A stretch of 64,000 nucleotides of DNA from Marinilongibacter aquaticus (GTDB lineage Bacteria > Bacteroidota > Bacteroidia > Cytophagales > Spirosomataceae): contig NZ_CP083757.1 of NCBI RefSeq assembly GCF_020149935.1, positions 1,612,001 through 1,676,000 on the forward strand, in the 5' to 3' direction. The notes beneath the pieces were generated by a model. The model was not told where the DNA came from. It saw nothing but the letters and a program-made list of their open reading frames with translations, and did no database searches. The number at the start of each line of letters is the position of its first letter. Position 1 is the first letter of the stretch. This document shows, piece by piece, positions 1 through 64,000 of the stretch. The position numbers and the translations under genes are program-made.

Positions 1-361
1 GCGGATCGCAAAACTCTTCGATATTGCCGCAGATGGAGCACACCACATGGCTATGTTGTTTCCGTCCGATTGCTTTCTCGTACCGAGCGGCCAATCCATC
101 GGCAAACTGATGGCGAATGACCAAACCCAATTCGACGAACAAATCGAGCACATTGTAAATTGTGGCCCGACTCACCGAAAAGTTTTTGTTGTGCAAGCTT
201 TCCATAAACGTATCCACATCGAAATGGTCGTCTCGGGCGTATATTTCTTCCAAAATCCGGTAACGCTCTACCGTTTTCCGCAACCGCATATGATTGAGCC
301 TGGACTCCAAAACCTGCCGTGCCAAATTATATGCTTTCTGATTGTGTTGATTCAATGCCAT
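1..361 (-). CDS. fur: Fur family metal-responsive repressor (3' end cut by window edge)
   Basis: The visible 120 residues are the N-terminal two thirds of a Fur-type regulator, which represses iron-uptake genes when loaded with ferrous iron. The winged-helix recognition segment is seen around residues 60-80 (VSRATIYNVLDLF), followed by the metal/dimer region with H103, H105, C108 and C111 (HSHVVCSICG), matching the H-x-H-x2-C-x2-C pattern of the family. The start is the ATG at 361, three bases after the stop of the upstream PepSY gene, so the two are probably cotranscribed. The family is about 140-160 residues, so some 30-40 C-terminal residues lie outside the window. Zur or PerR specificity cannot be excluded from the visible part, but the PepSY and ferritin neighbours favour iron. 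Confidence 0.9.
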   Translation of the reverse strand, partial: MALNQHNQKAYNLARQVLESRLNHMRLRKTVERYRILEEIYARDDHFDVDTFMESLHNKNFSVSRATIYNVLDLFVELGLVIRHQFADGLAARYEKAIGRKQHSHVVCSICGNIEEFCDP

Positions 362-364
362 TTT

Positions 365-1531
365 TTATGTCGTCGCCAAACTTTCTTTTCTGTAGATTTC
401 TTTTCGTACTTCCACCTTCTCCTTCTTCCGTCGCCCCCACCAAATCATAAAGCCGGTCACGGGCAAACTCGCACAAGTCAGCGAAATCAAAAAGGCCAAT
501 ATTTTTCCCCAAATACCAAAAATTGCCCCGATATGGATATCGTAATTCATTCGCAACATTTTGTCGGCAAAATCCGCATCCTTCAATCTCCCGTACACAT
601 GGTCAACAGGAATTTCCTCTAATGTATACTGATCGAAATAACGGTAATCCGTAGACCAATATACGCCCGCTCGATTATTGGCATTCGCGGCCACCACGGC
701 ACTGTCCGATTCAACGGTATGCACCTCGATCGAGACCGCATGGGGATATTCCGATTTCATTATCTCCCACACCCTGTCCATAGGATCTCCGTCAACTGCA
801 ATCTGGGCAGCCAAATCCGAATGCGGCTCGGTATAACTCGTCGATTTTGTGCCGCCCATACCCTTATGCACGCCTTCGCGTAGCCAAGTGATGCCGAAAA
901 TCACACCCGTAAAGGCCAAAATAAAAGCCAACCACGCACTGTAGAAACCAAGGATATTGTGCAGGTCGTAATTTTTACGCTTCCATTTTGTGCTCTTTTT
1001 CCACCTGAACCAAAAGCGTTGTTTCGCAGCCGACCGATTCTTGGGCCACCACAGAATAATGCCACTTATCACCATCACTAAAAAGATCAGGGTTGAATAC
1101 GCGGTAAGCGGCTGTCCAATTTTGGGTGGCAACCAAAGGTAATAGTGGCCATTCAACACCCAACGGAAAAAACTCTTGTCCATGTTTTTCACCCGCAGGG
1201 TTTTGCCCGTATATGGATCATGAAAACTGATGAAATAATGGTCGGGATCGAAGCCAAAGAAAATGGCCTCTACATTGCGGTCTTTCCCAGGATAATTGAT
1301 GGCATGAAGGTGGTATTCGGGCAAACGCTTTTGGGCAATGTCGCGAAATGTGGATGGGGGCAAAACAGGTGCTCCTTCCTGAATGGTCGCGAAACGAAAA
1401 TCTTGAAAAGCATCCCGAATTTCCTCTTGAAATGCGTACAAGCAACCCGTGATACTGATGATAAAAACCACCAAACCGGTGGCCAGCCCCAGCCAAAGGT
1501 GTACTTTATTGACAATTTTCTTAAAACTCAT
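365..1531 (-). CDS. PepSY-associated TM helix protein, probable iron/siderophore reductase
   Basis: A 388-residue inner-membrane protein with four predicted membrane helices (about 12-34, 142-162, 191-216 and 343-365) and a periplasmic PepSY-like region in the two loops. Histidines near the membrane faces (H11, H129, H191, H333) are candidate heme or metal ligands, as expected for the PepSY_TM family, members of which reduce ferric siderophores. The gene precedes fur with a three-base gap, so an iron-regulated operon is likely. Two Fur-box-like inverted repeats lie in the 190 bases upstream of its start. Family assignment comes from fold and motif pattern; the substrate is inference. Confidence 0.85.
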   Translation of the reverse strand: MSFKKIVNKVHLWLGLATGLVVFIISITGCLYAFQEEIRDAFQDFRFATIQEGAPVLPPSTFRDIAQKRLPEYHLHAINYPGKDRNVEAIFFGFDPDHYFISFHDPYTGKTLRVKNMDKSFFRWVLNGHYYLWLPPKIGQPLTAYSTLIFLVMVISGIILWWPKNRSAAKQRFWFRWKKSTKWKRKNYDLHNILGFYSAWLAFILAFTGVIFGITWLREGVHKGMGGTKSTSYTEPHSDLAAQIAVDGDPMDRVWEIMKSEYPHAVSIEVHTVESDSAVVAANANNRAGVYWSTDYRYFDQYTLEEIPVDHVYGRLKDADFADKMLRMNYDIHIGAIFGIWGKILAFLISLTCASLPVTGFMIWWGRRKKEKVEVRKEIYRKESLATT

Positions 1532-1612
1532 TCCTCTCCAATTATACTGAACCTGTAAAAGATTAGCCCAAAAAATCTAAACACCCGAATACGTATAAGT
1601 CAATTCGTTTTT

Positions 1613-1631
1613 ATTTAGACTTATTTTAAAT
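1613..1631. promoter_or_regulatory. Candidate Fur box 1 (9-1-9 inverted repeat)
   Basis: ATTTAGACT-T-ATTTTAAAT. Against an ideal ATTTAGAAT-N-ATTCTAAAT each half has one mismatch. It sits about 80 bases upstream of the PepSY-fur operon start. The 9-1-9 symmetry resembles the classical Fur operator architecture; the assignment to Fur is inference from the gene next door. Confidence 0.5.
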
Positions 1632-1671
1632 TGATGCAAACATAAACGCAAAATCGCTCACAAGCAATCCT

Positions 1672-1690
1672 ATTTAGAATTAATTTAAAT
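1672..1690. promoter_or_regulatory. Candidate Fur box 2 (9-1-9 inverted repeat)
   Basis: ATTTAGAAT-T-AATTTAAAT: the left half is a perfect match to the motif, the right half has two mismatches. It lies between the divergent PepSY gene and the small hypothetical gene that begins near 1723 and could serve both. Confidence 0.45.
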
Positions 1691-1722
1691 AAACTTTAGG
1701 ATTTGCTTTTTCATTCGTATTT

Positions 1723-2097
1723 TTGAGCCCTAATCGAAAGGAATTGAGCAGAAGTACGACATCTTTATTCGAAACCACTGTGGGAAAATCTTGGCAATGC
1801 GACCTTACCGAAAAGGTTTTCATTGCATTCAAACAGTACCAGTTTGCCGTTTCGGTAGGTGAATTGCGGAAACTAAAGAACAGGCTGATCGCTTTGGATA
1901 TCGACGGCATGATTTTCGATCTTTCCGACGATTGTGATTTTCACTCTTTCGACCTCCCCCAATTTCAAACCCACATTAAATTGAGCCTTTGCGAGCTTAT
2001 CCAACTTCGCGATTTGTTTGAAGGCACTTGGTTTGCAATCGAACTCATTCACATGTGCCACGATATTTTGGGCGACTATCGCGTACAAAAAGCGTAG
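1723..2097 (+). CDS. Hypothetical protein, 124 residues
   Basis: A small open frame between fur/PepSY and ferritin. There is no ATG in the first 60 codons; the first possible starts are TTG at 1723 or 1744, so the true start is uncertain. The product looks like a soluble acidic protein with two similar hydrophobic/charged segments (FIAFKQYQFAVSVGELRKL and HIKLSLCELIQLRDLF). This faintly recalls small Bacteroidota proteins of the DUF6686 type but without their cysteine pairs, so no family is assigned. Flanking by candidate Fur boxes and by ferritin suggests an iron-linked role, which is inference only. Confidence 0.5.
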   Translation: MSPNRKELSRSTTSLFETTVGKSWQCDLTEKVFIAFKQYQFAVSVGELRKLKNRLIALDIDGMIFDLSDDCDFHSFDLPQFQTHIKLSLCELIQLRDLFEGTWFAIELIHMCHDILGDYRVQKA

Positions 2098-2190
2098 TCA
2101 TTTTACTTCGTCGATTCTGGGGGCACATGACAGGCCATATTTCATTTTGCCCAAAACTGTCCATCTCATATCTCAAACCCTGCACTAATT

Positions 2191-2207
2191 TTATTTAATC
2201 TAAATAA
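2191..2207. promoter_or_regulatory. Perfect 7-3-7 palindrome upstream of ferritin
   Basis: TTATTTA-ATC-TAAATAA, arms perfectly complementary, immediately left of candidate Fur box 3. Possibly a second binding site of the same or another metal regulator controlling ferritin. Confidence 0.4.
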
Positions 2208-2208
2208 T

Positions 2209-2227
2209 ATATTGAATCATTCTAAAT
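2209..2227. promoter_or_regulatory. Candidate Fur box 3 upstream of ferritin
   Basis: ATATTGAAT-C-ATTCTAAAT: the right half matches the ideal motif exactly, the left half has two mismatches. It lies 85 bases before the chosen ferritin start. Together with boxes 1 and 2 it defines a shared local motif. Confidence 0.45.
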
Positions 2228-2312
2228 ATCTGAATATTAGCACTTTGAGCAAACTTTAAGCTCTCCATTTCGGTTGTATAGGCAAATGAAAATGGAAAAC
2301 AATTTAGATATG

Positions 2313-2831
2313 AAAGATTTATTGAGAAAGGAAACTTCGCTGTCATCAGAACTCGAAGAGATGTTGAACAAGCAGTCTAAAATGGAAGCCACTGCATCGA
2401 ATAAATATTTGGCCATGGCCTCTTGGTTGGAAGTGAACGGCTTCTTGCATGCGGCCGAATATTTGTACAAACAAGCCGAAGAAGAGCGTGAGCATTTCTT
2501 GAAATTGTTCAAATATATAAATGAAGTAGGCGGCGTAGCCCTTACACCCTCAATCGACCAAGTAAAAGTGGACTACAGCTCCATTCGTGAGGTATTTGAC
2601 ACCGCATTGGAAAGTGAGATCACTGTAACGAAATCGATCAACAAGATCGTGGCCAAATGCCGTGAACTGAATGATTTTGCCACAGAGGAATTTATGATGT
2701 GGTATGTAAACGAACAGCGTGAAGAAGAAGCCAATGCCCGTCGAGCTCTTGAGCTTTTCGACCTTATCGATGTCGACGGTGAAAGCGGAAAATTCCTGTT
2801 GGACAAAGAAATAGGCCATATCGGTGCGTAA
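2313..2831 (+). CDS. ftnA: Ferritin (non-heme, bacterial Ftn type)
   Basis: Iron-storage protein that oxidises ferrous iron and deposits it in a 24-subunit shell. Ferroxidase residues are visible: E26 in MEATAS, Y33, E59 and H62 (ExxH), E103, and Q136 with E139/E140 (QxxEE). I chose the ATG at 2313, giving 172 residues and the family-like beginning MKDLLRKETS. In-frame ATGs at 2286 and 2292 would add nine or seven residues. The gene is preceded by a palindrome and a Fur-box-like repeat and followed by a strong terminator, so it is probably monocistronic and iron-regulated. The fold assignment is secure; the sense of regulation (repression or activation by Fur) cannot be told. Confidence 0.92.
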   Translation, partial: KDLLRKETSLSSELEEMLNKQSKMEATASNKYLAMASWLEVNGFLHAAEYLYKQAEEEREHFLKLFKYINEVGGVALTPSIDQVKVDYSSIREVFDTALESEITVTKSINKIVAKCRELNDFATEEFMMWYVNEQREEEANARRALELFDLIDVDGESGKFLLDKEIGHIGA

Positions 2832-2852
2832 GGCATCAGGCCAATAAGAAAG

Positions 2853-2886
2853 TCCCAGAGGCAAACGCCATCTGGGATTTTTTTTA
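2853..2886 (+). terminator. Rho-independent terminator after ferritin
   Basis: Stem TCCCAGA (2853-2859) / TCTGGGA (2871-2877), 11-base loop, then an uninterrupted T-rich run to 2886. Confidence 0.85.
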
Positions 2887-2907
2887 TTCTAAATCGCAAA
2901 AAAAACA

Positions 2908-3405
2908 TCATTGAGGCTTTTCGAGCACCACAATATCAAAGGCAAATTCGTTCTTCTCATTGGCTTCGAAATGCCGGCTTTCCGCGGCTGTCCAACCTTT
3001 CAAAAGCGATAAATCAAAAAAAGCATCGGCATCTGGCTTGGCTTGCACTCTGGTCAAATACACGCGGTCGGTATGCGGCAAAGCCAATGCGTAAATCTGG
3101 GCACCGCCGATAATAAACACTTCGTCGTTTCCCGATTTGCTTTTAGCCAGAGCCAATGCTTCTGTCAAGGATTGCACCACAAAAGCCCCTTCGATTTCCA
3201 AGGCCTCGTTTCTACTGATCACAATATTGTGTCTTTGGGGCAAAGGCCGCCCAATAGAATCAAAGGTTTTGCGGCCCATAATTATACTGTGCCCCGAACT
3301 CAATTTCTTGAAATTCTTCAAATCATCCGACAATCTCCAAATCAACTGATTGTCTTTTCCAATGGCCCCATTCTCGGCCACCGCCACTAGTATCGAAACT
3401 CTCAT
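2908..3405 (-). CDS. folA: Dihydrofolate reductase
   Basis: Reduces dihydrofolate to tetrahydrofolate with NADPH in the cytoplasm, supporting thymidylate, purine and methionine synthesis. At 165 residues it has the usual chromosomal length. Visible signatures: the N-terminal strand ILVAVAENGAIG, W23 and the catalytic acid D28 in WRLSDDL, GRKTFDSIGRPLP in the NADPH-binding part, and VFIIGGAQIY near residues 95-105. The start ATG at 3405 is only five bases downstream of a good -7 element, suggesting a near-leaderless mRNA. It stands alone; thyA, its usual partner, is not here. Confidence 0.96.
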   Translation of the reverse strand: MRVSILVAVAENGAIGKDNQLIWRLSDDLKNFKKLSSGHSIIMGRKTFDSIGRPLPQRHNIVISRNEALEIEGAFVVQSLTEALALAKSKSGNDEVFIIGGAQIYALALPHTDRVYLTRVQAKPDADAFFDLSLLKGWTAAESRHFEANEKNEFAFDIVVLEKPQ

Positions 3406-3410
3406 GATAT

Positions 3411-3418
3411 CAAAGATA
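3411..3418 (-). promoter_or_regulatory. Bacteroidota -7 promoter element of folA
   Basis: TATCTTTG on the minus strand fits TAnnTTTG exactly. Its distal G is five bases from the folA ATG, which places the predicted transcription start at or next to the start codon. Confidence 0.55.
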
Positions 3419-3492
3419 AAACATTCGAAAGAGATAACTGCCTGCCCTACCCATGAAACATCCGAGCCGCCTTCTCCACACTCAAAATTTCT

Positions 3493-4404
3493 TTAAAACA
3501 TTCTGCTCAGATTGACATTAAAGCCATTTCTGATTTGCAGTTCTCCCCCACTCAAATTTTGCGAAAGCGGTACTTGTGCAGCCAAATTCAGGGCATACTT
3601 ACCGAAATACACATTCACGCCCCCGTTTGCTGCCAAATAGCCTCCTCCCGTGTTTTCGTTACGTTTTCCATATTGGACATCCTGTTTCTTCCACTCTCCA
3701 AAAAGGCCCAAATTGGGCATAATGTTCACATTGCCCCAATAAATTGACTTAAAAGCCAGCACACTGGTACGCCATTGATTGGCAAATTTATACTCCTGAC
3801 CGTTCGTCCCGTTTAATTTGTACATGGCATTCAGGTTCAAACCCGATTGCCTCCATTTCAAAGTATAGATGGCATTGATCGGAATATCCCACGAGCCCGT
3901 GCCCAATTGAAAATTGGCGTTGGCCACTTCCAAGGCTTCGTATTGATCGTAACGAAATTGCCCCGTAGGGGCTTTTACGCCAAAACCGAGCAGCAAACTG
4001 TGGTTTATTTTCCGAACTTTCACCGTATCCGTAAACGTATTGATGAGGTTGTAATGCACCAACACGCTCAGGTCGCCCAAGCCCGTTTTTTTACTTACAA
4101 AACCATCGGCCAAACGCTCTTGTTGATTTTGGTGCACGGGAGCAAAAAACAACACTTGTGTTTTTTTCATCGGATACAACCTTCCCCAAAGTTCTACGGT
4201 GTGAAAATCTTCCCGTGTTTTGAGGAGTTTACTGCTGATATGAGAATCGTAACTCTGTTGTTTGTAACGTATGCCCATAAATTGCATGTGCGATTGCGGT
4301 AAAATACCGAAAAACGACCCGCCATTGTTGCATCCGCAGATGTCACAGGCCAAACTTTGACTGGCCCAAAAAATAGATATAATAAAGGTTATTCGAAATT
4401 TCAT
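3493..4404 (-). CDS. Outer-membrane beta-barrel-like protein with CDICGC N-terminus
   Basis: A 303-residue exported protein. A signal peptide (about 1-19) is followed directly by a CDICGC motif, so the mature protein starts with a cysteine cluster. The rest alternates amphipathic strands typical of a transporter-like outer-membrane barrel and ends in NLSRMF with a terminal aromatic residue. It follows the MbnH-like gene by five bases and is last in the MbnP operon. The context and the cysteine cluster suggest a role in handling copper or another soft metal at the outer membrane. I do not know a named family for it; the barrel topology is inferred from sequence texture. Confidence 0.75.
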   Translation of the reverse strand: MKFRITFIISIFWASQSLACDICGCNNGGSFFGILPQSHMQFMGIRYKQQSYDSHISSKLLKTREDFHTVELWGRLYPMKKTQVLFFAPVHQNQQERLADGFVSKKTGLGDLSVLVHYNLINTFTDTVKVRKINHSLLLGFGVKAPTGQFRYDQYEALEVANANFQLGTGSWDIPINAIYTLKWRQSGLNLNAMYKLNGTNGQEYKFANQWRTSVLAFKSIYWGNVNIMPNLGLFGEWKKQDVQYGKRNENTGGGYLAANGGVNVYFGKYALNLAAQVPLSQNLSGGELQIRNGFNVNLSRMF

Positions 4405-4409
4405 TTCAT

Positions 4410-5462
4410 TTAAGGTGCTGAAAATTTAGGGTTACGAATGAACGACTCGTCGTTCAGGGTCGCCAAAAAAGCCAATAAATCCTGTTTGTCCTGATCACTG
4501 AGCGGGATGCCCAAACTGGCATTCTGTTTCAATGCCGGATCCAGGTTTTCCGTATCCATCACTCCTTCTGAATAATGATCGAGCACTTCTTCCAAAGTAT
4601 TGAAGCGGCCATCGTGCATATACGGAAACGTATATTTCAAGTTCCGTAAACTCGGCACTTTGAATTTGTACTTGTCGCTTTCAATTTCAGTAATATCGTA
4701 TCTTCCGTAATCGGGATCGCGGTCGAACACCTCCAAACCGTTGTTGCGGTACGATCCATCGGTAAACAAATCCGAAGCATGGCAGGTTGCACATTTGGCT
4801 TGATAGAGCTTCAAGCCAGCCATTTCAGAAGCCGATAAACTGACACCGTTTTCCTGCCTTATATACTGATCGTACTTTGCGTTGTCCGAAATCAAAGCGT
4901 TCATGAATTGGCTCAAGGCCTTTAAAAAGCGATCGCTGGTGATCTCTTTTGTACCAAAAGCATTTTCGAATAAATCCGGATACTTCTCGTCTTTTTCCAG
5001 TTTCTCCATGATGGAAACCAAACTCTCGTCCATTTCCTGAGGATTTGTAATCGGCACAATCGGAAACAAATCCAGATTGAAGACTCCACCATCCCAAAGA
5101 AAAGATTTCATAAACGCCGTATTCTGTACTGCGGGAGCATTTCTCCTTCCAATTTGGCCATCAATCCCGTGGCTTAGGGCGTGTCCGTGATGCGTAAACG
5201 CATAGTACTGATTGTGGCATTCCGCACAACTGATGGTATTGTCTCGAGAAAGCCTTGAATCGTAAAACAACTTTCGCCCCAATTGAAAACCTGCTTCGGT
5301 TTCTTCATTTTTCGAGAAATCGTATACGGCATTGGGGAAATTCTCGGGTTGATAGAACAAAGGCTTATCTGGTTCCGGTTCGGCAGGGGCCGACGAGCCT
5401 CCACAGCTCGCCAACACCACTGCCAAAACAGAAAATACAATATTTGTGATCTTAAAATACAT
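4410..5462 (-). CDS. MbnH/MauG-like diheme cytochrome c peroxidase family lipoprotein
   Basis: A 350-residue periplasmic lipoprotein (lipobox ending at C20). Two c-type heme sites are seen: CAECH at 79-83 and CATCH at 224-228. The SLRN...PYMHDGRF segment around 271-287 is the distal part of the second domain in this family. Known relatives either reduce peroxide (CcpA), oxidise tryptophan of a partner (MauG), or, when encoded beside MbnP, convert a tryptophan of MbnP to kynurenine to make a copper site (MbnH). Its start codon overlaps the stop of the MbnP-like gene by one base (TAATG), so translation is coupled. The MbnH role is therefore favoured, but peroxidase activity is not excluded. Confidence 0.85.
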   Translation of the reverse strand: MYFKITNIVFSVLAVVLASCGGSSAPAEPEPDKPLFYQPENFPNAVYDFSKNEETEAGFQLGRKLFYDSRLSRDNTISCAECHNQYYAFTHHGHALSHGIDGQIGRRNAPAVQNTAFMKSFLWDGGVFNLDLFPIVPITNPQEMDESLVSIMEKLEKDEKYPDLFENAFGTKEITSDRFLKALSQFMNALISDNAKYDQYIRQENGVSLSASEMAGLKLYQAKCATCHASDLFTDGSYRNNGLEVFDRDPDYGRYDITEIESDKYKFKVPSLRNLKYTFPYMHDGRFNTLEEVLDHYSEGVMDTENLDPALKQNASLGIPLSDQDKQDLLAFLATLNDESFIRNPKFSAP

Positions 5463-6280
5463 TATTCAGCATGATGGTCATTGTGCACATGATCCACCAC
5501 AAATCCAGTTTTATAGTTGTCGGCTACCACAATACCCGAGGCCGGACTCATGCGAACAGGCATTTCATTCAATGAAAGCGTATTGGGGCCATCCATCACC
5601 GTCTTCAGGTCAAAAATCATATGCACTTCTGGGGCAATCTCGGCATTCACCGTAGCCATTTGGTCCATATTCAATGAAACGGTACGTAGGTTGTTCGCCG
5701 TTGCCGCTTCGTAACCGCCAAATCCACCAATGTGGTATTTGAAATCTTTATCTTCTGGATTATCCTTTACAATGGCCGCTGAACTTCCTTCCATTTTGAA
5801 GAAAATATAACCTGAATTCCAGGCCCACCACATATTGTCGTCACCATAGGATGCGGGATCCAAAACACCCGTTCTTTCTGATACATCGGTTACAGACTTC
5901 AAACTGTCCACGCCAATCATGAAACTAATTTGTGCATAATCTCCACCCGGCACATCTTTCAGTTCAATCACCTGACTGTTTTCGTCTTCCTCTTTGATCA
6001 AAAAATACTGATCTGGAAACTCAATCACCTGCCCGTCTGAACTTGTAAGTTTTAGGTTCGACACAAAATAATTCAAACGAGACACAGTATACACCTCGCC
6101 CGCGGTATTGGTGATTTCCGTTTGTCCCAAAACAATCTTATCCAAACCGGCTCTGTTGTCGAATTCCACGAAAACCGAATTGCTACCCGAGGCATCCACA
6201 TTTTCTTCCTTATCGCAGGAGTTCAAAAAAAACACGCCCAATAAAAGACTTACTACAAGAAGTTTACTACTATTTTTCAT
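5462..6280 (-). CDS. MbnP-family copper-binding lipoprotein
   Basis: A 272-residue lipoprotein (lipobox cysteine C22) of the MbnP family (TIGR04052-type), periplasmic or surface-exposed. The family hallmark is the tryptophan-rich MWWAWNSGYIFFKMEG segment at 150-165, with W151, W152 and W154. In characterised MbnP a tryptophan is oxidised to kynurenine by MbnH and helps bind copper. H183 and H220 are further candidate ligands. The C-terminus is histidine-rich (DHVHNDHHAE, H264/H266/H269/H270), which could bind metal by itself. It is first in a coupled operon with the diheme enzyme and the CDICGC protein. No methanobactin precursor or synthesis gene is visible nearby. Confidence 0.88.
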   Translation of the reverse strand: MKNSSKLLVVSLLLGVFFLNSCDKEENVDASGSNSVFVEFDNRAGLDKIVLGQTEITNTAGEVYTVSRLNYFVSNLKLTSSDGQVIEFPDQYFLIKEEDENSQVIELKDVPGGDYAQISFMIGVDSLKSVTDVSERTGVLDPASYGDDNMWWAWNSGYIFFKMEGSSAAIVKDNPEDKDFKYHIGGFGGYEAATANNLRTVSLNMDQMATVNAEIAPEVHMIFDLKTVMDGPNTLSLNEMPVRMSPASGIVVADNYKTGFVVDHVHNDHHAE

Positions 6281-6333
6281 TTAAAGTAAATACGTTAAAA
6301 TTTGGTGGTGCGTATATGCACACCGACAATTTC

Positions 6334-6354
6334 GTGCCGCTCTGTATGCGGCAC
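6334..6354. other. Perfect 7-bp hairpin in the spacer upstream of the MbnP operon
   Basis: GTGCCGC (6334-6340), seven-base loop, GCGGCAC (6348-6354). No T-run follows on either strand, so it is not a simple terminator. A second weak hairpin (GGTG/CACC, 6307-6324) sits beside it. Confidence 0.45.
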
Positions 6355-6360
6355 ATTTTC

Positions 6361-6386
6361 ATATACACGTATATTCCAGAATATAC
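6361..6386. promoter_or_regulatory. Two overlapping perfect palindromes, candidate operator
   Basis: ATATAC-AC-GTATAT (6361-6374) overlaps GTATATTC-CA-GAATATAC (6369-6386); both have perfectly matching arms. They sit 80-105 bases upstream of the MbnP-like start, in the spacer after the three-cysteine gene. Symmetry like this suggests a dimeric regulator; which one is unknown. Confidence 0.45.
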
Positions 6387-6450
6387 TGCACTGGCCATGC
6401 ATCTTCCCTCGTGAGGAAGGCATTGTTTCGGCGAAAGAAGCCGAATGAGA

Positions 6451-6852
6451 TTAGCTCAATACAGATTGCGGGGGATGAAAAACAGATGAAGAGTAGTTTT
6501 GCAAGAAAAATGGGTTTCTATAAAAGACCTTTTGGGCACGCTCTTCAAGCAAATGCCCTCTTTCTTCAAAAGCAAAGTGCACCGTACCCGACAGGCATTC
6601 AAATCCCAAAAGTTTATTGAAAAACTGCGTTTCGGCCTGACGCTCATCTTCTTGTTGAGCCGCTTTTATTTGCTTGGCCAGATAACATTTCCCATCGCAG
6701 TGCAATTCAGGAAACTCTTTATTCACACAATAATTCTTGATGATGAAATCTTTGCGAAGTTGGTAATTGATGAACAAAGTCGGTACAATCATGGCCTTCA
6801 GCCCCAAAATGGCCAAAAGTACAATTGCTCCGATTTGTTTTGTTGCTTTCAT
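6451..6852 (-). CDS. Small membrane-anchored protein with three conserved-type cysteines
   Basis: A 133-residue protein with one N-terminal membrane helix (about 8-28) followed by an exported NYCVNKEFPELHCDGKCYL segment carrying C42, C52 and C56. The HCDGKCYLAKQ pattern recurs in small uncharacterised Bacteroidota proteins. The ATG at 6852 is chosen; the preceding in-frame TTG would add three residues. It lies on the same strand as the MbnP operon, 170 bases upstream, and may be its first gene. The cysteines suggest metal or thiol chemistry, but no function is assigned. Confidence 0.7.
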   Translation of the reverse strand: MKATKQIGAIVLLAILGLKAMIVPTLFINYQLRKDFIIKNYCVNKEFPELHCDGKCYLAKQIKAAQQEDERQAETQFFNKLLGFECLSGTVHFAFEERGHLLEERAQKVFYRNPFFLQNYSSSVFHPPQSVLS

Positions 6853-6918
6853 AAGAAACAAAGATTCGCGACAAAGTTAAGTATGAAATTGCAGTTGTGT
6901 GCATTTATACACAAAAAA

Positions 6919-7431
6919 CTAGTTTTTGGGTTTCTTGTACAAAGGCACCGTGCTGCACGGCTCGCCAAACATGAGACTTTTGACCAAAGGTTGAAGCTTT
7001 CTAGCCAACTGTACATAGGCCGCTGCGGGCACCTCCAATTTGCTGCAACCCTTCACTACCACGCGTGCATCGCGATAAGGCTCCAAATCTATCACTTCGA
7101 TTTTCTCTGTGAATAAGTACTTTTCCAATTCTTCAAGGCTCCCGAAATACACTGTTTTGGCCACGGGATTCAAGCGTAAACCCAAAAGCATATAGGCCCA
7201 AGTGGGTACAATGGCGTCTGTCGAACAAAAAATGGCCACGTGCTTTCCCTTGTATTGCTCCCAATCGTGGGTTTTCAAAAAGTCGCGAAAATCCTTTTCT
7301 TTCAAGATCAACTCCATGAAAAGGTTGTCTTTCAAATCGTAAGCCACCCTATCGCCTTCTGGATAGTAATTTTCCAAATCTAAAGTGACCAAACCGCTAT
7401 TGGCCACGCGGTTGATAATTTCTCCTTCCAT
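6919..7431 (-). CDS. DUF2480 family protein
   Basis: A 170-residue cytoplasmic protein of the Bacteroidota-specific DUF2480 family, recognised by its MEGEIINRVANSGLVTLDLE beginning, the central HVAIFCSTDAIVPTWAYMLL segment and the VVVKGCSKLEVPAAAYVQLA C-terminal part. The function of the family is not established. It is separated by about 95 bases from the membrane-protein gene upstream and 66 bases from the next gene, so it may be transcribed alone or with either. Confidence 0.85.
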   Translation of the reverse strand: MEGEIINRVANSGLVTLDLENYYPEGDRVAYDLKDNLFMELILKEKDFRDFLKTHDWEQYKGKHVAIFCSTDAIVPTWAYMLLGLRLNPVAKTVYFGSLEELEKYLFTEKIEVIDLEPYRDARVVVKGCSKLEVPAAAYVQLARKLQPLVKSLMFGEPCSTVPLYKKPKN

Positions 7432-7525
7432 AGCAGTGAAACAGAATTCTACGACGATTAGTTTTTAAGAAATTGGCGAGCCCCAATTTTTTCAATGACG
7501 GACAAGCAAAACACGTATTTGCAAT

Positions 7526-8377
7526 TTATAGGCTTTCTTTTGTCAATTCCGCAGCCAAGGCATAAGCCCAATTTTTCAGCACGATCTGAAAAAACACCAG
7601 CAACTGGTACACGAAAAAGCTCAAGAAAGTAAAAGCCCATAAATCCTTGGGCAAAAGTGCCTTTGCATAGACCATAACCACGGCCAACAGCAAAATGAAA
7701 AAACGAGGCAATAACAATACCAAACAAGGCAAGGTGTGCCGACGAAGACATGTAAAGGCGTGATTGAGCACTTTGGACACCGGCAAAAAACAGCGATTGG
7801 CCAAATGGGCAGCGGCCAGTAAATAAGCAATATACAGGTAAATGGCCAAGGCCAAACCCAAAAGCAAAGGCACAAGTAAGGTGAGAAAGTATTCGGGTTC
7901 GGTATTTGCAGGAGAAATAACCAAAGCCACGGTGCACAGCAAAAAAACAAGGCAAACAGCCAATATGCTTAGGCCTGAGAACACGAAAGTCAACAACAGA
8001 TTCTTGAAGAAAAGCCTTCGCGAAACGCGGAAAAACGTTTTCAACCTAAAGCCCACATCCCTGTTGTGAAACTGATCCATTATTCCCCCGATAAAGAAGA
8101 CCTTGTACAAAATGCCCAAGAAGGCAAGAGGAATAAAGAACAACAGAAACGCAGAGAAATCTGCCCAATTCGCACGCAAAAAATCGGCCAAAATCATGAA
8201 ATCGAAAGTATACCACAAAGACTCAAGCTCGGCAGAGTGCCCTTGCGATTGGCTGAAAAAATGCTGAAAAACCGGCAAGAGCAACGCCGCAAAAAAGGTG
8301 TATACAAGATACATGACCACATGCAAGGGCCATTTCCTCCACAATGCACTTAAACTGGACCGAATCGGCCCCTTCAT
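7526..8377 (-). CDS. Polytopic membrane protein of unknown function
   Basis: A 283-residue, very hydrophobic protein with about six membrane helices (roughly 18-38, 73-98, 127-150, 160-188, 207-228 and 235-258). No motif identifies an activity. The start codon overlaps the stop of the mazG-like gene in an ATGA arrangement (8374-8377), so it is translationally coupled and third in the VOC-mazG-membrane operon. Confidence 0.75.
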   Translation of the reverse strand: MKGPIRSSLSALWRKWPLHVVMYLVYTFFAALLLPVFQHFFSQSQGHSAELESLWYTFDFMILADFLRANWADFSAFLLFFIPLAFLGILYKVFFIGGIMDQFHNRDVGFRLKTFFRVSRRLFFKNLLLTFVFSGLSILAVCLVFLLCTVALVISPANTEPEYFLTLLVPLLLGLALAIYLYIAYLLAAAHLANRCFLPVSKVLNHAFTCLRRHTLPCLVLLLPRFFILLLAVVMVYAKALLPKDLWAFTFLSFFVYQLLVFFQIVLKNWAYALAAELTKESL

Positions 8378-8700
8378 CGCAATTTGGGATTATTCAAATG
8401 CCGCTGGGCATCGCGAATGCTCTTTTTCTCCATGTTTTTGTTCAGGGCCTCGGTCAGGTCAATACCCGTTTGATTGGCCAAACAAATGAGCACAAAAAGC
8501 ACGTCGGCCATTTCATCGCCCAGGTCTTTTCCTTTATCCGATTCTTTCTCAGACTGCTCGCCGTATCTACGCGACATGATGCGGGCCACTTCGCCCACCT
8601 CTTCCATCAAAATGGCCGTGTTGGTCAATTCGTTGAAATAGCGAACACCCACACGCTTTATCCACTCATCTACCTCTTGCTGAGCTTCAGAAATTGTCAT
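8374..8700 (-). CDS. MazG-like nucleotide pyrophosphohydrolase
   Basis: A 108-residue all-alpha NTP pyrophosphatase of the MazG/iMazG superfamily, which hydrolyses non-canonical or excess nucleoside triphosphates to monophosphate and pyrophosphate. The metal-binding residues are E33/E34 and E37 (LMEEVGEVA) and E63 with D66 (GDEMADVLF). I chose the ATG at 8700 because it gives the family-like start MTISEAQ; the longer frame would overlap the upstream gene. It follows the VOC gene with a one-base gap and overlaps the membrane-protein gene by four bases. Confidence 0.9.
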   Translation of the reverse strand: MTISEAQQEVDEWIKRVGVRYFNELTNTAILMEEVGEVARIMSRRYGEQSEKESDKGKDLGDEMADVLFVLICLANQTGIDLTEALNKNMEKKSIRDAQRHLNNPKLR

Positions 8701-8701
8701 A

Positions 8702-9745
8702 TCAATCTGGTTTAACACGCCCCCAGCCCAAAGTGCTTACCATCCATTTGGGCAGTGGTTTTTCCATTCCACGTTTTTGAAGATTGATAAAAATACCAAA
8801 TTTCTTTAAAACAGGCACTTTGTGCGTTTCCACAAATTCCAGCAAGGTACCATCCGGATCGGCGATGTAGCTGAAACGGCCACCCGCTTCACCCATATCA
8901 AAGGTATTTCCACTGTCTACCGTAAATGGGAAACCCGAATCTGCGGCCTTCTTTTTAAAGGCTTCCATATCCAAAGTATCGAAACAAAGGTGAATGTAGC
9001 CCAGATCGCCCCATGAACGTCCATCCATAATGACTTTCGGCTCGTCTTCTATCAACTGCACCAATTCGATTTCTATATTGCCAAAAAGCTTATAAAAAGC
9101 TCCTTGAGCCGTTTCGGGCTTTTTCAGCAGCACTCTTCTTACTCTTCGGTTTCCTCCCGGCAAGGCCGCCAAATCAGAGAATGTGCCCGTGGTGTCGTAT
9201 ACCATTTCCGAAATACCCAAGACATCTTGATAAAGTGCCAAAGAAGCGTCCATGTCGGATACGCCAATCAAGGCTCCAAGCACACCGCCTGTATGATCAG
9301 CTCGCTTTTTGAACCACGAATTGTCGGGCACAATTTGAATCTGATTGCCGTAGGGATCTTTCAACCAAGCGGTATCTTGCCCTTTCGGGTCTTTCGATAC
9401 GTTCAAGTTCAAACTTTCGGCCAAAGCTTTTACATCAGAAGATTTCACCCGCATGGCGTATATTCCTAAATCGCCAAATTCAACGGCTTCTTTTGCCGGA
9501 ATGGGCAAAGGGTTTTTCGACTCCCAAATTTCGGCACCACCACCACCGGCCATATTCACGGCCAAAATTGCTCGTCTTTCGCGAACAACGCCATTTGTAT
9601 GCGGGGTCATCAATTCGGCACGGGCTACGTCATCAAAAACGGGCACATCCAAACCCAAATTTCTGTTGTACCATTTGAAAGCCTCTTCGGCGTTGGGCAC
9701 GCCGATACCAATTTGCTGAATTCCCGTAAACAAACTTTTGCTCAT
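8702..9745 (-). CDS. Two-domain VOC (glyoxalase/dioxygenase-like) protein
   Basis: A 347-residue protein with two VOC modules, about residues 5-145 and 160-310. Each has the paired beta-alpha-beta-beta-beta pattern (IQQIGIGVPNAEEAFKWY; GALIGVSDMDASLALYQDVL) and terminal segments such as DPYGNQIQIVPD and ADPDGTLLEFVE that usually supply a metal-ligating glutamate. Substrate is unknown; the superfamily includes glyoxalases, extradiol dioxygenases and epimerases. The start is ATG 9745. It is the first gene of a three-gene operon and is divergent from the D-threonine aldolase-like gene across an 86-base promoter region. Confidence 0.85.
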   Translation of the reverse strand: MSKSLFTGIQQIGIGVPNAEEAFKWYNRNLGLDVPVFDDVARAELMTPHTNGVVRERRAILAVNMAGGGGAEIWESKNPLPIPAKEAVEFGDLGIYAMRVKSSDVKALAESLNLNVSKDPKGQDTAWLKDPYGNQIQIVPDNSWFKKRADHTGGVLGALIGVSDMDASLALYQDVLGISEMVYDTTGTFSDLAALPGGNRRVRRVLLKKPETAQGAFYKLFGNIEIELVQLIEDEPKVIMDGRSWGDLGYIHLCFDTLDMEAFKKKAADSGFPFTVDSGNTFDMGEAGGRFSYIADPDGTLLEFVETHKVPVLKKFGIFINLQKRGMEKPLPKWMVSTLGWGRVKPD

Positions 9746-9831
9746 CTTTTTCTGCTTGATTAATTCTTGCACAAAAATGGCTTGTTTCCGAGGATTTTCA
9801 ACAGATTTGTAGCAAAATCAACGAAAAGCTC

Positions 9832-10926
9832 ATGGAATGGTATAAAATCGATCAAATTGGTGACTTGAATTCTCCCGGCTTGTTGCTCTACAAAAACAGG
9901 ATGGAAGTGAACATTGCTGAAATGTTGAATATGGTAGAAGGCCAAACCGAGCGATTGATGCCGCATGTCAAAACCAATAAATGCCAGCAAGTCATTGCCT
10001 CGATGGTCAAACAGGGCATCACGAAATTCAAAGCCTCGACAATGGCTGAAGCTGCTTTGGCCGCCCAATCCGAAGCCGAATACGTTTTGATCGCCCACCA
10101 AGCTGTGGGGCCAAAAATCAACGAACTTTTTGAATTCCAATTGGCCTACCGAAAAACAAAATTGGCGACATTGATCGACAATTTGGAAATGGCCCAATTG
10201 CTGGATCACCGAGCAGGTGTACGGGAGCAAAAACTAAGGGTTTACATCGATGTGAACAATGGCATGGACCGCAGCGGCATAAAACCCGGCGAAGGTTTGA
10301 GCCAATTGCTCGAAAGCATGCGGAATTTCGAACACTTGATTTTTATGGGCCTCCACATATACGATGGACACCTTCGCGACAGCGATTTGCGTATCCGAAC
10401 CGAGAATGTGCAGGCCGGCATCGCAATTGTCGAACCGTACATCACCGCCATGCGAGAAGCCTATCCCGAAACCGAAGTGGTGGCTGGGGGAACACCCACT
10501 TTTTCTGTACACCGTCACCGTCAGGACTTCGTCTGCAGCCCCGGCACTTGTGTATTTCAAGATTGGGGATATGCGGAGAAATTGCCCGAACAAAAATTCC
10601 AGCCCGCAGTACTCATTCTCGCACGCATTATCTCTAAACCCACGGAAGGGATCGTCACCATCGACCTGGGGCACAAGGCGGTGGCCGCCGAAAACCCTGT
10701 AGAGCGTCGGTTTAAAATTTTGAACCTCTCGGGCTACGCCCTACTTTCGCAAAGTGAAGAACACGGTGTGCTGCAAGTGGAAAATTGGGAAGAATTGCAA
10801 GTAGGCGATGCACTGTATGCTCTTCCGTATCATATTTGCCCTTCGGTAAACCTTCACTCCGAAATAGCTGTTATAGAAGACAATGAACACGTGGCCAATT
10901 GGCCCACGATAGCTGCAATACGATAA
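9832..10926 (+). CDS. D-threonine aldolase / D-serine dehydratase family PLP enzyme
   Basis: A 364-residue fold-type III PLP enzyme with an alanine-racemase-like N-terminal barrel. K47 in RLMPHVKTNKC is the expected PLP lysine. The C-terminal metal site is suggested by H334 and C336 in YHICPSVN, the H-x-C pattern known from D-serine dehydratase. The family cleaves D-beta-hydroxy amino acids to glycine and an aldehyde, or dehydrates D-serine; the exact reaction cannot be told here. A GroES-like gene follows after six bases and an esterase after that, so the three are probably an operon. Confidence 0.88.
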   Translation: MEWYKIDQIGDLNSPGLLLYKNRMEVNIAEMLNMVEGQTERLMPHVKTNKCQQVIASMVKQGITKFKASTMAEAALAAQSEAEYVLIAHQAVGPKINELFEFQLAYRKTKLATLIDNLEMAQLLDHRAGVREQKLRVYIDVNNGMDRSGIKPGEGLSQLLESMRNFEHLIFMGLHIYDGHLRDSDLRIRTENVQAGIAIVEPYITAMREAYPETEVVAGGTPTFSVHRHRQDFVCSPGTCVFQDWGYAEKLPEQKFQPAVLILARIISKPTEGIVTIDLGHKAVAAENPVERRFKILNLSGYALLSQSEEHGVLQVENWEELQVGDALYALPYHICPSVNLHSEIAVIEDNEHVANWPTIAAIR

Positions 10927-10932
10927 TTTATT

Positions 10933-11307
10933 ATGGAAATTACTGCTGATAACAAATTGAAGAGATTGGAAATTGTTGGCGACAAGGTGTTGATCAAGCC
11001 CAAAGCTCACAATGGGCAAACCAAAACAGGCTTGTTTTTACCACCGACGGTTGTCGAAAAAGAAGCTGTGCAAAGCGGCTATGTAGTGAAAGTAGGCCCG
11101 GGCTATCCTTTGCCCAATGCCACAGAAGACGAACCGTGGAAAAACACGGAAGAGAAAGTGAAATATATGCCGCTTCAAGCCGAAGAAGGTGATTTGGCCA
11201 TTTACTTGCAAAGGCATGCCATCGAAATTCAATACAACGACGAAAAATATGTCATTGTACCGCAAAGCTCGATTCTGATGCTCGAGCGATCCGAAGACCT
11301 TTTCTAA
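10933..11307 (+). CDS. GroES-like co-chaperonin, orphan
   Basis: A 124-residue protein of the Cpn10/GroES fold: the N-terminal strand EIVGDKVLIKPK, a mobile-loop-like TKTGLFLPPTV and the C-terminal KYVIVPQSSILMLE. It is longer than canonical GroES (about 95-100 residues) because of an insertion around residues 55-80. No groEL is adjacent. Encoded six bases after the PLP-enzyme gene, it may be a specialised or secondary co-chaperonin. Whether it can cap GroEL is not known. Confidence 0.85.
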   Translation: MEITADNKLKRLEIVGDKVLIKPKAHNGQTKTGLFLPPTVVEKEAVQSGYVVKVGPGYPLPNATEDEPWKNTEEKVKYMPLQAEEGDLAIYLQRHAIEIQYNDEKYVIVPQSSILMLERSEDLF

Positions 11308-11324
11308 ACCATAAGCCCTAAACC

Positions 11325-12086
11325 ATGTTTAAAAAGACCCTTTTCTTTGTTTTAGTTTGCCTTTCACTGAGCACTTTTGGACAAGAATTCCAGAAACAGA
11401 GTTTCACTTCGAAAGAAGGTTTTACGCTCAATTACCGCATTCTTTTTCCCGAAAATTACGAGGCTTCCAAGGCCTATCCTGTATTGCTTTTTTTGCACGG
11501 TGCTGGGGAACGCGGCGATGACAACGAAAAGCAATTGACACACGGCAAAGCGTATTTGGAAGCGGCTTCTGAAAAAGTGAACGCTATAATTGTGGCTCCA
11601 CAATGCCCAAAAGACAGCTATTGGTCGACAGTGGAAGTAGACCGCAGCCACTACCCTATCGCACTTGATTTTGACTACAAAAGACCCAATCGCCCGCCTA
11701 TGCAGGCAGCCATCGAATTGGTGCAAAAGATGGTCAAAGAGGGCAAAGCCCAAGCCGATAAACTTTATATCATGGGGCTTTCGATGGGTGGAATGGGCAC
11801 ACTCGAAAGCATCTACCGGTTCCCAAAAATGTTTCAGGCGGCAATTGCGATTTGCGGAGCCGCAGACTTGAAAGCCTACGCAAAAAAATCGCCCAAAATT
11901 CCAATTTGGCTTTTCCATGGAGACAGCGACAGCGTAGTGGGTGTAGAGAATTCACGCCAATTGAAAGCCTTGCTAAAAAGCAAAGACAGAGAAGTTTTTT
12001 ATACAGAATTCCCCGGTGTAAACCACAACAGCTGGGACAATGTATTTGCTGTACCACTGACACTCGATTGGCTTTTGGGCCATTGA
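11325..12086 (+). CDS. Secreted alpha/beta hydrolase (prolyl oligopeptidase/esterase-like)
   Basis: A 253-residue exported serine hydrolase with a signal peptide to about residue 20. Catalytic elements: oxyanion HGAGERG at 58-64, nucleophile S153 in GLSMGG, acid D202 in HGDSDSVV and H234 in GVNHNSW. This is the family annotated as phospholipase/carboxylesterase or dienelactone hydrolase-like. It follows the GroES-like gene by 17 bases and ends two bases before the convergent nagB-like gene. The substrate is unknown; an ester of a polysaccharide is one possibility. Confidence 0.88.
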   Translation: MFKKTLFFVLVCLSLSTFGQEFQKQSFTSKEGFTLNYRILFPENYEASKAYPVLLFLHGAGERGDDNEKQLTHGKAYLEAASEKVNAIIVAPQCPKDSYWSTVEVDRSHYPIALDFDYKRPNRPPMQAAIELVQKMVKEGKAQADKLYIMGLSMGGMGTLESIYRFPKMFQAAIAICGAADLKAYAKKSPKIPIWLFHGDSDSVVGVENSRQLKALLKSKDREVFYTEFPGVNHNSWDNVFAVPLTLDWLLGH

Positions 12087-12087
12087 T

Positions 12088-12786
12088 TTAGTCAAGCATA
12101 AAGCAATGGCAATTGGGATGCATCCAAAGCATCGACACAGGCAGAAAACTGCTTATTTTCTTTGTCATAAATTGCTTTTTGACTTCCTCTTTGCCCTGTC
12201 CTACAAACAGCAAGATCACGAGTTTGGACTCCATAAGGGCACGCATGCCCAATGTCAGGCCCAATTGCGGAGTCTTGTCCACTTTTTGCTTTATCATGGA
12301 ATGACTTTGCGTTAAAGCATCCAACTGAGCAATATGACAATCGGGCCGCAAAAAGGCTGCAGGTTCATTGAAACCCAAATGCCCGTTTTTGCCCACACCC
12401 AAAATGCTCACGTCGATTGGCCCTTGATTTTTCAGCACTTGCTCGGCTCTTTTGCATTCTTCTTGCAAATGCTCGGCATCGCCGCGTAAACCAAAATAAT
12501 TTTGCAAATGTATACCCAATGGAGCAATCAAATGCTGATGCAAATAATACTCGCAACTGCTCGGATGATCTGGCGGAACACCTACCCATTCATCCAATTT
12601 GATCAATCGGAAATTGGAGAAAACCCATTTGCGTGAGTTAAGCCAAGATCGATACAAAGCGAGAGGAGAATTTCCCGTTGCCGCACAAATCAAAGGGCTC
12701 GACCGCATACTCACGTATTCGTCGAACACAAGATTGGCTTTGTTGACGAGTGCTTCTTCGTTTGCACAATCATAAATCTGCATCAT
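12088..12786 (-). CDS. Glucosamine/galactosamine-6-phosphate isomerase-deaminase family protein
   Basis: A 232-residue member of the NagB/AgaI/6-phosphogluconolactonase superfamily. LDEWVG supplies D65, the counterpart of NagB D72. GVGKNGHLGFNEP gives N134, H136 and E141. In E. coli NagB these positions are D141, H143 and E148, so the Asp of the catalytic triad is Asn here. This fits a galactosamine-6-phosphate isomerase-like or divergent enzyme better than a classical NagB. The ATG at 12786 is preferred over the upstream TTG. It lies eight bases after the GMC oxidoreductase gene, so both are likely one operon. Confidence 0.8.
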   Translation of the reverse strand: MMQIYDCANEEALVNKANLVFDEYVSMRSSPLICAATGNSPLALYRSWLNSRKWVFSNFRLIKLDEWVGVPPDHPSSCEYYLHQHLIAPLGIHLQNYFGLRGDAEHLQEECKRAEQVLKNQGPIDVSILGVGKNGHLGFNEPAAFLRPDCHIAQLDALTQSHSMIKQKVDKTPQLGLTLGMRALMESKLVILLFVGQGKEEVKKQFMTKKISSFLPVSMLWMHPNCHCFMLD

Positions 12787-12794
12787 TCCCAAGC

Positions 12795-14486
12795 TTAGAG
12801 TTTACCACTTTTCACCTGTTCGGCCGCATAATTGGTTGCTCTTGCCGTAAGGGCCATGTAAAGAATAGAAGGGCTTTGGTTTCCCGTGCTGGTCATGCAA
12901 GCACCGTCGGTCACAAATACATTTTGGCAGGCATGCAACTGGTTCCACTCATTCAATAAAGAGGTTTCCGGGTCTTTGCCCATTCGCACGCCCCCCATCT
13001 CGTGGATATCCAGCCCGGGAGCCTGTTGCGAATCGTGAGCCTGGACTTCGTAGCAACCCGCCGCTTCGAGCATAGCCTTGCCCTCATTCAAAAAATCGGC
13101 CACCATTTTTTCGTCGTTTTCGTCGTAATCCACATCGGTAACCAAAAGCGGTATTCCCCAAGAATCGGTTTCTTTCTCGCTCAAATACACTCTGTTCGTA
13201 GCCTTGGGTATTGTTTCACCCTGCATATACATATTGATATGCCATTGACCGGGAGTAGATATACGATTCTTTAAATCCGCCCCCATCAAGTTCTCTGCTC
13301 CGTCCCAACTGTCGCGGTAAGCCCCCATGAAAGTGGTATAACCACCGACAAAGTCCATTTCTTGTTTGCCCACATTTCTGAAATTCACCAAAATGGGTTC
13401 GGAAGGTTTTCTTCCAAAAAAATATTTGTCTTCAAATCCATCGATTTTACCGTTCACGCTGCCGCGATACAAATGAAAGCAAATGTACCTGCCCATGAGG
13501 TCATGGTCATTGCCCAAGCCCTTGGGGAATCGATTCGACTTGGAATTGAGCAAAATCAGGTTGGTGTTCAAAGCCGAAGCGTTCATAAAAATCACCTTGG
13601 CCTTAAAAAATATCTCTTCTTTGCTATTTGCGTCAATCACTTTCACACCAGCGGCCTTCCCCGTAGTTTCATCGTATACGATAGAATGCACAACCGAATG
13701 CGGCCGCAAAGTGAGGTTTCCTGTTTTTTCTGCCCAAGGCAAAGTAGAAGAAACCGAACTGAAATACCCTCCATACGGGCAGCCTCGCATGCATTTATTT
13801 CGGGCTTGACAATCGCTTCGGCCTTGTGCATAATGAATATCTTTTGCCTTGCTCAGCTGAGCCCACCGCCCTTGCACAAGGTGTCGGCCGTATTTTTCGA
13901 GCAATTTTTCTTTGAAATGCTGCTCCACACAGTTGAGCTCAAAAGGAGGCAAGTACTCCCCATCGGGCATGGCTTCCAAACCATCTGCATTTCCACAAAC
14001 CCCAATAAACCGCTCGACATGACTATACCAATCTTTCACATCCTCGTAAGCGATGGGCCATTCGATGCCGTATTCGAATTTGGCCGGAGCCTTGAATTCG
14101 TAGTCGCTCCAACGCTGGCAGGCACGGCCCCAAGTCAAGGATTTTCCGCCCACTTGATAGCCGCGAATCCAATCGAAAGGCTTTTCCTGCACATAAGGGT
14201 GATCGGCATCTTGAATAAAAAAATGATCGGTGGCATCGGAAAAGCCCGCCGCCCGTGTAATCAAGGGATTGGCCTCCATGAATTTCTTCGACATCCTTCC
14301 CCGATGAGGAAAATCCCAACTTTCTTGCAAAGCGGTGGGATAATCTTCATTGTGTTTCACGTCTCGCCCGCGTTCGAGCACCAAGGTTTTCAAACCTTTT
14401 TCGCAAAGCTCTTTTGCGGCCCATCCTCCAGAAATTCCAGACCCCACGACTATGGCGTCGAATTCCGTTTCCTCATTGTTTTTCAT
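12795..14486 (-). CDS. GMC family FAD-dependent oxidoreductase
   Basis: A 563-residue flavoprotein of the glucose-methanol-choline family. The ADP-binding motif GSGISGGWAAKEL is at 16-28, the second FAD segment RGYQVGGKSLTWG near 128-140, the substrate-side HEMGGVRMG near 495, and the C-terminal STGNQSPSILYMALTARA contains the conserved catalytic-region residues. A CxxxxxCMRGCPYG cysteine cluster near residue 235 is typical of Bacteroidota gluconate/sugar dehydrogenase-like members. The usual small subunit 3 gene is not adjacent. With the following NagB/AgaI-like gene this suggests sugar oxidation, but the substrate is inference. Confidence 0.88.
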   Translation of the reverse strand: MKNNEETEFDAIVVGSGISGGWAAKELCEKGLKTLVLERGRDVKHNEDYPTALQESWDFPHRGRMSKKFMEANPLITRAAGFSDATDHFFIQDADHPYVQEKPFDWIRGYQVGGKSLTWGRACQRWSDYEFKAPAKFEYGIEWPIAYEDVKDWYSHVERFIGVCGNADGLEAMPDGEYLPPFELNCVEQHFKEKLLEKYGRHLVQGRWAQLSKAKDIHYAQGRSDCQARNKCMRGCPYGGYFSSVSSTLPWAEKTGNLTLRPHSVVHSIVYDETTGKAAGVKVIDANSKEEIFFKAKVIFMNASALNTNLILLNSKSNRFPKGLGNDHDLMGRYICFHLYRGSVNGKIDGFEDKYFFGRKPSEPILVNFRNVGKQEMDFVGGYTTFMGAYRDSWDGAENLMGADLKNRISTPGQWHINMYMQGETIPKATNRVYLSEKETDSWGIPLLVTDVDYDENDEKMVADFLNEGKAMLEAAGCYEVQAHDSQQAPGLDIHEMGGVRMGKDPETSLLNEWNQLHACQNVFVTDGACMTSTGNQSPSILYMALTARATNYAAEQVKSGKL

Positions 14487-14638
14487 TTCTTAAGATCAGG
14501 TCAAATAATCCGAAAAGCTAAGAAATTGTGCTTTGAAATGAAAAAATATAATTGAAAAAAGCGTTTGCTCATATTATAGAAATTTAGCTAACGGCCAATT
14601 TATTGCACTGGAATAAAGGTCATAAGGCATTTGTATGC

Positions 14639-14646
14639 TACCTTTG
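14639..14646 (+). promoter_or_regulatory. -7 promoter element of the CcmF-like gene
   Basis: TACCTTTG fits TAnnTTTG, 22 bases before the chosen ATG at 14669. This supports 14669 over the earlier in-frame TTG at 14603, which would lie upstream of transcription. Confidence 0.5.
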
Positions 14647-14668
14647 CGGCGAAATCAGAACCCAGAAA

Positions 14669-17194
14669 ATGCTCAGATCTTCTTTAGGAAACATAGGCCA
14701 TTTGGCCACAATTCTTGCTTTTGTAAGTGCACTTATTGCCACATACGCGTATTGGCAAGGAAGCAAAAACGAAGAAAACGATAAAGTGTGGAGGAAATTC
14801 GGAAACCAGATTTTTGGTTTTCATACGCTTTTTGTGGTCGGAATCTGTGCGGCACTCTTCAGCATTATTTTCAATCATTACTTCGAATACCATTACGCTT
14901 GGGACAATTCTTCGCTTAGCCTGCCTTTGGGCTATGCCATTTCTTGTTTTTGGCAAGATCAAGAAGGTTCATTCCTGCTCTGGATTTTCTGGGATTGTAT
15001 CGTGGGTTTGGCTCTGATCTACTATTTCCACAAATCAAAGAAAACGCAAGTGATGGCTTCTCCCAGCTTAATGATTGTAGCTGGTATTCAAGCCTTCCTT
15101 ACCTCGATGATTTTGGGCGTGATTCTGTTCGGTGATTTCAAATTGGGCAGCTCGCCTTTCCTTACATTGAAAGAGTTGAATCCCGACTTGCCCATCTGGA
15201 CCCTGAATCCCGATTTTGTACCCAAAGACGGCAACGGGCTCAATCCACTTCTCCAAAACTATTGGATGGTTATTCACCCGCCAACCTTGTTCTTGGGCTT
15301 TGCCCTTACCATGGTGCCTTTCGCTTTTGCCATTGCTTCGCTTTGGAAAAGAAAATACCAAGATTGGCTGAAAGTGGCCTTGCCTTGGACACTCCTTGCC
15401 GCAGTGGTTTTGGGTACCGGAATTATTATGGGAGGTGTATGGGCGTATGAAACACTGAGTTTTGGAGGCTATTGGAACTGGGATCCCGTGGAAAATGCAG
15501 TTTATGTACCCTGGCTGGTATTGGTGGCTTCTTTTCACACCATTTTCTTGGCAAGAAAAAGCAGTTCTGCCCTGAAATACTCTTACGTGCTGGTCATTGC
15601 TCAGTTTATCCTAATTCTGTATTCTACATTTTTAACGCGTAGCGGTATTTTGGGGAATGCATCGGTACACTCGTTCACCGATTTGGGCCTTTCTGGCCAA
15701 TTGCTGGTGTATTTACTCAGCTTTTTCTTCGGTGCCATAATCTTGGCCATTTGGCGATGGAAAGAGCTGCCGACCGACGAAAAGGAGGCCTCAATATTTT
15801 CGGCTGATTTTTGGATATTCATCGGTGTATTGGTTTTGAGTTTGGCCGCCTTTCAAGTGATCGTCACCACCTCCATTCCAGTGTACAATAGTGTAGCCAA
15901 ATCGCTTCATCTCGATCTGAACATGGCTTTGCCGAACGATCAAGTGGCCCATTATACGAAATTCCAGATGTGGCTGTTTATCCCAGCTGTTTTCCTCATG
16001 GGCGTAGCCCAATATTTCTGGTGGAATAAAGTAAAAGGGAAAGACTTGAAAACGTTCCTGAATCCACTCATTATTTCTCTCTTGCTTTCTGCCGCTTTGA
16101 TCGCGTCTACAAAAGTGAACAATGTAAAATATGTTGTGCTGATTACGGCTTCGGTATACGGCCTTGTGGCCAACCTGTCGATATTGGGCGAATTGTTCAA
16201 AGGCAAACTGAAAGTAGCTGGTGGAGCTTTGGCCCACATCGGCGTGGCCTTGATGCTCATTGGCATCATGTACTCTTCGGCCTACCAACGCACCGTTTCG
16301 ATCAACACCACGGGCACCGAAATTTTCTCCGATTCGGAAGAAGAGAGCCGAGAAAATGTTTTGCTTTGGCTCAATCGTCCTTATCAATTGCAAAATCTCT
16401 CCATGGATTATGAAGGGCAGTTTGTCGATGTCAGAAATGTACCGGGCTATATCGAGAAAAGATTTGTGCAACCGATCATCGGTTCGGGCTATTTAGGCAT
16501 TGCCAAAGCCCCTATCGTGGACGGTACAGATACGCTGCGTTACCGCGGCGATACCTTGGAATACGAAGCCGAAAACACGTATTACAAAGTGGCCTTTGAA
16601 CGAAAAAATGGCGATAAGTTCAATCTGTACCCGCGTTTTCAGGTAAACGAAAAAATGGGAAATGTGGCTTCGCCAGACATCAAGCATTTTTGGAACAAAG
16701 ACATTTATTCGCATGTGAACTATGTGCCCATCGAAGCGGAAAAAGAATGGTCGGTGCCGATGGAATATCAAGTGGCTCTGAAAGACACATTCTTCCTGAA
16801 CGACTATGTTGCAATATTGGACGACGTGATGGGCATCAACGAAGTGGACGGATTAAAACTTCAACCAGGCGATGCGGCGGCAATGGCCAAACTCCGAATT
16901 CTCGAGCGTGACGGCGAAAAAACAATGAGCCCCACATTCGTGATCAAAGACCGTCAGGTGTGGAGCAAACCGGTGGTCAGCAATGAGCTGGGCCTAAGGG
17001 TACAATTGAGTCATATCGACCCGCAAACGGGTTTGTTCTCCTTTTCCATTTCCCGTTCGGAAAGAGAATACATTGTACTTAAAGCCATCGAAAAACCTTT
17101 CATCAATTTGCTTTGGATTGGCATAATATTGATGATCATTGGCATGTTCGCTGCCACTTTCAGACGCTTTAATATTGCAAACCGGACAGCTTAA
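14669..17194 (+). CDS. CcmF/CcsA-type cytochrome c assembly protein
   Basis: An 841-residue polytopic membrane protein of the heme-handling family that delivers heme to apocytochrome c. The diagnostic WWD-type motif is seen as WNWDPVENAVYVPW near residue 268, flanked by VIHPPTLFLGF (about 200) and TFLTRSGILGNASVHSF (about 315). These histidines are the expected heme ligands. A long periplasmic region (about 550-800) precedes a last membrane helix. At this length it resembles CcmF more than CcsA/CcmC. The start at 14669 follows a -7 element. Other ccm genes are not adjacent. Cytochromes needing this enzyme include the MbnH-like protein in this window. Confidence 0.88.
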   Translation: MLRSSLGNIGHLATILAFVSALIATYAYWQGSKNEENDKVWRKFGNQIFGFHTLFVVGICAALFSIIFNHYFEYHYAWDNSSLSLPLGYAISCFWQDQEGSFLLWIFWDCIVGLALIYYFHKSKKTQVMASPSLMIVAGIQAFLTSMILGVILFGDFKLGSSPFLTLKELNPDLPIWTLNPDFVPKDGNGLNPLLQNYWMVIHPPTLFLGFALTMVPFAFAIASLWKRKYQDWLKVALPWTLLAAVVLGTGIIMGGVWAYETLSFGGYWNWDPVENAVYVPWLVLVASFHTIFLARKSSSALKYSYVLVIAQFILILYSTFLTRSGILGNASVHSFTDLGLSGQLLVYLLSFFFGAIILAIWRWKELPTDEKEASIFSADFWIFIGVLVLSLAAFQVIVTTSIPVYNSVAKSLHLDLNMALPNDQVAHYTKFQMWLFIPAVFLMGVAQYFWWNKVKGKDLKTFLNPLIISLLLSAALIASTKVNNVKYVVLITASVYGLVANLSILGELFKGKLKVAGGALAHIGVALMLIGIMYSSAYQRTVSINTTGTEIFSDSEEESRENVLLWLNRPYQLQNLSMDYEGQFVDVRNVPGYIEKRFVQPIIGSGYLGIAKAPIVDGTDTLRYRGDTLEYEAENTYYKVAFERKNGDKFNLYPRFQVNEKMGNVASPDIKHFWNKDIYSHVNYVPIEAEKEWSVPMEYQVALKDTFFLNDYVAILDDVMGINEVDGLKLQPGDAAAMAKLRILERDGEKTMSPTFVIKDRQVWSKPVVSNELGLRVQLSHIDPQTGLFSFSISRSEREYIVLKAIEKPFINLLWIGIILMIIGMFAATFRRFNIANRTA

Positions 17195-17210
17195 AGATTC
17201 GCTGAACTAA

Positions 17211-17276
17211 AAGGCCTGCTTGTGATCCGAAATGCAATTCGACTTGTTTGCATTTGAACTCGCAAGCGGGCTTTTT
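17211..17276 (+). terminator. Nested hairpin terminator after the CcmF-like gene
   Basis: Outer stem GCCTGCTTG (17214-17222) / CAAGCGGGC (17263-17271) with one G-T pair. Inner perfect stem AAATGCAA (17230-17237) / TTGCATTT (17248-17255). A five-T run follows at 17272-17276. Confidence 0.65.
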
Positions 17277-17522
17277 CCATTCTTAGCCGGAAACGCAATA
17301 CACTCTATTGGAACTCCTTTTATCCGTTTGCTTTGAGTGTGTTTAAACCTGATTATTCCAGAAGTGTTTTCTGCCACCTTTTGCCACCATAAAAAGGCAC
17401 CAAGATTCTGAAATTGGGAGTCAAACAAAGAGCATATCTCAGCAAGAATTCAGCTATCCGTTTAAGCCGAACATCCTTTTTTGGGGCACTTCCATTCAAT
17501 TTTGATGACTTGCAGTAAGGGC

Positions 17523-17558
17523 AAAAAAAAGCGGGGCGATTTTCATCGCCCCGCTTTT
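17523..17558 (-). terminator. Strong terminator of the TonB-dependent receptor gene
   Basis: Perfect 14-bp stem AAAAGCGGGGCGAT (17527-17540) / ATCGCCCCGCTTTT (17545-17558) with loop TTTC. Read on the minus strand it is followed by an eight-T run. It is 22 bases past the receptor stop codon and could act in both directions. Confidence 0.9.
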
Positions 17559-17580
17559 GTATAATTCTAACTAATTCTAT

Positions 17581-20500
17581 TTAGTTGAAGATATAGCGAA
17601 TACCCACTTGGCTAGTCCATCTTGAGGTGATTCCTGTAGAACCATCAGAAATATTCCAAGGTTTTCCATTAGGTGCATTGAATGACATCAAAGGTGTATA
17701 ATCGCCACTGGCCGCATCTTTAAAGCCTTCAAATGTGATCAACTGATAGCTATCGTTTGAAACATAATACTGGCGTCCCCAGTGCTTATTCAATAGGTTA
17801 CCCACGTTGAAAATGCTCCAGCTCAACTGCAAAGTGTGTTTCTTGCCATTTGCTGTTGTGATATAAAAGTCTTGCAAGATTTTGAAATCAAACACATTGG
17901 TAAAAGGAGCTCTTGATCCATTACGCTCAGCATATTGCCCTCTATGATCATTCAAATATTTATCGGCCTTGATATATGCATCCAATTCTGACCATTGCTG
18001 ATCGGCAGTCGCCGCATCCTTGAATGCAATCTGATCTTTCGATGCCGGAATAAAGATAAGATCGTTTGTTTCAGAACGTCTGTAATCGTTCACCAAGCTG
18101 TTTCTGTAGGTGTAAGAGAAAGGATTGCTTGACTGTCCTGTATAGAACAATGTCAAAGTAGTTGCCGCATGCTTGGCATAATCAAAGCGATACGATACAA
18201 AACCTACCAAACGATGTCCTAAATCGAAATCAGAACGAGAACGAGTCATGTTGTTTCTACCATTCACTGTTTCCATATATCTCCATTGAGATTGGTTCTG
18301 AGAACTTGTAGCTTCATTCAAGATAACCGATTTTCCATAAGTATACGCCAAACTAGCAAACAATTTATCAGAGAATGTCTTCTCCACCTTAGCAGTCAAG
18401 TTATAAGAGTAACCATTCAAATCCTTAGGAGCATTATCCATTAAAATAATGTAAGTATAAGGATTCTGAGTACCAGGAGTGCTTGGATCCAAATCAATTT
18501 GATTTGGAGCAGACCCTGCGGGGTTGTAGATGACTCTGTTGTCAGCTCCTGCAGCATGATAAACTGTACCATTATCCAATGATACATTCTTGTATGCCAC
18601 ATCATTGAAGTTTTTAGTGTAAATACCTTCAGCACTCAACACCCAACCACCTTGCACTTTCTTGTCTACGGCCAAACTTGTTCTCCAAACTTTAGGCAAT
18701 TTGAAATCCTTGGCGATCAAGTTAAGTTCTCCTGAAGGCACTGATACTGTCTGACCGAAATCACTTGCAGTATATTGTTTCGTGTAATCACCTACAAACG
18801 GTAATGTCTTATCCGTTCCGTTAATATTCACTCCACCGATAATCACACCACTGTTAGTGTATACACCACCTGGCCATACCATCGGCACACGACCAAGGAA
18901 AATACCCGTTCCACCTCTAATTTGAAGTGTTTTATCTCCCATCACATCATAATTGAAGCCCAATCGCGGAGATACAGTTATTTTATTGCTTGGCATATAT
19001 CCGGCCTTTGCACCGTTGAGGGGATAAATGCTGTTCACAATATCCATATACTGGCCATTGAAAGTTTTGTCTTCAAAGCCATCTGTTGGGAAAGAATTCA
19101 TATCTACACGAACACCAGCTGACAAACTGAAATTGTTGGTGATATCGAATTTATCGTTTACGAAAACACCGACACGGCTAGATTTGAAATCAGCAGCTGC
19201 TTTTGAACCGTCTCCTGTAATATCGTTTTCCAAAAGTGAATATGAACGAGCATAACTTTGTGGAGTGGCACCATTAAGGAAATCATCCAAAGTATTAAAT
19301 GTATATGATCCGTAGTTCTGACGGATGAACAAATTGTAATAACTACCGAACATTCCATCTACGCCAAACGACAGTGTATGCTTGCCTTTAAACAAGTCCA
19401 ATTTCTCATTGAATGTCAACACTTTAGATGTCAATTCATTGGCCGTTGAGTATTGCTCCGAACCGAACTGCACACGGTCTTTTGTAGACGTTTGATTGAT
19501 CAACACACTTGGGAAATCACCTCCAATTGGGTCTCTATCATCATGTACAGAAGTATAACCAATTAACAATCTGTTCGACATGCTGTTGGTCAAATTACTC
19601 TTCAACTCCAAAGATGTTGAGTTCGTTGTACTTGGGAAGTAAATTCCACTATTCGAAAAGTATATTTGAGAATTTGAAGAATACGAAGGACTAATCGATT
19701 CTCCGTATGTATAACGGTGGCTGACAGACAACTTATGTTTTGAGCTGATATTCCAATCAATCTTCGCGGCCAACTTGTTGCTGTTTGTCTCTCTAGTTAC
19801 ACTGCTGTAAGAACCTGGATCATAATTGTATTTACTGATCAAAGTGTTTCTCAAATTATCGAGATCGCCAGTTGTCAAAGCCCCTTGGTAATTGCTGAAT
19901 GTATAAGGAACTGGGTTTGTTTCACGCTGAATCTCTCCGTTAACAAAGAAAAATAGTTTGTCTTTGATCAAAGCACCACCCAATCGCAAACCCGTTGTAT
20001 AGGAGTTGAATTTATCCAGTTTTGAACGATCGAAATCAGGATCGTCTAACTGCTCATCAGTACCTGGACGCTTTCCAGCCAAGTTTTCGTTTTTGAAATA
20101 ATAGTATGCAGAACCTTCTAGGTTATTTGAACCCGAACGAGTTACGGCATTTATACCTCCACCAGTGAAGCCACTCAAAGATACATCATAGGGAGAAAGA
20201 ACCACTTTGAACTGCTCAATTGCATCCATTGAGATCGGGCTAATACCTGATTGTCCTCCGTTAGTACCGGATGCGGCAAGGCCAAACATATCATTGTTCG
20301 CCGCACCATCAATATAAATAGAGTTAAAACGGTTGTTCTGTCCTGCAACGGAAATTGCTCCATTGCCATCTACCTTTACTTGAGGTGTAAGGCGAAGAAA
20401 ATCTGACAATGAACGTGTAACAGTAGGCAAAGCCATAATTTGCTGATTCGAGATGTTCAACTCAGAGCCTTGTTTGTCTTTGTTAAACACATTGTCTACT

Positions 20501-20871
20501 CTTACAACAACTTCAGACAGCAAGTTGCCCTCCTCACTCATTTTAATATTCAGATCGGCATCCTCTCCCAAAAGAACACTAACAGCTCCTTCAGAATCTT
20601 TAAAACCTACGAAACTCGCCTTAACCACGTAAACACCACTGTTTAAGTTGTTGAAATTGTAGCGGCCATCTTCACGCGTGATCGTAGAATAAACCACTCC
20701 AGTACTGTTGTGAGTAGCCACCACAGTAGCTCCAGGCAATTCCACTCCTTTATCATCGGTGATAAGCCCTTTCAAGCTACCCGTGGTCACTTGAGAAAAG
20801 GCACTTGCAGAAAACAATAGGCAAGCAACTAGCATAAATGCGACTCGCCCAAAAGTAAATTTTTGCATCAT
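17581..20871 (-). CDS. TonB-dependent receptor with carboxypeptidase-regulatory domain
   Basis: A 1096-residue outer-membrane protein. A signal peptide (to about 26) is followed by a carboxypeptidase-regulatory-like beta-sandwich (about 30-110, GSLKGLITDDKGVELPGATV). Next come a plug region (about 125-250, with LPTVTRSLSDFLRLTPQ and GGINAVTRSGSNN) and a long beta-barrel ending in GIRYIFN. The length and layout match OmpA/Oar-like TonB-linked receptors of Bacteroidota. There is no SusD gene next to it, so it is not a classical Sus pair. The ligand is unknown. It has its own promoter and terminator and is probably monocistronic. The initiator may be either of two consecutive ATGs. Confidence 0.92.
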   Translation of the reverse strand: MMQKFTFGRVAFMLVACLLFSASAFSQVTTGSLKGLITDDKGVELPGATVVATHNSTGVVYSTITREDGRYNFNNLNSGVYVVKASFVGFKDSEGAVSVLLGEDADLNIKMSEEGNLLSEVVVRVDNVFNKDKQGSELNISNQQIMALPTVTRSLSDFLRLTPQVKVDGNGAISVAGQNNRFNSIYIDGAANNDMFGLAASGTNGGQSGISPISMDAIEQFKVVLSPYDVSLSGFTGGGINAVTRSGSNNLEGSAYYYFKNENLAGKRPGTDEQLDDPDFDRSKLDKFNSYTTGLRLGGALIKDKLFFFVNGEIQRETNPVPYTFSNYQGALTTGDLDNLRNTLISKYNYDPGSYSSVTRETNSNKLAAKIDWNISSKHKLSVSHRYTYGESISPSYSSNSQIYFSNSGIYFPSTTNSTSLELKSNLTNSMSNRLLIGYTSVHDDRDPIGGDFPSVLINQTSTKDRVQFGSEQYSTANELTSKVLTFNEKLDLFKGKHTLSFGVDGMFGSYYNLFIRQNYGSYTFNTLDDFLNGATPQSYARSYSLLENDITGDGSKAAADFKSSRVGVFVNDKFDITNNFSLSAGVRVDMNSFPTDGFEDKTFNGQYMDIVNSIYPLNGAKAGYMPSNKITVSPRLGFNYDVMGDKTLQIRGGTGIFLGRVPMVWPGGVYTNSGVIIGGVNINGTDKTLPFVGDYTKQYTASDFGQTVSVPSGELNLIAKDFKLPKVWRTSLAVDKKVQGGWVLSAEGIYTKNFNDVAYKNVSLDNGTVYHAAGADNRVIYNPAGSAPNQIDLDPSTPGTQNPYTYIILMDNAPKDLNGYSYNLTAKVEKTFSDKLFASLAYTYGKSVILNEATSSQNQSQWRYMETVNGRNNMTRSRSDFDLGHRLVGFVSYRFDYAKHAATTLTLFYTGQSSNPFSYTYRNSLVNDYRRSETNDLIFIPASKDQIAFKDAATADQQWSELDAYIKADKYLNDHRGQYAERNGSRAPFTNVFDFKILQDFYITTANGKKHTLQLSWSIFNVGNLLNKHWGRQYYVSNDSYQLITFEGFKDAASGDYTPLMSFNAPNGKPWNISDGSTGITSRWTSQVGIRYIFN

Positions 20872-20953
20872 AATGTTTGATTGTTTTGTTTGAAGACTTT
20901 GAAATTGATAGTTGTTTTTTTCGTTTTATAAACCTTGTTTCAAAATTTCGAGA

Positions 20954-20961
20954 CAAAGATA
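20954..20961 (-). promoter_or_regulatory. -7 promoter element of the TonB receptor
   Basis: TATCTTTG on the minus strand, an exact TAnnTTTG, about 83 bases before the ATG, giving a leader of roughly 80 bases. Confidence 0.55.
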
Positions 20962-20991
20962 AACCAATACTTTTTTGTAAATTATGATATT

Positions 20992-21007
20992 AGTATGCTA
21001 CCATACT
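20992..21007. promoter_or_regulatory. 6-4-6 inverted repeat upstream of the receptor promoter
   Basis: AGTATG (20992-20997), CTAC, CATACT (21002-21007), perfect arms, about 35-50 bases upstream of the receptor -7 element. A possible activator or repressor site. Confidence 0.3.
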
Positions 21008-21190
21008 CTTTCTTCAAATATTACAGTTCATCCTAAGGATCAGAATATTATCAAATTGTTAAGCACAAAACAGCCAATCGCACAGGGGTAGAAATACCCT
21101 GCTAAATTTAACAAAAAATTTCAGAATTCTTTACTTCAATCCAATCCTAGCTTTTATACGTAAATAAGCATGAAATCGCCAAAAAACATC

Positions 21191-21958
21191 ATGAAACGAA
21201 TCCATATTCTCATCCTTATTCTGCCACTTTTCAACAGCTGTTTTGCCGTCGACAATTTCGAAAGCACGGCCGAGCCCATCACGCATTCGCTCTGGGATCA
21301 ACTTTTGAAAAAGCACGTGTCCAATACAGGATTTGTCGATTATGCGGGCTTTGCCAAAGACGAAAAAACCTTGGATCAATACCTCGATCTGCTGTCTTCC
21401 AATCCGCCTTCGAAAAGCTGGTCGGCAAACGAAAAACTGGCCTACTGGATCAACGCCTACAATGCCTTTACCGTCAAACTGATTTTGGATCACGCAGACG
21501 AAGGCATCAAAAGCATCAAAGACATCGGCAGCAAAGTCAAAATCCCTTTCGTGAATACACCTTGGGATATAAAATTCATTAAAATCGGGAAAGAAACTCT
21601 TGATTTGAACAACTTAGAACACGGCATTATTCGCAAGCAATTTGCCGAACCCAGAATTCACTTTGCTTTGGTTTGTGCCGCCAAATCATGCCCACCGCTT
21701 CGAAACGAAGCTTATACAGCCCAAAAACTCGACAAGCAATTGGATGATCAGGGCAAGCGGTTCATCAACGATAAGTTTAAAAACCAAGTGTCGGGCAATC
21801 AGCTGAAACTCTCGAAAATATTTTCCTGGTACGGCGGCGACTTCAAAAAATCGGCCAGCGTGATCGACTGGGTGAATCGCTATGCACAAGTAAAGGCGAA
21901 AGCGGGGACAGACATCGCCTATTTGGACTACGACTGGGCATTGAACGGCAAGCTTTAA
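21191..21958 (+). CDS. DUF547 domain lipoprotein
   Basis: A 255-residue exported protein; the lipobox LFNSC puts the lipid cysteine at 17 when the ATG at 21191 is used. An upstream ATG at 21170 would add seven residues. DUF547 signatures are clear: KLAYWINAYNAFTVKLIL, GIIRKQF, HFALVCAAKSCPPLRNEAY and the C-terminal SWYGGDFK. The domain is distantly related to papain-like/transglutaminase folds, and C/H residues in CAAKSCPP are candidate active-site residues. Its function is not established. The DASH cryptochrome gene follows on the same strand after 71 bases with its own -7 element. Confidence 0.88.
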   Translation: MKRIHILILILPLFNSCFAVDNFESTAEPITHSLWDQLLKKHVSNTGFVDYAGFAKDEKTLDQYLDLLSSNPPSKSWSANEKLAYWINAYNAFTVKLILDHADEGIKSIKDIGSKVKIPFVNTPWDIKFIKIGKETLDLNNLEHGIIRKQFAEPRIHFALVCAAKSCPPLRNEAYTAQKLDKQLDDQGKRFINDKFKNQVSGNQLKLSKIFSWYGGDFKKSASVIDWVNRYAQVKAKAGTDIAYLDYDWALNGKL

Positions 21959-22002
21959 AGCCTATTTTAGGGTATCGATAGCGAAAATCGTGAAAAGCCT
22001 AT

Positions 22003-22010
22003 TAGTTTTG
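22003..22010 (+). promoter_or_regulatory. -7 promoter element of the cryptochrome gene
   Basis: TAGTTTTG, exact TAnnTTTG, 19 bases before the ATG at 22030. Confidence 0.5.
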
Positions 22011-22029
22011 TGTCACGATTCCTTTTCTT

Positions 22030-23436
22030 ATGCGAGATATACTATTTTGGTTTAGAAACGACCTGCGTCTACACGACAACGAAGCCTTTATTCGGGCCAC
22101 GGACCTCGGCCGTGTATTGCCCGTTTATGTTATCGATCCTTCTATTTTCGAAGTGACAAAATTGGGTTTCAAAAAAACAGGGAAATACCGCCTGAAATTT
22201 TTACTCGAGTCTTTGCAAGACCTCAAAAACAACTTGCAGCATTTGGGTTCAGACCTTATCGTTCGCATCGGTAAGCCCGACGAAGAGTTGGCCAAAATAG
22301 CCCAGGAGCGAGATGTACTTTATGTGCTCAGCTCGAAAGAAGTGACTCAGGAAGAAACCAACCTCGAATTTGAGCTTTCTCAGCGATTGAAAAGGCTGAA
22401 CATCGACATGGAACTCATATGGCAAGCTACCTTATACCATGTACGCGAGCTGCCCTTGCAAATCAAATTCCTGCCCGACGTCTTCACCGATTTCCGAAAA
22501 ATAATGGACAAGCAATCGGTTATTCGCAGGCTACAGCCTACACCCGAAAAACTGCACAGCATTTCGGATATCGAGCTTGGCGAGATTCCTAAAATGACCG
22601 ATTTCGGTTTTGAAGAAGAAGATGAAAACCTCGAAAACGTGTTTTTCAAAGGTGGCGAAACCGCGGCTCTCGAAAGGCTTGACGAATTCATCTGGAAAAA
22701 GGAAATCATTAAAAACTATAAAGAAACCCGCAATCAACTTCTCGGAAACGATTTTTCTTCAAAGCTTTCGGCCTGGATCAGTTTAGGCTGCATTTCTCCA
22801 CGAAAAATCTATTTCGAAGTGAAACGCTACGAAACGGAAATCCTGAAAAACGAATCGACCTATTGGGTGATTTTCGAATTGATGTGGCGAGATTATTTCC
22901 ATTTTGTTGCCCTGAAATACGGTGTGCGGCTTTTCAAAAAGTGCGGTATAAAACACGACCTGAACAAAACTTGGCGAAAAGACAAAAAGGAGTTCAAAAG
23001 ATGGCGAAAAGGCAAAACGGGCATTCCATTGATCGACGCCAACATGCGAGAACTGCAAGAAACAGGCTATATGTCGAATCGTGGCCGCCAACTCGTAACC
23101 AGCTTTTTCACCAAAGACCTGAAACTCGAATGGTGGTGGGGAGCCATGTATTTCGAAAGCAAACTTATCGATTACGATGTATGCAGCAACTGGGGCAACT
23201 GGAATTACATTGCAGGAATTGGCAATGACCCCAGGCCCAACCGCTATTTCAATATCGCGATGCAAAGTGAAAAATACGATCCGCAAGGCGAATACATCAA
23301 ACACTGGCTTCCGGAATTAAAAGAAGTGCCTGCACACATGCTGCACCATTTCGACAAACAGAAACCCGAAGAGTTGGAACAGTACGGCGTAATTTTGGGA
23401 GAAAATTACCCTCACCCTTTGCTCACCTTACCATAA
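22030..23436 (+). CDS. DASH-family cryptochrome/photolyase
   Basis: A 468-residue flavoprotein with the photolyase N-terminal Rossmann domain (ILFWFRNDLRLHDNEAF at 4-20) and a helical FAD domain. The latter contains SNRGRQLVTSFF, the long WWWGAMYFES segment, and DVCSNWGNWNYIAGIGNDPR near 380-400, the strongest family hallmark. DASH proteins carry FAD and methenyltetrahydrofolate and repair cyclobutane pyrimidine dimers, mainly in single-stranded DNA, under blue light. There is no C-terminal extension. It follows the DUF547 gene but has its own promoter element. Confidence 0.93.
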   Translation: MRDILFWFRNDLRLHDNEAFIRATDLGRVLPVYVIDPSIFEVTKLGFKKTGKYRLKFLLESLQDLKNNLQHLGSDLIVRIGKPDEELAKIAQERDVLYVLSSKEVTQEETNLEFELSQRLKRLNIDMELIWQATLYHVRELPLQIKFLPDVFTDFRKIMDKQSVIRRLQPTPEKLHSISDIELGEIPKMTDFGFEEEDENLENVFFKGGETAALERLDEFIWKKEIIKNYKETRNQLLGNDFSSKLSAWISLGCISPRKIYFEVKRYETEILKNESTYWVIFELMWRDYFHFVALKYGVRLFKKCGIKHDLNKTWRKDKKEFKRWRKGKTGIPLIDANMRELQETGYMSNRGRQLVTSFFTKDLKLEWWWGAMYFESKLIDYDVCSNWGNWNYIAGIGNDPRPNRYFNIAMQSEKYDPQGEYIKHWLPELKEVPAHMLHHFDKQKPEELEQYGVILGENYPHPLLTLP

Positions 23437-23650
23437 AATACGCCATACATCAATTTATGGCCGTTGATATTGCCAATCGACCAATCGTAATGCGAGGGTT
23501 TGAGAGAAGCTCTATATTTGATATTTTTGGATGGCTTTTTAAAACAACCCCTTTTCAGATTTGAGAAGGAAGCTTAAAAAAGCCAATTTTCTGACCAATT
23601 ACCTGTCGGCCCAAAGGCAGACACGCGACCTTTAAAATAAAAACATACAC

Positions 23651-24244
23651 ATGAAAAAATTAGGAACTTTAGTAATTGTTGGCCTTGTCATTCTGTTTGG
23701 CCTATACGGCTGCAATTCGTACAACGGCCTTGTACAAAAAGACAACAAAGTAGACGAGCTTTGGTCGAATGTACAGACCCAATACCAAAGAAGAGCCGAC
23801 TTGATCAACAATTTGGTAAAAACGGTACAGGGAGCTGCCGATTTCGAAAAAAGTACTTTGACACAAGTAATCGATGCCCGTGCAAAAGCCACATCGATGC
23901 AACTCAGTGCCAGCGATCTTACAGAAGAAAATTTAGCGAAATTTCAGGCTGCTCAGGATCAATTGAGTGGTGCCCTGAGCCGGCTTTTGGTAAGCGTAGA
24001 GCGTTATCCCGATTTGAAAGCCAATCAGAATTTTCTTGAATTGCAGGCTCAAATTGAAGGCACGGAAAACAGAATATCTGTGGCCCGAAACGACTTCAAT
24101 GCGGGAGTGAGCGATTACAACCTTTCGGTGCGTACATTTCCCATGAACCTCATGGCCGGTATCTTTGGCTTTGAGCGTAGAGCCTTCTTCAAAGCAGCCG
24201 AATCTGCTCAAGATGCTCCAGACGTGAATTTTGATTTCAAATAA
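23651..24244 (+). CDS. LemA family lipoprotein
   Basis: A 197-residue envelope protein: N-terminal hydrophobic segment with lipobox-like LYGC (C21), then the LemA helical domain with the diagnostic DELWSNVQTQYQRRADLINNL stretch split here at residues 36-56. LemA proteins are widespread and of unsettled function. Genetic context in many bacteria links them to TPM-domain proteins, as here: two TPM genes follow after 17 bases and by a one-base overlap, forming one operon. Confidence 0.92.
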   Translation: MKKLGTLVIVGLVILFGLYGCNSYNGLVQKDNKVDELWSNVQTQYQRRADLINNLVKTVQGAADFEKSTLTQVIDARAKATSMQLSASDLTEENLAKFQAAQDQLSGALSRLLVSVERYPDLKANQNFLELQAQIEGTENRISVARNDFNAGVSDYNLSVRTFPMNLMAGIFGFERRAFFKAAESAQDAPDVNFDFK

Positions 24245-24261
24245 GCCATTCTCAGAAAACT

Positions 24262-24696
24262 ATGTTTTTTACTCAGTCTGAACAACACGAAATTGTAGAA
24301 GCCATAAAAGCTGCGGAATTGGAAACTTCAGGCGAGGTGAAACTGCATGTCGAGAAGCACTGCCCTACGGACAACCCAATGGAACGTGCCCAAGAAGTTT
24401 TCTTTATGCTTGCATTGGACAACACCGCATTGCGAAATGGGGTGTTGTTCTACCTGGCCCTTGAAGACCGAAAATTTGCGATCCTGGGCGATTCGGGTAT
24501 TGATGCTAAAGTAGACGATGGATTCTGGAACGAGGTGAAGGAAACCTTGATCAGCCATTTCAAAACAGGCGAATATGTGAAGGGTCTAAAAGAAGGCATC
24601 GAAAAGGCGGGCTTGTCTTTAAAAGCCCATTTCCCCTATCAAAGTGATGATATAAACGAGCTCTCGGACGATATTTCTTTCGGAGACGACGAATAA
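24262..24696 (+). CDS. TPM domain protein (short, cytoplasmic-type)
   Basis: A 144-residue protein made of a TPM domain without signal peptide or membrane helix. Visible: TQSEQHEIVEAIKAAELETSGE at the start (split motif T4-E25), RNGVLFYLALEDRKFAILGD in the middle and GIEKAGLSLKAHFPY at the end. TPM domains occur in photosystem II repair factors (Psb32/TLP18.3) and many bacterial envelope proteins; a phosphatase role is proposed for some. It is the middle gene of the LemA operon and its stop overlaps the next start by one base. Confidence 0.88.
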   Translation: MFFTQSEQHEIVEAIKAAELETSGEVKLHVEKHCPTDNPMERAQEVFFMLALDNTALRNGVLFYLALEDRKFAILGDSGIDAKVDDGFWNEVKETLISHFKTGEYVKGLKEGIEKAGLSLKAHFPYQSDDINELSDDISFGDDE

Positions 24697-25514
24697 TGAG
24701 CAAACACCTCTCAACAAATACCACAAATCTCAGAAAACAAGCTTGGTTAAGCATTTTGGCCTTTCTTTCCGTACTGTTTGTTTATCAACTTTCGTATGGC
24801 CAAAACATTCCCAAAAGGCCAAACCCTCCGCGTTTGGTCAATGACTTCGTAGGAGCTTTCAGTCAAACGGAAATCCAAAGTTTAGAACAAAAACTGGTTG
24901 CTTTCGACGACAGCACCTCCAACCAAGTGGCCGTGGTGGTTATCGAATCTTTGGACGGCTACGACATGAACACCTATGCGGTAAAGTTGGGTCGCGATTG
25001 GGGAATTGGCCAAAACGAACGGAACAACGGCATTGTTTTCCTTTGGTCGACTGGCGACAGAAAAGTGTACATCGCTACGGGGTACGGATTGGAAGGGGCT
25101 CTACCCGATGCATATGCCAAACGTATCATCTCGCAAGTGGTTATCCCAAACTTCAAGAACGGACAGTTTTTCAAAGGAGTCGACGAAGGAGTTGACGCCA
25201 TTATCAATTACACCAAAGGCGAATACCTCAACGATCAAGCCGACGGCGAGCCTGGAGCTAGTGGTTTCCTCATCATTCTAGCCGTGATTGCGGCGGTAAT
25301 CATTTTGAGTATTATTTTCGGTAAACGCGGAGGAAACGGTGGTGGAGGAATGATGCGAAGAAGCTCATCTGCTTGGCCCTATACCACGTATACGGGTTGG
25401 GGAAATCAATCTGGAAACTGGGGCGGCGGTGGCGGCTGGTCTGGAGGTGGTGGCGGTTTCGGTGGTTTCGGAGGAGGAAGCTTTGGCGGCGGCGGTGCCG
25501 GTGGCAGTTATTAA
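24696..25514 (+). CDS. TPM domain membrane protein with glycine-rich tail (YgcG-like)
   Basis: A 272-residue protein. A signal peptide (to about 36) is followed by a TPM domain (about 45-180: VNDFVGAFSQTEIQSLEQKL, RDWGIGQNERNNGIVFLWS, YATGYGLEGALPD-type segment). A membrane helix (about 190-212) follows, then a tail composed almost only of glycine, serine, tryptophan and phenylalanine. This architecture is that of YgcG-like proteins. The gene overlaps the preceding TPM gene by one base, so translation is coupled. The function is unproven; it probably works with LemA at the inner membrane. Confidence 0.9.
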   Translation: MSKHLSTNTTNLRKQAWLSILAFLSVLFVYQLSYGQNIPKRPNPPRLVNDFVGAFSQTEIQSLEQKLVAFDDSTSNQVAVVVIESLDGYDMNTYAVKLGRDWGIGQNERNNGIVFLWSTGDRKVYIATGYGLEGALPDAYAKRIISQVVIPNFKNGQFFKGVDEGVDAIINYTKGEYLNDQADGEPGASGFLIILAVIAAVIILSIIFGKRGGNGGGGMMRRSSSAWPYTTYTGWGNQSGNWGGGGGWSGGGGGFGGFGGGSFGGGGAGGSY

Positions 25515-25547
25515 AAAAGACCTCAGGGCCAAAAGGCCCCGAGATCT
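25512..25547 (-). terminator. Hairpin terminator of the minus-strand lipoprotein gene
   Basis: Long imperfect stem centred on GGGCC-AAAA-GGCCC (25526-25539), extended outward with two mismatches. On the minus strand it is followed by a T-run (A-run 25513-25518 on plus). It also lies just past the TPM gene stop and may slow transcription from that side. Confidence 0.65.
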
Positions 25548-25556
25548 CCGCGAACA

Positions 25557-25973
25557 CTACTGTAATTCAAAAACAGCTTTTTGTTCTATCGTTTCTGCTG
25601 TTGTATCTTTTGGGTAAGGATTCACCTCGGTAAGCACAATGCGGAAGCTCTGTCCGTCGACCGTATAAGTTTTCGCATCTGCAAGCCCGGGCGTTACGGT
25701 GCAGTCCAAGCAAAGGCCCAAGCTGTCGTTCACCGTAGAACCGATTTCTACCTGCACGCCTACGCGGGCTTCGCCCGCCCAAACGCATTGCACATTTTCT
25801 GGACATCGGCTATCGGAAATTTCCAAAAGGCTGATTTTCACATCCTGTCCCTTAAATTCTTTGTCATAGTTTTCTCCTTTGTGCAGGTCGATGGTTCGTA
25901 CAGGATCGGCATCCGATTTCGCACAATCCAATACGCCAATAACCAGTGCAAAGCCAACAAATAAAATCTTCAT
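25557..25973 (-). CDS. Small exported protein with SRCPxxxxCVWAG motif
   Basis: A 138-residue protein starting at the ATG 25973, with an N-terminal export signal ending in VLDC that may be a lipobox. The central DSRCPENVQCVWAGEARV segment, with paired cysteines, is a recurring pattern in uncharacterised Bacteroidota envelope proteins. A second cysteine pair follows (LGLCLDC). No enzymatic motif is seen. It is divergent from the DtxR-family gene across a 162-base region with an interrupted GTAC-AAT-GTAC repeat, so metal control is possible but unproven. Confidence 0.7.
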   Translation of the reverse strand: MKILFVGFALVIGVLDCAKSDADPVRTIDLHKGENYDKEFKGQDVKISLLEISDSRCPENVQCVWAGEARVGVQVEIGSTVNDSLGLCLDCTVTPGLADAKTYTVDGQSFRIVLTEVNPYPKDTTAETIEQKAVFELQ

Positions 25974-26103
25974 TTGTATTACCAATGGTTTAAGATTCAA
26001 AATACGGGAACAAAAGCATCCCCAACACAATTGTACAATGTACTCTTAATTACATACGTTTTAATTGCATAAAACGCGTCTTTCATATCCTGTCGAATTC
26101 GAC

Positions 26104-26111
26104 TAATTTTG
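26104..26111 (+). promoter_or_regulatory. -7 promoter element of the DtxR-family gene
   Basis: TAATTTTG, exact TAnnTTTG, 24 bases before the ATG at 26136. It overlaps the earlier in-frame TTG at 26109, arguing against that start. Confidence 0.5.
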
Positions 26112-26135
26112 AACAAAAAAGAAAAGAACCCTACA

Positions 26136-26801
26136 ATGGTTTCGTATACCGAAGAAAATTACCTCAAAGCAATCTATCATTTATATACGCAAAATGAAGG
26201 GCAGGCCGTGAGCACCAACGACTTAGCAGAAAGCACGCAAACACGTGCCGCTTCGGTAACGGATATGCTGAAGAAACTGGCCGAAAAAAAATACATCAAT
26301 TATAAAAAATACCAAGGGGTAACGCTTACCGAAGAAGGCACTCGCATTGCCCTGAGAATTATCCGTAAGCACCGCCTTTGGGAAGTATTCCTTGTGGAAA
26401 AGCTGGGCTTCAAATGGGACGAAATCCACGAAATTGCCGAACAATTGGAGCACATCAAATCGAGTGAACTGACCAACAGGCTGGAAGCTTATTTGAATTA
26501 TCCCAAATTCGATCCGCATGGCGACCCCATCCCCGATGCCGAAGGCCAAGTGCCGAAAATCGAAACCAAACCTCTTTCTGAATGCCAAACGGATGAAAAA
26601 TTGACCATCACCGGCGTATCGGAAGACTCTTCTACGTTTTTGCGGCATCTCGACAAACTGGGCATACAACTTGGTTTGGATTTCGCCATAAACGACATCA
26701 GCGATTTCGATCAATCCATTGAAATCGAATTGAGCAATGGAAAAACATTACGTCTGAGCCACGAAGTCGCCAAAAACATTCAGGCCAGTGCGAAAAATTA
26801 G
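26136..26801 (+). CDS. DtxR/MntR-family metal-dependent transcriptional regulator
   Basis: A 221-residue regulator. The N-terminal winged helix is clear (YTEENYLKAIYHL; AASVTDMLKKLAEKKYI), then the dimer/metal domain (HRLWEVFLVEKLGF; IHEIAEQLEHIKS), and a C-terminal FeoA/SH3-like domain (about 155-218). The family senses Mn or Fe and represses metal transporters such as mntH or feoB. No transporter is adjacent. I chose the ATG at 26136. The next gene begins 58 bases later with its own promoter element. Confidence 0.92.
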   Translation: MVSYTEENYLKAIYHLYTQNEGQAVSTNDLAESTQTRAASVTDMLKKLAEKKYINYKKYQGVTLTEEGTRIALRIIRKHRLWEVFLVEKLGFKWDEIHEIAEQLEHIKSSELTNRLEAYLNYPKFDPHGDPIPDAEGQVPKIETKPLSECQTDEKLTITGVSEDSSTFLRHLDKLGIQLGLDFAINDISDFDQSIEIELSNGKTLRLSHEVAKNIQASAKN

Positions 26802-26844
26802 TCTTAAAAGAATTTAACTTCTCCATTTTTCCCCGCATTCACTG

Positions 26845-26852
26845 TACTTTTG
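26845..26852 (+). promoter_or_regulatory. -7 promoter element of the LptF/G gene
   Basis: TACTTTTG, exact TAnnTTTG, ending only seven bases before the ATG at 26860, which predicts a very short leader. Confidence 0.5.
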
Positions 26853-26859
26853 CAGGCAA

Positions 26860-27939
26860 ATGAAAATCCTCGACAAATATTTCCTGAAGAAATTTCTGAC
26901 CACCTATGTCTTTGCGGTCTTTGTAATCGTATTGATTATTCTGGTGATCGACTACGTGGAAAAAAACGACGACTTCATTCAGAAAAATGCGGTATTGAGC
27001 GATATCCTCTTCAAATACTATCTCAATCTCGCACCCTATTGGGCCAACACCATCAGCCCTTTGATGATCTTCATTTCTACGGTGTTTTTTACCGCTAAAC
27101 TGGCAGCCCACAGCGAGATTGTGGCCATCATGACCAACGGAGTGAGTTTCAGGCGTTTGATGCTGCCCTATATCATGGGTTCTACGCTCATCGGCATTTT
27201 CTCATTCATTGTGATCGGCTGGTTTTTGCCCAAAGCCAATTCCATTCGTATCGATTTTGAAAACGAGTATGTACACGAAAAATACTTCTTCTCCGACCGC
27301 GATTTCCATATGGCTGTCGGCCCCGATACTTACGTCTATTTTTCATCTTACAACAATCAATCGCAAACGGCATTCGACTTCACCATCGAGAAATTCGAAG
27401 GCAATGAGCTGATTGAAAAATTAAGTTCGCGGCGAATTGCATACGTAGACAGCTTGCAGAAATGGCGGATTTACGATTACAACATCCGCACTTTGGGTCG
27501 TATGAAAGATGAGCTCGTTTCGAACAGAGGCTACGTGGATTCGACGATCAACATGGAGCCGCGAGATTTCGAAAACGCCAAAGGTGCGTATGAAACCTAT
27601 ACCATTCCCGAACTGAACGAAAGGATTGAAGTACTCAAAACCCGAGGAGCAGAAGGCATTGAACCCTACCAAATCGAACTATACCAACGCTTTGCCACAC
27701 CGTTTGCGGTTATTATTCTGTCGGTAATGGGCCTCATTGTTTCGGCACGAAAACGACGTGGCGGAGTGGGCATTCAAATTGCCATTGGGTTCTTGCTGGC
27801 TTTCATTTACATTCTTTTTTACATCATGTCGAAAGGAATTGCCGAATCCGGCAACATGTCGCCCGTTTTAGCGGTGTGGCTTCCGAACATCGTGTTCACC
27901 TGCATTGCCACCATCATGTACTTTACGGTACCGCGGTAG
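26860..27939 (+). CDS. LptF/LptG-family lipopolysaccharide export permease
   Basis: A 359-residue inner-membrane protein with the LptF/G (YjgP/YjgQ) layout. Three N-terminal helices (about 15-35, 62-85, 102-125) are followed by a periplasmic beta-jellyroll-like region (about 130-270) and three C-terminal helices (about 278-298, 305-325, 333-355). LptFG with the LptB ATPase extracts LPS and passes it to LptC/LptA. FATPFAVIILSVMGLIVSAR is a typical family segment. Which of the two paralogues it is cannot be decided; the partner is not in the window. Confidence 0.88.
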   Translation: MKILDKYFLKKFLTTYVFAVFVIVLIILVIDYVEKNDDFIQKNAVLSDILFKYYLNLAPYWANTISPLMIFISTVFFTAKLAAHSEIVAIMTNGVSFRRLMLPYIMGSTLIGIFSFIVIGWFLPKANSIRIDFENEYVHEKYFFSDRDFHMAVGPDTYVYFSSYNNQSQTAFDFTIEKFEGNELIEKLSSRRIAYVDSLQKWRIYDYNIRTLGRMKDELVSNRGYVDSTINMEPRDFENAKGAYETYTIPELNERIEVLKTRGAEGIEPYQIELYQRFATPFAVIILSVMGLIVSARKRRGGVGIQIAIGFLLAFIYILFYIMSKGIAESGNMSPVLAVWLPNIVFTCIATIMYFTVPR

Positions 27940-28030
27940 GTTTTCAATTTCCTATCTCTTCTGTTGCGAAAAATCAGTACACACAATTCTTCGATTTCCA
28001 TTGAAAGAATTGCCGACACATTGTAAATTG

Positions 28031-28492
28031 ATGATAAAAAACATGGGAGAGCAAACAAATACATCTGCAGACGATCGGATCACACCAAAAGTGACGGGGA
28101 TCGGGGGAATTTTCTTTTTTGCTGAAAATCCGCAAGAAGTAAAAAAATGGTACGAAGAAAACTTGGGTTTTGCACTCAATCCTTGGGGCGGAGCCAGTTT
28201 TGAATCCCGCGACCTGGAAAACCCCAAAGAAATAAACACCCTCGAATGGACACCTTTTGAAAAGGGCAGCGAATATTTTGCCCCTTCGAAAAAAGAGTTT
28301 ATGATCAACTATCGCGTGCAAAATATCGAAGGCATGGTTGAAGAACTCAAAGCCAAAGGTGTAACAATTCTCGACGATATCGCCAGCTACGATTACGGCA
28401 AATTCGTGCACATTCTGGATAAAGAGGGCAACAAAATCGAGCTTTGGGAACCGGTGTATTCCGAGCCGAGCAGCTCGGATGAAAAAGAGTAA
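28031..28492 (+). CDS. Single-domain VOC family protein
   Basis: A 153-residue protein with one VOC module: TGIGGIFFFAENPQEVKKWYEENLGF at the start (residues 18-43, described in pieces) and KFVHILDKEGNKIELWEP at the end, whose glutamate is a usual metal ligand. ATGs at 28031 and 28043 are both possible. The relatives are glyoxalase/fosfomycin-resistance-like proteins of unknown substrate. It stands between the LptF/G gene and argG with 90 and 155 base gaps. Confidence 0.82.
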   Translation: MIKNMGEQTNTSADDRITPKVTGIGGIFFFAENPQEVKKWYEENLGFALNPWGGASFESRDLENPKEINTLEWTPFEKGSEYFAPSKKEFMINYRVQNIEGMVEELKAKGVTILDDIASYDYGKFVHILDKEGNKIELWEPVYSEPSSSDEKE

Positions 28493-28571
28493 AACGGACG
28501 TTTCCCTTCAACAAAAAACAAGTACCAATAGCTTTGTGCAAGCCTTGAATTCACCAGAGCGAAACACGCTT

Positions 28572-28605
28572 ATAATCTTAGATATTTACCTAAATAGAAG
28601 ATTAT
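28572..28605. promoter_or_regulatory. Nested palindrome at the argG promoter, candidate operator
   Basis: Outer arms ATAATCTT (28572-28579) / AAGATTAT (28598-28605), inner arms TATTTA (28583-28588) CC TAAATA (28591-28596), all perfect. It ends four bases before the argG -7 element and so covers the -33 region. A regulator such as an arginine repressor is a reasonable guess; nothing in the sequence names it. Confidence 0.5.
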
Positions 28606-28609
28606 TCCC

Positions 28610-28617
28610 TATTTTTG
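28610..28617 (+). promoter_or_regulatory. -7 promoter element of argG
   Basis: TATTTTTG, exact TAnnTTTG, 30 bases before the ATG at 28648. Confidence 0.55.
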
Positions 28618-28647
28618 CGGCCATTAAGGAAACGAAACAATTTGATA

Positions 28648-29853
28648 ATGGCGACAAAAAAAGTAGTCTTGGCATACAGCGGCGGTTTGGATACTTCATT
28701 CTGCGTAAAGTACCTCAGTGAAGAGAAAGGAATGGAAGTGCATTCGGTATTGGTAGATACCGGAGGATTTACCGACGAAGAAGTAGCCGATATCGAGAAA
28801 AAGGCTTACGAATTGGGCGTAAAAAGCCATCATACTGCTCGAGTAGCAGACAAATATTATCAAGATTGCATCAAGTTTTTGATTTTCGGCAATGTGCTGA
28901 AAAACAACACTTACCCCCTTTCGGTAAGTGCCGAAAGGATATTTCAGGCCGTGGCAGTGGCAGAATATGCGAAAAGCATCGGTGCCAATGCAATAGCTCA
29001 CGGCAGCACAGGAGCCGGAAACGACCAAGTGCGTTTCGATATGGCTTTCCGCATCATTGTTCCCGATGCCGAAATCATCACGCCCATCCGCGATTTGAAA
29101 CTATCGAGAGAAGATGAAATCGAATTCCTGAAATCGAAAGGTGTGGTAAGGGAATGGCACAAAGCCGCCTATTCTATCAATCAAGGACTGTGGGGCACCT
29201 CTGTGGGCGGAAAAGAAACCTTGAACTCCTACGACAATCTTCCCGAATCGGCATTCCCGATTCAAAAAAACAAAGAGGGCGAAGAAGAAGTGCAGTTGCT
29301 TTTCGAAAAAGGTGAGTTGAAAGGTGTGGGTGACGCATATTTCGAAAACCCTGTGGATGCTATCCGCAAACTTCATGCTTTGGCTACGCCTTACGGCATT
29401 GGTCGTGATACCCATGTAGGCGATACCATTATTGGAATTAAAGGACGGGTAGGCTTTGAAGCTGCCGCACCTTTGATCATCATCAAAGCTCACCATTTGC
29501 TCGAAAAACACGTATTGACGAAATGGCAACAATACTGGAAACAGAATATGGCCGAATGGTACGGCATTCAATTGCACGAAGGCCAGTTCAATGATCCCGT
29601 GATGCGGGATATGGAGCAGTTTTTCTCCTCTACACAAGGCCATGTAAGCGGAAAAGTACGGGTGAAACTTTCGGCTTACCGCTTCGATTTGCTCGGTATT
29701 GAATCGAAATACGATTTGATGTCCGATGCCTTTGGAAGTTATGGCGAAATGAACAATGCGTGGAGCGGCGACGATGTACGCGGTTTCTCTAAAATTGCTT
29801 CAAACCAAGTTATGATTTACGAAAAAGTGAAAGAATTGGCCGAGAAAGGCTAA
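28648..29853 (+). CDS. argG: Argininosuccinate synthase
   Basis: A 401-residue cytoplasmic ligase joining citrulline and aspartate with ATP, the penultimate step of arginine synthesis. The N-terminal ATP pyrophosphatase motif LAYSGGLDTSF (7-17) is clear, as are the central AHGSTGAGNDQVRF and the later SINQGLWGTSVGG. The length is normal. The ATG at 28648 is preferred over an earlier frame start since it follows the promoter element and gives MATKKVVLAYSGG. Other arginine genes are not adjacent. A nested palindrome overlaps its promoter, and a strong bidirectional terminator follows. Confidence 0.97.
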   Translation: MATKKVVLAYSGGLDTSFCVKYLSEEKGMEVHSVLVDTGGFTDEEVADIEKKAYELGVKSHHTARVADKYYQDCIKFLIFGNVLKNNTYPLSVSAERIFQAVAVAEYAKSIGANAIAHGSTGAGNDQVRFDMAFRIIVPDAEIITPIRDLKLSREDEIEFLKSKGVVREWHKAAYSINQGLWGTSVGGKETLNSYDNLPESAFPIQKNKEGEEEVQLLFEKGELKGVGDAYFENPVDAIRKLHALATPYGIGRDTHVGDTIIGIKGRVGFEAAAPLIIIKAHHLLEKHVLTKWQQYWKQNMAEWYGIQLHEGQFNDPVMRDMEQFFSSTQGHVSGKVRVKLSAYRFDLLGIESKYDLMSDAFGSYGEMNNAWSGDDVRGFSKIASNQVMIYEKVKELAEKG

Positions 29854-29875
29854 ACCCAAGCTTGTATTTATAGAC

Positions 29876-29919
29876 AAAGGCCGAAACGCTCATTCCGCAT
29901 TTCGGCCTTTAATTTTTTT
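29876..29919. terminator. Bidirectional terminator between argG and the dipeptidase gene
   Basis: Perfect 11-bp stem AAAGGCCGAAA (29876-29886) / TTTCGGCCTTT (29900-29910), followed on the plus strand by AATTTTTTT. It serves argG and, with a weaker T-run, possibly the convergent dipeptidase operon. Confidence 0.88.
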
Positions 29920-29933
29920 AAGGACAGACTCGC

Positions 29934-30998
29934 TTAATCCAAATTCTTGCGAAGGAAGTCTACCCCATTCTTCCAAAAAATACCTTCTATTTCTTCTTGG
30001 CTAAATCCTCGTTTTTCCATGTTGACAGCCAATTTCTGAATGTCGGCAATAGACTTTATCCCCATGGGTGTTTGCTCTATTCCAAAAGCTCCATCCAAAT
30101 CCGACCCGATCATGATATTTTTTGTCGTACCAGCAATATTGGCAATGTGCAACATATGATCAACCAGTCGGTCACGATTGGCCTTCATATTTTTGGGAGT
30201 ACTGAATCCTCGAATCCAATTGGGCACAACCATCCAAGCGTCCATTGCCATCCCGATCACTGCGTCGACCTCGAGCAAACTCCTGATCATGTCGTCGCTC
30301 AATTGTCGATTGTGTGGGGTAATGCGGCGACATAAATGGTGGCTCGCCCACACGGGACCATCGTTCAAATCCAGGGCATCGTAAAAACACTTGTCCGAAA
30401 GGTGTGTCACATCAAGAATGATCCCCAGTTCATTTATTTTTTTCAGAAGAGCCTTTCCTTTTTGCGGCAACCGCCCGTCGGAATCTGTCCCAAATGCATA
30501 TACGCCAACACCGTAATGCGACATACCCACAGCCCGAAGGCCTTGGCTATGCAATTGTTCCAAATGTTCCAAATCGACAATCGAATCGGCCCCTTCAATA
30601 GAGAGTATGTAGCCAATCGGCGAATAGCTCTCTTCTTCATTCCAATCGGCCAAATGCTCATCCAATTGCACTTTGGAAACAATCTGCCGCATCTGTTCTT
30701 TTCGCTCCATTTCACGATACCAAGCCAATTGACCCTGCACTTGAGCAAAGGCCTGTTGCTGCGAATACCAACCGGGCAAAGTGGAATTTTGTTTAATGGT
30801 GCGGGCAATCAAAGTGGCCACGCAAAGACCGACATTCCCTTTGTGCATTTCAGGGAAACAAACGGTTCCTTTCGCACGGTCAGGTTTGTCGTTCAAATCC
30901 TTTTCTCTTCTTCGAATGGTGGCCAAAGGCAAAGTAAGGTCACGGTTCCATTCCATGGCATTCATGGATAGGTCAAGGTGGGCGTCGAAAATAAACAT
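29934..30998 (-). CDS. Membrane dipeptidase-type peptidase (M19 family)
   Basis: A 354-residue zinc dipeptidase without signal peptide. Metal-site motifs of renal dipeptidase are present: DAHLDLS (H7, D9), SIEGADS with the bridging glutamate, LDVTHLSDKC, and WASHHLCRRI; IGSDLDGAFG lies near the substrate site. M19 enzymes cleave dipeptides, including those with a D-residue at the C-terminal side. The gene follows mtgA with a four-base gap, third in the ribBA-mtgA-dipeptidase operon. The context hints at peptidoglycan peptide turnover, which is inference. Confidence 0.9.
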   Translation of the reverse strand: MFIFDAHLDLSMNAMEWNRDLTLPLATIRRREKDLNDKPDRAKGTVCFPEMHKGNVGLCVATLIARTIKQNSTLPGWYSQQQAFAQVQGQLAWYREMERKEQMRQIVSKVQLDEHLADWNEEESYSPIGYILSIEGADSIVDLEHLEQLHSQGLRAVGMSHYGVGVYAFGTDSDGRLPQKGKALLKKINELGIILDVTHLSDKCFYDALDLNDGPVWASHHLCRRITPHNRQLSDDMIRSLLEVDAVIGMAMDAWMVVPNWIRGFSTPKNMKANRDRLVDHMLHIANIAGTTKNIMIGSDLDGAFGIEQTPMGIKSIADIQKLAVNMEKRGFSQEEIEGIFWKNGVDFLRKNLD

Positions 30999-31002
30999 GC
31001 TA

Positions 31003-31677
31003 CTAATTTAATGCTTTCAGGTATGAAATTCCGCCCAATTGGCGAATTTGTCGTTGAATGTGGGCCGACCTCTTCTGTACATACGGACCCGAGTTCACAA
31101 TCTTCCACTTTCTTGGACTTGGCAATACGGCCGCCATTTTCGAAGCCTCGCTGCGGCTGAGTGCATGGGCTGTCTTTTTGAAATAGGCCTTTGAGGCCGA
31201 TTCAGCTCCAAAAACATGAGGGCCAAACTCGCACACATTCATGTACACTTCCAATATACGTTTCTTGCCCCAAATCAACTCTATCAGCACGGTAAAATAG
31301 GTTTCCAAACCTTTGCGTATCCAATTTCTCTCCTGCCACAAAAACACGTTTTTGGCCGTTTGCTGCGAGATTGTGCTTCCGCCTCTCAACTTATCCGATT
31401 TCTCATTCCGCTTTATGGCCTTTTTTATAGCTTCGACATCAAAGCCAAAGTGTTCGGGAAAAAGTTGGTCTTCTGCCGCCACTACCGCAATGGCCAACTC
31501 TGGACTGATATCTTCAATCGGTTCCCAATCGTATTGCAGTTCACCATACTCAATAGCCTGCCCGATCATGGAAAGGGTAATGGGTACGGGAACAAATTTA
31601 AAAAGCAGCACCAATGAAAGGCTGACCACGATAAACCAGCCTATTGTTTTCAAAATCACGTTGTAAACTCTACGCAA
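31003..31677 (-). CDS. mtgA: Monofunctional biosynthetic peptidoglycan transglycosylase
   Basis: A 224-residue GT51 enzyme that polymerises lipid II into glycan strands at the inner membrane. One N-terminal anchor helix (about 10-30) precedes the catalytic domain. The general base glutamate is in VVAAEDQLFPEHFG, with KLRGGSTISQQTAKNVFLW and KRILEVYMNVCEFG as further GT51 motifs. There is no transpeptidase domain, hence MtgA rather than a class A PBP. It lies four bases after ribBA and four before the M19 dipeptidase gene. Confidence 0.94.
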   Translation of the reverse strand: MRRVYNVILKTIGWFIVVSLSLVLLFKFVPVPITLSMIGQAIEYGELQYDWEPIEDISPELAIAVVAAEDQLFPEHFGFDVEAIKKAIKRNEKSDKLRGGSTISQQTAKNVFLWQERNWIRKGLETYFTVLIELIWGKKRILEVYMNVCEFGPHVFGAESASKAYFKKTAHALSRSEASKMAAVLPSPRKWKIVNSGPYVQKRSAHIQRQIRQLGGISYLKALN

Positions 31678-31681
31678 TTTC

Positions 31682-32902
31682 TTAAGCCCCGTGTTTTAAT
31701 ATTTCGTGTCCCATTTTATCCCGCTTGGTTTGCAAATAGCGTTCATTGTGCGGGTTCGGTTTGATTTCCAAAGGAATGGTTTCGAGAATTTCTAAGCCAT
31801 AGCCCATCAAACCTGCCCGTTTTTTGGGATTGTTCGACAACAACCTGATTTTCGAAATATCCAGATCCCTCAGTATTTGGGCTCCAACACCATAATCTCT
31901 TTGATCAGGCTTGAAACCTAATTCAAGGTTTGCTTCTACGGTATCGCGTCCTTGCTCTTGCAGCTTATACGCTTTCAATTTGTTCAAAAGACCAATTCCA
32001 CGACCCTCCTGATTCATATAAAGTACGAGCCCTTTGCCTTCGTTTTGTACAGCCTGCATCGCGGCTTGCAATTGCGGTCCGCAATCGCAGCGGCATGAGC
32101 CAAAAATATCTCCGGTTACGCAAGAAGAGTGCACACGTACCAATACCGGTTCGTCTTTCTCCCAACTCCCTTTCTTCAATGCCAAATGCAGTTGATTGTT
32201 GTCCTTTTGTCGGAATGCGATCAAATCGAAATCGCCAAACTCTGTTGGCATTTCTACACCGATTTCACGCACAATCAGACTTTCCGTTTTCAAACGGTAT
32301 TCTATCAAAGCCTTTATCGAAACCAATTTCAAATCAAACTTATCCGCAAGCCTTCTGAGTTCGGGCAAACGGGCCATGGTGCCGTCTTCGTTCATGATCT
32401 CAATGAGCACTCCTGCGGGCTTCATTCCTGCCAAAACAGCCAAATCGACCGCTGCTTCAGTATGCCCTGCTCTTCTCAACACCCCACCGTCTGCAGCCCT
32501 CAAAGGAAAAATATGGCCTGGCCTGCCCAAATCTTCGGGCTTTGTTTTGGGATCGGTCAAAGAAAGAATCGTTTTTGATCTGTCCGAAGCCGAAATTCCT
32601 GTGGTGCAACCATTACCCAGCAAATCGACAGAAACAGTAAACGGAGTAGCATGTGTGGCCGTGTTTTTCCCCACCATCATTTCAAGACCCAACTCTTCGC
32701 AACGCTCAGAGGTCAGGGGCGTGCACATCAAACCGCGGCCCTGCGTCACCATGAAATTTACCAATTCGGGTGTGATCATTTCGGCAGCACAAATAAAATC
32801 GCCTTCATTTTCACGATCCTCGTCATCCACAACAATCACCACCTTGCCTTTTCGGATGTCCTCAATTGCCGATTCTATGCTATCCAGTATTATTTCTTTC
32901 AT
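31682..32902 (-). CDS. ribBA: Bifunctional DHBP synthase / GTP cyclohydrolase II
   Basis: A 406-residue fusion catalysing both entry reactions of riboflavin synthesis. The RibB domain (1-200) shows [10 protein letters not shown] and [20 protein letters not shown], with the acidic and histidine active-site residues. The RibA domain (about 205-400) has the zinc site C-x10-C-x-C in [16 protein letters not shown] and the loop [12 protein letters not shown]. Both halves appear complete. It is first in an operon with mtgA and an M19 dipeptidase. No FMN riboswitch is recognisable in the 200 bases upstream; a -7 element lies at 32935-32942. Confidence 0.96.
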
Positions 32903-32934
32903 CGTTTGTCGATCTTCTTAAAAAAGATTTTTCA

Positions 32935-32942
32935 CAAAGATA
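32935..32942 (-). promoter_or_regulatory. -7 promoter element of the ribBA operon
   Basis: TATCTTTG on the minus strand, exact TAnnTTTG, 32 bases before the ATG. Confidence 0.5.
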
Positions 32943-33103
32943 GCTTACTTTTTAAGCCAAATTACGGTTTAAGACTTAATTTGCAATCATAAACAAGGCT
33001 TTCCTACGTTTAGATGCATAAGCTATCAAAGCAATAAACAACATTTGCGGCTCTTGAGTTTAGACGTGTTTTTTTAATTTTATTTCCGGGCCAAGCTTTT
33101 CTT

Positions 33104-34618
33104 ATGGATTGGACTTCTATTCATAGAATCTCAAAATTCACTTTACTTATCTGGTTCCTCTTTTTGGGGGCCTTCTCGGAATCTCTGGCTCAATTGGCCA
33201 TCACCGAACTCGTTTCCTCCGACGAAGGCCAAACCACCAAACTCGAATTTACCGTCGGCAACAATTACACCGTGGAACAGCTTGATGATTCGGGGGCATG
33301 GCAAAATATCGGACAGTCTTCAAACGGCACTTTCACGGCCAATGGCCTCGACCCCGCCAAAGCCTATTGCTACAGAGTTACTGGAATAGACGCCAGTAGC
33401 GGCATTCCGCTTAACCCTTCGAATACCGTTTGCGAAATCCAGATCGACGCCCAACTCATCAATACGCAAACCACTGAAATAAGCTGGACACTTCCCCAGT
33501 CGCCTGGAATAGCACAATTGGGCATGAGCAGGGCCAAATTAATTCGCGATGAAAAGAACTGTACATCGTGCAGCCGAACGCTTCCAGTAAATTTGAAAGT
33601 AGATCCAAGCCCCTACACCGATGCCAACCTTGATTGCACTGTGGAATATATTTACAATGCCGAGTTGTATTATCCATTGGTGGGAACTGGCGTAAGAATT
33701 GTCTCGGAAGATGTAGAGGTTAATCCTTCAAGTTTGGCGGGCCTCAGCATACCCGAAGGTGTATTGCTTGCGAGCCTATCGCCAACCGATGCCAGCATGG
33801 CCGAGCTGCTGGTTTTGGGCGGACCTTTGGATGGCTCAAGCCTTTATCGCTTTTTAAAGAAAGGCCCAAACGAGAGCAATTACAGCCAAATTGGAAGTGA
33901 TTCGCCCTCAACAAGTACCACGGATCCGATCACTTCCCCCGAAAGTGGATCATACTGTTATAAGTTCCAATACCAAGACAACTGTGGGCAATTCACGCAG
34001 GCTTCTGAACCCAGCTGTACGGTTTACCTCAAAGGCAATGTAAACGAATTGACCTGGAACGCATGGCAGCTTCAGCCCTCTCCATTGGTTATTGGCAACC
34101 AAAGCTATCAGGTCTTGCTTTTCGATCCCACGTCGAGCAGTTTCCAGCCCATACTCCCCAATGGCCTGACAAACAATTTATTTTTCTCACTGCAAGACAT
34201 TGTAGCCAATGCGACCGAAGCCGTACTGAAATTCAAAATACAAACGGAACAAGATATTCTTGACCCAAGCGGTTCGGGATACTCTTCGCCGCATCGTGCT
34301 TACAGCAATGTTTTCGAACTCACAATTCCTCCAACAGTATGGGTGCCCACGGCCCTCAACCCCAAAAGCAGCATTGCGGCCAACCAAAGCCTGGTCATAC
34401 ACAGCAAATTTTTACAGTCCGGAAACATTCAGATTTATGACCGTTGGGGCACTTTGATTTTCCGTGGCGACATTTTGGACCAGAGCAAAGCCTGGAACGG
34501 CACTGCTTGGAACAAAGGCGGAGAATTGCCCGCTGGACATTACAGTTTTCGCCTTGTGGGGCAAGACGAAGCCGGGCAAACCTTTAGCCAAAAAGGTTCC
34601 GTATTTTTGATAAAGTAA
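33104..34618 (+). CDS. Secreted protein with T9SS type-B (gliding motility-associated) C-terminal domain
   Basis: A 504-residue exported protein. A signal peptide (to about 29) is followed by beta-rich regions with fibronectin-like traits (AYCYRVTGIDAS near 100; GSYCYKFQYQDNCG near 285) and several cysteine pairs. The C-terminal 85 residues carry the gliding-motility sorting domain: PPTVWVPTALNP, IQIYDRWGTLIFRGD, WNGTAWNKGGELPAGHYSFRL and a final strand GSVFLIK. Such domains direct secretion by the type IX system and are retained in type-B substrates. The ligand or function is unknown; an adhesin-like role is plausible. Confidence 0.88.
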   Translation: MDWTSIHRISKFTLLIWFLFLGAFSESLAQLAITELVSSDEGQTTKLEFTVGNNYTVEQLDDSGAWQNIGQSSNGTFTANGLDPAKAYCYRVTGIDASSGIPLNPSNTVCEIQIDAQLINTQTTEISWTLPQSPGIAQLGMSRAKLIRDEKNCTSCSRTLPVNLKVDPSPYTDANLDCTVEYIYNAELYYPLVGTGVRIVSEDVEVNPSSLAGLSIPEGVLLASLSPTDASMAELLVLGGPLDGSSLYRFLKKGPNESNYSQIGSDSPSTSTTDPITSPESGSYCYKFQYQDNCGQFTQASEPSCTVYLKGNVNELTWNAWQLQPSPLVIGNQSYQVLLFDPTSSSFQPILPNGLTNNLFFSLQDIVANATEAVLKFKIQTEQDILDPSGSGYSSPHRAYSNVFELTIPPTVWVPTALNPKSSIAANQSLVIHSKFLQSGNIQIYDRWGTLIFRGDILDQSKAWNGTAWNKGGELPAGHYSFRLVGQDEAGQTFSQKGSVFLIK

Positions 34619-34648
34619 AGCAAGTTTCACACAGCGGTCAGAATTCAT

Positions 34649-34656
34649 TATTTTTG
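34649..34656 (+). promoter_or_regulatory. -7 promoter element of the ybaB operon
   Basis: TATTTTTG, exact TAnnTTTG, 22 bases before the ATG at 34679. Confidence 0.5.
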
Positions 34657-34678
34657 CAAATCAATTAAACACAAAATC

Positions 34679-35023
34679 ATGGGAATTTTTGATATGGCCG
34701 GAATGCTGGGCAATGTGAAAGAAATGCAAGCCAAAATGCAGGAGGCTCAAGAAAAGCTAAGCGAGCTCACGGCTGAAGGCGAAGCAGGCGGAGGAATGGT
34801 GAAAGTAGTGGCCAATGGCAAAAAAAGCCTTGTGAGCGTGAATATCGAACCCGAACTGCTGAATAAAGAAGAAATCGATATACTTCAGGATCTGATCGTT
34901 GCCGCGGCCAACAAGGCTTTAGAAAATGCTGAAGAACTGGCCAAAGAAGAAATGCAAAACGCCACCAAAGGCATGTTACCCAATATTCCGGGTATGGATC
35001 TCGATTCCCTCTTTAAAAAATAA
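34679..35023 (+). CDS. YbaB/EbfC family nucleoid-associated protein
   Basis: A 114-residue DNA-binding protein. The long first helix (LGNVKEMQAKMQEAQEKLSE, residues 10-29) and the strand region AEGEAGGGMVKVVANGKKSLVSVNI (in pieces from 32) are typical of the YbaB/EbfC dimer that wraps DNA. Usual length. The partner recR or dnaX is not next to it; instead a glycosyltransferase gene starts two bases after its stop, followed by coaE with overlap. Confidence 0.93.
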   Translation: MGIFDMAGMLGNVKEMQAKMQEAQEKLSELTAEGEAGGGMVKVVANGKKSLVSVNIEPELLNKEEIDILQDLIVAAANKALENAEELAKEEMQNATKGMLPNIPGMDLDSLFKK

Positions 35024-35025
35024 CA

Positions 35026-36021
35026 GTGAAACTCGCCGTAGTTATTTTAAATTTCAATGGTGCAAAACACCTTGAAACTTTCTTGCCTTCAGTTGTAAAA
35101 TACAGCGAAGCCCCTATTTGGGTGGCAGACAACGGCAGTGCAGACAATTCGAAAAAAGTCGTAGAGGGCTTTGCACAAGTCAATTGGCTGGCACTCGATC
35201 AAAATTATGGCTATGCCGGAGGCTACAACGAAGCCTTGAAAAAAATCGATGCCGAAATCTACATTCTGCTCAATTCTGACGTCGAGGTGACCGAGCATTG
35301 GCTGAATCCAATGCGAAAAACATTTGAAGAAAAACCGGAAGTAGTCGCCATACAACCCAAGATACTTTCTTATACCCAAAAAGGCTCGTTTGAATATGCA
35401 GGTGCCAGTGGCGGACTGCTCGATCTCTGGGGTGTGCCATTCTGCCGTGGAAGAATCTTCAATCGTTGTGAAAAAGACGAAGGGCAATACAATGAAGAGG
35501 CCGAAATATTCTGGGCTTCGGGAGCTTGCCTTGCTATACGCAGTGCGGCCTTCTGGGAAGCAGGGGGTTTCGATCCTTCCTTTTTTGCCCACATGGAAGA
35601 AATCGACCTTTGCTGGCGGCTGCACAGCCTGGGCAAAAGCATTTATGCCAAACCCGAAAGTGTAGTTTATCATCTCGGTGGCGGCACATTGCACAAGAGC
35701 AATCCCCGAAAAACCTATCTCAATTACCGAAATGGTTTAATCATGCTCTTGAAAAACCTGCCGAAAAAAGTATTGATCCGCCGTATATTCGTTCGCCTGA
35801 TTTTGGACGGATTCTCGGGTGTTTCATTTTTGTTCAAAGGCCAATGGCGGGATACCTTGGCCATTATCAAGGCCCATTTCCATTTTTATGCCTTGGCTCC
35901 AAAAGTGTATAAAGCCAGCAAAAACGCCCCGCGTTCCGACAAGGCCCTCGCTCCTTTTTCTATCGTGTGGCAATTTTATCTACTCAATCGCAAAACCTAT
36001 ACAGCTCTTCCCCATGATTGA
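35026..36021 (+). CDS. Family 2 glycosyltransferase
   Basis: A 331-residue GT2 enzyme with a GTG start two bases after the ybaB stop. Motifs: VVILNFNGAKHLETF (N-terminal), VADNGSADNS, ILLNSDVEV (the DxD-type metal site), and HMEEIDLCWRL (ED-type catalytic acid region). These are shared with rhamnosyl- and other dTDP-sugar transferases that extend surface glycans. A hydrophobic/amphipathic C-terminal part (about 235-290) may attach to the membrane. It overlaps the coaE start by eight bases. Donor and acceptor are unknown. Confidence 0.9.
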   Translation: MKLAVVILNFNGAKHLETFLPSVVKYSEAPIWVADNGSADNSKKVVEGFAQVNWLALDQNYGYAGGYNEALKKIDAEIYILLNSDVEVTEHWLNPMRKTFEEKPEVVAIQPKILSYTQKGSFEYAGASGGLLDLWGVPFCRGRIFNRCEKDEGQYNEEAEIFWASGACLAIRSAAFWEAGGFDPSFFAHMEEIDLCWRLHSLGKSIYAKPESVVYHLGGGTLHKSNPRKTYLNYRNGLIMLLKNLPKKVLIRRIFVRLILDGFSGVSFLFKGQWRDTLAIIKAHFHFYALAPKVYKASKNAPRSDKALAPFSIVWQFYLLNRKTYTALPHD

Positions 36022-36592
36022 TGTCCTACTTACTGGCGGTATCGGTTCGGGCAAATCAACAGTAGCCCGCTTTTTCGAAATCTTGGGCACGCCTGTGTAT
36101 TATGCAGACAAAGAAGCCAATTGGCTTATTGAGAATCAGCCGCAAATAGTGACCGAAATCACAGCCTTATTCGGAGAAGAAGCCTACGAAAATGGGCAAT
36201 ACAATCGTGCCTACATTGCGGCCCGAGTATTCGAAGATACCGCCTTACTAAAAAAGCTGAACGGCATTGTCCATCCTCAGGTGGGAGCACATTATGAAAA
36301 ATGGAAAGAAACCCAAAAGGGACACTGTTATATTATAAAAGAAGCCGCACTTGTATCCAAATCCACGGCTTTTGATCGATGCATTTTCGTCTACGCTTCG
36401 AAAGAAGAAAGAATTAGGCGTGTACTGCAAAGGGATCCCTTACGCAGCCAAACGGCCGTTGAAAACATTATGGACAAACAATTGACCGCTGAGGGTTTTC
36501 GAAAATTTGCCGATTTTGAAATCGAGAATGAACACGAATTGCTCATTCCCCAGATATTGAAAATAGACGAAGTACTTAAGTTCAACGCTTAA
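36014..36592 (+). CDS. coaE: Dephospho-CoA kinase
   Basis: A 192-residue P-loop kinase for the last step of coenzyme A synthesis. GGIGSGKST (8-16) is the phosphate-binding loop; NGIVHPQVGAHYEKW and EAALVSKSTAFDRCIFVYA are family segments, with lid arginines in RRVLQRDPLRS. The ATG at 36014 gives the correct family start MIDVLLTGGIGSGKS and overlaps the preceding gene by eight bases. Its 3' end overlaps that of the convergent dnaA gene by 11 bases. Confidence 0.95.
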   Translation: MIDVLLTGGIGSGKSTVARFFEILGTPVYYADKEANWLIENQPQIVTEITALFGEEAYENGQYNRAYIAARVFEDTALLKKLNGIVHPQVGAHYEKWKETQKGHCYIIKEAALVSKSTAFDRCIFVYASKEERIRRVLQRDPLRSQTAVENIMDKQLTAEGFRKFADFEIENEHELLIPQILKIDEVLKFNA

Positions 36593-38009
36593 ATTGCTGC
36601 ATAAGCTTATTCACCGTTTCGTGCATATCCTTATCCGTATCCATCAAATCGTTTACCGTTTGAATGGCATGAATGACCGTACTGTGATCTCTTCCACCAA
36701 AATGATAACCGATAGATTTGAGCGATAAGTTCGTCAATTCCTTGGTCAGATACATGGCAATTTGACGCGGGATCACGATGCTGCGTAAACGACTCTTACT
36801 TTTCAGGTCGGCAATGCGTACACCATAATGTTCTGTAACCACAGAGACAATCGTGTCGATATTCACTTCCTTTTCCGACTCTGTCACGATATGGTTCAAA
36901 GTACGTTTGGCCAGTTCCAAATCGATCACGCGTTGAGTCAAAGAGGCTTGAGCAATCAATGAAATGATCACCCCTTCCAATTCACGCACATTCGAATCGA
37001 TACTGTGAGCCAAATACTCGATTACTTCGTAATCAATCTCAATGCCTTCGTCTTGAACCTTTTTCTGAATAATCGCAATTCTGGTTTCCAAATCTGGACA
37101 TTGCAAATCAGCAGTCAAGCCCCATTTAAACCGCGAAAGCAAACGGTCTTCCATTCCCTCGAGATCACGCGGTGGGCGATCGGAAGTCATCACAATTTGC
37201 TTACCGGATTGGTGCAAGTGATTGAATATATGAAAAAAGGTTTCCTGTGTTTTTTCTTTACCCGAAAGGAATTGCACATCGTCCAAAATCAACACATCCA
37301 CTTGCATGTAAAAAGCCATGAAATCTTGCAGGCTATTGTCGCGAATGGAGTTGATGAACTGACTTGTGAATTTCTCTGAAGAAACATACAATACAATCTT
37401 ATTGCCGAAATGCGATTTGATGTGGTTGCCAATGGCCTGCACAAGGTGGGTTTTACCCAAACCTACTCCACCATAAATCATCAAGGGATTGAAAGAGGTC
37501 ACGCTGGGTTTTTCGGCCACGGCATGGCTGGCCGCACGAGCCAAGCGATTGCAATCGCCTTCAATAAAATTGTTGAACGTATACGAACGGTTCAAAAACG
37601 ACTCGGCCTGGGCACTGTCTACGCCTTTCAAAATAAAAGGACTTTTTACTTTGTCGGTTTTCTCCACTTTTGCCACCGGGTTTGCTTCCTTTTTGGGAGC
37701 TCCGACAGACATGGCTGGGGTGTTTTTGTAGCGATCTCCGCTATCGACAACAATCGAGTATTCCAATTGCCCGTCTTTCCCTAAAGCAAAGTCCAAAGCC
37801 TTACGCAAAAGCTGTACGTAATTATCTTCCAGCCATTCGTAGAAAAATTGACTGGGCACCTGAATCACCAGTTTTTTACCTTGTAGCTTATACGGTATAA
37901 CCGGCTCAAACCAAGTCTTGTAACTCTGCTCTGAAATATGTTGACGAATCACTTTCAAGCAATTGTTCCAGACGTTTCCCGCATTATTTTCAATCAAAGT
38001 AGAGACCAA
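36582..38009 (-). CDS. dnaA: Chromosomal replication initiator DnaA
   Basis: A 475-residue AAA+ protein. Domain I (about 10-85, TWFEPVIPYKLQGK), a linker with proline/lysine stretches, the AAA+ core with Walker A GGVGLGKTH near 180 and Walker B DVLILDDVQFL near 245, and the C-terminal helix-turn-helix with the DnaA signature GGRDHSTVIHA near 440. No ATG exists upstream of the conserved N-terminus; the first start in frame is TTG at 38009, or TTG at 37997. No clear TTATCCACA-type DnaA box was found in the 466 bases upstream, so oriC is not demonstrable here. Confidence 0.96.
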   Translation of the reverse strand: MVSTLIENNAGNVWNNCLKVIRQHISEQSYKTWFEPVIPYKLQGKKLVIQVPSQFFYEWLEDNYVQLLRKALDFALGKDGQLEYSIVVDSGDRYKNTPAMSVGAPKKEANPVAKVEKTDKVKSPFILKGVDSAQAESFLNRSYTFNNFIEGDCNRLARAASHAVAEKPSVTSFNPLMIYGGVGLGKTHLVQAIGNHIKSHFGNKIVLYVSSEKFTSQFINSIRDNSLQDFMAFYMQVDVLILDDVQFLSGKEKTQETFFHIFNHLHQSGKQIVMTSDRPPRDLEGMEDRLLSRFKWGLTADLQCPDLETRIAIIQKKVQDEGIEIDYEVIEYLAHSIDSNVRELEGVIISLIAQASLTQRVIDLELAKRTLNHIVTESEKEVNIDTIVSVVTEHYGVRIADLKSKSRLRSIVIPRQIAMYLTKELTNLSLKSIGYHFGGRDHSTVIHAIQTVNDLMDTDKDMHETVNKLMQQFKR

Positions 38010-38062
38010 TTCACTCAGTATTATAAAGGTAAAACTATTCGGTTTTTCTTTCGAAAAGGATA

Positions 38063-38070
38063 CAAATCTA
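38063..38070 (-). promoter_or_regulatory. -7 promoter element of dnaA
   Basis: TAGATTTG on the minus strand, exact TAnnTTTG, about 53 bases before the TTG start. Confidence 0.45.
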
Positions 38071-38209
38071 ACAAATCAGATGAATGAAAATCGCCTCATT
38101 TCGGAAAAATATTTTAATAAAAAGTGGAGCAAAAACTTGTATCTTAATTTTGTGCAAACCACCTTCTAGTAAAACGTTGCCTACCCTAAGCAGATTCTTT
38201 GAAAAGTAC

Positions 38210-38227
38210 AATGAAAATATTTTCATT
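38210..38227. promoter_or_regulatory. Perfect 18-bp palindrome upstream of dnaA
   Basis: AATGAAAAT-ATTTTCATT, fully self-complementary with no spacer. It lies about 200 bases from dnaA and 250 from the ATP operon start. Confidence 0.4.
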
Positions 38228-38428
38228 CCGCCCGTTTTGCTTAAAAAGTGCAAAAATACGAACTCAATAAAGTAGCCAATAATTGAAGAATACACAAATA
38301 TTTTTTTGCATTTTTTCTTAAACGGTTCGATTAAAGCCCATTAGGCATATTCGCCCACAAACGCCCCCATTTTTAGAAGCATTCGGGCATGCCCAAACGC
38401 AAAGGGTGATAATTTGCCCGACAGTAGT

Positions 38429-38436
38429 TAATTTTG
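38429..38436 (+). promoter_or_regulatory. -7 promoter element of the ATP synthase operon
   Basis: TAATTTTG, exact TAnnTTTG, 39 bases before the ATG at 38476. Confidence 0.45.
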
Positions 38437-38475
38437 CATTTGAAACGAGTAAAGCAGACCGAAAAAAAAGAGCGA

Positions 38476-38844
38476 ATGAAAGTATGGAAGAAATATTTGT
38501 TAATTGTCTTTTTTGCAATTGCATTTTTTTTAGCCGATCGTTTTGGCCCAATTTCATACTTACATGAGAAGAAATGGTACATTCTTGGCTTTTTTGCCGC
38601 CCTTTCCTTTTTGCAGAATACACTCATATCTCAAGTGATCGGCGACAAAAAAGGCCAATTTATCCAGTTTTATCTTACATTCACTGTCATCAGGCTTGTG
38701 GCAAGCATTCTGTTTGTAGGCTTTTTCATTTGGAAAGGCACGGCAAACCTCACAATGTTTCTAATTGACTTTTTTGTACTTTATTTATGTTTCACCTTGT
38801 TTGAAATTATAAGTATAAGTAGTAACTTGCGGCGTTTTTCGTGA
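38476..38844 (+). CDS. Small four-helix membrane protein, AtpI-like by position
   Basis: A 122-residue protein with about four membrane helices (roughly 6-24, 34-52, 62-84 and 88-112). Sequence motifs do not identify it. Its size, topology and place directly before atpB match AtpI-type assembly factors for the c-ring, but no clear AtpI signature is visible, so this is positional inference. The ATG at 38476 is chosen because it follows the promoter element. Confidence 0.65.
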   Translation: MKVWKKYLLIVFFAIAFFLADRFGPISYLHEKKWYILGFFAALSFLQNTLISQVIGDKKGQFIQFYLTFTVIRLVASILFVGFFIWKGTANLTMFLIDFFVLYLCFTLFEIISISSNLRRFS

Positions 38845-38881
38845 GGACGGTACAAAACCGTCTAAAAGTGATATAATAATA

Positions 38882-40209
<1,328 letters not shown>

Positions 40210-40223
40210 TCTCAAACAAAATT

Positions 40224-40263
40224 GTTTTGCTCTGCTCACATTAGGTGTCAGAGCAAAACTTTT
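40224..40263 (+). terminator. Hairpin/attenuator between atpE and atpF
   Basis: Perfect 11-bp stem GTTTTGCTCTG (40224-40234) / CAGAGCAAAAC (40249-40259), 14-base loop, then four Ts. It lies inside the operon, 15 bases after the atpE stop and 32 before atpF. A partial terminator or a 3'-end stabiliser for atpE mRNA would suit the high copy number of subunit c. Confidence 0.6.
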
Positions 40264-40294
40264 CTAAAACAGACGATTTAATTTTTTAAATAAA

Positions 40295-40789
40295 ATGGAA
40301 TTATTAACCCCGAGTGTAGGCCTTTTATTCTGGCAATTTCTTATTTTCTTAGCCCTTGTTTTCCTTCTTCGCAAATTTGCATGGAAAGGCATTCTGTCTG
40401 CATTGAAAGAGCGTGAAAACGACATCAGCTCTGCTCTTCAAATGGCCGAAGAAACAAGAGCCGAAATGGCCAAATTGAAATCAGACAACGAGAAACTTCT
40501 GGCCGAAGCCCGTGCTGAAAGAGATGAAATCTTGAAAACAGCAAAAGAGACTGCAAATAAGCTTATAGATGAAGCCAAAAACAAAGCGACTGCTGAAGCC
40601 AATGCGATAATCGCCGATGCCAAAGAGGCTATCAGCCATGAAAGAAGCAATATGCTCGAAAGCCTGAGAAAAGACGTGGCTGGTTTGTCTATCGAAATTG
40701 CCGAAAAAATCCTAAGAAAGGAATTGAGCGACAAAGAGGCTCAATCTGCTCTTGTATCTGAGCTTATCGCAGACGCAAGATTGAACTAA
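40295..40789 (+). CDS. atpF: F-type ATP synthase subunit b
   Basis: A 164-residue stator protein with one N-terminal membrane helix (about 5-24) and a long heptad-patterned charged helix (ALKERENDISSALQMAEETR onward) that dimerises and reaches F1. LSIEIAEKILRKEL near 130-143 is the typical C-terminal contact region. Gene order atpE-atpF-atpH is normal. Only one b-type gene is present, so a homodimer is expected. Confidence 0.95.
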   Translation: MELLTPSVGLLFWQFLIFLALVFLLRKFAWKGILSALKERENDISSALQMAEETRAEMAKLKSDNEKLLAEARAERDEILKTAKETANKLIDEAKNKATAEANAIIADAKEAISHERSNMLESLRKDVAGLSIEIAEKILRKELSDKEAQSALVSELIADARLN

Positions 40790-40825
40790 TTCAAGACTAA
40801 AAAGATTTATATAAGCAAATCCTAT

Positions 40826-40839
40826 CTGTGTATACACAG
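40826..40839 (+). other. Perfect palindrome/hairpin between atpF and atpH
   Basis: CTGTG-TATA-CACAG, 26 bases before atpH. No T-run follows. It may be an mRNA processing or stability element. Confidence 0.35.
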
Positions 40840-40864
40840 GTATGGAATAAAAAGACTTTAACAC

Positions 40865-41398
40865 ATGTCAAACGCAGTAGTAGCATATCGGTACGCAAAA
40901 GCTTTGATCGACCTCTCGATCGAACAGAAAGTATTGAACGAGGTCAATGCAGATATGAAGCTTTTTCAAAGCGTAGCGGAAGAGAACAAGGAGTTCATGT
41001 CTGTTATGGCCAACCCGATTGTGCGTCAAGATAAAAAGAATAAGATCTTAAAAAATATCTTCGAAAAAAATGTACATCCGGTGACTTTTTCGATTTTTAA
41101 GGTCTTAACGAAGAAAAATAGAGAAAGTTTGATCCTTTCGATTTCAAAAGAGTTCCAAAAGTTGTATAATGAAATCAATAATATCAAACACGCGATCGTT
41201 ACTACTGTTGATGATATCAACGCAACGCAACGCAACGAATTCTTGAAGATATTGAAAGACGCAACAGGGAAAGATATCGAGCTTGAAGAGCGTACAGATA
41301 AAAGTTTGATCGGTGGCTATATCCTGAAAATTGGTGATACCCAAGTGGATACATCGGTGAAGAAAAGAATTAATGACTTAAAGCTTTCAATGGCTTAA
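40865..41398 (+). CDS. atpH: F-type ATP synthase subunit delta
   Basis: A 177-residue protein linking the stator to F1. The helical N-terminal domain (YRYAKALIDLSIEQK) and the C-terminal IGGYILKIGDTQVDTSVKKRINDL are diagnostic for the OSCP/delta family. It is the last gene of this ATP operon: a rho-independent terminator follows within 47 bases and atpA/atpG do not. Confidence 0.94.
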   Translation: MSNAVVAYRYAKALIDLSIEQKVLNEVNADMKLFQSVAEENKEFMSVMANPIVRQDKKNKILKNIFEKNVHPVTFSIFKVLTKKNRESLILSISKEFQKLYNEINNIKHAIVTTVDDINATQRNEFLKILKDATGKDIELEERTDKSLIGGYILKIGDTQVDTSVKKRINDLKLSMA

Positions 41399-41444
41399 AA
41401 GTCGATAAAAATATTAGTTTTCATGGCTATAAAGTTGAGAAATG

Positions 41445-41469
41445 CCCTCGATGTTATCGAGGGTTTTTT
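41445..41469 (+). terminator. Terminator of the ATP synthase operon
   Basis: Perfect 8-bp stem CCCTCGAT (41445-41452) / ATCGAGGG (41456-41463), loop GTT, then six Ts. Confidence 0.9.
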
Positions 41470-41508
41470 CTTGCCCTATATCCTGATCAAACTAGGGAAC
41501 CGCAAAAT

Positions 41509-41529
41509 GAAAAAGGGGCTTTCGCCCCT
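41509..41529 (-). terminator. Terminator of the minus-strand TonB barrel gene
   Basis: Stem AGGGGC (41514-41519) / GCCCCT (41524-41529), loop TTTC. On the minus strand it is followed by a T-run (A-run on plus just left of 41515). Confidence 0.75.
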
Positions 41530-41571
41530 CTCCCACTTTCTATTTTAGAATCGCTTCGCTGCTTTCTGTTC

Positions 41572-44037
41572 TTAACGCATCATTTGGCCATCGCCATCGT
41601 CTTCTCTTCTGTCGTCGTCGTTTCCTCCACGTCTTCTGTTAAACAAACCTTTCCCGTCGTTTTCCAACTTTCCAAATCGGTATTGGAAATCCAAACGCAC
41701 ACTGCGTCTAAACATCTGGCTTGTGTTTACTTGGGTGTACGTCGCTTCTGGATTCGTAAAATCCGACGAACTCGATTTGAAGTTTATACTCTTCACAAAA
41801 GGGTTTTCCAAGCCAAAACCGATACTTCCTCTCTCGTTGATGTCCTTTTTCACCGTTATGCCGTGAAAATAGAAACCATTTTCCGTACCCTGCAAACGCA
41901 CACGTGGCGAACGATAAAAGGCAAACAAAGAAGCCGCCCAGCCGTGCTCGAAAGAATACGAGGAGTTCAAGCGGGCACTCATATTCCAACCTTCTCCACT
42001 GCGGACATCCGTAGCCATATACGCATAATTCGGGCTCAAACCTCCACCAATTCTCAGTTTCTGTGTTGGGTTCAAATTATACGAAAAATCAAGTCCGTAG
42101 CTTCTGTTTACCCCAATGTTGTCGTAGGTCGTTTCTGTAATACTCACACCATCCATCATGATCACGCGGTTCAGCTGTGTAATGCTGTTGTTTTCCAAAC
42201 GTGTGTACAGTGAAAAGTTGAACGAATTGCGTTTCACATACATATTGTAAGCTACTTCGAACATATCCACCAATTCTGGCGATAGATAAGGGTTTCCAGA
42301 AGAAATGTTCGTTGTATTCGAATAGTTTGTGAAAGGATTTAGGTAACGAATAGAGGGTCTTTGAATTCTTTGGGTATAACTTCCGCGAACAGAACCGCCT
42401 TTCTCGAAACGCTTTGATAGGATCACACTCGGCAACAAGTTATTGTATCCAGGAATGTCCACATTGCTATCTTCAGAGAACGTCGCATCGATTGTGGTCT
42501 TCTCGTAGCGAGCACCCGCTTGCAAACCCCATTTCTGCGGCAATTCTACAGTAAAGGAAGAATACACCGCATATTCGTTTTTGAAATAATCCAATGTATT
42601 CGAGCGGCTGTTGTTCAATTCGAATCTGTTCAGATCGGAGTTGTAGCTATAGAAACGGCCATTTGAAGACGATTCGCCCAATTCGACACGGCCACCCATT
42701 TCCCATTTCACTTTTTCGCCCAAAGGCTGCACATAATCCAAACGTACTTCATACTCTCTATCGAAGCCTTTGTTTTTACTGCTATCGGAAGGGGCTTCGT
42801 TTTGATCAGCAATGTAGTCGCTGATTGTGTTGTTCTGCGAATACTGTCCGCGAATTCTCAACTCCTGATCCGGATTTTTATATTTTTTCTGAAACGTGAA
42901 ATCCAAATCATTCGAATTGCTCAAACCCTTTTGATCGATATATCGCGTTTTATCATAAATAATTGCATCGTTGATATCTCTCAAAATCGTATACTGGTCA
43001 CCTTTGCTGCCGCTTCCTCTCCCTCTTCTCGAATAGCTGATGGTGAAATTGGTATTCTCGTCAAAATCATAATCAAAAGTCGCACGGTAGCTTCCATGAT
43101 GCCAATTCCCACGGTTGTCGCTTGTTTGGTTCAAAAATGTGGTTTCGCCATCCACCACACTGGTTCGGGTGTTTTCTCCAGTGCTCTTGAAATTGTAAGA
43201 ATAACGTCCACCGCCATTCAACGAAATCCCCCATTTTCTATCACGCATGTTCAAGTTCCCGTTCAAAAACGAGCCCATAAAACCCACTCCCGTAGAAACA
43301 GAGCCAGTTACACCCGCCAACGTATTCTTTTTAAGGATGATATTCACGATGCCCGCAGTACCTTCCCCATCGTATCGGGCACTCGGTGCAGTAATTACCT
43401 CCACAGATTTAATCTGGTCCGCAGGTATTTGCTGCAAGGCCTCGCCCACACTACTGGCAAAAATACTCGAAGGCTTGTTGTTGATGAGCACCCGCACATT
43501 CTCACTTCCTCTCAACTCCACATTTCCATCCAAGTCAACACTCAGCATGGGCACTTTACGCAATACGTTTTCAGCTGTCCCTCCTCGGTTCGAAATGTCT
43601 TTGTCTGCATTGTAAACCAATCGGTCTATTTTATCTTCCACCAAAGCGGCCTGCCCAACAACTTTCACCTCATCGAGCTGAATATTATCACTCGATAAAG
43701 TCAGATTGCCCAAATCAAGCTTTTGGTTGTCGCTTGAAATCACCACGTTTTCTATAGATTGGGCTTTGTAACCAATAGAAGATACGAGCACCTTGTAGGT
43801 TCCTTTGGCCACATTTTGAAATTTGAACGCCCCCTGCGTATCGGTGAGCGTTCCGTCTATAGCCTTACTCGCATTCCAGAGAGCCACCGCGGCAAATTCC
43901 ACCGGTGATTTCGATGTTGAATCGATGATTGTTCCTGAAATAGTGGCGTTTCCTTTTTTCTCATTCGCCCCTTGTGCGAATGCCGAAACCGACAAAAAAC
44001 AGAAAGCTAAAATCTTTAGTCCATTTTTAAAACTCAT
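41572..44037 (-). CDS. TonB-dependent outer-membrane beta-barrel protein (OMP_b-brl_3 type)
   Basis: An 821-residue receptor. A signal peptide (to about 22) precedes a carboxypeptidase-regulatory-like domain (about 30-115), a plug (about 120-230: ENVLRKVPMLSVDLDGNVELRG and SVEVITAPSARYDGEGTAGIVN, in pieces) and a barrel of the outer-membrane beta-barrel family 3. After the last strand (RLDFQYRFGK) comes an unusual charged tail RRRGGNDDDRREDDGDGQ ending MMR, so the protein does not end in an aromatic residue. The ligand is unknown. It is a single gene with its own terminator. Confidence 0.9.
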   Translation of the reverse strand: MSFKNGLKILAFCFLSVSAFAQGANEKKGNATISGTIIDSTSKSPVEFAAVALWNASKAIDGTLTDTQGAFKFQNVAKGTYKVLVSSIGYKAQSIENVVISSDNQKLDLGNLTLSSDNIQLDEVKVVGQAALVEDKIDRLVYNADKDISNRGGTAENVLRKVPMLSVDLDGNVELRGSENVRVLINNKPSSIFASSVGEALQQIPADQIKSVEVITAPSARYDGEGTAGIVNIILKKNTLAGVTGSVSTGVGFMGSFLNGNLNMRDRKWGISLNGGGRYSYNFKSTGENTRTSVVDGETTFLNQTSDNRGNWHHGSYRATFDYDFDENTNFTISYSRRGRGSGSKGDQYTILRDINDAIIYDKTRYIDQKGLSNSNDLDFTFQKKYKNPDQELRIRGQYSQNNTISDYIADQNEAPSDSSKNKGFDREYEVRLDYVQPLGEKVKWEMGGRVELGESSSNGRFYSYNSDLNRFELNNSRSNTLDYFKNEYAVYSSFTVELPQKWGLQAGARYEKTTIDATFSEDSNVDIPGYNNLLPSVILSKRFEKGGSVRGSYTQRIQRPSIRYLNPFTNYSNTTNISSGNPYLSPELVDMFEVAYNMYVKRNSFNFSLYTRLENNSITQLNRVIMMDGVSITETTYDNIGVNRSYGLDFSYNLNPTQKLRIGGGLSPNYAYMATDVRSGEGWNMSARLNSSYSFEHGWAASLFAFYRSPRVRLQGTENGFYFHGITVKKDINERGSIGFGLENPFVKSINFKSSSSDFTNPEATYTQVNTSQMFRRSVRLDFQYRFGKLENDGKGLFNRRRGGNDDDRREDDGDGQMMR

Positions 44038-44156
44038 GAAGTCTTTCGTTATAGTATAGTTCAGATCAGTAATTACAGTTTAAAGACCTATTTGAAGGGC
44101 AAAAGTTTAATTAGATTTTATTTTTATCCTTCCCAAGTAGATCAATTCTCCTTGTC

Positions 44157-44183
44157 TGTCGATATTTAAAACCATTTGTCGAT
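44157..44183. repeat. Direct repeat TGTCGAT, 20-base period
   Basis: TGTCGAT at 44157-44163 and again at 44177-44183, two helical turns apart, upstream of the barrel gene. Such spacing suits a dimer bound to one DNA face. Confidence 0.3.
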
Positions 44184-44331
44184 GAAAGCTCTTTCTCTGC
44201 CTATTTCAATCGATTTCCAAGGCTTTTAAATGTCCAATTATTCAATAAAATATTCATAATCTAAATCAGTCATAAGCGTAAGGTTCGTAACAAGACTCTC
44301 AGAATCGCTACCAGAAAAACCGAAAAAAGCG

Positions 44332-44339
44332 TACTTTTG
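44332..44339 (+). promoter_or_regulatory. -7 promoter element of prfC
   Basis: TACTTTTG, exact TAnnTTTG, 29 bases before the ATG. Confidence 0.5.
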
Positions 44340-44368
44340 CAGCCCAATTCTCAGATAAAACGGTATCC

Positions 44369-45958
44369 ATGAGTTTCCAAAAAGAACTTCAGAAACGACG
44401 CACATTTGCCATCATTGCTCACCCCGATGCGGGGAAAACAACATTGACCGAAAAACTCCTTCTTTTTGGGGGGGCGATCCAAACGGCCGGTGCGGTAAAG
44501 TCGAATAAAATCAAAAAATCGACGACATCCGATTTCATGGAAATCGAAAAACAAAGGGGTATTTCAGTGGCCACTTCCGTGATGACCTTCGAGTATCGTG
44601 ATCTGAAAATAAACATTCTGGATACACCGGGGCACAAAGATTTTGCAGAAGACACTTACCGTACGCTTACGGCTGTCGATAGTGTGATTTTGGTTATCGA
44701 TTGCGTAAAAGGTGTGGAGGAGCAAACCGAAAAACTGATGGAGGTGTGCAGAATGCGTGACACTCCCGTAATCATTTTCGTGAACAAACTCGACCGCGAA
44801 GGACAAAACCCCTTCGACTTGCTCGATGAATTGGAACAGAAACTCAATATCAGTGCTAGACCCATCACTTGGCCCGTGAACGGTGGGCGTACTTTCAAGG
44901 GGGTTTACCACCTGCTTGAAAAACAAATGAATTTCTTTGCCGTAAACAAAACCAGACTGGAAGAGGATATTTTCAAATACGACATCGATTCGGAAGAACT
45001 TCGGAGCAAAATTGGCAATCAAGATGCCGATCAGCTGCAAGAAGATGTGGAGCTGATTGAAGGCGTGTACGAGCCCTTCGATCGCGAACCTTATTTAAAA
45101 GGCCAGTTGGCTCCTGTTTTTTTTGGTAGTGCAGTAAGCAATTTTGGTGTAATGGAACTCTTGGACACATTCTGTGATATCAGTCCCTTACCGATTTCGA
45201 GACAAACGGACGTTCGCGAAGTTATTCCCACCGAAAACACATTCAGCGGCTTTGTATTTAAAATACATGCCAATATCGACCCCAAGCACCGAGACCGCAT
45301 TGCATTTTTACGCGTATGCAGTGGTGTGTTTGAAAGAAGCAAGTTTTACGAACACGTGCGTTTGCACAAGAAATTGCGTTTCTCCAACCCATACATGTTT
45401 ATGGCCGATTCGAAAAATGTGGTAGAAGAAGCCTTTCCCGGCGATGTGGTTGGCCTTTACGATACCGGTAATTTCAAAATTGGCGATACACTTACGGAAG
45501 GCGAAGAACTCCAATTTACAGGAATCCCAAGCTTTTCGCCCGAACTTTTCCGCGAGGTCATCAATGCAGACCCAATGAAAACGAAGCAACTGGAAAAAGG
45601 CGTTCAACAATTGTCGGAAGAAGGCGTTGCTCAACTTTTCACCATTCAGCCGGGAAACAGGAAAATCATCGGTACCGTGGGCGAGCTGCAATTTGAGGTG
45701 ATCCAACACCGCCTTTTGAATGAGTACGGAGCCAAATGCCGTTTTGAAGCCAAACCTTATTCCAAAGCCTGCTGGCTTACCAGTGAAAATCCCGAAGCTT
45801 TGGCCGATTTCGTTCGCCTAAAGAGTAATTTCATTGCGTACGACAAAGACGAAAACCCTGTTTTTCTTGCCGAAACCGACTGGATTCTACGCATGAATAT
45901 AGAAAACAACCCCGATGTGCATTTCCATACCACTTCGGAGTTTAAAGTAAAGGCCTAA
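44369..45958 (+). CDS. prfC: Peptide chain release factor 3
   Basis: A 529-residue translational GTPase that removes RF1/RF2 from the ribosome after termination. G1 is [13 protein letters not shown] (17-29), G3 DTPGHKDF, and G4 VNKLDREG. The [18 protein letters not shown] switch region and the C-terminal [15 protein letters not shown] separate it from EF-G. Length is standard. Its last four bases overlap the stop of the convergent hypothetical gene. Confidence 0.97.
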
Positions 45959-46359
45959 TCTATCGGAAAGGGCACGTATACAAAGCTTACGAAATTGCCA
46001 TCTTTCACAAAAAGGCAGCAGTATTCGTCGGCATTTTTGTAATTCTCTTTAAAGAGCACTTCAGATTCTGGACCGATCAAGTTCAAGCTTAAAAACTCTT
46101 CCAAAAAAGAGGCTTTGTACTCGTATTTGGTTTTGAAGTCCTGTGGATAGAACAAAGTTTGGCCCATGCTTACTTCTGCATCCGTGGCTACGAAAATAGG
46201 GTATTCACTGAATTTTCTGCTTCTGATCTGATACGACGCTTCTTTCAAATTGTCGCATACTTTCAAGAAATCCTCGGTTATTTCACCCATTTTTTTCTTA
46301 TCCAATTCGGGCGAATTGGCATCATCTAAAAGGGTATTTTCATTCGAATGATTAATCAT
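45955..46359 (-). CDS. Conserved-looking hypothetical protein, 134 residues
   Basis: A soluble acidic protein with alternating strand and helix character, ending in [10 protein letters not shown]. No domain is recognised. Several cysteines occur (VCDNL, EYCCLF). It follows the alanine dehydrogenase gene by 12 bases on the minus strand and may be third in the tsaE-ald operon. A coding role is supported by its place in the operon and by codon use like its neighbours. Confidence 0.65.
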
Positions 46360-46371
46360 GGTATTTTTCGT

Positions 46372-47580
46372 TTAGATACGTGCGGCCAGCAGCAACCTGA
46401 GGTCACGGTGTCGCAGATCAAATTTACGGGCAATATGCTGATGCGTGATATTCCCTTTGAAAGCATAAACGCCTTTCAAAAACCATTGGTTCGATAATAT
46501 CATTTCATCCACTCCGCCCAATCGGCCCATTTTCAAGAAAATGGGCGTAAAAATATTGCTCAGGCTTTGGCTCGCCGTTTTCCCCACCCGCGAGGCGATA
46601 TTCGGCACGGCATAGTGAATTACGCCGTGTTTGGTAAAAGTGGGCCTGCGGTGTGTCGTCAATTCACTGGTTTCCACACAGCCTCCTTGATCGATGGCCA
46701 CATCCACCACAACTGCATTCTCTTTCATCTGTTTCACCATTTCTTCCGTTACCACCATGGGAGAAAAACCCTTTTCGGCACGTAAACCCGCCACCACCAC
46801 ATCGGCATTCCTCAAGGCTCCGGCCAGGTTTTGCGAATCGATAATGGAGGTGTAAATGTGTTGCCCCAAAGTATAGCGAAGGCGTTGAAGACGATACAAA
46901 TGCATATCGAAAACTTTGATATCCGCCCCCAAGCCAATAGCCGTCCGTGCAGCAAACTCGCCCACAGTGCCCGCTCCGATAATCACTACGCTGGTTGGCG
47001 GAATCCCATCCAAACCACCCAGCAGTGTGCCCTGCCCACCGCTCAGGTATTCCGACGCAATTAAAATGGACATACTGCCGGCGATTTCGCTCATGGCCCT
47101 GACAATGGGAAAATTCCCCACTTTATCTTGCAAAGATTCAAAGGCTACCGCGGTCATTTTCTTATTGACCAAGCCTTCGAAATATGCTCTTTTTTGATTG
47201 GTAAACTGAACAGCCGAAAAAATTGTAGATCCTGGTTTGCACAAGGCCAACTCTTGTTCTGTCGGCGGATTTACCTTTAGGATAATGTTTGCTTCGAAAA
47301 CCTTATCTGGCGAATAGGCAATACTGGCACCAGCTTCACTGTATTCTTGATCTGAAAAGTGCGATGCTTCTCCCGCTCCCTTTTCCACCACCACTTCGTG
47401 GCCATTGCGAACCAATACCGAAACCGCATCCGGCGTAAGGCAAATTCTATTTTCTGTTTCGGCCAATTCTTTTGGCAAACCGATGAACAAACTCTTGGCA
47501 CGTTCTCCCAAAGCTTGTGTCTTTTCTTGAGGTTCAATCAAAGATTGGTAAAGGCTGCTTTTTGCAAGACTTTCTGGCAT
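46372..47580 (-). CDS. ald: Alanine dehydrogenase
   Basis: A 402-residue NAD-dependent enzyme interconverting L-alanine and pyruvate with ammonia. The N-terminal AlaDh/PNT domain begins near FIGLPKELAETENRICLTPDAV; the Rossmann motif is VVIIGAGTVGEFAART near 205-220; VVVDVAIDQGG near 290 is a family hallmark. Compared with about 370 residues for Bacillus Ald, it has some 30 extra N-terminal residues. Its start overlaps the tsaE stop by one base, so translation is coupled. PntA (transhydrogenase) is less likely because the paired pntB is absent. Confidence 0.9.
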   Translation of the reverse strand: MPESLAKSSLYQSLIEPQEKTQALGERAKSLFIGLPKELAETENRICLTPDAVSVLVRNGHEVVVEKGAGEASHFSDQEYSEAGASIAYSPDKVFEANIILKVNPPTEQELALCKPGSTIFSAVQFTNQKRAYFEGLVNKKMTAVAFESLQDKVGNFPIVRAMSEIAGSMSILIASEYLSGGQGTLLGGLDGIPPTSVVIIGAGTVGEFAARTAIGLGADIKVFDMHLYRLQRLRYTLGQHIYTSIIDSQNLAGALRNADVVVAGLRAEKGFSPMVVTEEMVKQMKENAVVVDVAIDQGGCVETSELTTHRRPTFTKHGVIHYAVPNIASRVGKTASQSLSNIFTPIFLKMGRLGGVDEMILSNQWFLKGVYAFKGNITHQHIARKFDLRHRDLRLLLAARI

Positions 47581-48008
47581 TATCCAACAATTTTGGCCGT
47601 CAGGTTCCGTGACTCGGGCTTTTCGGCTTGAATTTCAATTTCTAAATAGGGTTCGGGCAAGAGTGCATTGACATTGTCGGGCCATTCCACAAAACACAGT
47701 TGCCCCGATTCGAAATACTCCTCGATACCAAAATCAAGAGCCTCTTCTGTATTCTTAAGCCTGTAGCAGTCGAAATGATATACCTCTTCCTCATCCTCTG
47801 TATCGTATACATTGACAATGGAGAAAGTTGGGCTTTGCACCTTGGCCAATACGCCAAGCTCTTTGCACAAGGCTTTTACCAAGCTGGTTTTGCCGGCTCC
47901 CAATTGGCCATTCAATGTCCATACTTTGCATCGTTCGCCAAACACGAGCAGTGCTCTCGCTACCTCTTGCCATTGCTCTGGAGCAATTTCCTGAAAAGCT
48001 TTCTCCAT
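47580..48008 (-). CDS. tsaE: tRNA threonylcarbamoyladenosine biosynthesis ATPase TsaE
   Basis: A 142-residue P-loop ATPase required with TsaB/TsaD for t6A37 synthesis on tRNAs. Walker A is GQLGAGKTSLVKAL near 36-49; SPTFSIVNVYD and YHFDCYRLKN are diagnostic strand and helix segments. The -7 element TAATTTTG lies seven bases before the ATG, so the leader is very short. It is first in an operon with ald. Confidence 0.94.
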   Translation of the reverse strand: MEKAFQEIAPEQWQEVARALLVFGERCKVWTLNGQLGAGKTSLVKALCKELGVLAKVQSPTFSIVNVYDTEDEEEVYHFDCYRLKNTEEALDFGIEEYFESGQLCFVEWPDNVNALLPEPYLEIEIQAEKPESRNLTAKIVG

Positions 48009-48015
48009 AGAACTA

Positions 48016-48023
48016 CAAAATTA
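48016..48023 (-). promoter_or_regulatory. -7 promoter element of tsaE-ald
   Basis: TAATTTTG on the minus strand, exact TAnnTTTG, with only seven bases to the ATG. Confidence 0.5.
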
Positions 48024-48161
48024 TCAATATTCAACAAATAACCGCGTTAAATAACGAATGCTTGGCCATTCGAGCGTACAAGATTTGTCTTTCCGTTTTT
48101 TGGGTTTAACGTCCATTTTTTAAGAACTTTGTAAATCACATTCTCCTAATAATCGTCTTCG

Positions 48162-50000
48162 ATGCTTGAAAGTAGAAAACAAGTTATTTTATTTTTCTTT
48201 TTTACCATCGGAATCATCTATCTGAGTCGCCTTTTTTACATTCAGATTGTGGATCCGAAATACCGGTCCATTGAGGCTACAAATGCCATCAAACGACAGA
48301 TTGAAGTGCCCCTGCGTGGACAGATTTACGACCGCAATCATAAACTGCTTGTGCAAAACAGAGAAGTGTACAATATGTATGTGACACCGCGGGAAGTGAC
48401 CAAGCTCGACACCAATATGTTCTGCAAAGTTTTCCGCATTTCGAGAGGATATTTCGACAGTACAATGCACGAAGCTATCGACTATTCTAGAAACCGGGCT
48501 TCTTTGTTTCTTCGCCAATTGTCGAAAGAAGAATTTGCCCGTGTGGCCGATGTGATGGTGAATTTCAAGGGCTTTTCTTTCGAGCAGTCTTTCTTTCGTA
48601 CCTACCCCGCCCATACTTTGGCCAACGCTCTCGGATACATAGGAGAAATTCCGAAAAAGCAGTACGACAACCAAGAGCAGATGTATTATCGAAAAGGCGA
48701 TTACATCGGACTTTCGGGTATAGAAAGAGAATACGAAGAAGAGCTTCGCGGAATACGCGGGGTGAAATTCACGCTCATGGATGTGCACGGAGCAGACAAG
48801 GGCTCGTATGAACATGGCAATTTCGATACTACGGCCGTGGTGGGGCAAGACCTTTACTCTTCTATAGATATTCAATTGCAGCAATTGGCCGATAGCCTGT
48901 TCCAAAACAAAGTGGGGGCCGTGGTGGCCATCGAACCCAAAACCGGAGAGATTTTGGCCATGGGTTCTTATCCAACCTACGATCCGAATTTGCTTTCGGG
49001 AAAAGCCTTTTCGAAAAATTACCTTGAATTGGTGAAAGACCCCGACAAACCCACATTCAACAGAGCCATCTCGTCCTTTTACCGTCCGGGATCGACCTTT
49101 AAATTGATTCAAGCCCTTATTGGCCAGCAACAGGGCGTAATCAATTTGCACACTTCGTTTATCGGAGCTTACTCACCCATGGGTTGCCACGGGCACGGCA
49201 TGCACCATATGGCCAACCTGAACAATGCGGTACAATTTTCTTGCAATCCGTACTTCTATAATGTATTCAAGAAAATCATCGAAAACACGTCGGAAAGAAA
49301 TCCTTTCATCGGTGCACGTGAAGGACTTACGCGTTGGCACGATATGGTGGAGAAATTTGGTTTCGGCACAAAGCTCGGCATTGACCTGCCCGGCGAGAAA
49401 AGTCAATTACTGCCCAACTTAAGCCTGTACGATAAATACTATGGCGAAGACCGCTGGAAATTCTCGAATATTTATTCACTCTCCATTGGCGAAGGCGAAT
49501 TGGGGCTGGATGTGCTCAAACTCGCCAATATGGCTGCTTCAATTGCCAACAAAGGCTATTGGATCACCCCGCACCTGATTCGAGGCGTGGGCGAAGACCG
49601 AAAAAATATGAAATCTGAGCGTGTGGAAGTGCACCAAACGGGCGTAAATCCACAATACTTCGAAAACATCTACGACGGCATGCAAAAGGTAATTGAAGCC
49701 GGTACCGCCAGACAAGCCTACATTCCAGACATTGCCATTCTTGGAAAAACAGGCACATCGCAAAACAAACGAGGACGCGACCACGCCATTTTCGTGGCTT
49801 TTGCTCCCCGAGAGAACCCCAAAATCGCCATTGCCGCTGTAGTGGAAAACGCAGGCTTCGGCGGCTCTTCTTCTGGGCCCATTGCCTCGTTGATGATCGA
49901 AAAATACCTGAAAGGAAAAATAGAGCGTAGAGCTTTGGCCGAACGCATGATGAACACAAGTTACAAGACAGTAGCCGCACAAAAGGCCGCAGCAAAATAA
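48162..50000 (+). CDS. mrdA: Penicillin-binding protein 2, elongasome transpeptidase
   Basis: A 612-residue class B PBP with one N-terminal anchor helix (about 8-28). A pedestal/dimerisation region follows, then the transpeptidase domain. Catalytic motifs: S311-T-F-K314, SCN near 352-354 in QFSCNPYF, and K529-T-G in LGKTGTSQ. It cross-links peptidoglycan during rod-shaped growth with RodA. rodA starts four bases after its stop. mreBCD are not in this window. Confidence 0.95.
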   Translation: MLESRKQVILFFFFTIGIIYLSRLFYIQIVDPKYRSIEATNAIKRQIEVPLRGQIYDRNHKLLVQNREVYNMYVTPREVTKLDTNMFCKVFRISRGYFDSTMHEAIDYSRNRASLFLRQLSKEEFARVADVMVNFKGFSFEQSFFRTYPAHTLANALGYIGEIPKKQYDNQEQMYYRKGDYIGLSGIEREYEEELRGIRGVKFTLMDVHGADKGSYEHGNFDTTAVVGQDLYSSIDIQLQQLADSLFQNKVGAVVAIEPKTGEILAMGSYPTYDPNLLSGKAFSKNYLELVKDPDKPTFNRAISSFYRPGSTFKLIQALIGQQQGVINLHTSFIGAYSPMGCHGHGMHHMANLNNAVQFSCNPYFYNVFKKIIENTSERNPFIGAREGLTRWHDMVEKFGFGTKLGIDLPGEKSQLLPNLSLYDKYYGEDRWKFSNIYSLSIGEGELGLDVLKLANMAASIANKGYWITPHLIRGVGEDRKNMKSERVEVHQTGVNPQYFENIYDGMQKVIEAGTARQAYIPDIAILGKTGTSQNKRGRDHAIFVAFAPRENPKIAIAAVVENAGFGGSSSGPIASLMIEKYLKGKIERRALAERMMNTSYKTVAAQKAAAK

Positions 50001-50004
50001 ACCC

Positions 50005-51279
50005 ATGGCAAGAGAAATAAACATTCGAAGAGGTGTAGACTGGATTACCGTTTTACTGTATTTGTCTTTGGTTCTTATAGGCTACTTCAATATTTATGCG
50101 GCGGTATACAATCCGGAAGACCCCATTACTATCCTGTCGCTCTCGCACAATGCAGGTCGCCAGTTGATGTTCATGGGCTTGGCTGTGATCATTATTACGC
50201 TCATACTTTTTATCGATTATAAAGTTTACGAGAGCTTTGCATACATTTTTTATGCGTTCATGATCTTGCTGCTCATCGCTACGATCTTTATAGGAGCCGA
50301 TATCAAAGGCTCGCATTCTTGGATCAAGATCGGCACATTCTCTATTCAACCTGCCGAATTCGCCAAACTGGCCACCTCTTTGGCCTTGGCTCGGTATTTA
50401 AGCTCGACGAATGTGAATCTCAAAAGGTTTAGAGACACCTGGAAAGCAGCCTTGCTTATTTTGCTCCCGCCCATCATTATCATTTTGCAAAAAGAAACCG
50501 GCTCGGCACTTACTTTTGCTATTTTCATCGTGGTACTTTACAGAGAAGGGCTACCTGGGCTTTTTCCTGCACTCTTTCTTTCTGTGGTCGCCTTGCTCAT
50601 TCTTACCCTGCTTTACCCAAAACTTTACATCATTATAGGATTGGTGGTTTTGGCTTTATTCGTGTGGCAATTCGTATTCACCAAAAGAGATCGAAATCGA
50701 CAGAATTTCTTTAAAATAACGGGAATAGTGGTGCTGTTTTCCCTTTTCTCTGTAGGTGTCGATTTCTTCATCAACGATATTCTTCAACCACACCAACAAA
50801 AACGTATTCAGACTTTGGTCGATCCAGATGCAGACCCATTGGGAGCAGGATGGAATGTAACCCAATCGAAAATTGCAATCGGCTCGGGTGGAATTATCGG
50901 AAAAGGTTATTTGCAAGGCACGCAAACCAAATTCGATTTCGTGCCCGAACAATCAACCGATTTTATTTTCTGTACCATTGGTGAAGAATGGGGCTTTCTA
51001 GGCAGCATTATACTCATTAGCCTTTTCCTTGCCCTGCTTTCGCGAATACTTTATCTCGCCGAATTGCAGCGGGATCGGTTTGCCCGTATTTACGGTTATT
51101 GCGTGGCCTCCATTATCTTTTTCCATTTGCTGGTCAATATTGGGATGACCATCGGCCTTATGCCGGTAATCGGTATTCCTTTGCCCCTGATAAGCTACGG
51201 AGGCTCCTCTTTGTGGTCGTTTACCATTTTGTTGTTCATTTTCCTGAAACTCGACGCACACCGCAGTTTTAAAGTCTAA
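50005..51279 (+). CDS. rodA: Rod shape-determining SEDS glycosyltransferase RodA
   Basis: A 424-residue polytopic protein (about ten helices) of the SEDS family that polymerises lipid II together with PBP2. Signature segments: GSHSWIKIGTFSIQPAEFAKLA, the periplasmic LVDPDADPLGAGWNVTQSKIAIGSGG and the final GMTIGLMPVIGIPLPLISYGGSS (in pieces). Gene spacing of four bases after mrdA and three before the methyltransferase gene indicates one operon. FtsW is unlikely given the mrdA partner. Confidence 0.95.
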   Translation: MAREINIRRGVDWITVLLYLSLVLIGYFNIYAAVYNPEDPITILSLSHNAGRQLMFMGLAVIIITLILFIDYKVYESFAYIFYAFMILLLIATIFIGADIKGSHSWIKIGTFSIQPAEFAKLATSLALARYLSSTNVNLKRFRDTWKAALLILLPPIIIILQKETGSALTFAIFIVVLYREGLPGLFPALFLSVVALLILTLLYPKLYIIIGLVVLALFVWQFVFTKRDRNRQNFFKITGIVVLFSLFSVGVDFFINDILQPHQQKRIQTLVDPDADPLGAGWNVTQSKIAIGSGGIIGKGYLQGTQTKFDFVPEQSTDFIFCTIGEEWGFLGSIILISLFLALLSRILYLAELQRDRFARIYGYCVASIIFFHLLVNIGMTIGLMPVIGIPLPLISYGGSSLWSFTILLFIFLKLDAHRSFKV

Positions 51280-51282
51280 GCT

Positions 51283-51978
51283 ATGCCTACACTCTATCTC
51301 ATGCCCAGCCTTTTGGCCGAAAATCAGCAACATTTCAGTTTGCCACCCGCCATTGCCGATAAGGTTGCCGAAATTAATGTGTTTTTTGTCGAGAACATCA
51401 AAACAGCGAGGAGGTTTATATCCAGCCTGAAAACAGGAAAAGTTATTGATGAAATCCAATTCATAGAGTTGACAAAGAAAACGTCATTCGATGACGTGTT
51501 TGAAGCCGTTTCCAATTTAAGCGAAGACGCTGCCATTCTTTCCGAGGCCGGTTGCCCGGGCATTGCAGACCCCGGAGCATTGGCCGTAGAAGTGGCTCAT
51601 CAGTTGGATATCGAGGTCATCCCCATGGTTGGCCCCTCTTCCATCCTCTTGGCCCTTATGGCCTCGGGCTTCAACGGACAAAGTTTTGCATTCCACGGTT
51701 ATCTTCCGATAGACAAAAAGGCTCGCGTACAACGCCTAAAAGAATTGGAACGGATTGCCCATCAATCGAAGCAAACCCAGCTTTTCATGGAAACGCCTTA
51801 CCGAAACAACCAAATGCTCGATTCGATTGTAAAAAACTGCAATCCAAATACCCGACTGACCATTTCCGTAAACCTCACCGCACCAGACGGTTTTTCAAAA
51901 ACCTACAGTATAGAGAAATGGAAAACCTTGACACAAGTTGATTTGCATAAAAAGCCAGCCATTTTTGGTTTTGGTTGA
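51283..51978 (+). CDS. RsmI-like SAM-dependent methyltransferase, short form
   Basis: A 231-residue tetrapyrrole-methylase-fold protein. The RsmI-like segments EAGCPGIADPGALAVEVAHQ, GPSSILLALMASGFNGQSFAFHGYLP (in pieces from 120) and ETPYRNNQML are clear, but the N-terminus LYLMPSLLAEN departs from the usual LYLVATPIGN. The protein lacks the C-terminal domain of full RsmI (about 280-290 residues). Relatives methylate C1402 of 16S rRNA; whether this short form does so is uncertain. It starts three bases after rodA, so it is expressed with the elongasome genes. Confidence 0.85.
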   Translation: MPTLYLMPSLLAENQQHFSLPPAIADKVAEINVFFVENIKTARRFISSLKTGKVIDEIQFIELTKKTSFDDVFEAVSNLSEDAAILSEAGCPGIADPGALAVEVAHQLDIEVIPMVGPSSILLALMASGFNGQSFAFHGYLPIDKKARVQRLKELERIAHQSKQTQLFMETPYRNNQMLDSIVKNCNPNTRLTISVNLTAPDGFSKTYSIEKWKTLTQVDLHKKPAIFGFG

Positions 51979-51988
51979 TAAGCCCTTT

Positions 51989-52576
51989 TTAAAGCAGGAA
52001 ATGGCTCGTTTCTTGCAAAGCCCTTTCTAATTTTTGCAAATACTCCTCTCTTGGAATTTCAATGGCCCCGTACCGCAGCACATTGTCGTTGATGAATTGG
52101 GTATCGAGCAAACTGAAGTTGTTTTCCCTTAAAATCTGAATCAAATAATGAAAGGCCACCTTCGAGGCGTTTGAGACAGTATGAAACATCGATTCTCCAA
52201 AAAAAACCGCACCAATATGTACACCGTAAAGGCCACCGACCAGTAAACCGTCGGCATAGGCCTCCACAGAATGGGCATAGCCCAAACGGTGCAAAGCCGT
52301 GTACATTTCGACAATCTCTTCCGAAATCCATGTCGCATCGCCTTCGAAACGCGGGCTTGCACAGGCACGCACCACTTCTTCGAAACGCTGATCGGTCTTG
52401 ATCACGAATTTCTTTTGATTCAACACGGGCCGAAGTGATTTCGAGGGCTTGTAGCTCTGAATGGGAATAATGGCTCGTGGGTCTGGGCTGTACCAATACA
52501 TTTCTCCACTTTCATCGGCCATCGGGAAAATCCCGTTCATATAAGCCATTAAAAGTTCATTTGAAGAAACCTGCAT
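51989..52576 (-). CDS. aat: Leucyl/phenylalanyl-tRNA-protein transferase
   Basis: A 195-residue N-end-rule enzyme that adds Leu or Phe to N-terminal Arg/Lys of proteins destined for ClpS/ClpAP. It shows the family core NGIFPMADESGEMYWYSPDPRA near 14-35 (in pieces), CASPR, WISEEIVEMY, LGYAHSVEA and GVHIGAVFFGESMF. Its ATG directly abuts the pyrR stop (TAAATG), so the two are coupled. A cognate clpS is not seen here. Confidence 0.93.
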   Translation of the reverse strand: MQVSSNELLMAYMNGIFPMADESGEMYWYSPDPRAIIPIQSYKPSKSLRPVLNQKKFVIKTDQRFEEVVRACASPRFEGDATWISEEIVEMYTALHRLGYAHSVEAYADGLLVGGLYGVHIGAVFFGESMFHTVSNASKVAFHYLIQILRENNFSLLDTQFINDNVLRYGAIEIPREEYLQKLERALQETSHFLL

Positions 52577-53116
52577 TTACCCAATAAGCCAGATTTTATC
52601 CGCCTTGTTTCCCTGCTCAGTCCATTCTACAAGCACACGCTGGCTCTCTTGCGTATTCACACGTTTACCCGAATAATCGGGCTGAATGGGCAGGTCGCGG
52701 TTATAACTGCGGTCGATCAAACAGAGCAATTCTATTTTCTGCGGACGGCCAAAAGCTTGCAAGGCATCGATGGCTGCTCGCACCATACGCCCCGTAGCCA
52801 GGACATCATCCACCAAAATCACTTTTTTGTTTTCAATCACAAAGTTGATTTCTGTGCTGTTCGGGCGTAAAGGAGAATCCCGTCTCCGGAAATCGTCGCG
52901 GTAGAAAGTAGCATCCAATTTGCCATACACAATCTCCTTTCCCAAAGATTCGCTCAGTTTTTGTACAATCCTATCGGCCAAAAAAACGCCTCGAGGCTGT
53001 AATCCCACCAAGACGGTATCTTGCATTCGACCGTGGTTTTCGATTATCTCTTGCGACAAACGGGCCAGAATAATATCAAACAAGGGCTGACTTAATATCA
53101 GTCGTTTTTTATTCAT
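52577..53116 (-). CDS. pyrR: PyrR-type phosphoribosyltransferase
   Basis: A 179-residue PRTase. The PRPP-binding loop is VILVDDVLATGRMVRAA near 98-114; GLQPRGVFLADRI and DATFYRDDFRRR fit PyrR. In Gram-positive bacteria PyrR binds pyr mRNA and also has uracil PRTase activity; RNA binding in Bacteroidota is not shown. No pyr biosynthetic gene or PyrR attenuator is adjacent. It is transcribed with aat from a promoter with TATTTTTG at 53140-53147. Confidence 0.9.
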   Translation of the reverse strand: MNKKRLILSQPLFDIILARLSQEIIENHGRMQDTVLVGLQPRGVFLADRIVQKLSESLGKEIVYGKLDATFYRDDFRRRDSPLRPNSTEINFVIENKKVILVDDVLATGRMVRAAIDALQAFGRPQKIELLCLIDRSYNRDLPIQPDYSGKRVNTQESQRVLVEWTEQGNKADKIWLIG

Positions 53117-53139
53117 TTGATTTTTTGAAGGAATGAGAA

Positions 53140-53147
53140 CAAAAATA
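53140..53147 (-). promoter_or_regulatory. -7 promoter element of pyrR-aat
   Basis: TATTTTTG on the minus strand, exact TAnnTTTG, 23 bases before the pyrR ATG. Confidence 0.5.
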
Positions 53148-53245
53148 TCGACTTCTGCGTAAAGAGTCTAATAAAGGCAAAGATTATCTTGAATTGGCAT
53201 AAAGCCTCGAAATTCAAGACTTTTGTATCACAAAACAAAAACAGC

Positions 53246-53806
53246 ATGAAATACCTCGTTGTGGGGCTTGGCAATATCGGCCCGCAATATGCATTTACAC
53301 GTCACAATGCCGGATTTATGGCTTTGGATAGGTTGGCGGCTCAAGAAGGCCTCAAATTTGAAATGAAAAAATTGGCCTATCATACCGAATGGAAAACAAA
53401 AGGGAGGAGCATACATTTGATCAAACCCACAACGTACATGAACCTTTCGGGCAAGGCTCTGCAATATTGGATGGGCCAACTGAAAGTGGAAAAAGAGAAT
53501 GTGCTCATTCTGGTCGACGATCTCGCTCTGCCTTTGGCCAAATTACGCCTGAAACCCAAAGGATCTTCGGCCGGGCACAATGGACTGAAAGATATTGAAC
53601 GTGTTTTGCACGGAAACGAATATTCACGATTGAAAATCGGAATTGGAGACGATTTCCCTAAAGGTCGCCAAGTAGACTATGTACTGGGAAACTTTGATGA
53701 TGAGGAACTTACGATTCTGATAGAAAAATTGGACACCGTAAAACAGATGATCTTGTCATTTTGCACTTTAGGTATAGAACGTACAATGAATTCCTTTAAT
53801 GAATGA
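53246..53806 (+). CDS. pth: Peptidyl-tRNA hydrolase
   Basis: A 186-residue enzyme that releases peptides from stalled peptidyl-tRNA. The start MKYLVVGLGNIGPQYAFTRHN has the key asparagine and histidine (N10, H20). Other signatures are KPTTYMNLSGKAL, LVDDLALPLAKLRLKPKGSS and GHNGLKDIERVL. The ATG at 53246 is chosen over an earlier in-frame start because it fits the family N-terminus. Confidence 0.96.
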   Translation: MKYLVVGLGNIGPQYAFTRHNAGFMALDRLAAQEGLKFEMKKLAYHTEWKTKGRSIHLIKPTTYMNLSGKALQYWMGQLKVEKENVLILVDDLALPLAKLRLKPKGSSAGHNGLKDIERVLHGNEYSRLKIGIGDDFPKGRQVDYVLGNFDDEELTILIEKLDTVKQMILSFCTLGIERTMNSFNE

Positions 53807-54053
53807 TTGTATTTTTTAAAGAACTTTACAGTTTACTAGAAATACATATTTTATTAAATAATTTTTTTTAAAAAAAGAATATTATTTCAACTATAACTTC
53901 ATAAATGCAATTAAAATGCATCATTCTTCATAATATTAAATTTAAATTAAAATATAATTCTGTTTTGTGTTTAGGTTAAAATTTGCAGGATTTTCAAAAA
54001 TCAGCCATCTTTGTATTGTCATTACGACAACGAAAATTAAACAAAACACAGAA
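53807..54053. other. Very AT-rich 247-base intergenic region
   Basis: Long A/T runs (for example around 53850-53890 and 53930-53960) far above the local AT content. No gene or terminator hairpin is evident. A weak -7-like CATCTTTG is at 54007-54014. It may provide curved DNA or an upstream element for the secreted protein gene. Confidence 0.5.
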
Positions 54054-54515
54054 ATGTCAAATAAATTTAATATCTTTGCAATTGTATTTTTAGCTATATC
54101 CACCTTCGCAGGTGTTGCAAAAGCTGAAAATGCCGAGAATTTGGATAATAAAATCTTTTTAGCTCAAAGCACGAATGCTCAATTTGAGGGCTTCATGAAC
54201 AAGAAAGCAAAAAGGTTTGTTAGAAAAAATAACGAAGACTGGGTGACCTTCAAAAAGGTTATACGTCTTTACAATGAATCTCAAGGCCAGTTTGCCAAAA
54301 TGAACGAAGACGAGCAAGCCGATTTTTATGCGGCGTCGGCTTCAATCAAAGAAAAATTGGACAAAATGTGGAATAAGGATTCTGAGAAATGGCTTGAAAA
54401 GGTAGAAGTAACTGAAAAAGTTTTCGCCTTCCTTTGGAGCAACAAAGTGCCAGAAAGAACATTGGAAAATGTAAATCTGCAAGCTCTTAAAGCCGAAAGT
54501 GCCATTAGCAGGTAG
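54054..54515 (+). CDS. Small secreted protein of unknown function
   Basis: A 153-residue protein starting at the ATG 54054 with a clear signal peptide (IFAIVFLAISTFAGVAKA, cleavage after about residue 23). The mature part is helical and highly charged (FVRKNNEDWVTFKKVIRLYN; SIKEKLDKMW). No family is recognised. It has its own AT-rich upstream region and its own terminator, so it is a single gene, possibly strongly expressed. Confidence 0.75.
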   Translation: MSNKFNIFAIVFLAISTFAGVAKAENAENLDNKIFLAQSTNAQFEGFMNKKAKRFVRKNNEDWVTFKKVIRLYNESQGQFAKMNEDEQADFYAASASIKEKLDKMWNKDSEKWLEKVEVTEKVFAFLWSNKVPERTLENVNLQALKAESAISR

Positions 54516-54571
54516 AATAAATTGATTTAAAGTTTTCATAGTTTAATAGGTTAGGGTTGAATAGTAGAAAG

Positions 54572-54600
54572 CCGTCTTGATATTCGAGACGGTTTTTCTT
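54572..54600 (+). terminator. Terminator of the secreted-protein gene
   Basis: Stem CCGTCT (54572-54577) / AGACGG (54587-54592), nine-base loop, then TTTTTC and further Ts. Confidence 0.8.
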
Positions 54601-54719
54601 TTGCATATAGGCCAACACCACACGCCCTAAGGCCTTTGTTTTCAGGTCGTTTTTTCGTAGATTTCTACTCATCAACAAAACTACCCAGAAAGCATACGAA
54701 GGCTTTCTGCACAAAAACT

Positions 54720-55778
54720 ATGAAGAATATCCTGATTCTCGGTATGGGAAAAGTGGGCACCTTGATTGGCGTTTTACTCCAAAAACACTTTTCGGTTACT
54801 GGCCTCGACATCAAAAAGCCCCATTATAATTATCCGCTTGATTTCGCCCTTATCGAAGGTGATGTAAGCGACGAAGCCTTCATGCGAAAAAACATGAAAA
54901 ACTTCGATGCCGTCGTTTCCGCACTCCCCTTTTTTCTGAACAAAAAAATAGCCGAATTGGCCCTTGAGCTCAATATTCATTACTTCGATCTTACTGAAGA
55001 CGTTTCCACGACCCAATATATTCGCGAAATCTCACGCCAAGCCCAAGCGGTATTTGCCCCACAATGTGGCCTTGCCCCGGGCTTCATTGGCATTGTAGGT
55101 GCCAGCCTTTGCCAGCCATTCAGCAAAATACGCGACATTGAACTTCGTGTAGGGGCCTTGCCACGCCACCCCAATGGCCTTTTGGCCTATTCATTCACTT
55201 GGTCGCCAGAAGGTGTAATAAACGAATACATCAACGATGCCGAAGCCATCCACAACGGTGTCCGCAAACAAGTGACCTCACTCGACGGCCTAGAGTACAT
55301 CAATATCGAGGGTAAAGAATTCGAAGCTTTTACCACCTCGGGCGGCTTGGGCACAATGTGCGAAACCTACGAAGGCAAAGTAGATACGCTCAATTACAAG
55401 ACTATCCGCTATCCTGGACACTGCAAACTTATGCGTTTCCTGATCCAAGAATTGATCTTAAAAAACGAAAAAGAAACACTCACTCGCATTCTGGAAAACG
55501 CCAAACCTCCCGTCAAAGAAGATGTGGTATATGTATACGCAGTAGTGGAAGGCTGGCAAGATGAAAAACTCCTGCGAAGCGAATTCTACCGGGCTTATCT
55601 ACCTAAAGAAATTGCAGGCAGAACTTGGCGGGCCATTTCTTGGACTACGGCGGCCTCTGTGGCTTCTGTTGTAGAAATGGTAGCCAATGGCCAACTGCCG
55701 CAAAAAGGTTTTATAAAACAAGAAGAAATCGATTTGGATGGTTTTCGCCGAACAGAAAATGGCCGTTTATTCGAATAA
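54720..55778 (+). CDS. Lysine 6-dehydrogenase / saccharopine dehydrogenase-like oxidoreductase
   Basis: A 352-residue NAD(P)-dependent enzyme. The Rossmann motif is ILILGMGKVGT (4-14); further segments are FDLTEDVSTT, PQCGLAPGFIGIVG, TSGGLGTMCETY and LNYKTIRYPGHCKLM. The last two resemble L-lysine 6-dehydrogenase, which forms aminoadipate semialdehyde from lysine, but saccharopine dehydrogenases share the fold. The ATG at 54720 gives the correct N-terminus. A DUF1338 and an ALDH7-like gene follow immediately, which fits lysine degradation through aminoadipate. The exact substrate is uncertain. Confidence 0.85.
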   Translation: MKNILILGMGKVGTLIGVLLQKHFSVTGLDIKKPHYNYPLDFALIEGDVSDEAFMRKNMKNFDAVVSALPFFLNKKIAELALELNIHYFDLTEDVSTTQYIREISRQAQAVFAPQCGLAPGFIGIVGASLCQPFSKIRDIELRVGALPRHPNGLLAYSFTWSPEGVINEYINDAEAIHNGVRKQVTSLDGLEYINIEGKEFEAFTTSGGLGTMCETYEGKVDTLNYKTIRYPGHCKLMRFLIQELILKNEKETLTRILENAKPPVKEDVVYVYAVVEGWQDEKLLRSEFYRAYLPKEIAGRTWRAISWTTAASVASVVEMVANGQLPQKGFIKQEEIDLDGFRRTENGRLFE

Positions 55779-55792
55779 TAAAAATTGAAGAA

Positions 55793-56689
55793 ATGAAAAG
55801 CAAAGAATTGGATAAAGTATTGCAAGCGATTTTCGAACCTTATCGCCTTCGCGTGCCCAATGTGCAAAAAATCACACTGGCCATGCAAGAAAAAGGCATG
55901 ATCGATCGACAAGAAGACATCGAAAACGATCACATCGCCTTTCGCACAATGGGCGTGCCTCATTTGGGCGTGGCCTCTTTGGAAAAAATTTTCCTGCATT
56001 ACGGATACAAAAAACGAGATTACTACCGCTTTGAAGGCAAAAAGCTGAACTCTTGGTGGTTTTCGCCGCCCGACGACCAATACCCCCGCATTTTCATTTC
56101 CGAACTGATTGTGGAAGAATTGAGCCCCAAAGCCCAACAAGCCATTCTGAAATACACTTCGCCTATCGATAAAGACCCGGTGGATGCACTGAATCTTTCA
56201 AACCCCGAAGAGGTTGGGGCTTTCTTTCAAAAACCTTTGTGGAGATTGCCCAATTTGGAAGATTACCAACTTCTTCAAAACGAAAGCGAGTACGCCGCCT
56301 GGGTGATTTACAACCGGTATTACCTGAATCACTACACAATCAGCGTGCATAAACTTCCGATGGGCTACAACAAACTGGAACAATTCAATGCTTTTTTAGA
56401 ATCCATTGGGATAAAACTGAACGATTCTGGTGGCAAAATCAAAACCAGTGCCGATAGCCTGTTGCGACAAAGCAGCACGGTGGCCGAGATGGTTGTGGCC
56501 GAATTTGAATCTGGCGAAAAATGCGAAATCCCTGGAAGTTACGTAGAATTTGCAGAAAGAAACCTGCTACCCGAATTCACCCATTTACCCCAAGACGAAC
56601 GCGAAAGAAAACATTATCGAGATGGATTCGAGGCGGGTAATGCCGACAAAATTTTCGAAAGCACCTACACTTCTCAAACATTGAAATGA
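55793..56689 (+). CDS. DUF1338 protein, probable 2-oxoadipate dioxygenase/decarboxylase (HglS-like)
   Basis: A 298-residue VOC-fold iron enzyme. H47 and R51 in NDHIAFRT have the same spacing as the metal His and substrate Arg of HglS (H70, R74). H180 in LNHYTISVH and E252 in GSYVEFAER are the likely remaining metal ligands. HglS converts 2-oxoadipate to D-2-hydroxyglutarate in lysine catabolism. The protein is shorter than Pseudomonas HglS (about 464). The ATG at 55793 is 14 bases after the dehydrogenase stop; its end overlaps the ALDH start by four bases. Confidence 0.88.
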   Translation: MKSKELDKVLQAIFEPYRLRVPNVQKITLAMQEKGMIDRQEDIENDHIAFRTMGVPHLGVASLEKIFLHYGYKKRDYYRFEGKKLNSWWFSPPDDQYPRIFISELIVEELSPKAQQAILKYTSPIDKDPVDALNLSNPEEVGAFFQKPLWRLPNLEDYQLLQNESEYAAWVIYNRYYLNHYTISVHKLPMGYNKLEQFNAFLESIGIKLNDSGGKIKTSADSLLRQSSTVAEMVVAEFESGEKCEIPGSYVEFAERNLLPEFTHLPQDERERKHYRDGFEAGNADKIFESTYTSQTLK

Positions 56690-58209
56690 AAGACTTACTG
56701 AAAAAAATAACCAAGGGAAACGTTTTGCCTAGCCACAGTACGGGTCAAAACTTCTATGCACCGAGTGGACCCCACCTCTTAAAATATTCGCCCGTTGACC
56801 AAGAGCCCATTGGACATTTTGGATATTGTAGCGAAAACGAATACACCCAAGTGGTGGAGAAAGCCCAACAGGCCTTTGCTTACTGGAAAAACGTTCCTGC
56901 CCCAAAAAGGGGAGAATACATTCGCCAATACCGCCAGAAACTGGCCCAGCACAAACAAGCACTGGGAGAGCTTGTCAGTTATGAAATGGGAAAAAGCCTG
57001 CAAGAAGGTCTGGGCGAAGTGCAAGAAATGATCGACATCTGCGATTTTGCCGTAGGGCTTTCACGCCAACTGTATGGTTTGCAAATGCACTCTGAAAGGC
57101 CTGCCCACCGCATGTTTGAGCAGTGGCACCCTTTGGGCATCGTCGGCATCATTTCGGCCTTCAATTTTCCTGTAGCCGTTTGGGCTTGGAATGCCGCAAT
57201 CGCTTGGGTTTGCGGAAATGTGTGCATCTGGAAACCCTCCGAAAAAACGCCGTTCACAGCGATGGCCTGCCAATCGCTCTTCGCCGAAGTAATGCAAGAA
57301 AACCGATTGCCCGAAGGCCTTTCATCGGTTATATTGTCCGATGCGGCCTTAGGAAAAACAATGGCTACCGATACGCGAATTGCACTACTATCGGCCACGG
57401 GCTCTGTACGTATGGGCAAAAGCGTAGCACAAACGGTAGCTGCCCGTCTCGGCAAATACCTTCTCGAATTGGGCGGCAACAATGCCATAATCGTCAGCAA
57501 GGAAGCCGACATCAAACAAGCCGTTCCGGCCATTGTATTCGGTGCGGTAGGCACATGCGGGCAACGTTGCACCTCAACGCGAAGGTTAATTGTACACAAA
57601 AGCATTTATTCTGACCTAAAAGATCGATTGGTTTCGGCTTTTCAACAATTGAAAATTGGAGACCCGCTCGACAGCCAAAATCATGTCGGGCCATTGATAG
57701 ACGAAGAAGCCGTAAGCCACTTCCTGTCGGCTATAGAATCGGCTAAAGCACAAGGTGGAAAGCTGATTTTAGGCGGCAAAAGATTAGACAGAAAGGGCTG
57801 CTATGTAAGTCCGGCACTTATCGAAGCCCACAAGCAAATGCCCATTTTGAAGCAGGAAACATTCGCTCCTTTGCTTTATCTTATCGAATATGAAAATTTG
57901 GAAGAGGCCATTGAAATCCAAAACAGTGTGCCACAAGGCCTTTCATCTGCATTGTTCAGCTTAAATATTCGCGAAACAGAGTATTTTCTGTCGACTCAGG
58001 GTTCAGACTGCGGAATTGCCAATGTAAATATCGGCACCTCCGGAGCTGAGATCGGTGGAGCCTTTGGCGGAGAAAAAGAAACAGGAGGCGGTAGAGAAAG
58101 TGGCTCAGATGCCTGGAAAGCCTACATGCGACGCCAAACCTGCACTATAAACTACGGCACAGACATGCCTTTGGCACAAGGGATACAATTCAATTTAGAA
58201 GAAGAGTAG
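56686..58209 (+). CDS. ALDH7-like aldehyde dehydrogenase, probable aminoadipate-semialdehyde dehydrogenase
   Basis: A 507-residue NAD(P)-dependent dehydrogenase. The catalytic cysteine is C295 in CGQRCTSTRRL, the general-base glutamate lies in LLELGGNNAI, and GIISAFNFPVAVWAWNAAIA and WKPSEKTPF belong to the cofactor site. RPAHRMFEQWHPLGIVG and the C-terminal GAEIGGAFGGEKETGGGRESGSDAW (in pieces) resemble antiquitin (ALDH7A1), which oxidises alpha-aminoadipate semialdehyde. Translation is coupled to the DUF1338 gene (ATGA overlap). With the two genes before it, it covers three steps of lysine breakdown; the transaminase is missing here. Confidence 0.9.
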   Translation: MKDLLKKITKGNVLPSHSTGQNFYAPSGPHLLKYSPVDQEPIGHFGYCSENEYTQVVEKAQQAFAYWKNVPAPKRGEYIRQYRQKLAQHKQALGELVSYEMGKSLQEGLGEVQEMIDICDFAVGLSRQLYGLQMHSERPAHRMFEQWHPLGIVGIISAFNFPVAVWAWNAAIAWVCGNVCIWKPSEKTPFTAMACQSLFAEVMQENRLPEGLSSVILSDAALGKTMATDTRIALLSATGSVRMGKSVAQTVAARLGKYLLELGGNNAIIVSKEADIKQAVPAIVFGAVGTCGQRCTSTRRLIVHKSIYSDLKDRLVSAFQQLKIGDPLDSQNHVGPLIDEEAVSHFLSAIESAKAQGGKLILGGKRLDRKGCYVSPALIEAHKQMPILKQETFAPLLYLIEYENLEEAIEIQNSVPQGLSSALFSLNIRETEYFLSTQGSDCGIANVNIGTSGAEIGGAFGGEKETGGGRESGSDAWKAYMRRQTCTINYGTDMPLAQGIQFNLEEE

Positions 58210-58326
58210 ATTTTAGGCAAATTGATCGATTTATTGCGAGGAATCGTCTATTATCTCGTCAATTATTAAATTTTTTAAAAAACACTGTACGTATCTTTAA
58301 GGCTCATCACTCTCAAATCAAATATT

Positions 58327-59277
58327 ATGCGAAAGATAGTCTTTCTTTTCTCTTTCTTACTCACCACTATGGCTTGGGCACAAAGCAAGGACTTTAAAGT
58401 CATTGCCTATTGCAATCCCAATTTGCCCATCTCAGAAATCCCCTTTGATCTGGTTACACATATCAATTATTCCTTTGCAATTCCCGCCAAAACTGGCGAC
58501 ACTTTGCTGCCTTTGCGAGACGACACCTTTTTGAAAGAATTGGTGCCCGCCGCCCATGCAAAAAACGTAAAAGTGTTTATCTCCATTGGTGGATGGGGCA
58601 TTGGAGACGGTGGCGGAAACGACACCCGTTTTCATGAAATGGCCGACAGCGAAGAAGGCCGTCAAAGCTTTATTGCAAGCACCATGCGTTTCGTGAAAAA
58701 ATACGGCCTCGACGGCGTGGATTTGGATTGGGAATATCCAGACCCCGATAACCGCTCAGCCGACGACTATGTGGCTCTTTGCCGCGTATTAAGCGGAAAA
58801 TTGCACGCTCAAGGCAAACAACTTACTGCCGCGGTGGTTCATTCTGGTGAACAAGCCAATGGTATCAAAGAAGAGGTTTATCCGTATATGGATTGGTTGA
58901 ACATTATGGCTTACGATGGCGACTACGGCCCTAAAGAAATCTTGCACCATTCACCTTATTCAATGGCTTTGCACTGTATTGATTTTTGGATTAACGAAAA
59001 ACATTTGCCTGCAGAAAAATGCATTTTGGGCCTACCCTTCTACGCCAAAAGAGGACATGGAAAATACGGTTACGGTTACAAAAAACTTCTCGAAGTAGGT
59101 GCCAGCCCGTATGATGACTATTGGCAAGGACATTTCTACAACGGCGTTTTCACCATTGCCAACAAAACGAAACTGGCTCAAGAAAAAGGCTGCGGCGGCG
59201 TAATGATTTGGGAAATGGCCCTCGACAGTCCGGGCGAATTTTCTCTTTTCAAAACCATCCACGACAACATCAAATAA
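58327..59277 (+). CDS. Secreted GH18 glycoside hydrolase (chitinase-like)
   Basis: A 316-residue exported enzyme with a signal peptide to about residue 19. The GH18 catalytic motif DxxDxDxE is D129, D132, D134 and E136 (DGVDLDWE), preceded by the SIGGWG strand motif near 91-96. NIMAYDG near 197 and the final MIWEMALDSPGEFSL complete the barrel. It has only the catalytic domain. Substrates are chitin, peptidoglycan or N-glycan oligosaccharides. A ChbG-type deacetylase gene lies downstream, supporting chito-oligosaccharide use. Confidence 0.92.
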   Translation: MRKIVFLFSFLLTTMAWAQSKDFKVIAYCNPNLPISEIPFDLVTHINYSFAIPAKTGDTLLPLRDDTFLKELVPAAHAKNVKVFISIGGWGIGDGGGNDTRFHEMADSEEGRQSFIASTMRFVKKYGLDGVDLDWEYPDPDNRSADDYVALCRVLSGKLHAQGKQLTAAVVHSGEQANGIKEEVYPYMDWLNIMAYDGDYGPKEILHHSPYSMALHCIDFWINEKHLPAEKCILGLPFYAKRGHGKYGYGYKKLLEVGASPYDDYWQGHFYNGVFTIANKTKLAQEKGCGGVMIWEMALDSPGEFSLFKTIHDNIK

Positions 59278-59291
59278 TAAAGCAAATAGAT

Positions 59292-59331
59292 CTCACAGCC
59301 CCTGCCTTTCATCTCGTGCAGGGGCCATGAG
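59292..59331 (+). other. Stem-loop after the GH18 gene
   Basis: CTCA-CA-GCCCCTGC (59292-59305) pairs with GCAGGGGC-CA-TGAG (59318-59331): 8 bp plus 4 bp around a symmetric internal loop. No T-run follows, so it may be a 3'-end stabiliser or a factor-dependent terminator. Confidence 0.5.
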
Positions 59332-59445
59332 AAAGCCCTTATCCATACGACCGTCCACAAGTTGACCCAACTCGATATACAGAACCAATTGCCTGATACT
59401 AAATCCACTAAATAAAACTTCCTCTCAGACGTATAGCAATTGGCG

Positions 59446-59453
59446 TATATTTG
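59446..59453 (+). promoter_or_regulatory. -7 promoter element of the first lipocalin-like gene
   Basis: TATATTTG, exact TAnnTTTG, 21 bases before the ATG at 59475. Confidence 0.5.
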
Positions 59454-59474
59454 TTTTTCAAAACATTTACAATT

Positions 59475-59924
59475 ATGAAAAACAAATTACCCTTAATCGG
59501 CATTTTTCTTTTGGCTCTTGCATGGGCCTGTACCTCAAACGATCCCGCCCCTTCAAAAATGGTGGGCACTTGGAAACTTGAGTCGGCAATCGCCTCGGAT
59601 GACAGCGGAACAGAAATTGATTTTTGGTCGCTCGTCAAAGCCTTATCGCCATGTGCAGGAGAGGTTACGCACACTTTCAATAGCGACGGCACGTACAGCA
59701 CTTTCGTGCCCGCAGGATGTGTAAATGACGACGACGAACCGCTCACTCTGCTTTCGGCCAGCGGCGGAACCTATACATTAAACAACGATACGTTCTCTAT
59801 CGACTTGGAAGGCGAGCAACTCGAGGGCGATATCGCGTTTTCAGGGAATAAAGCGATTGTCACTATAAATTTCACAGACGAAGGAGGCAATTCCACTTTG
59901 GTACTTACATTCATTCGCCAATAA
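59475..59924 (+). CDS. Lipocalin-like lipoprotein 1
   Basis: A 149-residue lipoprotein; ALAWAC sets the lipid cysteine at about 19. The start of the mature part (MVGTWKLESAIAS) and the series of short strands with a central cysteine pair (SPCAGEV, PAGCVND) match small lipocalin-like proteins of Bacteroidota. It has a close paralogue 115 bases downstream. No ligand is known. Confidence 0.78.
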   Translation: MKNKLPLIGIFLLALAWACTSNDPAPSKMVGTWKLESAIASDDSGTEIDFWSLVKALSPCAGEVTHTFNSDGTYSTFVPAGCVNDDDEPLTLLSASGGTYTLNNDTFSIDLEGEQLEGDIAFSGNKAIVTINFTDEGGNSTLVLTFIRQ

Positions 59925-60008
59925 AAACAGACTATCTGCAGGTTCAGAATTCGGCATTTCGGCTTAATTTTTCTATACGGGCATACGGTTCCAAAGTTGT
60001 TATACGTT

Positions 60009-60016
60009 TATCTTTG
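60009..60016 (+). promoter_or_regulatory. -7 promoter element of the second lipocalin-like gene
   Basis: TATCTTTG, exact TAnnTTTG, 23 bases before the ATG at 60040. Confidence 0.5.
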
Positions 60017-60039
60017 AGTTCAATCAAAATTTTTGAAAT

Positions 60040-60492
60040 ATGAAAACCAAGTTTTTCAAAGTATTCAGCCTCTTACTTTTCACAGCCCTAATTGTTTCTT
60101 GCTCCAAAGACAAGGACGAAGACACCACTCCTGAAGATGCCCTAGAAGGCAGCTGGAAAATTTCGGGAATTACAATCATTGCTTCAGACGATACTGAAAC
60201 CGATTACTACACCACCCTTAAAGCCGAAAGCCCTTGCGTCACTGACTTGACCTACGTTTTCGCTTCGGGCAAATATACAGTGGAGAATGCCACATCGTGC
60301 AGCACAGAAAACAACGATGTGCTCGCAATTCTTACGGCACCGGGTACATACAGCATTGACGGCAACAGCTTTACGATGACAATCAGCGGTTTCAATGTAG
60401 ATGGCGAAATTTCGGGCAGTTCGGCGACAATCAGCTCGATCAACCCACTCGATTTGACTTCTAAACTTAGAATTACGCTTACAAAGCAATAG
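60040..60492 (+). CDS. Lipocalin-like lipoprotein 2 (paralogue)
   Basis: A 150-residue lipoprotein with lipobox TALIVSC (C21). It shares layout with the preceding gene: LEGSWKISGITI, then ESPCVTDLTYVF and a cysteine in NATSCSTEN, then a strand-rich end LRITLTKQ. The pair probably arose by tandem duplication, yet each has its own -7 element. Function is unknown; binding of a small hydrophobic ligand or a sugar is possible. Confidence 0.78.
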   Translation: MKTKFFKVFSLLLFTALIVSCSKDKDEDTTPEDALEGSWKISGITIIASDDTETDYYTTLKAESPCVTDLTYVFASGKYTVENATSCSTENNDVLAILTAPGTYSIDGNSFTMTISGFNVDGEISGSSATISSINPLDLTSKLRITLTKQ

Positions 60493-60524
60493 GACTTTTT
60501 TGATTTCGATTTGAAAGAATTCTC

Positions 60525-60532
60525 TAAATTTG
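60525..60532 (+). promoter_or_regulatory. -7 promoter element of the ChbG-type deacetylase gene
   Basis: TAAATTTG, exact TAnnTTTG, 24 bases before the ATG at 60557; a TTTG lies 22 bases upstream in the -33 position. Confidence 0.55.
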
Positions 60533-60556
60533 GTTACACCTTTTAAAAACCAACGC

Positions 60557-61540
60557 ATGAGAATTCTTTCCTTTTTTACAGTCCTCCTCTTCGCCTCTGT
60601 TTCCGTTTTAGGGCAAACCTATGCCGAAAAATTAGGATACCCGAAAGGAGCCAAAGTACTCATTTTGCATGTCGATGATGTGGGAATGAGCTACGATTCG
60701 AACAAAGGGGCCATTGAAGCCATAGAAAATGGCGTAGCCAACTCGATGAGCATAATGATGCCCTGCCCTTGGGTTTCTGGCTTTTCCAAATACTTGAAAG
60801 AGCATCCCAAAACCGACGCGGGCTTACACCTCACCCTCACCTCGGAATGGGAAAATTACCGCTGGGGTCCTTTGAGCGGCAAGAAAAACACGCCCGGCTT
60901 GGTAGACAAAGAAGGTGCTTTATGGCCCAGTGTCCCGGCGGTATTGCAACATGCCAGTGCAGATGAAATAGAAGAAGAGATCAGGGCTCAACTCGACCGC
61001 AGCCGGACTATGGGCTGGGAACCCACTCACCTCGATTCGCATATGGGCACCCTCTTCGCTCGCCCCGATTATCTCGAACGCTATGTAAAAGTGGGAATTG
61101 AAGAAAAAATACCCGTCATGTTTCCAGGTGGGCACAACAGTATGGTGAGCCAAACCGTGGCCGAAATGGGCTACAATAAAGATTTGATCTATCAAATTGG
61201 CCAAAAATTATGGAATGCAGGCTTGCCCGTGCTCGATGATCTTCACAATATTTCGTATGGCTGGACAGGGGAAAAGGGAACAAGCGATGCAGAATTGCAA
61301 GCTTTCAAAACCAAGCAATACATCGAGACCATCAAACAATTGAAACCCGGACTCACGATGGTCATTATGCATTGTACATGGCCTACCGAAGTTTTTCCCG
61401 AAATCTCGAGCAGCGGACAAACGAGAAAAGGCGATATGTTGGCCATGACAGACCCCGCCTTCAAGAAATTCTTAGCAGAAAACAACATCGTACTCACCAC
61501 TTGGCGAGAAGCCATGGAGCGTAGGCAAAAACTCGATTAA
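60557..61540 (+). CDS. ChbG/HpnK-type (YdjC) carbohydrate deacetylase, secreted
   Basis: A 327-residue exported deacetylase with a signal peptide to about residue 20. The metal-site acid pair D40-D41 is in LHVDDVGMS, with histidines in DAGLHLTLTSEW and THLDSHMGT. ChbG removes an acetyl group from chito-oligosaccharides; HpnK acts on hopanoid precursors. Secretion and the GH18 gene two kilobases upstream favour an oligosaccharide. Its stop lies two bases from that of the convergent methyltransferase gene. Confidence 0.88.
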   Translation: MRILSFFTVLLFASVSVLGQTYAEKLGYPKGAKVLILHVDDVGMSYDSNKGAIEAIENGVANSMSIMMPCPWVSGFSKYLKEHPKTDAGLHLTLTSEWENYRWGPLSGKKNTPGLVDKEGALWPSVPAVLQHASADEIEEEIRAQLDRSRTMGWEPTHLDSHMGTLFARPDYLERYVKVGIEEKIPVMFPGGHNSMVSQTVAEMGYNKDLIYQIGQKLWNAGLPVLDDLHNISYGWTGEKGTSDAELQAFKTKQYIETIKQLKPGLTMVIMHCTWPTEVFPEISSSGQTRKGDMLAMTDPAFKKFLAENNIVLTTWREAMERRQKLD

Positions 61541-61542
61541 AA

Positions 61543-62286
61543 TTAACGGCCGTCTTCCAAAACTTTGGTGTAACGTTTCAGCACTTTGAAGATCAAATAA
61601 AAGACTACAGAACCCACGAAGGCCCAAAACCACTGGTTTTGTAAAAACACAAAAGTCTTTGCCTGAATGGAATTGCGTATCAGGTCGAACAACCAGAATA
61701 GACCAAACAAGGCCGCGATTCCATTCTTTTCCTTTTTCAGAACTTTCTTCAGGCTGAATGAATATTTTGGCACGACAAAGCCATTTAATTTGGGCACGAA
61801 TGCCGGCCTCCCTTCGGCCCATGTCAAATACATTTGCCCAAACTTATTCCGTAAAAACGCTTCTTCTGCGTACATAATTCGCTCGTAATAAACCCAATAC
61901 AGAAAAGTAAAGGCTAAAATAAACCAGAAATCGGCTGTGAGCATGGCTACCGCGAGCCACATGAAGTAGTTCCCAACATACAAAGGATGACGCACCATAG
62001 AATACGTACCCGTTTCGTTGAGTTCATCGGCAAGCTGGCCACCCGTTGTATTTCTTCCGCTGGTATTTTTGGGCGTAAAACCCACTGTAAAAATGCGTAT
62101 CAAAAGGCCGAAAATACCCACCGCCAAAGAAATGTACCAATATCCGTCACAAGACATCCAACTGTTCTCATGGGCAGCTTCGTAAACAAAAGCTCCAAGG
62201 GTGAAAACCAAAAAAAGGAGAGGGAAATAGCTTCGGTATTTGAACAAGACATCGCCTTGTACTTTCAGTTCCTCTTGTAGGGCCAT
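61543..62286 (-). CDS. Membrane methyltransferase of the isoprenylcysteine/phospholipid methyltransferase fold
   Basis: A 247-residue protein with about five membrane helices. The SAM-binding core is YSMVRHPLYVGNYFMWLA (RHPxYxG), followed by YYERIMYAEEAFLRNKFG with the EE pair. These are typical of ICMT/PEMT-like enzymes and of NnrU-type relatives. The substrate (lipid, protein or small molecule) is unknown. It is 37 bases downstream of the DUF4230 gene, on the same strand. Confidence 0.82.
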   Translation of the reverse strand: MALQEELKVQGDVLFKYRSYFPLLFLVFTLGAFVYEAAHENSWMSCDGYWYISLAVGIFGLLIRIFTVGFTPKNTSGRNTTGGQLADELNETGTYSMVRHPLYVGNYFMWLAVAMLTADFWFILAFTFLYWVYYERIMYAEEAFLRNKFGQMYLTWAEGRPAFVPKLNGFVVPKYSFSLKKVLKKEKNGIAALFGLFWLFDLIRNSIQAKTFVFLQNQWFWAFVGSVVFYLIFKVLKRYTKVLEDGR

Positions 62287-62323
62287 ATTCGATCAGGATA
62301 AGTTAAGCCTCAAAGGTAATGAT

Positions 62324-62953
62324 CTATTTCAGAAAATCTTTCACTGTATCAGTCAAAGACTTTCGGGGGCTGCTCGTTTTTTCGATTTTCAATTCCCATT
62401 CCATCGAAGCCGCCAATTGTTGGATCATCAATTCCAGCTGACGGTTGGCACTGGCAGGCAAATCGCTTTCCATGGCCTTTTGCAACATCAACTCCCGGGC
62501 TTCGCTCACGATGTGCGTGTAATCTGCCGTTTTGAACTTGTGCAGAAAACCATTGTCGATATCGTAGAATTTATATTCCGGATCGATGGACAGCACTTCG
62601 GCCTTGGGCAGTTCTTCGAGTATCATTTTCTTTTTGCCCTCTTCAACCCGCCACTTCAGTTTGGAGAAATCAAAGCCCATGGCCACTTTGGCTTTGGCAA
62701 TAATGAGGGCCTTTTTATGCGTTTCGAAAAGCCCCCAAAAGTTTTTCCGGCTGTTGTGATCGTAAATTTCCGTAAAATAGCCTTCGGCCAAAATCACTTT
62801 GAAAACCTTTTCTATCCTTTCAAGCAATACCGAAGATTCCATTTTGATCAATTCTTGCCTTTTCCGTTTTTGTACATTGTGACGCCAACTCGAAATTTGC
62901 CAGGTGGCAATCCCTCCGATGAGTAAGGCAATAATGAACAAAATTGATTCCAT
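62324..62953 (-). CDS. DUF4230 family protein
   Basis: A 209-residue protein with one N-terminal membrane anchor (about 4-20). Its extracytoplasmic DUF4230 domain includes SSVLLERIEKVFKVILAEG, KKALIIAKAKVAMGFDFSKL and LPKAEVLSIDPEYKFYD. Members are widespread in Firmicutes and Bacteroidota and have no established function. It is divergent from miaA across 66 bases and probably cotranscribed with the methyltransferase gene. Confidence 0.82.
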   Translation of the reverse strand: MESILFIIALLIGGIATWQISSWRHNVQKRKRQELIKMESSVLLERIEKVFKVILAEGYFTEIYDHNSRKNFWGLFETHKKALIIAKAKVAMGFDFSKLKWRVEEGKKKMILEELPKAEVLSIDPEYKFYDIDNGFLHKFKTADYTHIVSEARELMLQKAMESDLPASANRQLELMIQQLAASMEWELKIEKTSSPRKSLTDTVKDFLK

Positions 62954-62988
62954 TCGTTTTCTTTGGTTTTGATTGCTTAATATTTACG

Positions 62989-62996
62989 TAATTTTG
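62989..62996 (+). promoter_or_regulatory. -7 promoter element of miaA
   Basis: TAATTTTG, exact TAnnTTTG, 23 bases before the TTG start at 63020. Confidence 0.5.
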
Positions 62997-63019
62997 TCGA
63001 AAAATTATACTATTTCAAA

Positions 63020-63925
63020 TTGCGTGCTCAAAAATACCTGCTTTTGATCGTTGGTCCTACCGCTGTAGGCAAAACAGATTGCTGTATACGTTTGGCCAAA
63101 AAATTTGAAGCCGACATTTTTTCTTGCGATTCCCGCCAATTCTACCGCGAACTAAGCATCGGTACTGCAAAACCCAGCGATGCGGAGCTCCGAGCTGTTC
63201 CACATCATTTTATCAACAACAAAAGCATCGCCGAAAATTACACGGTGGCACAGTTCGAAAGCGAAATGCTCGATGCCCTTGATGCATATTTCAAACAAAA
63301 GGACTTTGCGATTCTCACAGGAGGGTCAGGCCTTTTCGCCAAGGCCATAAGCCACGGTTTCGACCCCATTCCCGACATTCCCGAAAGTGTGCGAGAATCG
63401 CTCATTGAAGAATACGAAAAAAAAGGTTTGTCGTCACTTCTGGATAATTTACGCGAACTCGATCCCGAAACCTACGCCCGTATCGACCAAAGCAATACCC
63501 AAAGAGTAATTCGGGCTTTGGAGGTTTCAAAATTCAGTGGCAAACCTTTTTCGGCCTGGCAAAAGGGCGAGGCCAAAAAGAGGCCTTTTGAGATTATCAA
63601 AATCGGCTTGGACAGGCCACGTGAAATACTTTACGAAAGAATCAATTCGCGTGTCGACCAAATGATCGAGCAAGGACTGGAAAGTGAAGTACGCTCTGTG
63701 CTGCATTTCCGCAATAAGAATGCCTTGCAAACCGTTGCCTACAAAGAGTTTTTCGATTACTTCGACGGTAAGCTTCCTTTCAATGAAACCGTGAACCTGA
63801 TTAAGCAAAACACGCGTCGGTATGCCAAAAGGCAATTGACCTGGTTTAAAAATCAAGATGATTTCCAATGGTTTCAAGCCGACGAAGAAGACAAAATTGA
63901 AGAGTTTATAAAAAATTCACTTTAG
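63020..63925 (+). CDS. miaA: tRNA dimethylallyltransferase
   Basis: A 301-residue enzyme transferring a dimethylallyl group to A37 of tRNAs reading UNN codons. P-loop GPTAVGKTD is at 11-19; SCDSRQFYRELSIGTAKP and LTGGSGLFAKAI are diagnostic. The only start compatible with this N-terminus is TTG at 63020; there is no ATG or GTG in frame upstream before a stop. Length is normal. The reading frame is intact to TAG at 63923-63925. Confidence 0.95.
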   Translation: MRAQKYLLLIVGPTAVGKTDCCIRLAKKFEADIFSCDSRQFYRELSIGTAKPSDAELRAVPHHFINNKSIAENYTVAQFESEMLDALDAYFKQKDFAILTGGSGLFAKAISHGFDPIPDIPESVRESLIEEYEKKGLSSLLDNLRELDPETYARIDQSNTQRVIRALEVSKFSGKPFSAWQKGEAKKRPFEIIKIGLDRPREILYERINSRVDQMIEQGLESEVRSVLHFRNKNALQTVAYKEFFDYFDGKLPFNETVNLIKQNTRRYAKRQLTWFKNQDDFQWFQADEEDKIEEFIKNSL

Positions 63926-63939
63926 AAATAAACCTTTTC

Positions 63940-63960
63940 AAACCCGATTGGGTTTATTTG
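63940..63960 (+). terminator. Weak terminator after miaA
   Basis: AAACCC (63940-63945), loop GATT, GGGTTT (63950-63955), then ATTTG. The stem is short and the T-run broken. Confidence 0.45.
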
Positions 63961-63980
63961 TGCATATTAGATGTAGTGAC

Positions 63981-63993
63981 ATTTAATTTAAAT
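63981..63993. promoter_or_regulatory. Perfect 6-1-6 palindrome at the window edge
   Basis: ATTTAA-T-TTAAAT, followed by CTAAA. It shares the ATTTA/TAAAT arms with the Fur-like boxes near 1.6-2.2 kb, but the match is weaker. It probably belongs to the promoter of a gene outside the window. Confidence 0.3.
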
Positions 63994-64000
63994 CTAAAAA

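Follow-up and report, generated by a model that had tools for sequence, protein, structure and literature searches.

We consider it somewhat probable that Bacteroidota such as Marinilongibacter aquaticus have a self-standing operon for copper acquisition, formed by a four-gene set and controlled by the small protein C3 acting as a copper-sensing leader ORF. The set, in the order C3 > MbnP > MbnH > outer-membrane barrel on the minus strand, is probably responsible for a modified surface protein that binds copper, with no methanobactin involved. The observed basis is the genes, their families and folds, the synteny, the conserved motifs, the spacing, and the absence of MbnB. The four-gene set is spread over many Bacteroidota and is not local.

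The four-gene locus and its MbnP/MbnH pair

The window is the whole stretch of 64,000 nt that was analyzed. All four genes lie at the positions, on the strand and in the order given in a preliminary description of this DNA. The coupling of MbnP to the diheme gene by TAATG was also borne out; the stop codon of MbnP and the start codon of MbnH overlap at ~5460-5464. The whole genome contains one MbnP and one C3. No MbnB-family protein (DUF692, PF05114) was matched in the whole genome; thus, there is no methanobactin locus, and the pair is indeed free of methanobactin genes, as was proposed. This is not unusual in itself, as Kenney & Rosenzweig 2013 (PMC3621798) already described the conservation of MbnPH far beyond methanobactin producers.

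The full synteny of C3, MbnP, MbnH, and barrel was observed in 46 of the 141 examined loci. Such recurrence indicates that the set is more than a chance arrangement. The contig scan was done with an MbnH profile, as the outer-membrane protein has no stretch conserved enough for a profile, and 41 of 80 MbnH-centred loci hold all four genes. The synteny is visible both in the evenly drawn sample and in the MbnH-centred loci. These neighbourhoods support the earlier idea of an envelope copper system with true partners. The CDICGC gene and the three-cysteine gene are both linked to the pair, which contradicts the view that they are not associated with it.

The MbnP lipoprotein (5462-6280, minus strand) matches PF20243 at 169 bits against a cut-off of 27 (E 1e-49). 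Its fold is that of 7l6g, MtMbnP, a methanobactin partner (Z 18.4, 215 residues, rmsd 2.9). It scores under the equivalog cut-off of NCBIfam TIGR04052 (44 bits vs 140). The entry 7l6g is named "four-Cys motif protein" in PDB; the four-Cys motif is absent from the MbnP of the window, whose sole Cys is that of the lipobox. The lipobox Cys starts the sequence C-D-K-E-E (6203-6217, minus strand), an exact match to the consensus C-X-K-(D/E)2 of the Bacteroidota surface-export signal (LES; PMC5080379). Judging from this signal, MbnP is likely to be located on the cell surface.

The WxW motif of MbnP, W152-A-W154 (5819-5827, minus strand), is a candidate kynurenine site. Among 26 MbnP sequences, W154 is invariant and W152 is conserved in at least 90%. 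W151, the third member of the tryptophan trio pointed out earlier, is not conserved. It is likely that a tryptophan of MbnP is modified to kynurenine, and copper is the probable ligand of MbnP.

MbnH (4410-5462, minus strand) is a lipoprotein that matches CCP_MauG (PF03150), and among solved structures the MbnH entry 6e1c is closest to it (E 1e-44). With 232 bits it is under the cut-off of 363 for NCBIfam TIGR04039, yet this model is the top-scoring of all models. The two haem motifs, C79xxC82H83 and C224xxC227H228, and Y297 are invariant in 15 MbnH sequences. Y297 aligns with the Met of 1iqc, so that a MauG-type Tyr ligand replaces the Met ligand of peroxidases. The assignment as a diheme MauG-type enzyme was correct.

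MbnH could act on MbnP for other ends, as an oxidative-stress or peroxide/redox module, or in copper detoxification instead of uptake. MbnH is in the MauG/peroxidase superfamily, an SOD-like gene is directly upstream in Chryseobacterium, and P-ATPase and RND genes are present in some neighbourhoods. We regard this reading as improbable, since MbnH has Tyr at the position of the peroxidase Met ligand and relatives of C3 head OprC-type import receptors.

The outer-membrane barrel

The fourth gene (3493-4404, minus strand) encodes an outer-membrane protein whose AlphaFold2 model (pLDDT 78) is a predicted 12-stranded barrel with an N-terminal extension. The best Foldseek matches of the model are FapF (5o65) and the COG4313 channel 4rl8 (E 1.5e-8). 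PF13557 (Phenol_MetA_deg) is matched by 5 of 17 barrel relatives. The extension contains CDICGC (4330-4347, minus strand), of which C20 and C23 are invariant in 17 barrel sequences. In the window the motif follows the signal peptide and forms the mature N-terminus, as described before, but relatives often have an inserted segment ahead of it. Thus, CDxCGC is a motif of the N-terminal extension and not always the mature N-terminus.

The presence of the barrel is linked to the C-terminus of MbnP. The histidine-rich end noted earlier contains a conserved HxH (DHVHND; H264-V-H266 at 5483-5491, minus strand), but it is largely confined to the barrel-bearing subgroup: 52 of 62 MbnPs with the barrel have the HxH tail, against 2 of 59 without (Fisher p 3e-21, with no correction for descent). 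Few independent changes are behind this link: a sign test on the 4 supported pairs gives p 0.125.

It is likely that the barrel has a role in copper handling. The alternative, an unrelated channel without copper role, retained through operon inheritance, appears rather doubtful. The barrel of the window matched no Pfam family, one lineage has CDFCNN in place of CDxCGC, and 10 barrel-linked MbnPs lack HxH, all of which would fit such a channel. It is disfavoured by the position of the barrel beside MbnPH in 17 of the 22 barrel-bearing genomes of the even sample and by the association with HxH.

The small cysteine protein C3

C3 (ORF call at 6451-6852, minus strand) is a protein of 133 aa with no match in Pfam, NCBIfam or PDB. 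Its family has 107 distinct members, 102 of which have an N-terminal hydrophobic segment; the export segment was assigned from hydrophobicity only. The cysteine motif is C42-x9-C52-x-G-K-C56 (6685-6729, minus strand). C42, C52, G54, and C56 are invariant in 30 sequences, and the x9 spacer has nine residues in 100 of 102. C3 of the window has four cysteines, not three as first counted, but only C42, C52, and C56 are conserved.

Residues 125-128 are FHPP (6469-6480, minus strand), a proposed arrest motif. PP is present in the last 14 residues of 105 of 107 C3 members, compared with 38 of 2051 other proteins. The terminal motif of the family is F[H/R/K]PP, and PP is 1-4 residues ahead of the stop codon in most members. 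The linker from Cys to PP is 64-70 residues long in 97 of 102 sequences, although it is poorly conserved in sequence.

The intergenic spacer between C3 and MbnP (6281-6450, minus strand; 170 nt) is a strongly foldable RNA (z -3.7; 0 of 200 shuffles). A structured attenuator as a family hallmark was rejected, as 77 spacers were barely above 90 controls (p 0.048). The gap from C3 to MbnP has a median of 134 nt, in contrast to the fused downstream genes; spacers of at least 60 nt are seen in 89% of C3-MbnP pairs and 12% of MbnP-MbnH pairs. The next gene after C3 is on the same strand in 100 of 107 cases (background 67%). C3 is not strictly the first gene, as a same-strand gene lies within 150 nt upstream in 49 of 104.

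C3 is also found at the head of TonB-receptor operons. Of the 20 C3 loci outside MbnPH operons, 17 contain a TonB receptor belonging to one cluster and 10 have the OprC CxxxM motif; about half of the receptors linked to C3 do not carry this motif. One C3-linked receptor matches OprC 6fok (E 3.5e-38), and in this alignment the C, M, and HxM ligands coincide. In the M. aquaticus genome, TIGR01778 matches for OprC are at background level (best 6e-8). Further neighbours of C3 are PepSY_TM, SCO1, YtkA, YHS, and heavy-metal P-ATPase. The partners of CruR are much the same and include MbnPH (Roy et al. 2022).

C3 has the features used as leader-ORF filters in PMC9973294: fewer than 150 aa, an N-terminal export segment, a Cys motif, PP within the 15 C-terminal residues, and a same-strand downstream gene. 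From this analysis, C3 is most likely a copper-responsive leader ORF akin to CruR/CutF, not a chaperone. The preliminary description treated it as a mere anchored partner, but a copper-sensing leader ORF accords better with the anatomy of C3 and with its other neighbours. C3 may well arrest the ribosome. There is, to our knowledge, no case of arrest by FHPP.

Alternatively, C3 may be an ordinary chaperone or Cys relay, anchored in the membrane, that hands copper in the periplasm to MbnP, receptors or SCO, and its PP end may be structural. Its N-terminal anchor, invariant Cys triplet and copper-gene neighbours agree with this, as does its frequent position between SCO or SOD and MbnP. A chaperone nevertheless seems unlikely, since it leaves unexplained both the long spacer after C3 and the terminal PP of a variable tail at a near-fixed distance from the Cys motif.

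The leader-ORF reading can be extended to an undescribed Bacteroidota family of nascent-chain copper sensors that stall on F[H/R/K]PP in place of RAPP, sense periplasmic copper by virtue of a Cys-PP distance of ~67 residues, and govern operons for OprC-type receptors and MbnP/MbnH. We give this extension an even chance. Membership in DUF2946 (PF11162) was rejected as no C3 member matched the profile. The hhalign comparison of C3 with a Bacteroidota DUF2946-like set was not significant, and PF11162 has no match in the M. aquaticus genome. The novelty of C3 is partly uncertain because the CutF list D of PMC9973294 contains many Bacteroidota proteins, among which C3 may be. In the searched parts of the main text of that paper, neither PF20243 nor di-heme was found.

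Proposed mechanism and known systems

In the proposed mechanism, C3 would be translated first and exported. Its Cys triplet would reach the periplasm at a time when the FHPP end occupies the active site of the ribosome. At low copper, the ribosome would stall on FHPP and the downstream genes would be expressed. Copper on the Cys motif would relieve the stall and the downstream genes would be off. The direction of this regulation is presumed, its sign being borrowed from CruR. MbnH would oxidise the WxW tryptophan of MbnP by MauG-type bis-haem chemistry, with kynurenine as the expected product, to form a copper site. MbnP would be displayed on the cell surface and work with the COG4313-like CDxCGC barrel, to which copper would be passed.

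Copper uptake and sensing in Bacteroidota are poorly known. In a 2025 survey (PMC12992588), many lineages were found to have RAPP/RGPP leader ORFs ahead of their copper genes, but Bacteroidota were named among the exceptions. This gap could be closed by C3, whose motif is F[HRK]PP. If the proposal is true, MbnP/MbnH outside methanobactin producers joins the regulon of copper import receptors, and defined genes, residues, and reporters are open to testing.

CorA/CorB and MopE of methanotrophs likewise combine a surface copper protein, a kynurenine site, and an adjacent di-haem enzyme (PMC3912023, PMC3621798); they have no marked sequence similarity to MbnP according to PMC3621798. COG4313/FapF-type barrels (4rl8, 5o65) resemble the window barrel in the predicted 12 strands and the top Foldseek matches. 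The window barrel differs in the N-terminal CDxCGC extension and its place in an MbnPH operon.

The known MbnP/MbnH pair (7l6g, 6e1c; PF20243, TIGR04052/TIGR04039) shares with the window pair the fold, WxW, the adjacent di-haem enzyme, and the two CxxCH and Tyr ligand of that enzyme. In contrast, the window genome lacks the MbnB family, both window proteins are below the NCBIfam cut-offs, MbnP has no Cys besides the lipobox, and the set adds the HxH tail, LES, barrel, and C3.

CruR (Bordetella, DUF2946) and CutF (Rhodobacter) are, like C3, small exported proteins with a Cys motif, a C-terminal PP and a fixed Cys-PP spacing. They are also followed on the same strand by copper genes, among them those for OprC-type receptors, PepSY_TM, SCO, and MbnPH. 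C3 differs in giving no profile match, in its Cys motif (C-x9-C-x-G-K-C vs CxxC/CxxxC) and in its Cys-PP distance (~67 vs ~45). The RAPP/RGPP arrest motif, RAPP in CruR/CutF, is not found in the C3 family, which has F[HRK]PP instead. The host groups also differ, with C3 in Bacteroidota, CruR in Bordetella, and CutF in Rhodobacter.

Genomic layout and recurrence of the four genes

The operon is encoded on the reverse strand. C3, a small Cys-motif protein of 133 aa (6451-6852), is first in transcription order and is separated by 170 nt from the lipoprotein MbnP (5462-6280, reverse strand, 272 aa). The start of the di-haem enzyme MbnH (4410-5462, reverse strand, 350 aa) overlaps the MbnP stop as TAATG, confirming the coupling in the preliminary description. 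The outer-membrane barrel protein (3493-4404, reverse strand, 303 aa) lies 5 nt beyond MbnH. DHFR and ferritin genes follow the barrel, and a DUF2480 gene lies upstream of C3. Both MbnP and C3 are single-copy in the M. aquaticus genome. This genome encodes no MbnB/DUF692-family protein, in agreement with the claimed absence of a methanobactin locus, and no match to DUF2946. A strong OprC-type copper receptor is also absent from it; the best TIGR01778 score (6e-8) is background for TonB receptors.

A PepSY_TM protein is encoded near the operon (365-1531, reverse strand), with an opposite-strand ferritin gene intervening. This family follows C3-linked and CruR-linked receptors elsewhere. The sequence GTGTGCATATACGCAC is found just upstream of MbnP (6308-6323, reverse strand), and a copy with 3 mismatches upstream of C3 (6897-6912, forward strand). 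They are the sole two matches in the 64 kb, where 0.22 are expected, and are a possible regulator site.

C3, MbnP, MbnH and the barrel form a unit. The exact order C3>MbnP>MbnH>barrel recurs in 46 of all loci compared, which upholds the association of the CDICGC and small-Cys genes with the pair; record titles place these loci in Flavobacteriia, Cytophagia, Chitinophagia and Sphingobacteriia, among others. An even sample of 148 Bacteroidota genomes includes 39 with MbnP, 47 with C3 and 22 with this barrel. By coordinates, the barrel adjoins the MbnP-MbnH pair (MbnPH) in 17 of these 22, and C3 does so in about 20 genomes. All four genes are present in 41 of the 80 loci that rank highest by MbnH match, a sample biased towards the MbnH type of the window. 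One locus from a record labelled as a gammaproteobacterium (Glaciecola amylolytica, CP034120.1, L208) carries C3, MbnP and MbnH of Bacteroidota type, which points to either transfer or a mislabelled genome.

MbnPH without methanobactin is already known from other bacteria (PMC3621798). Judging by the papers searched, the Bacteroidota four-gene operon, in which HxH pairs with CDxCGC, is new.

MbnP, MbnH and the barrel protein

The window MbnP matches PF20243 with 169 bits, and scores 44 with the NCBIfam model (cut-off 140). The proteobacterial MbnP is named "four-Cys motif protein" in PDB, whereas the window MbnP has the lipobox Cys only. Its AlphaFold2 model (pLDDT 88.6) aligns with Methylosinus MbnP 7l6g over 215 residues (Z 18.4), all other structures scoring far lower. 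M150, W152, W154, G157, Y158, E164, G165 and H183 are invariant or nearly so among 26 relatives, and the closest MbnPs are from Pseudarcicella and Flectobacillus.

With D-K-E-E after its lipobox, MbnP exactly fits C-X-K-(D/E)2, the signal for surface export described from Capnocytophaga (PMC5080379). MbnH has GGSSA after its lipobox and no such signal. Thus, MbnP is probably at the cell surface and MbnH in the periplasm, and with these predicted locations any modification of MbnP by MbnH would have to precede export. The nearest solved structure to the window MbnH is MbnH 6e1c. Its two haem motifs are invariant, as is Tyr297, at the alignment position of the peroxidase Met ligand. At L144, L145, L147, L156 and L188, the operon has MbnH, or the MbnP/MbnH pair, twice in tandem beside the barrel.

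The barrel model is 12-stranded, with FapF and the COG4313 channel 4rl8 as the best solved matches; PF13557 is matched by 5 of 17 barrel relatives. In the CDICGC motif, C20 and C23 are invariant in the aligned set, and the third Cys is missing in one lineage. The C-terminal HxH of MbnP is present in 52/62 MbnPs with the barrel versus 2/59 without it. On the MbnP tree, independent supported cases are few, and HxH and the barrel change together in 3.7 of 4, with none opposite (p 0.125). We take this as a hint, short of proof, that the MbnP His tail cooperates with the barrel Cys motif in copper handover. Copper handling, kynurenine formation and ribosome arrest by C3 are putative functions of the operon.

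Neighbourhood and anatomy of the C3 family

Searches of Pfam, NCBIfam and PDB gave no convincing match for C3. The family is common to OprC-type and MbnPH operons. Where C3 is not part of an MbnPH operon (20 loci), TonB receptors of a single cluster are nearby in 17, and the OprC copper motif C-x-x-[RK]-M-D is present in 10 of the 20. The copper ligands of OprC are Cys143, Met147, His323 and Met325 (PMC8610252). Further neighbours are PepSY_TM, SCO1, YtkA-like, YHS and P-ATPase genes.

A hydrophobic N-terminal segment (102/107 members) and the spacing C-x9-C-x-G-x-C (100/102) characterize the family. A C-terminal PP is found in 105/107 members versus 38/2051 other proteins, mostly as FHPP or FRPP and usually two to four residues from the stop. 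The recruiting matches often stopped before query residue 90, and the loci read from them nevertheless end in PP; this count is thus not circular. The linker between the Cys motif and PP is 64-70 residues in 97/102, yet it is the least conserved part of the sequence.

In 100/107 cases, C3 and the next gene share a strand (background 67%). The median gap is 134 nt for C3-MbnP, versus -1 for MbnP-MbnH and 6 for MbnH-barrel, both coupled. C3 is not first in all operons. The C3-MbnP spacer is strongly structured in the window (z -3.7), but such structure is not distinctive across the family. In Chryseobacterium-type operons (L090, L091, L164, L166, L174 and L178), a 224-aa protein that resembles superoxide dismutase, as judged by eye from its sequence, ends 3-4 nt before C3.

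C3 compared with known copper leaders

The small anchored Cys protein had been proposed as a partner. Its linkage to MbnPH stands, but the PP end, the linker of nearly fixed length and the neighbours probably make it a copper leader instead of a partner protein, because its neighbourhood resembles that of the Bordetella leader CruR and its anatomy agrees. C3 ends in F[HRK]PP, unlike RAPP leaders, and we know of no ribosome arrest by F[HRK]PP. It does not match the DUF2946 profile. CruR is already known to head MbnPH operons in other bacteria, and its neighbourhood in Roy et al. includes MbnPH-like genes (PMC9426467), much like that of C3.

Distinct from C3, Bacteroidota also have a group of His-rich RAPP/RGPP proteins with a relationship to DUF2946, so classical-type leaders exist in this phylum. 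At L223-L227, small His-rich proteins ending in PSRAPP or RGPP, with weak DUF2946 matches, are near TonB-receptor or CobW-like genes; these are likely other metal leaders.

PMC9973294 reports many CutF-like proteins from Bacteroidota, which may include C3; with this proviso, a C3 family with copper-leader marks appears new relative to the searched papers. For CutF, that paper counts about 30 residues inside the tunnel and 17 through the membrane. With these figures, if C3 stalled at PP, its Cys motif would lie on the periplasmic side, immediately past SecY. In CruR, copper relieves the stall and expression is lowered; in CutF, copper prolongs the stall and expression is raised. The sign of CruR would be expected for C3 if its downstream genes serve uptake.
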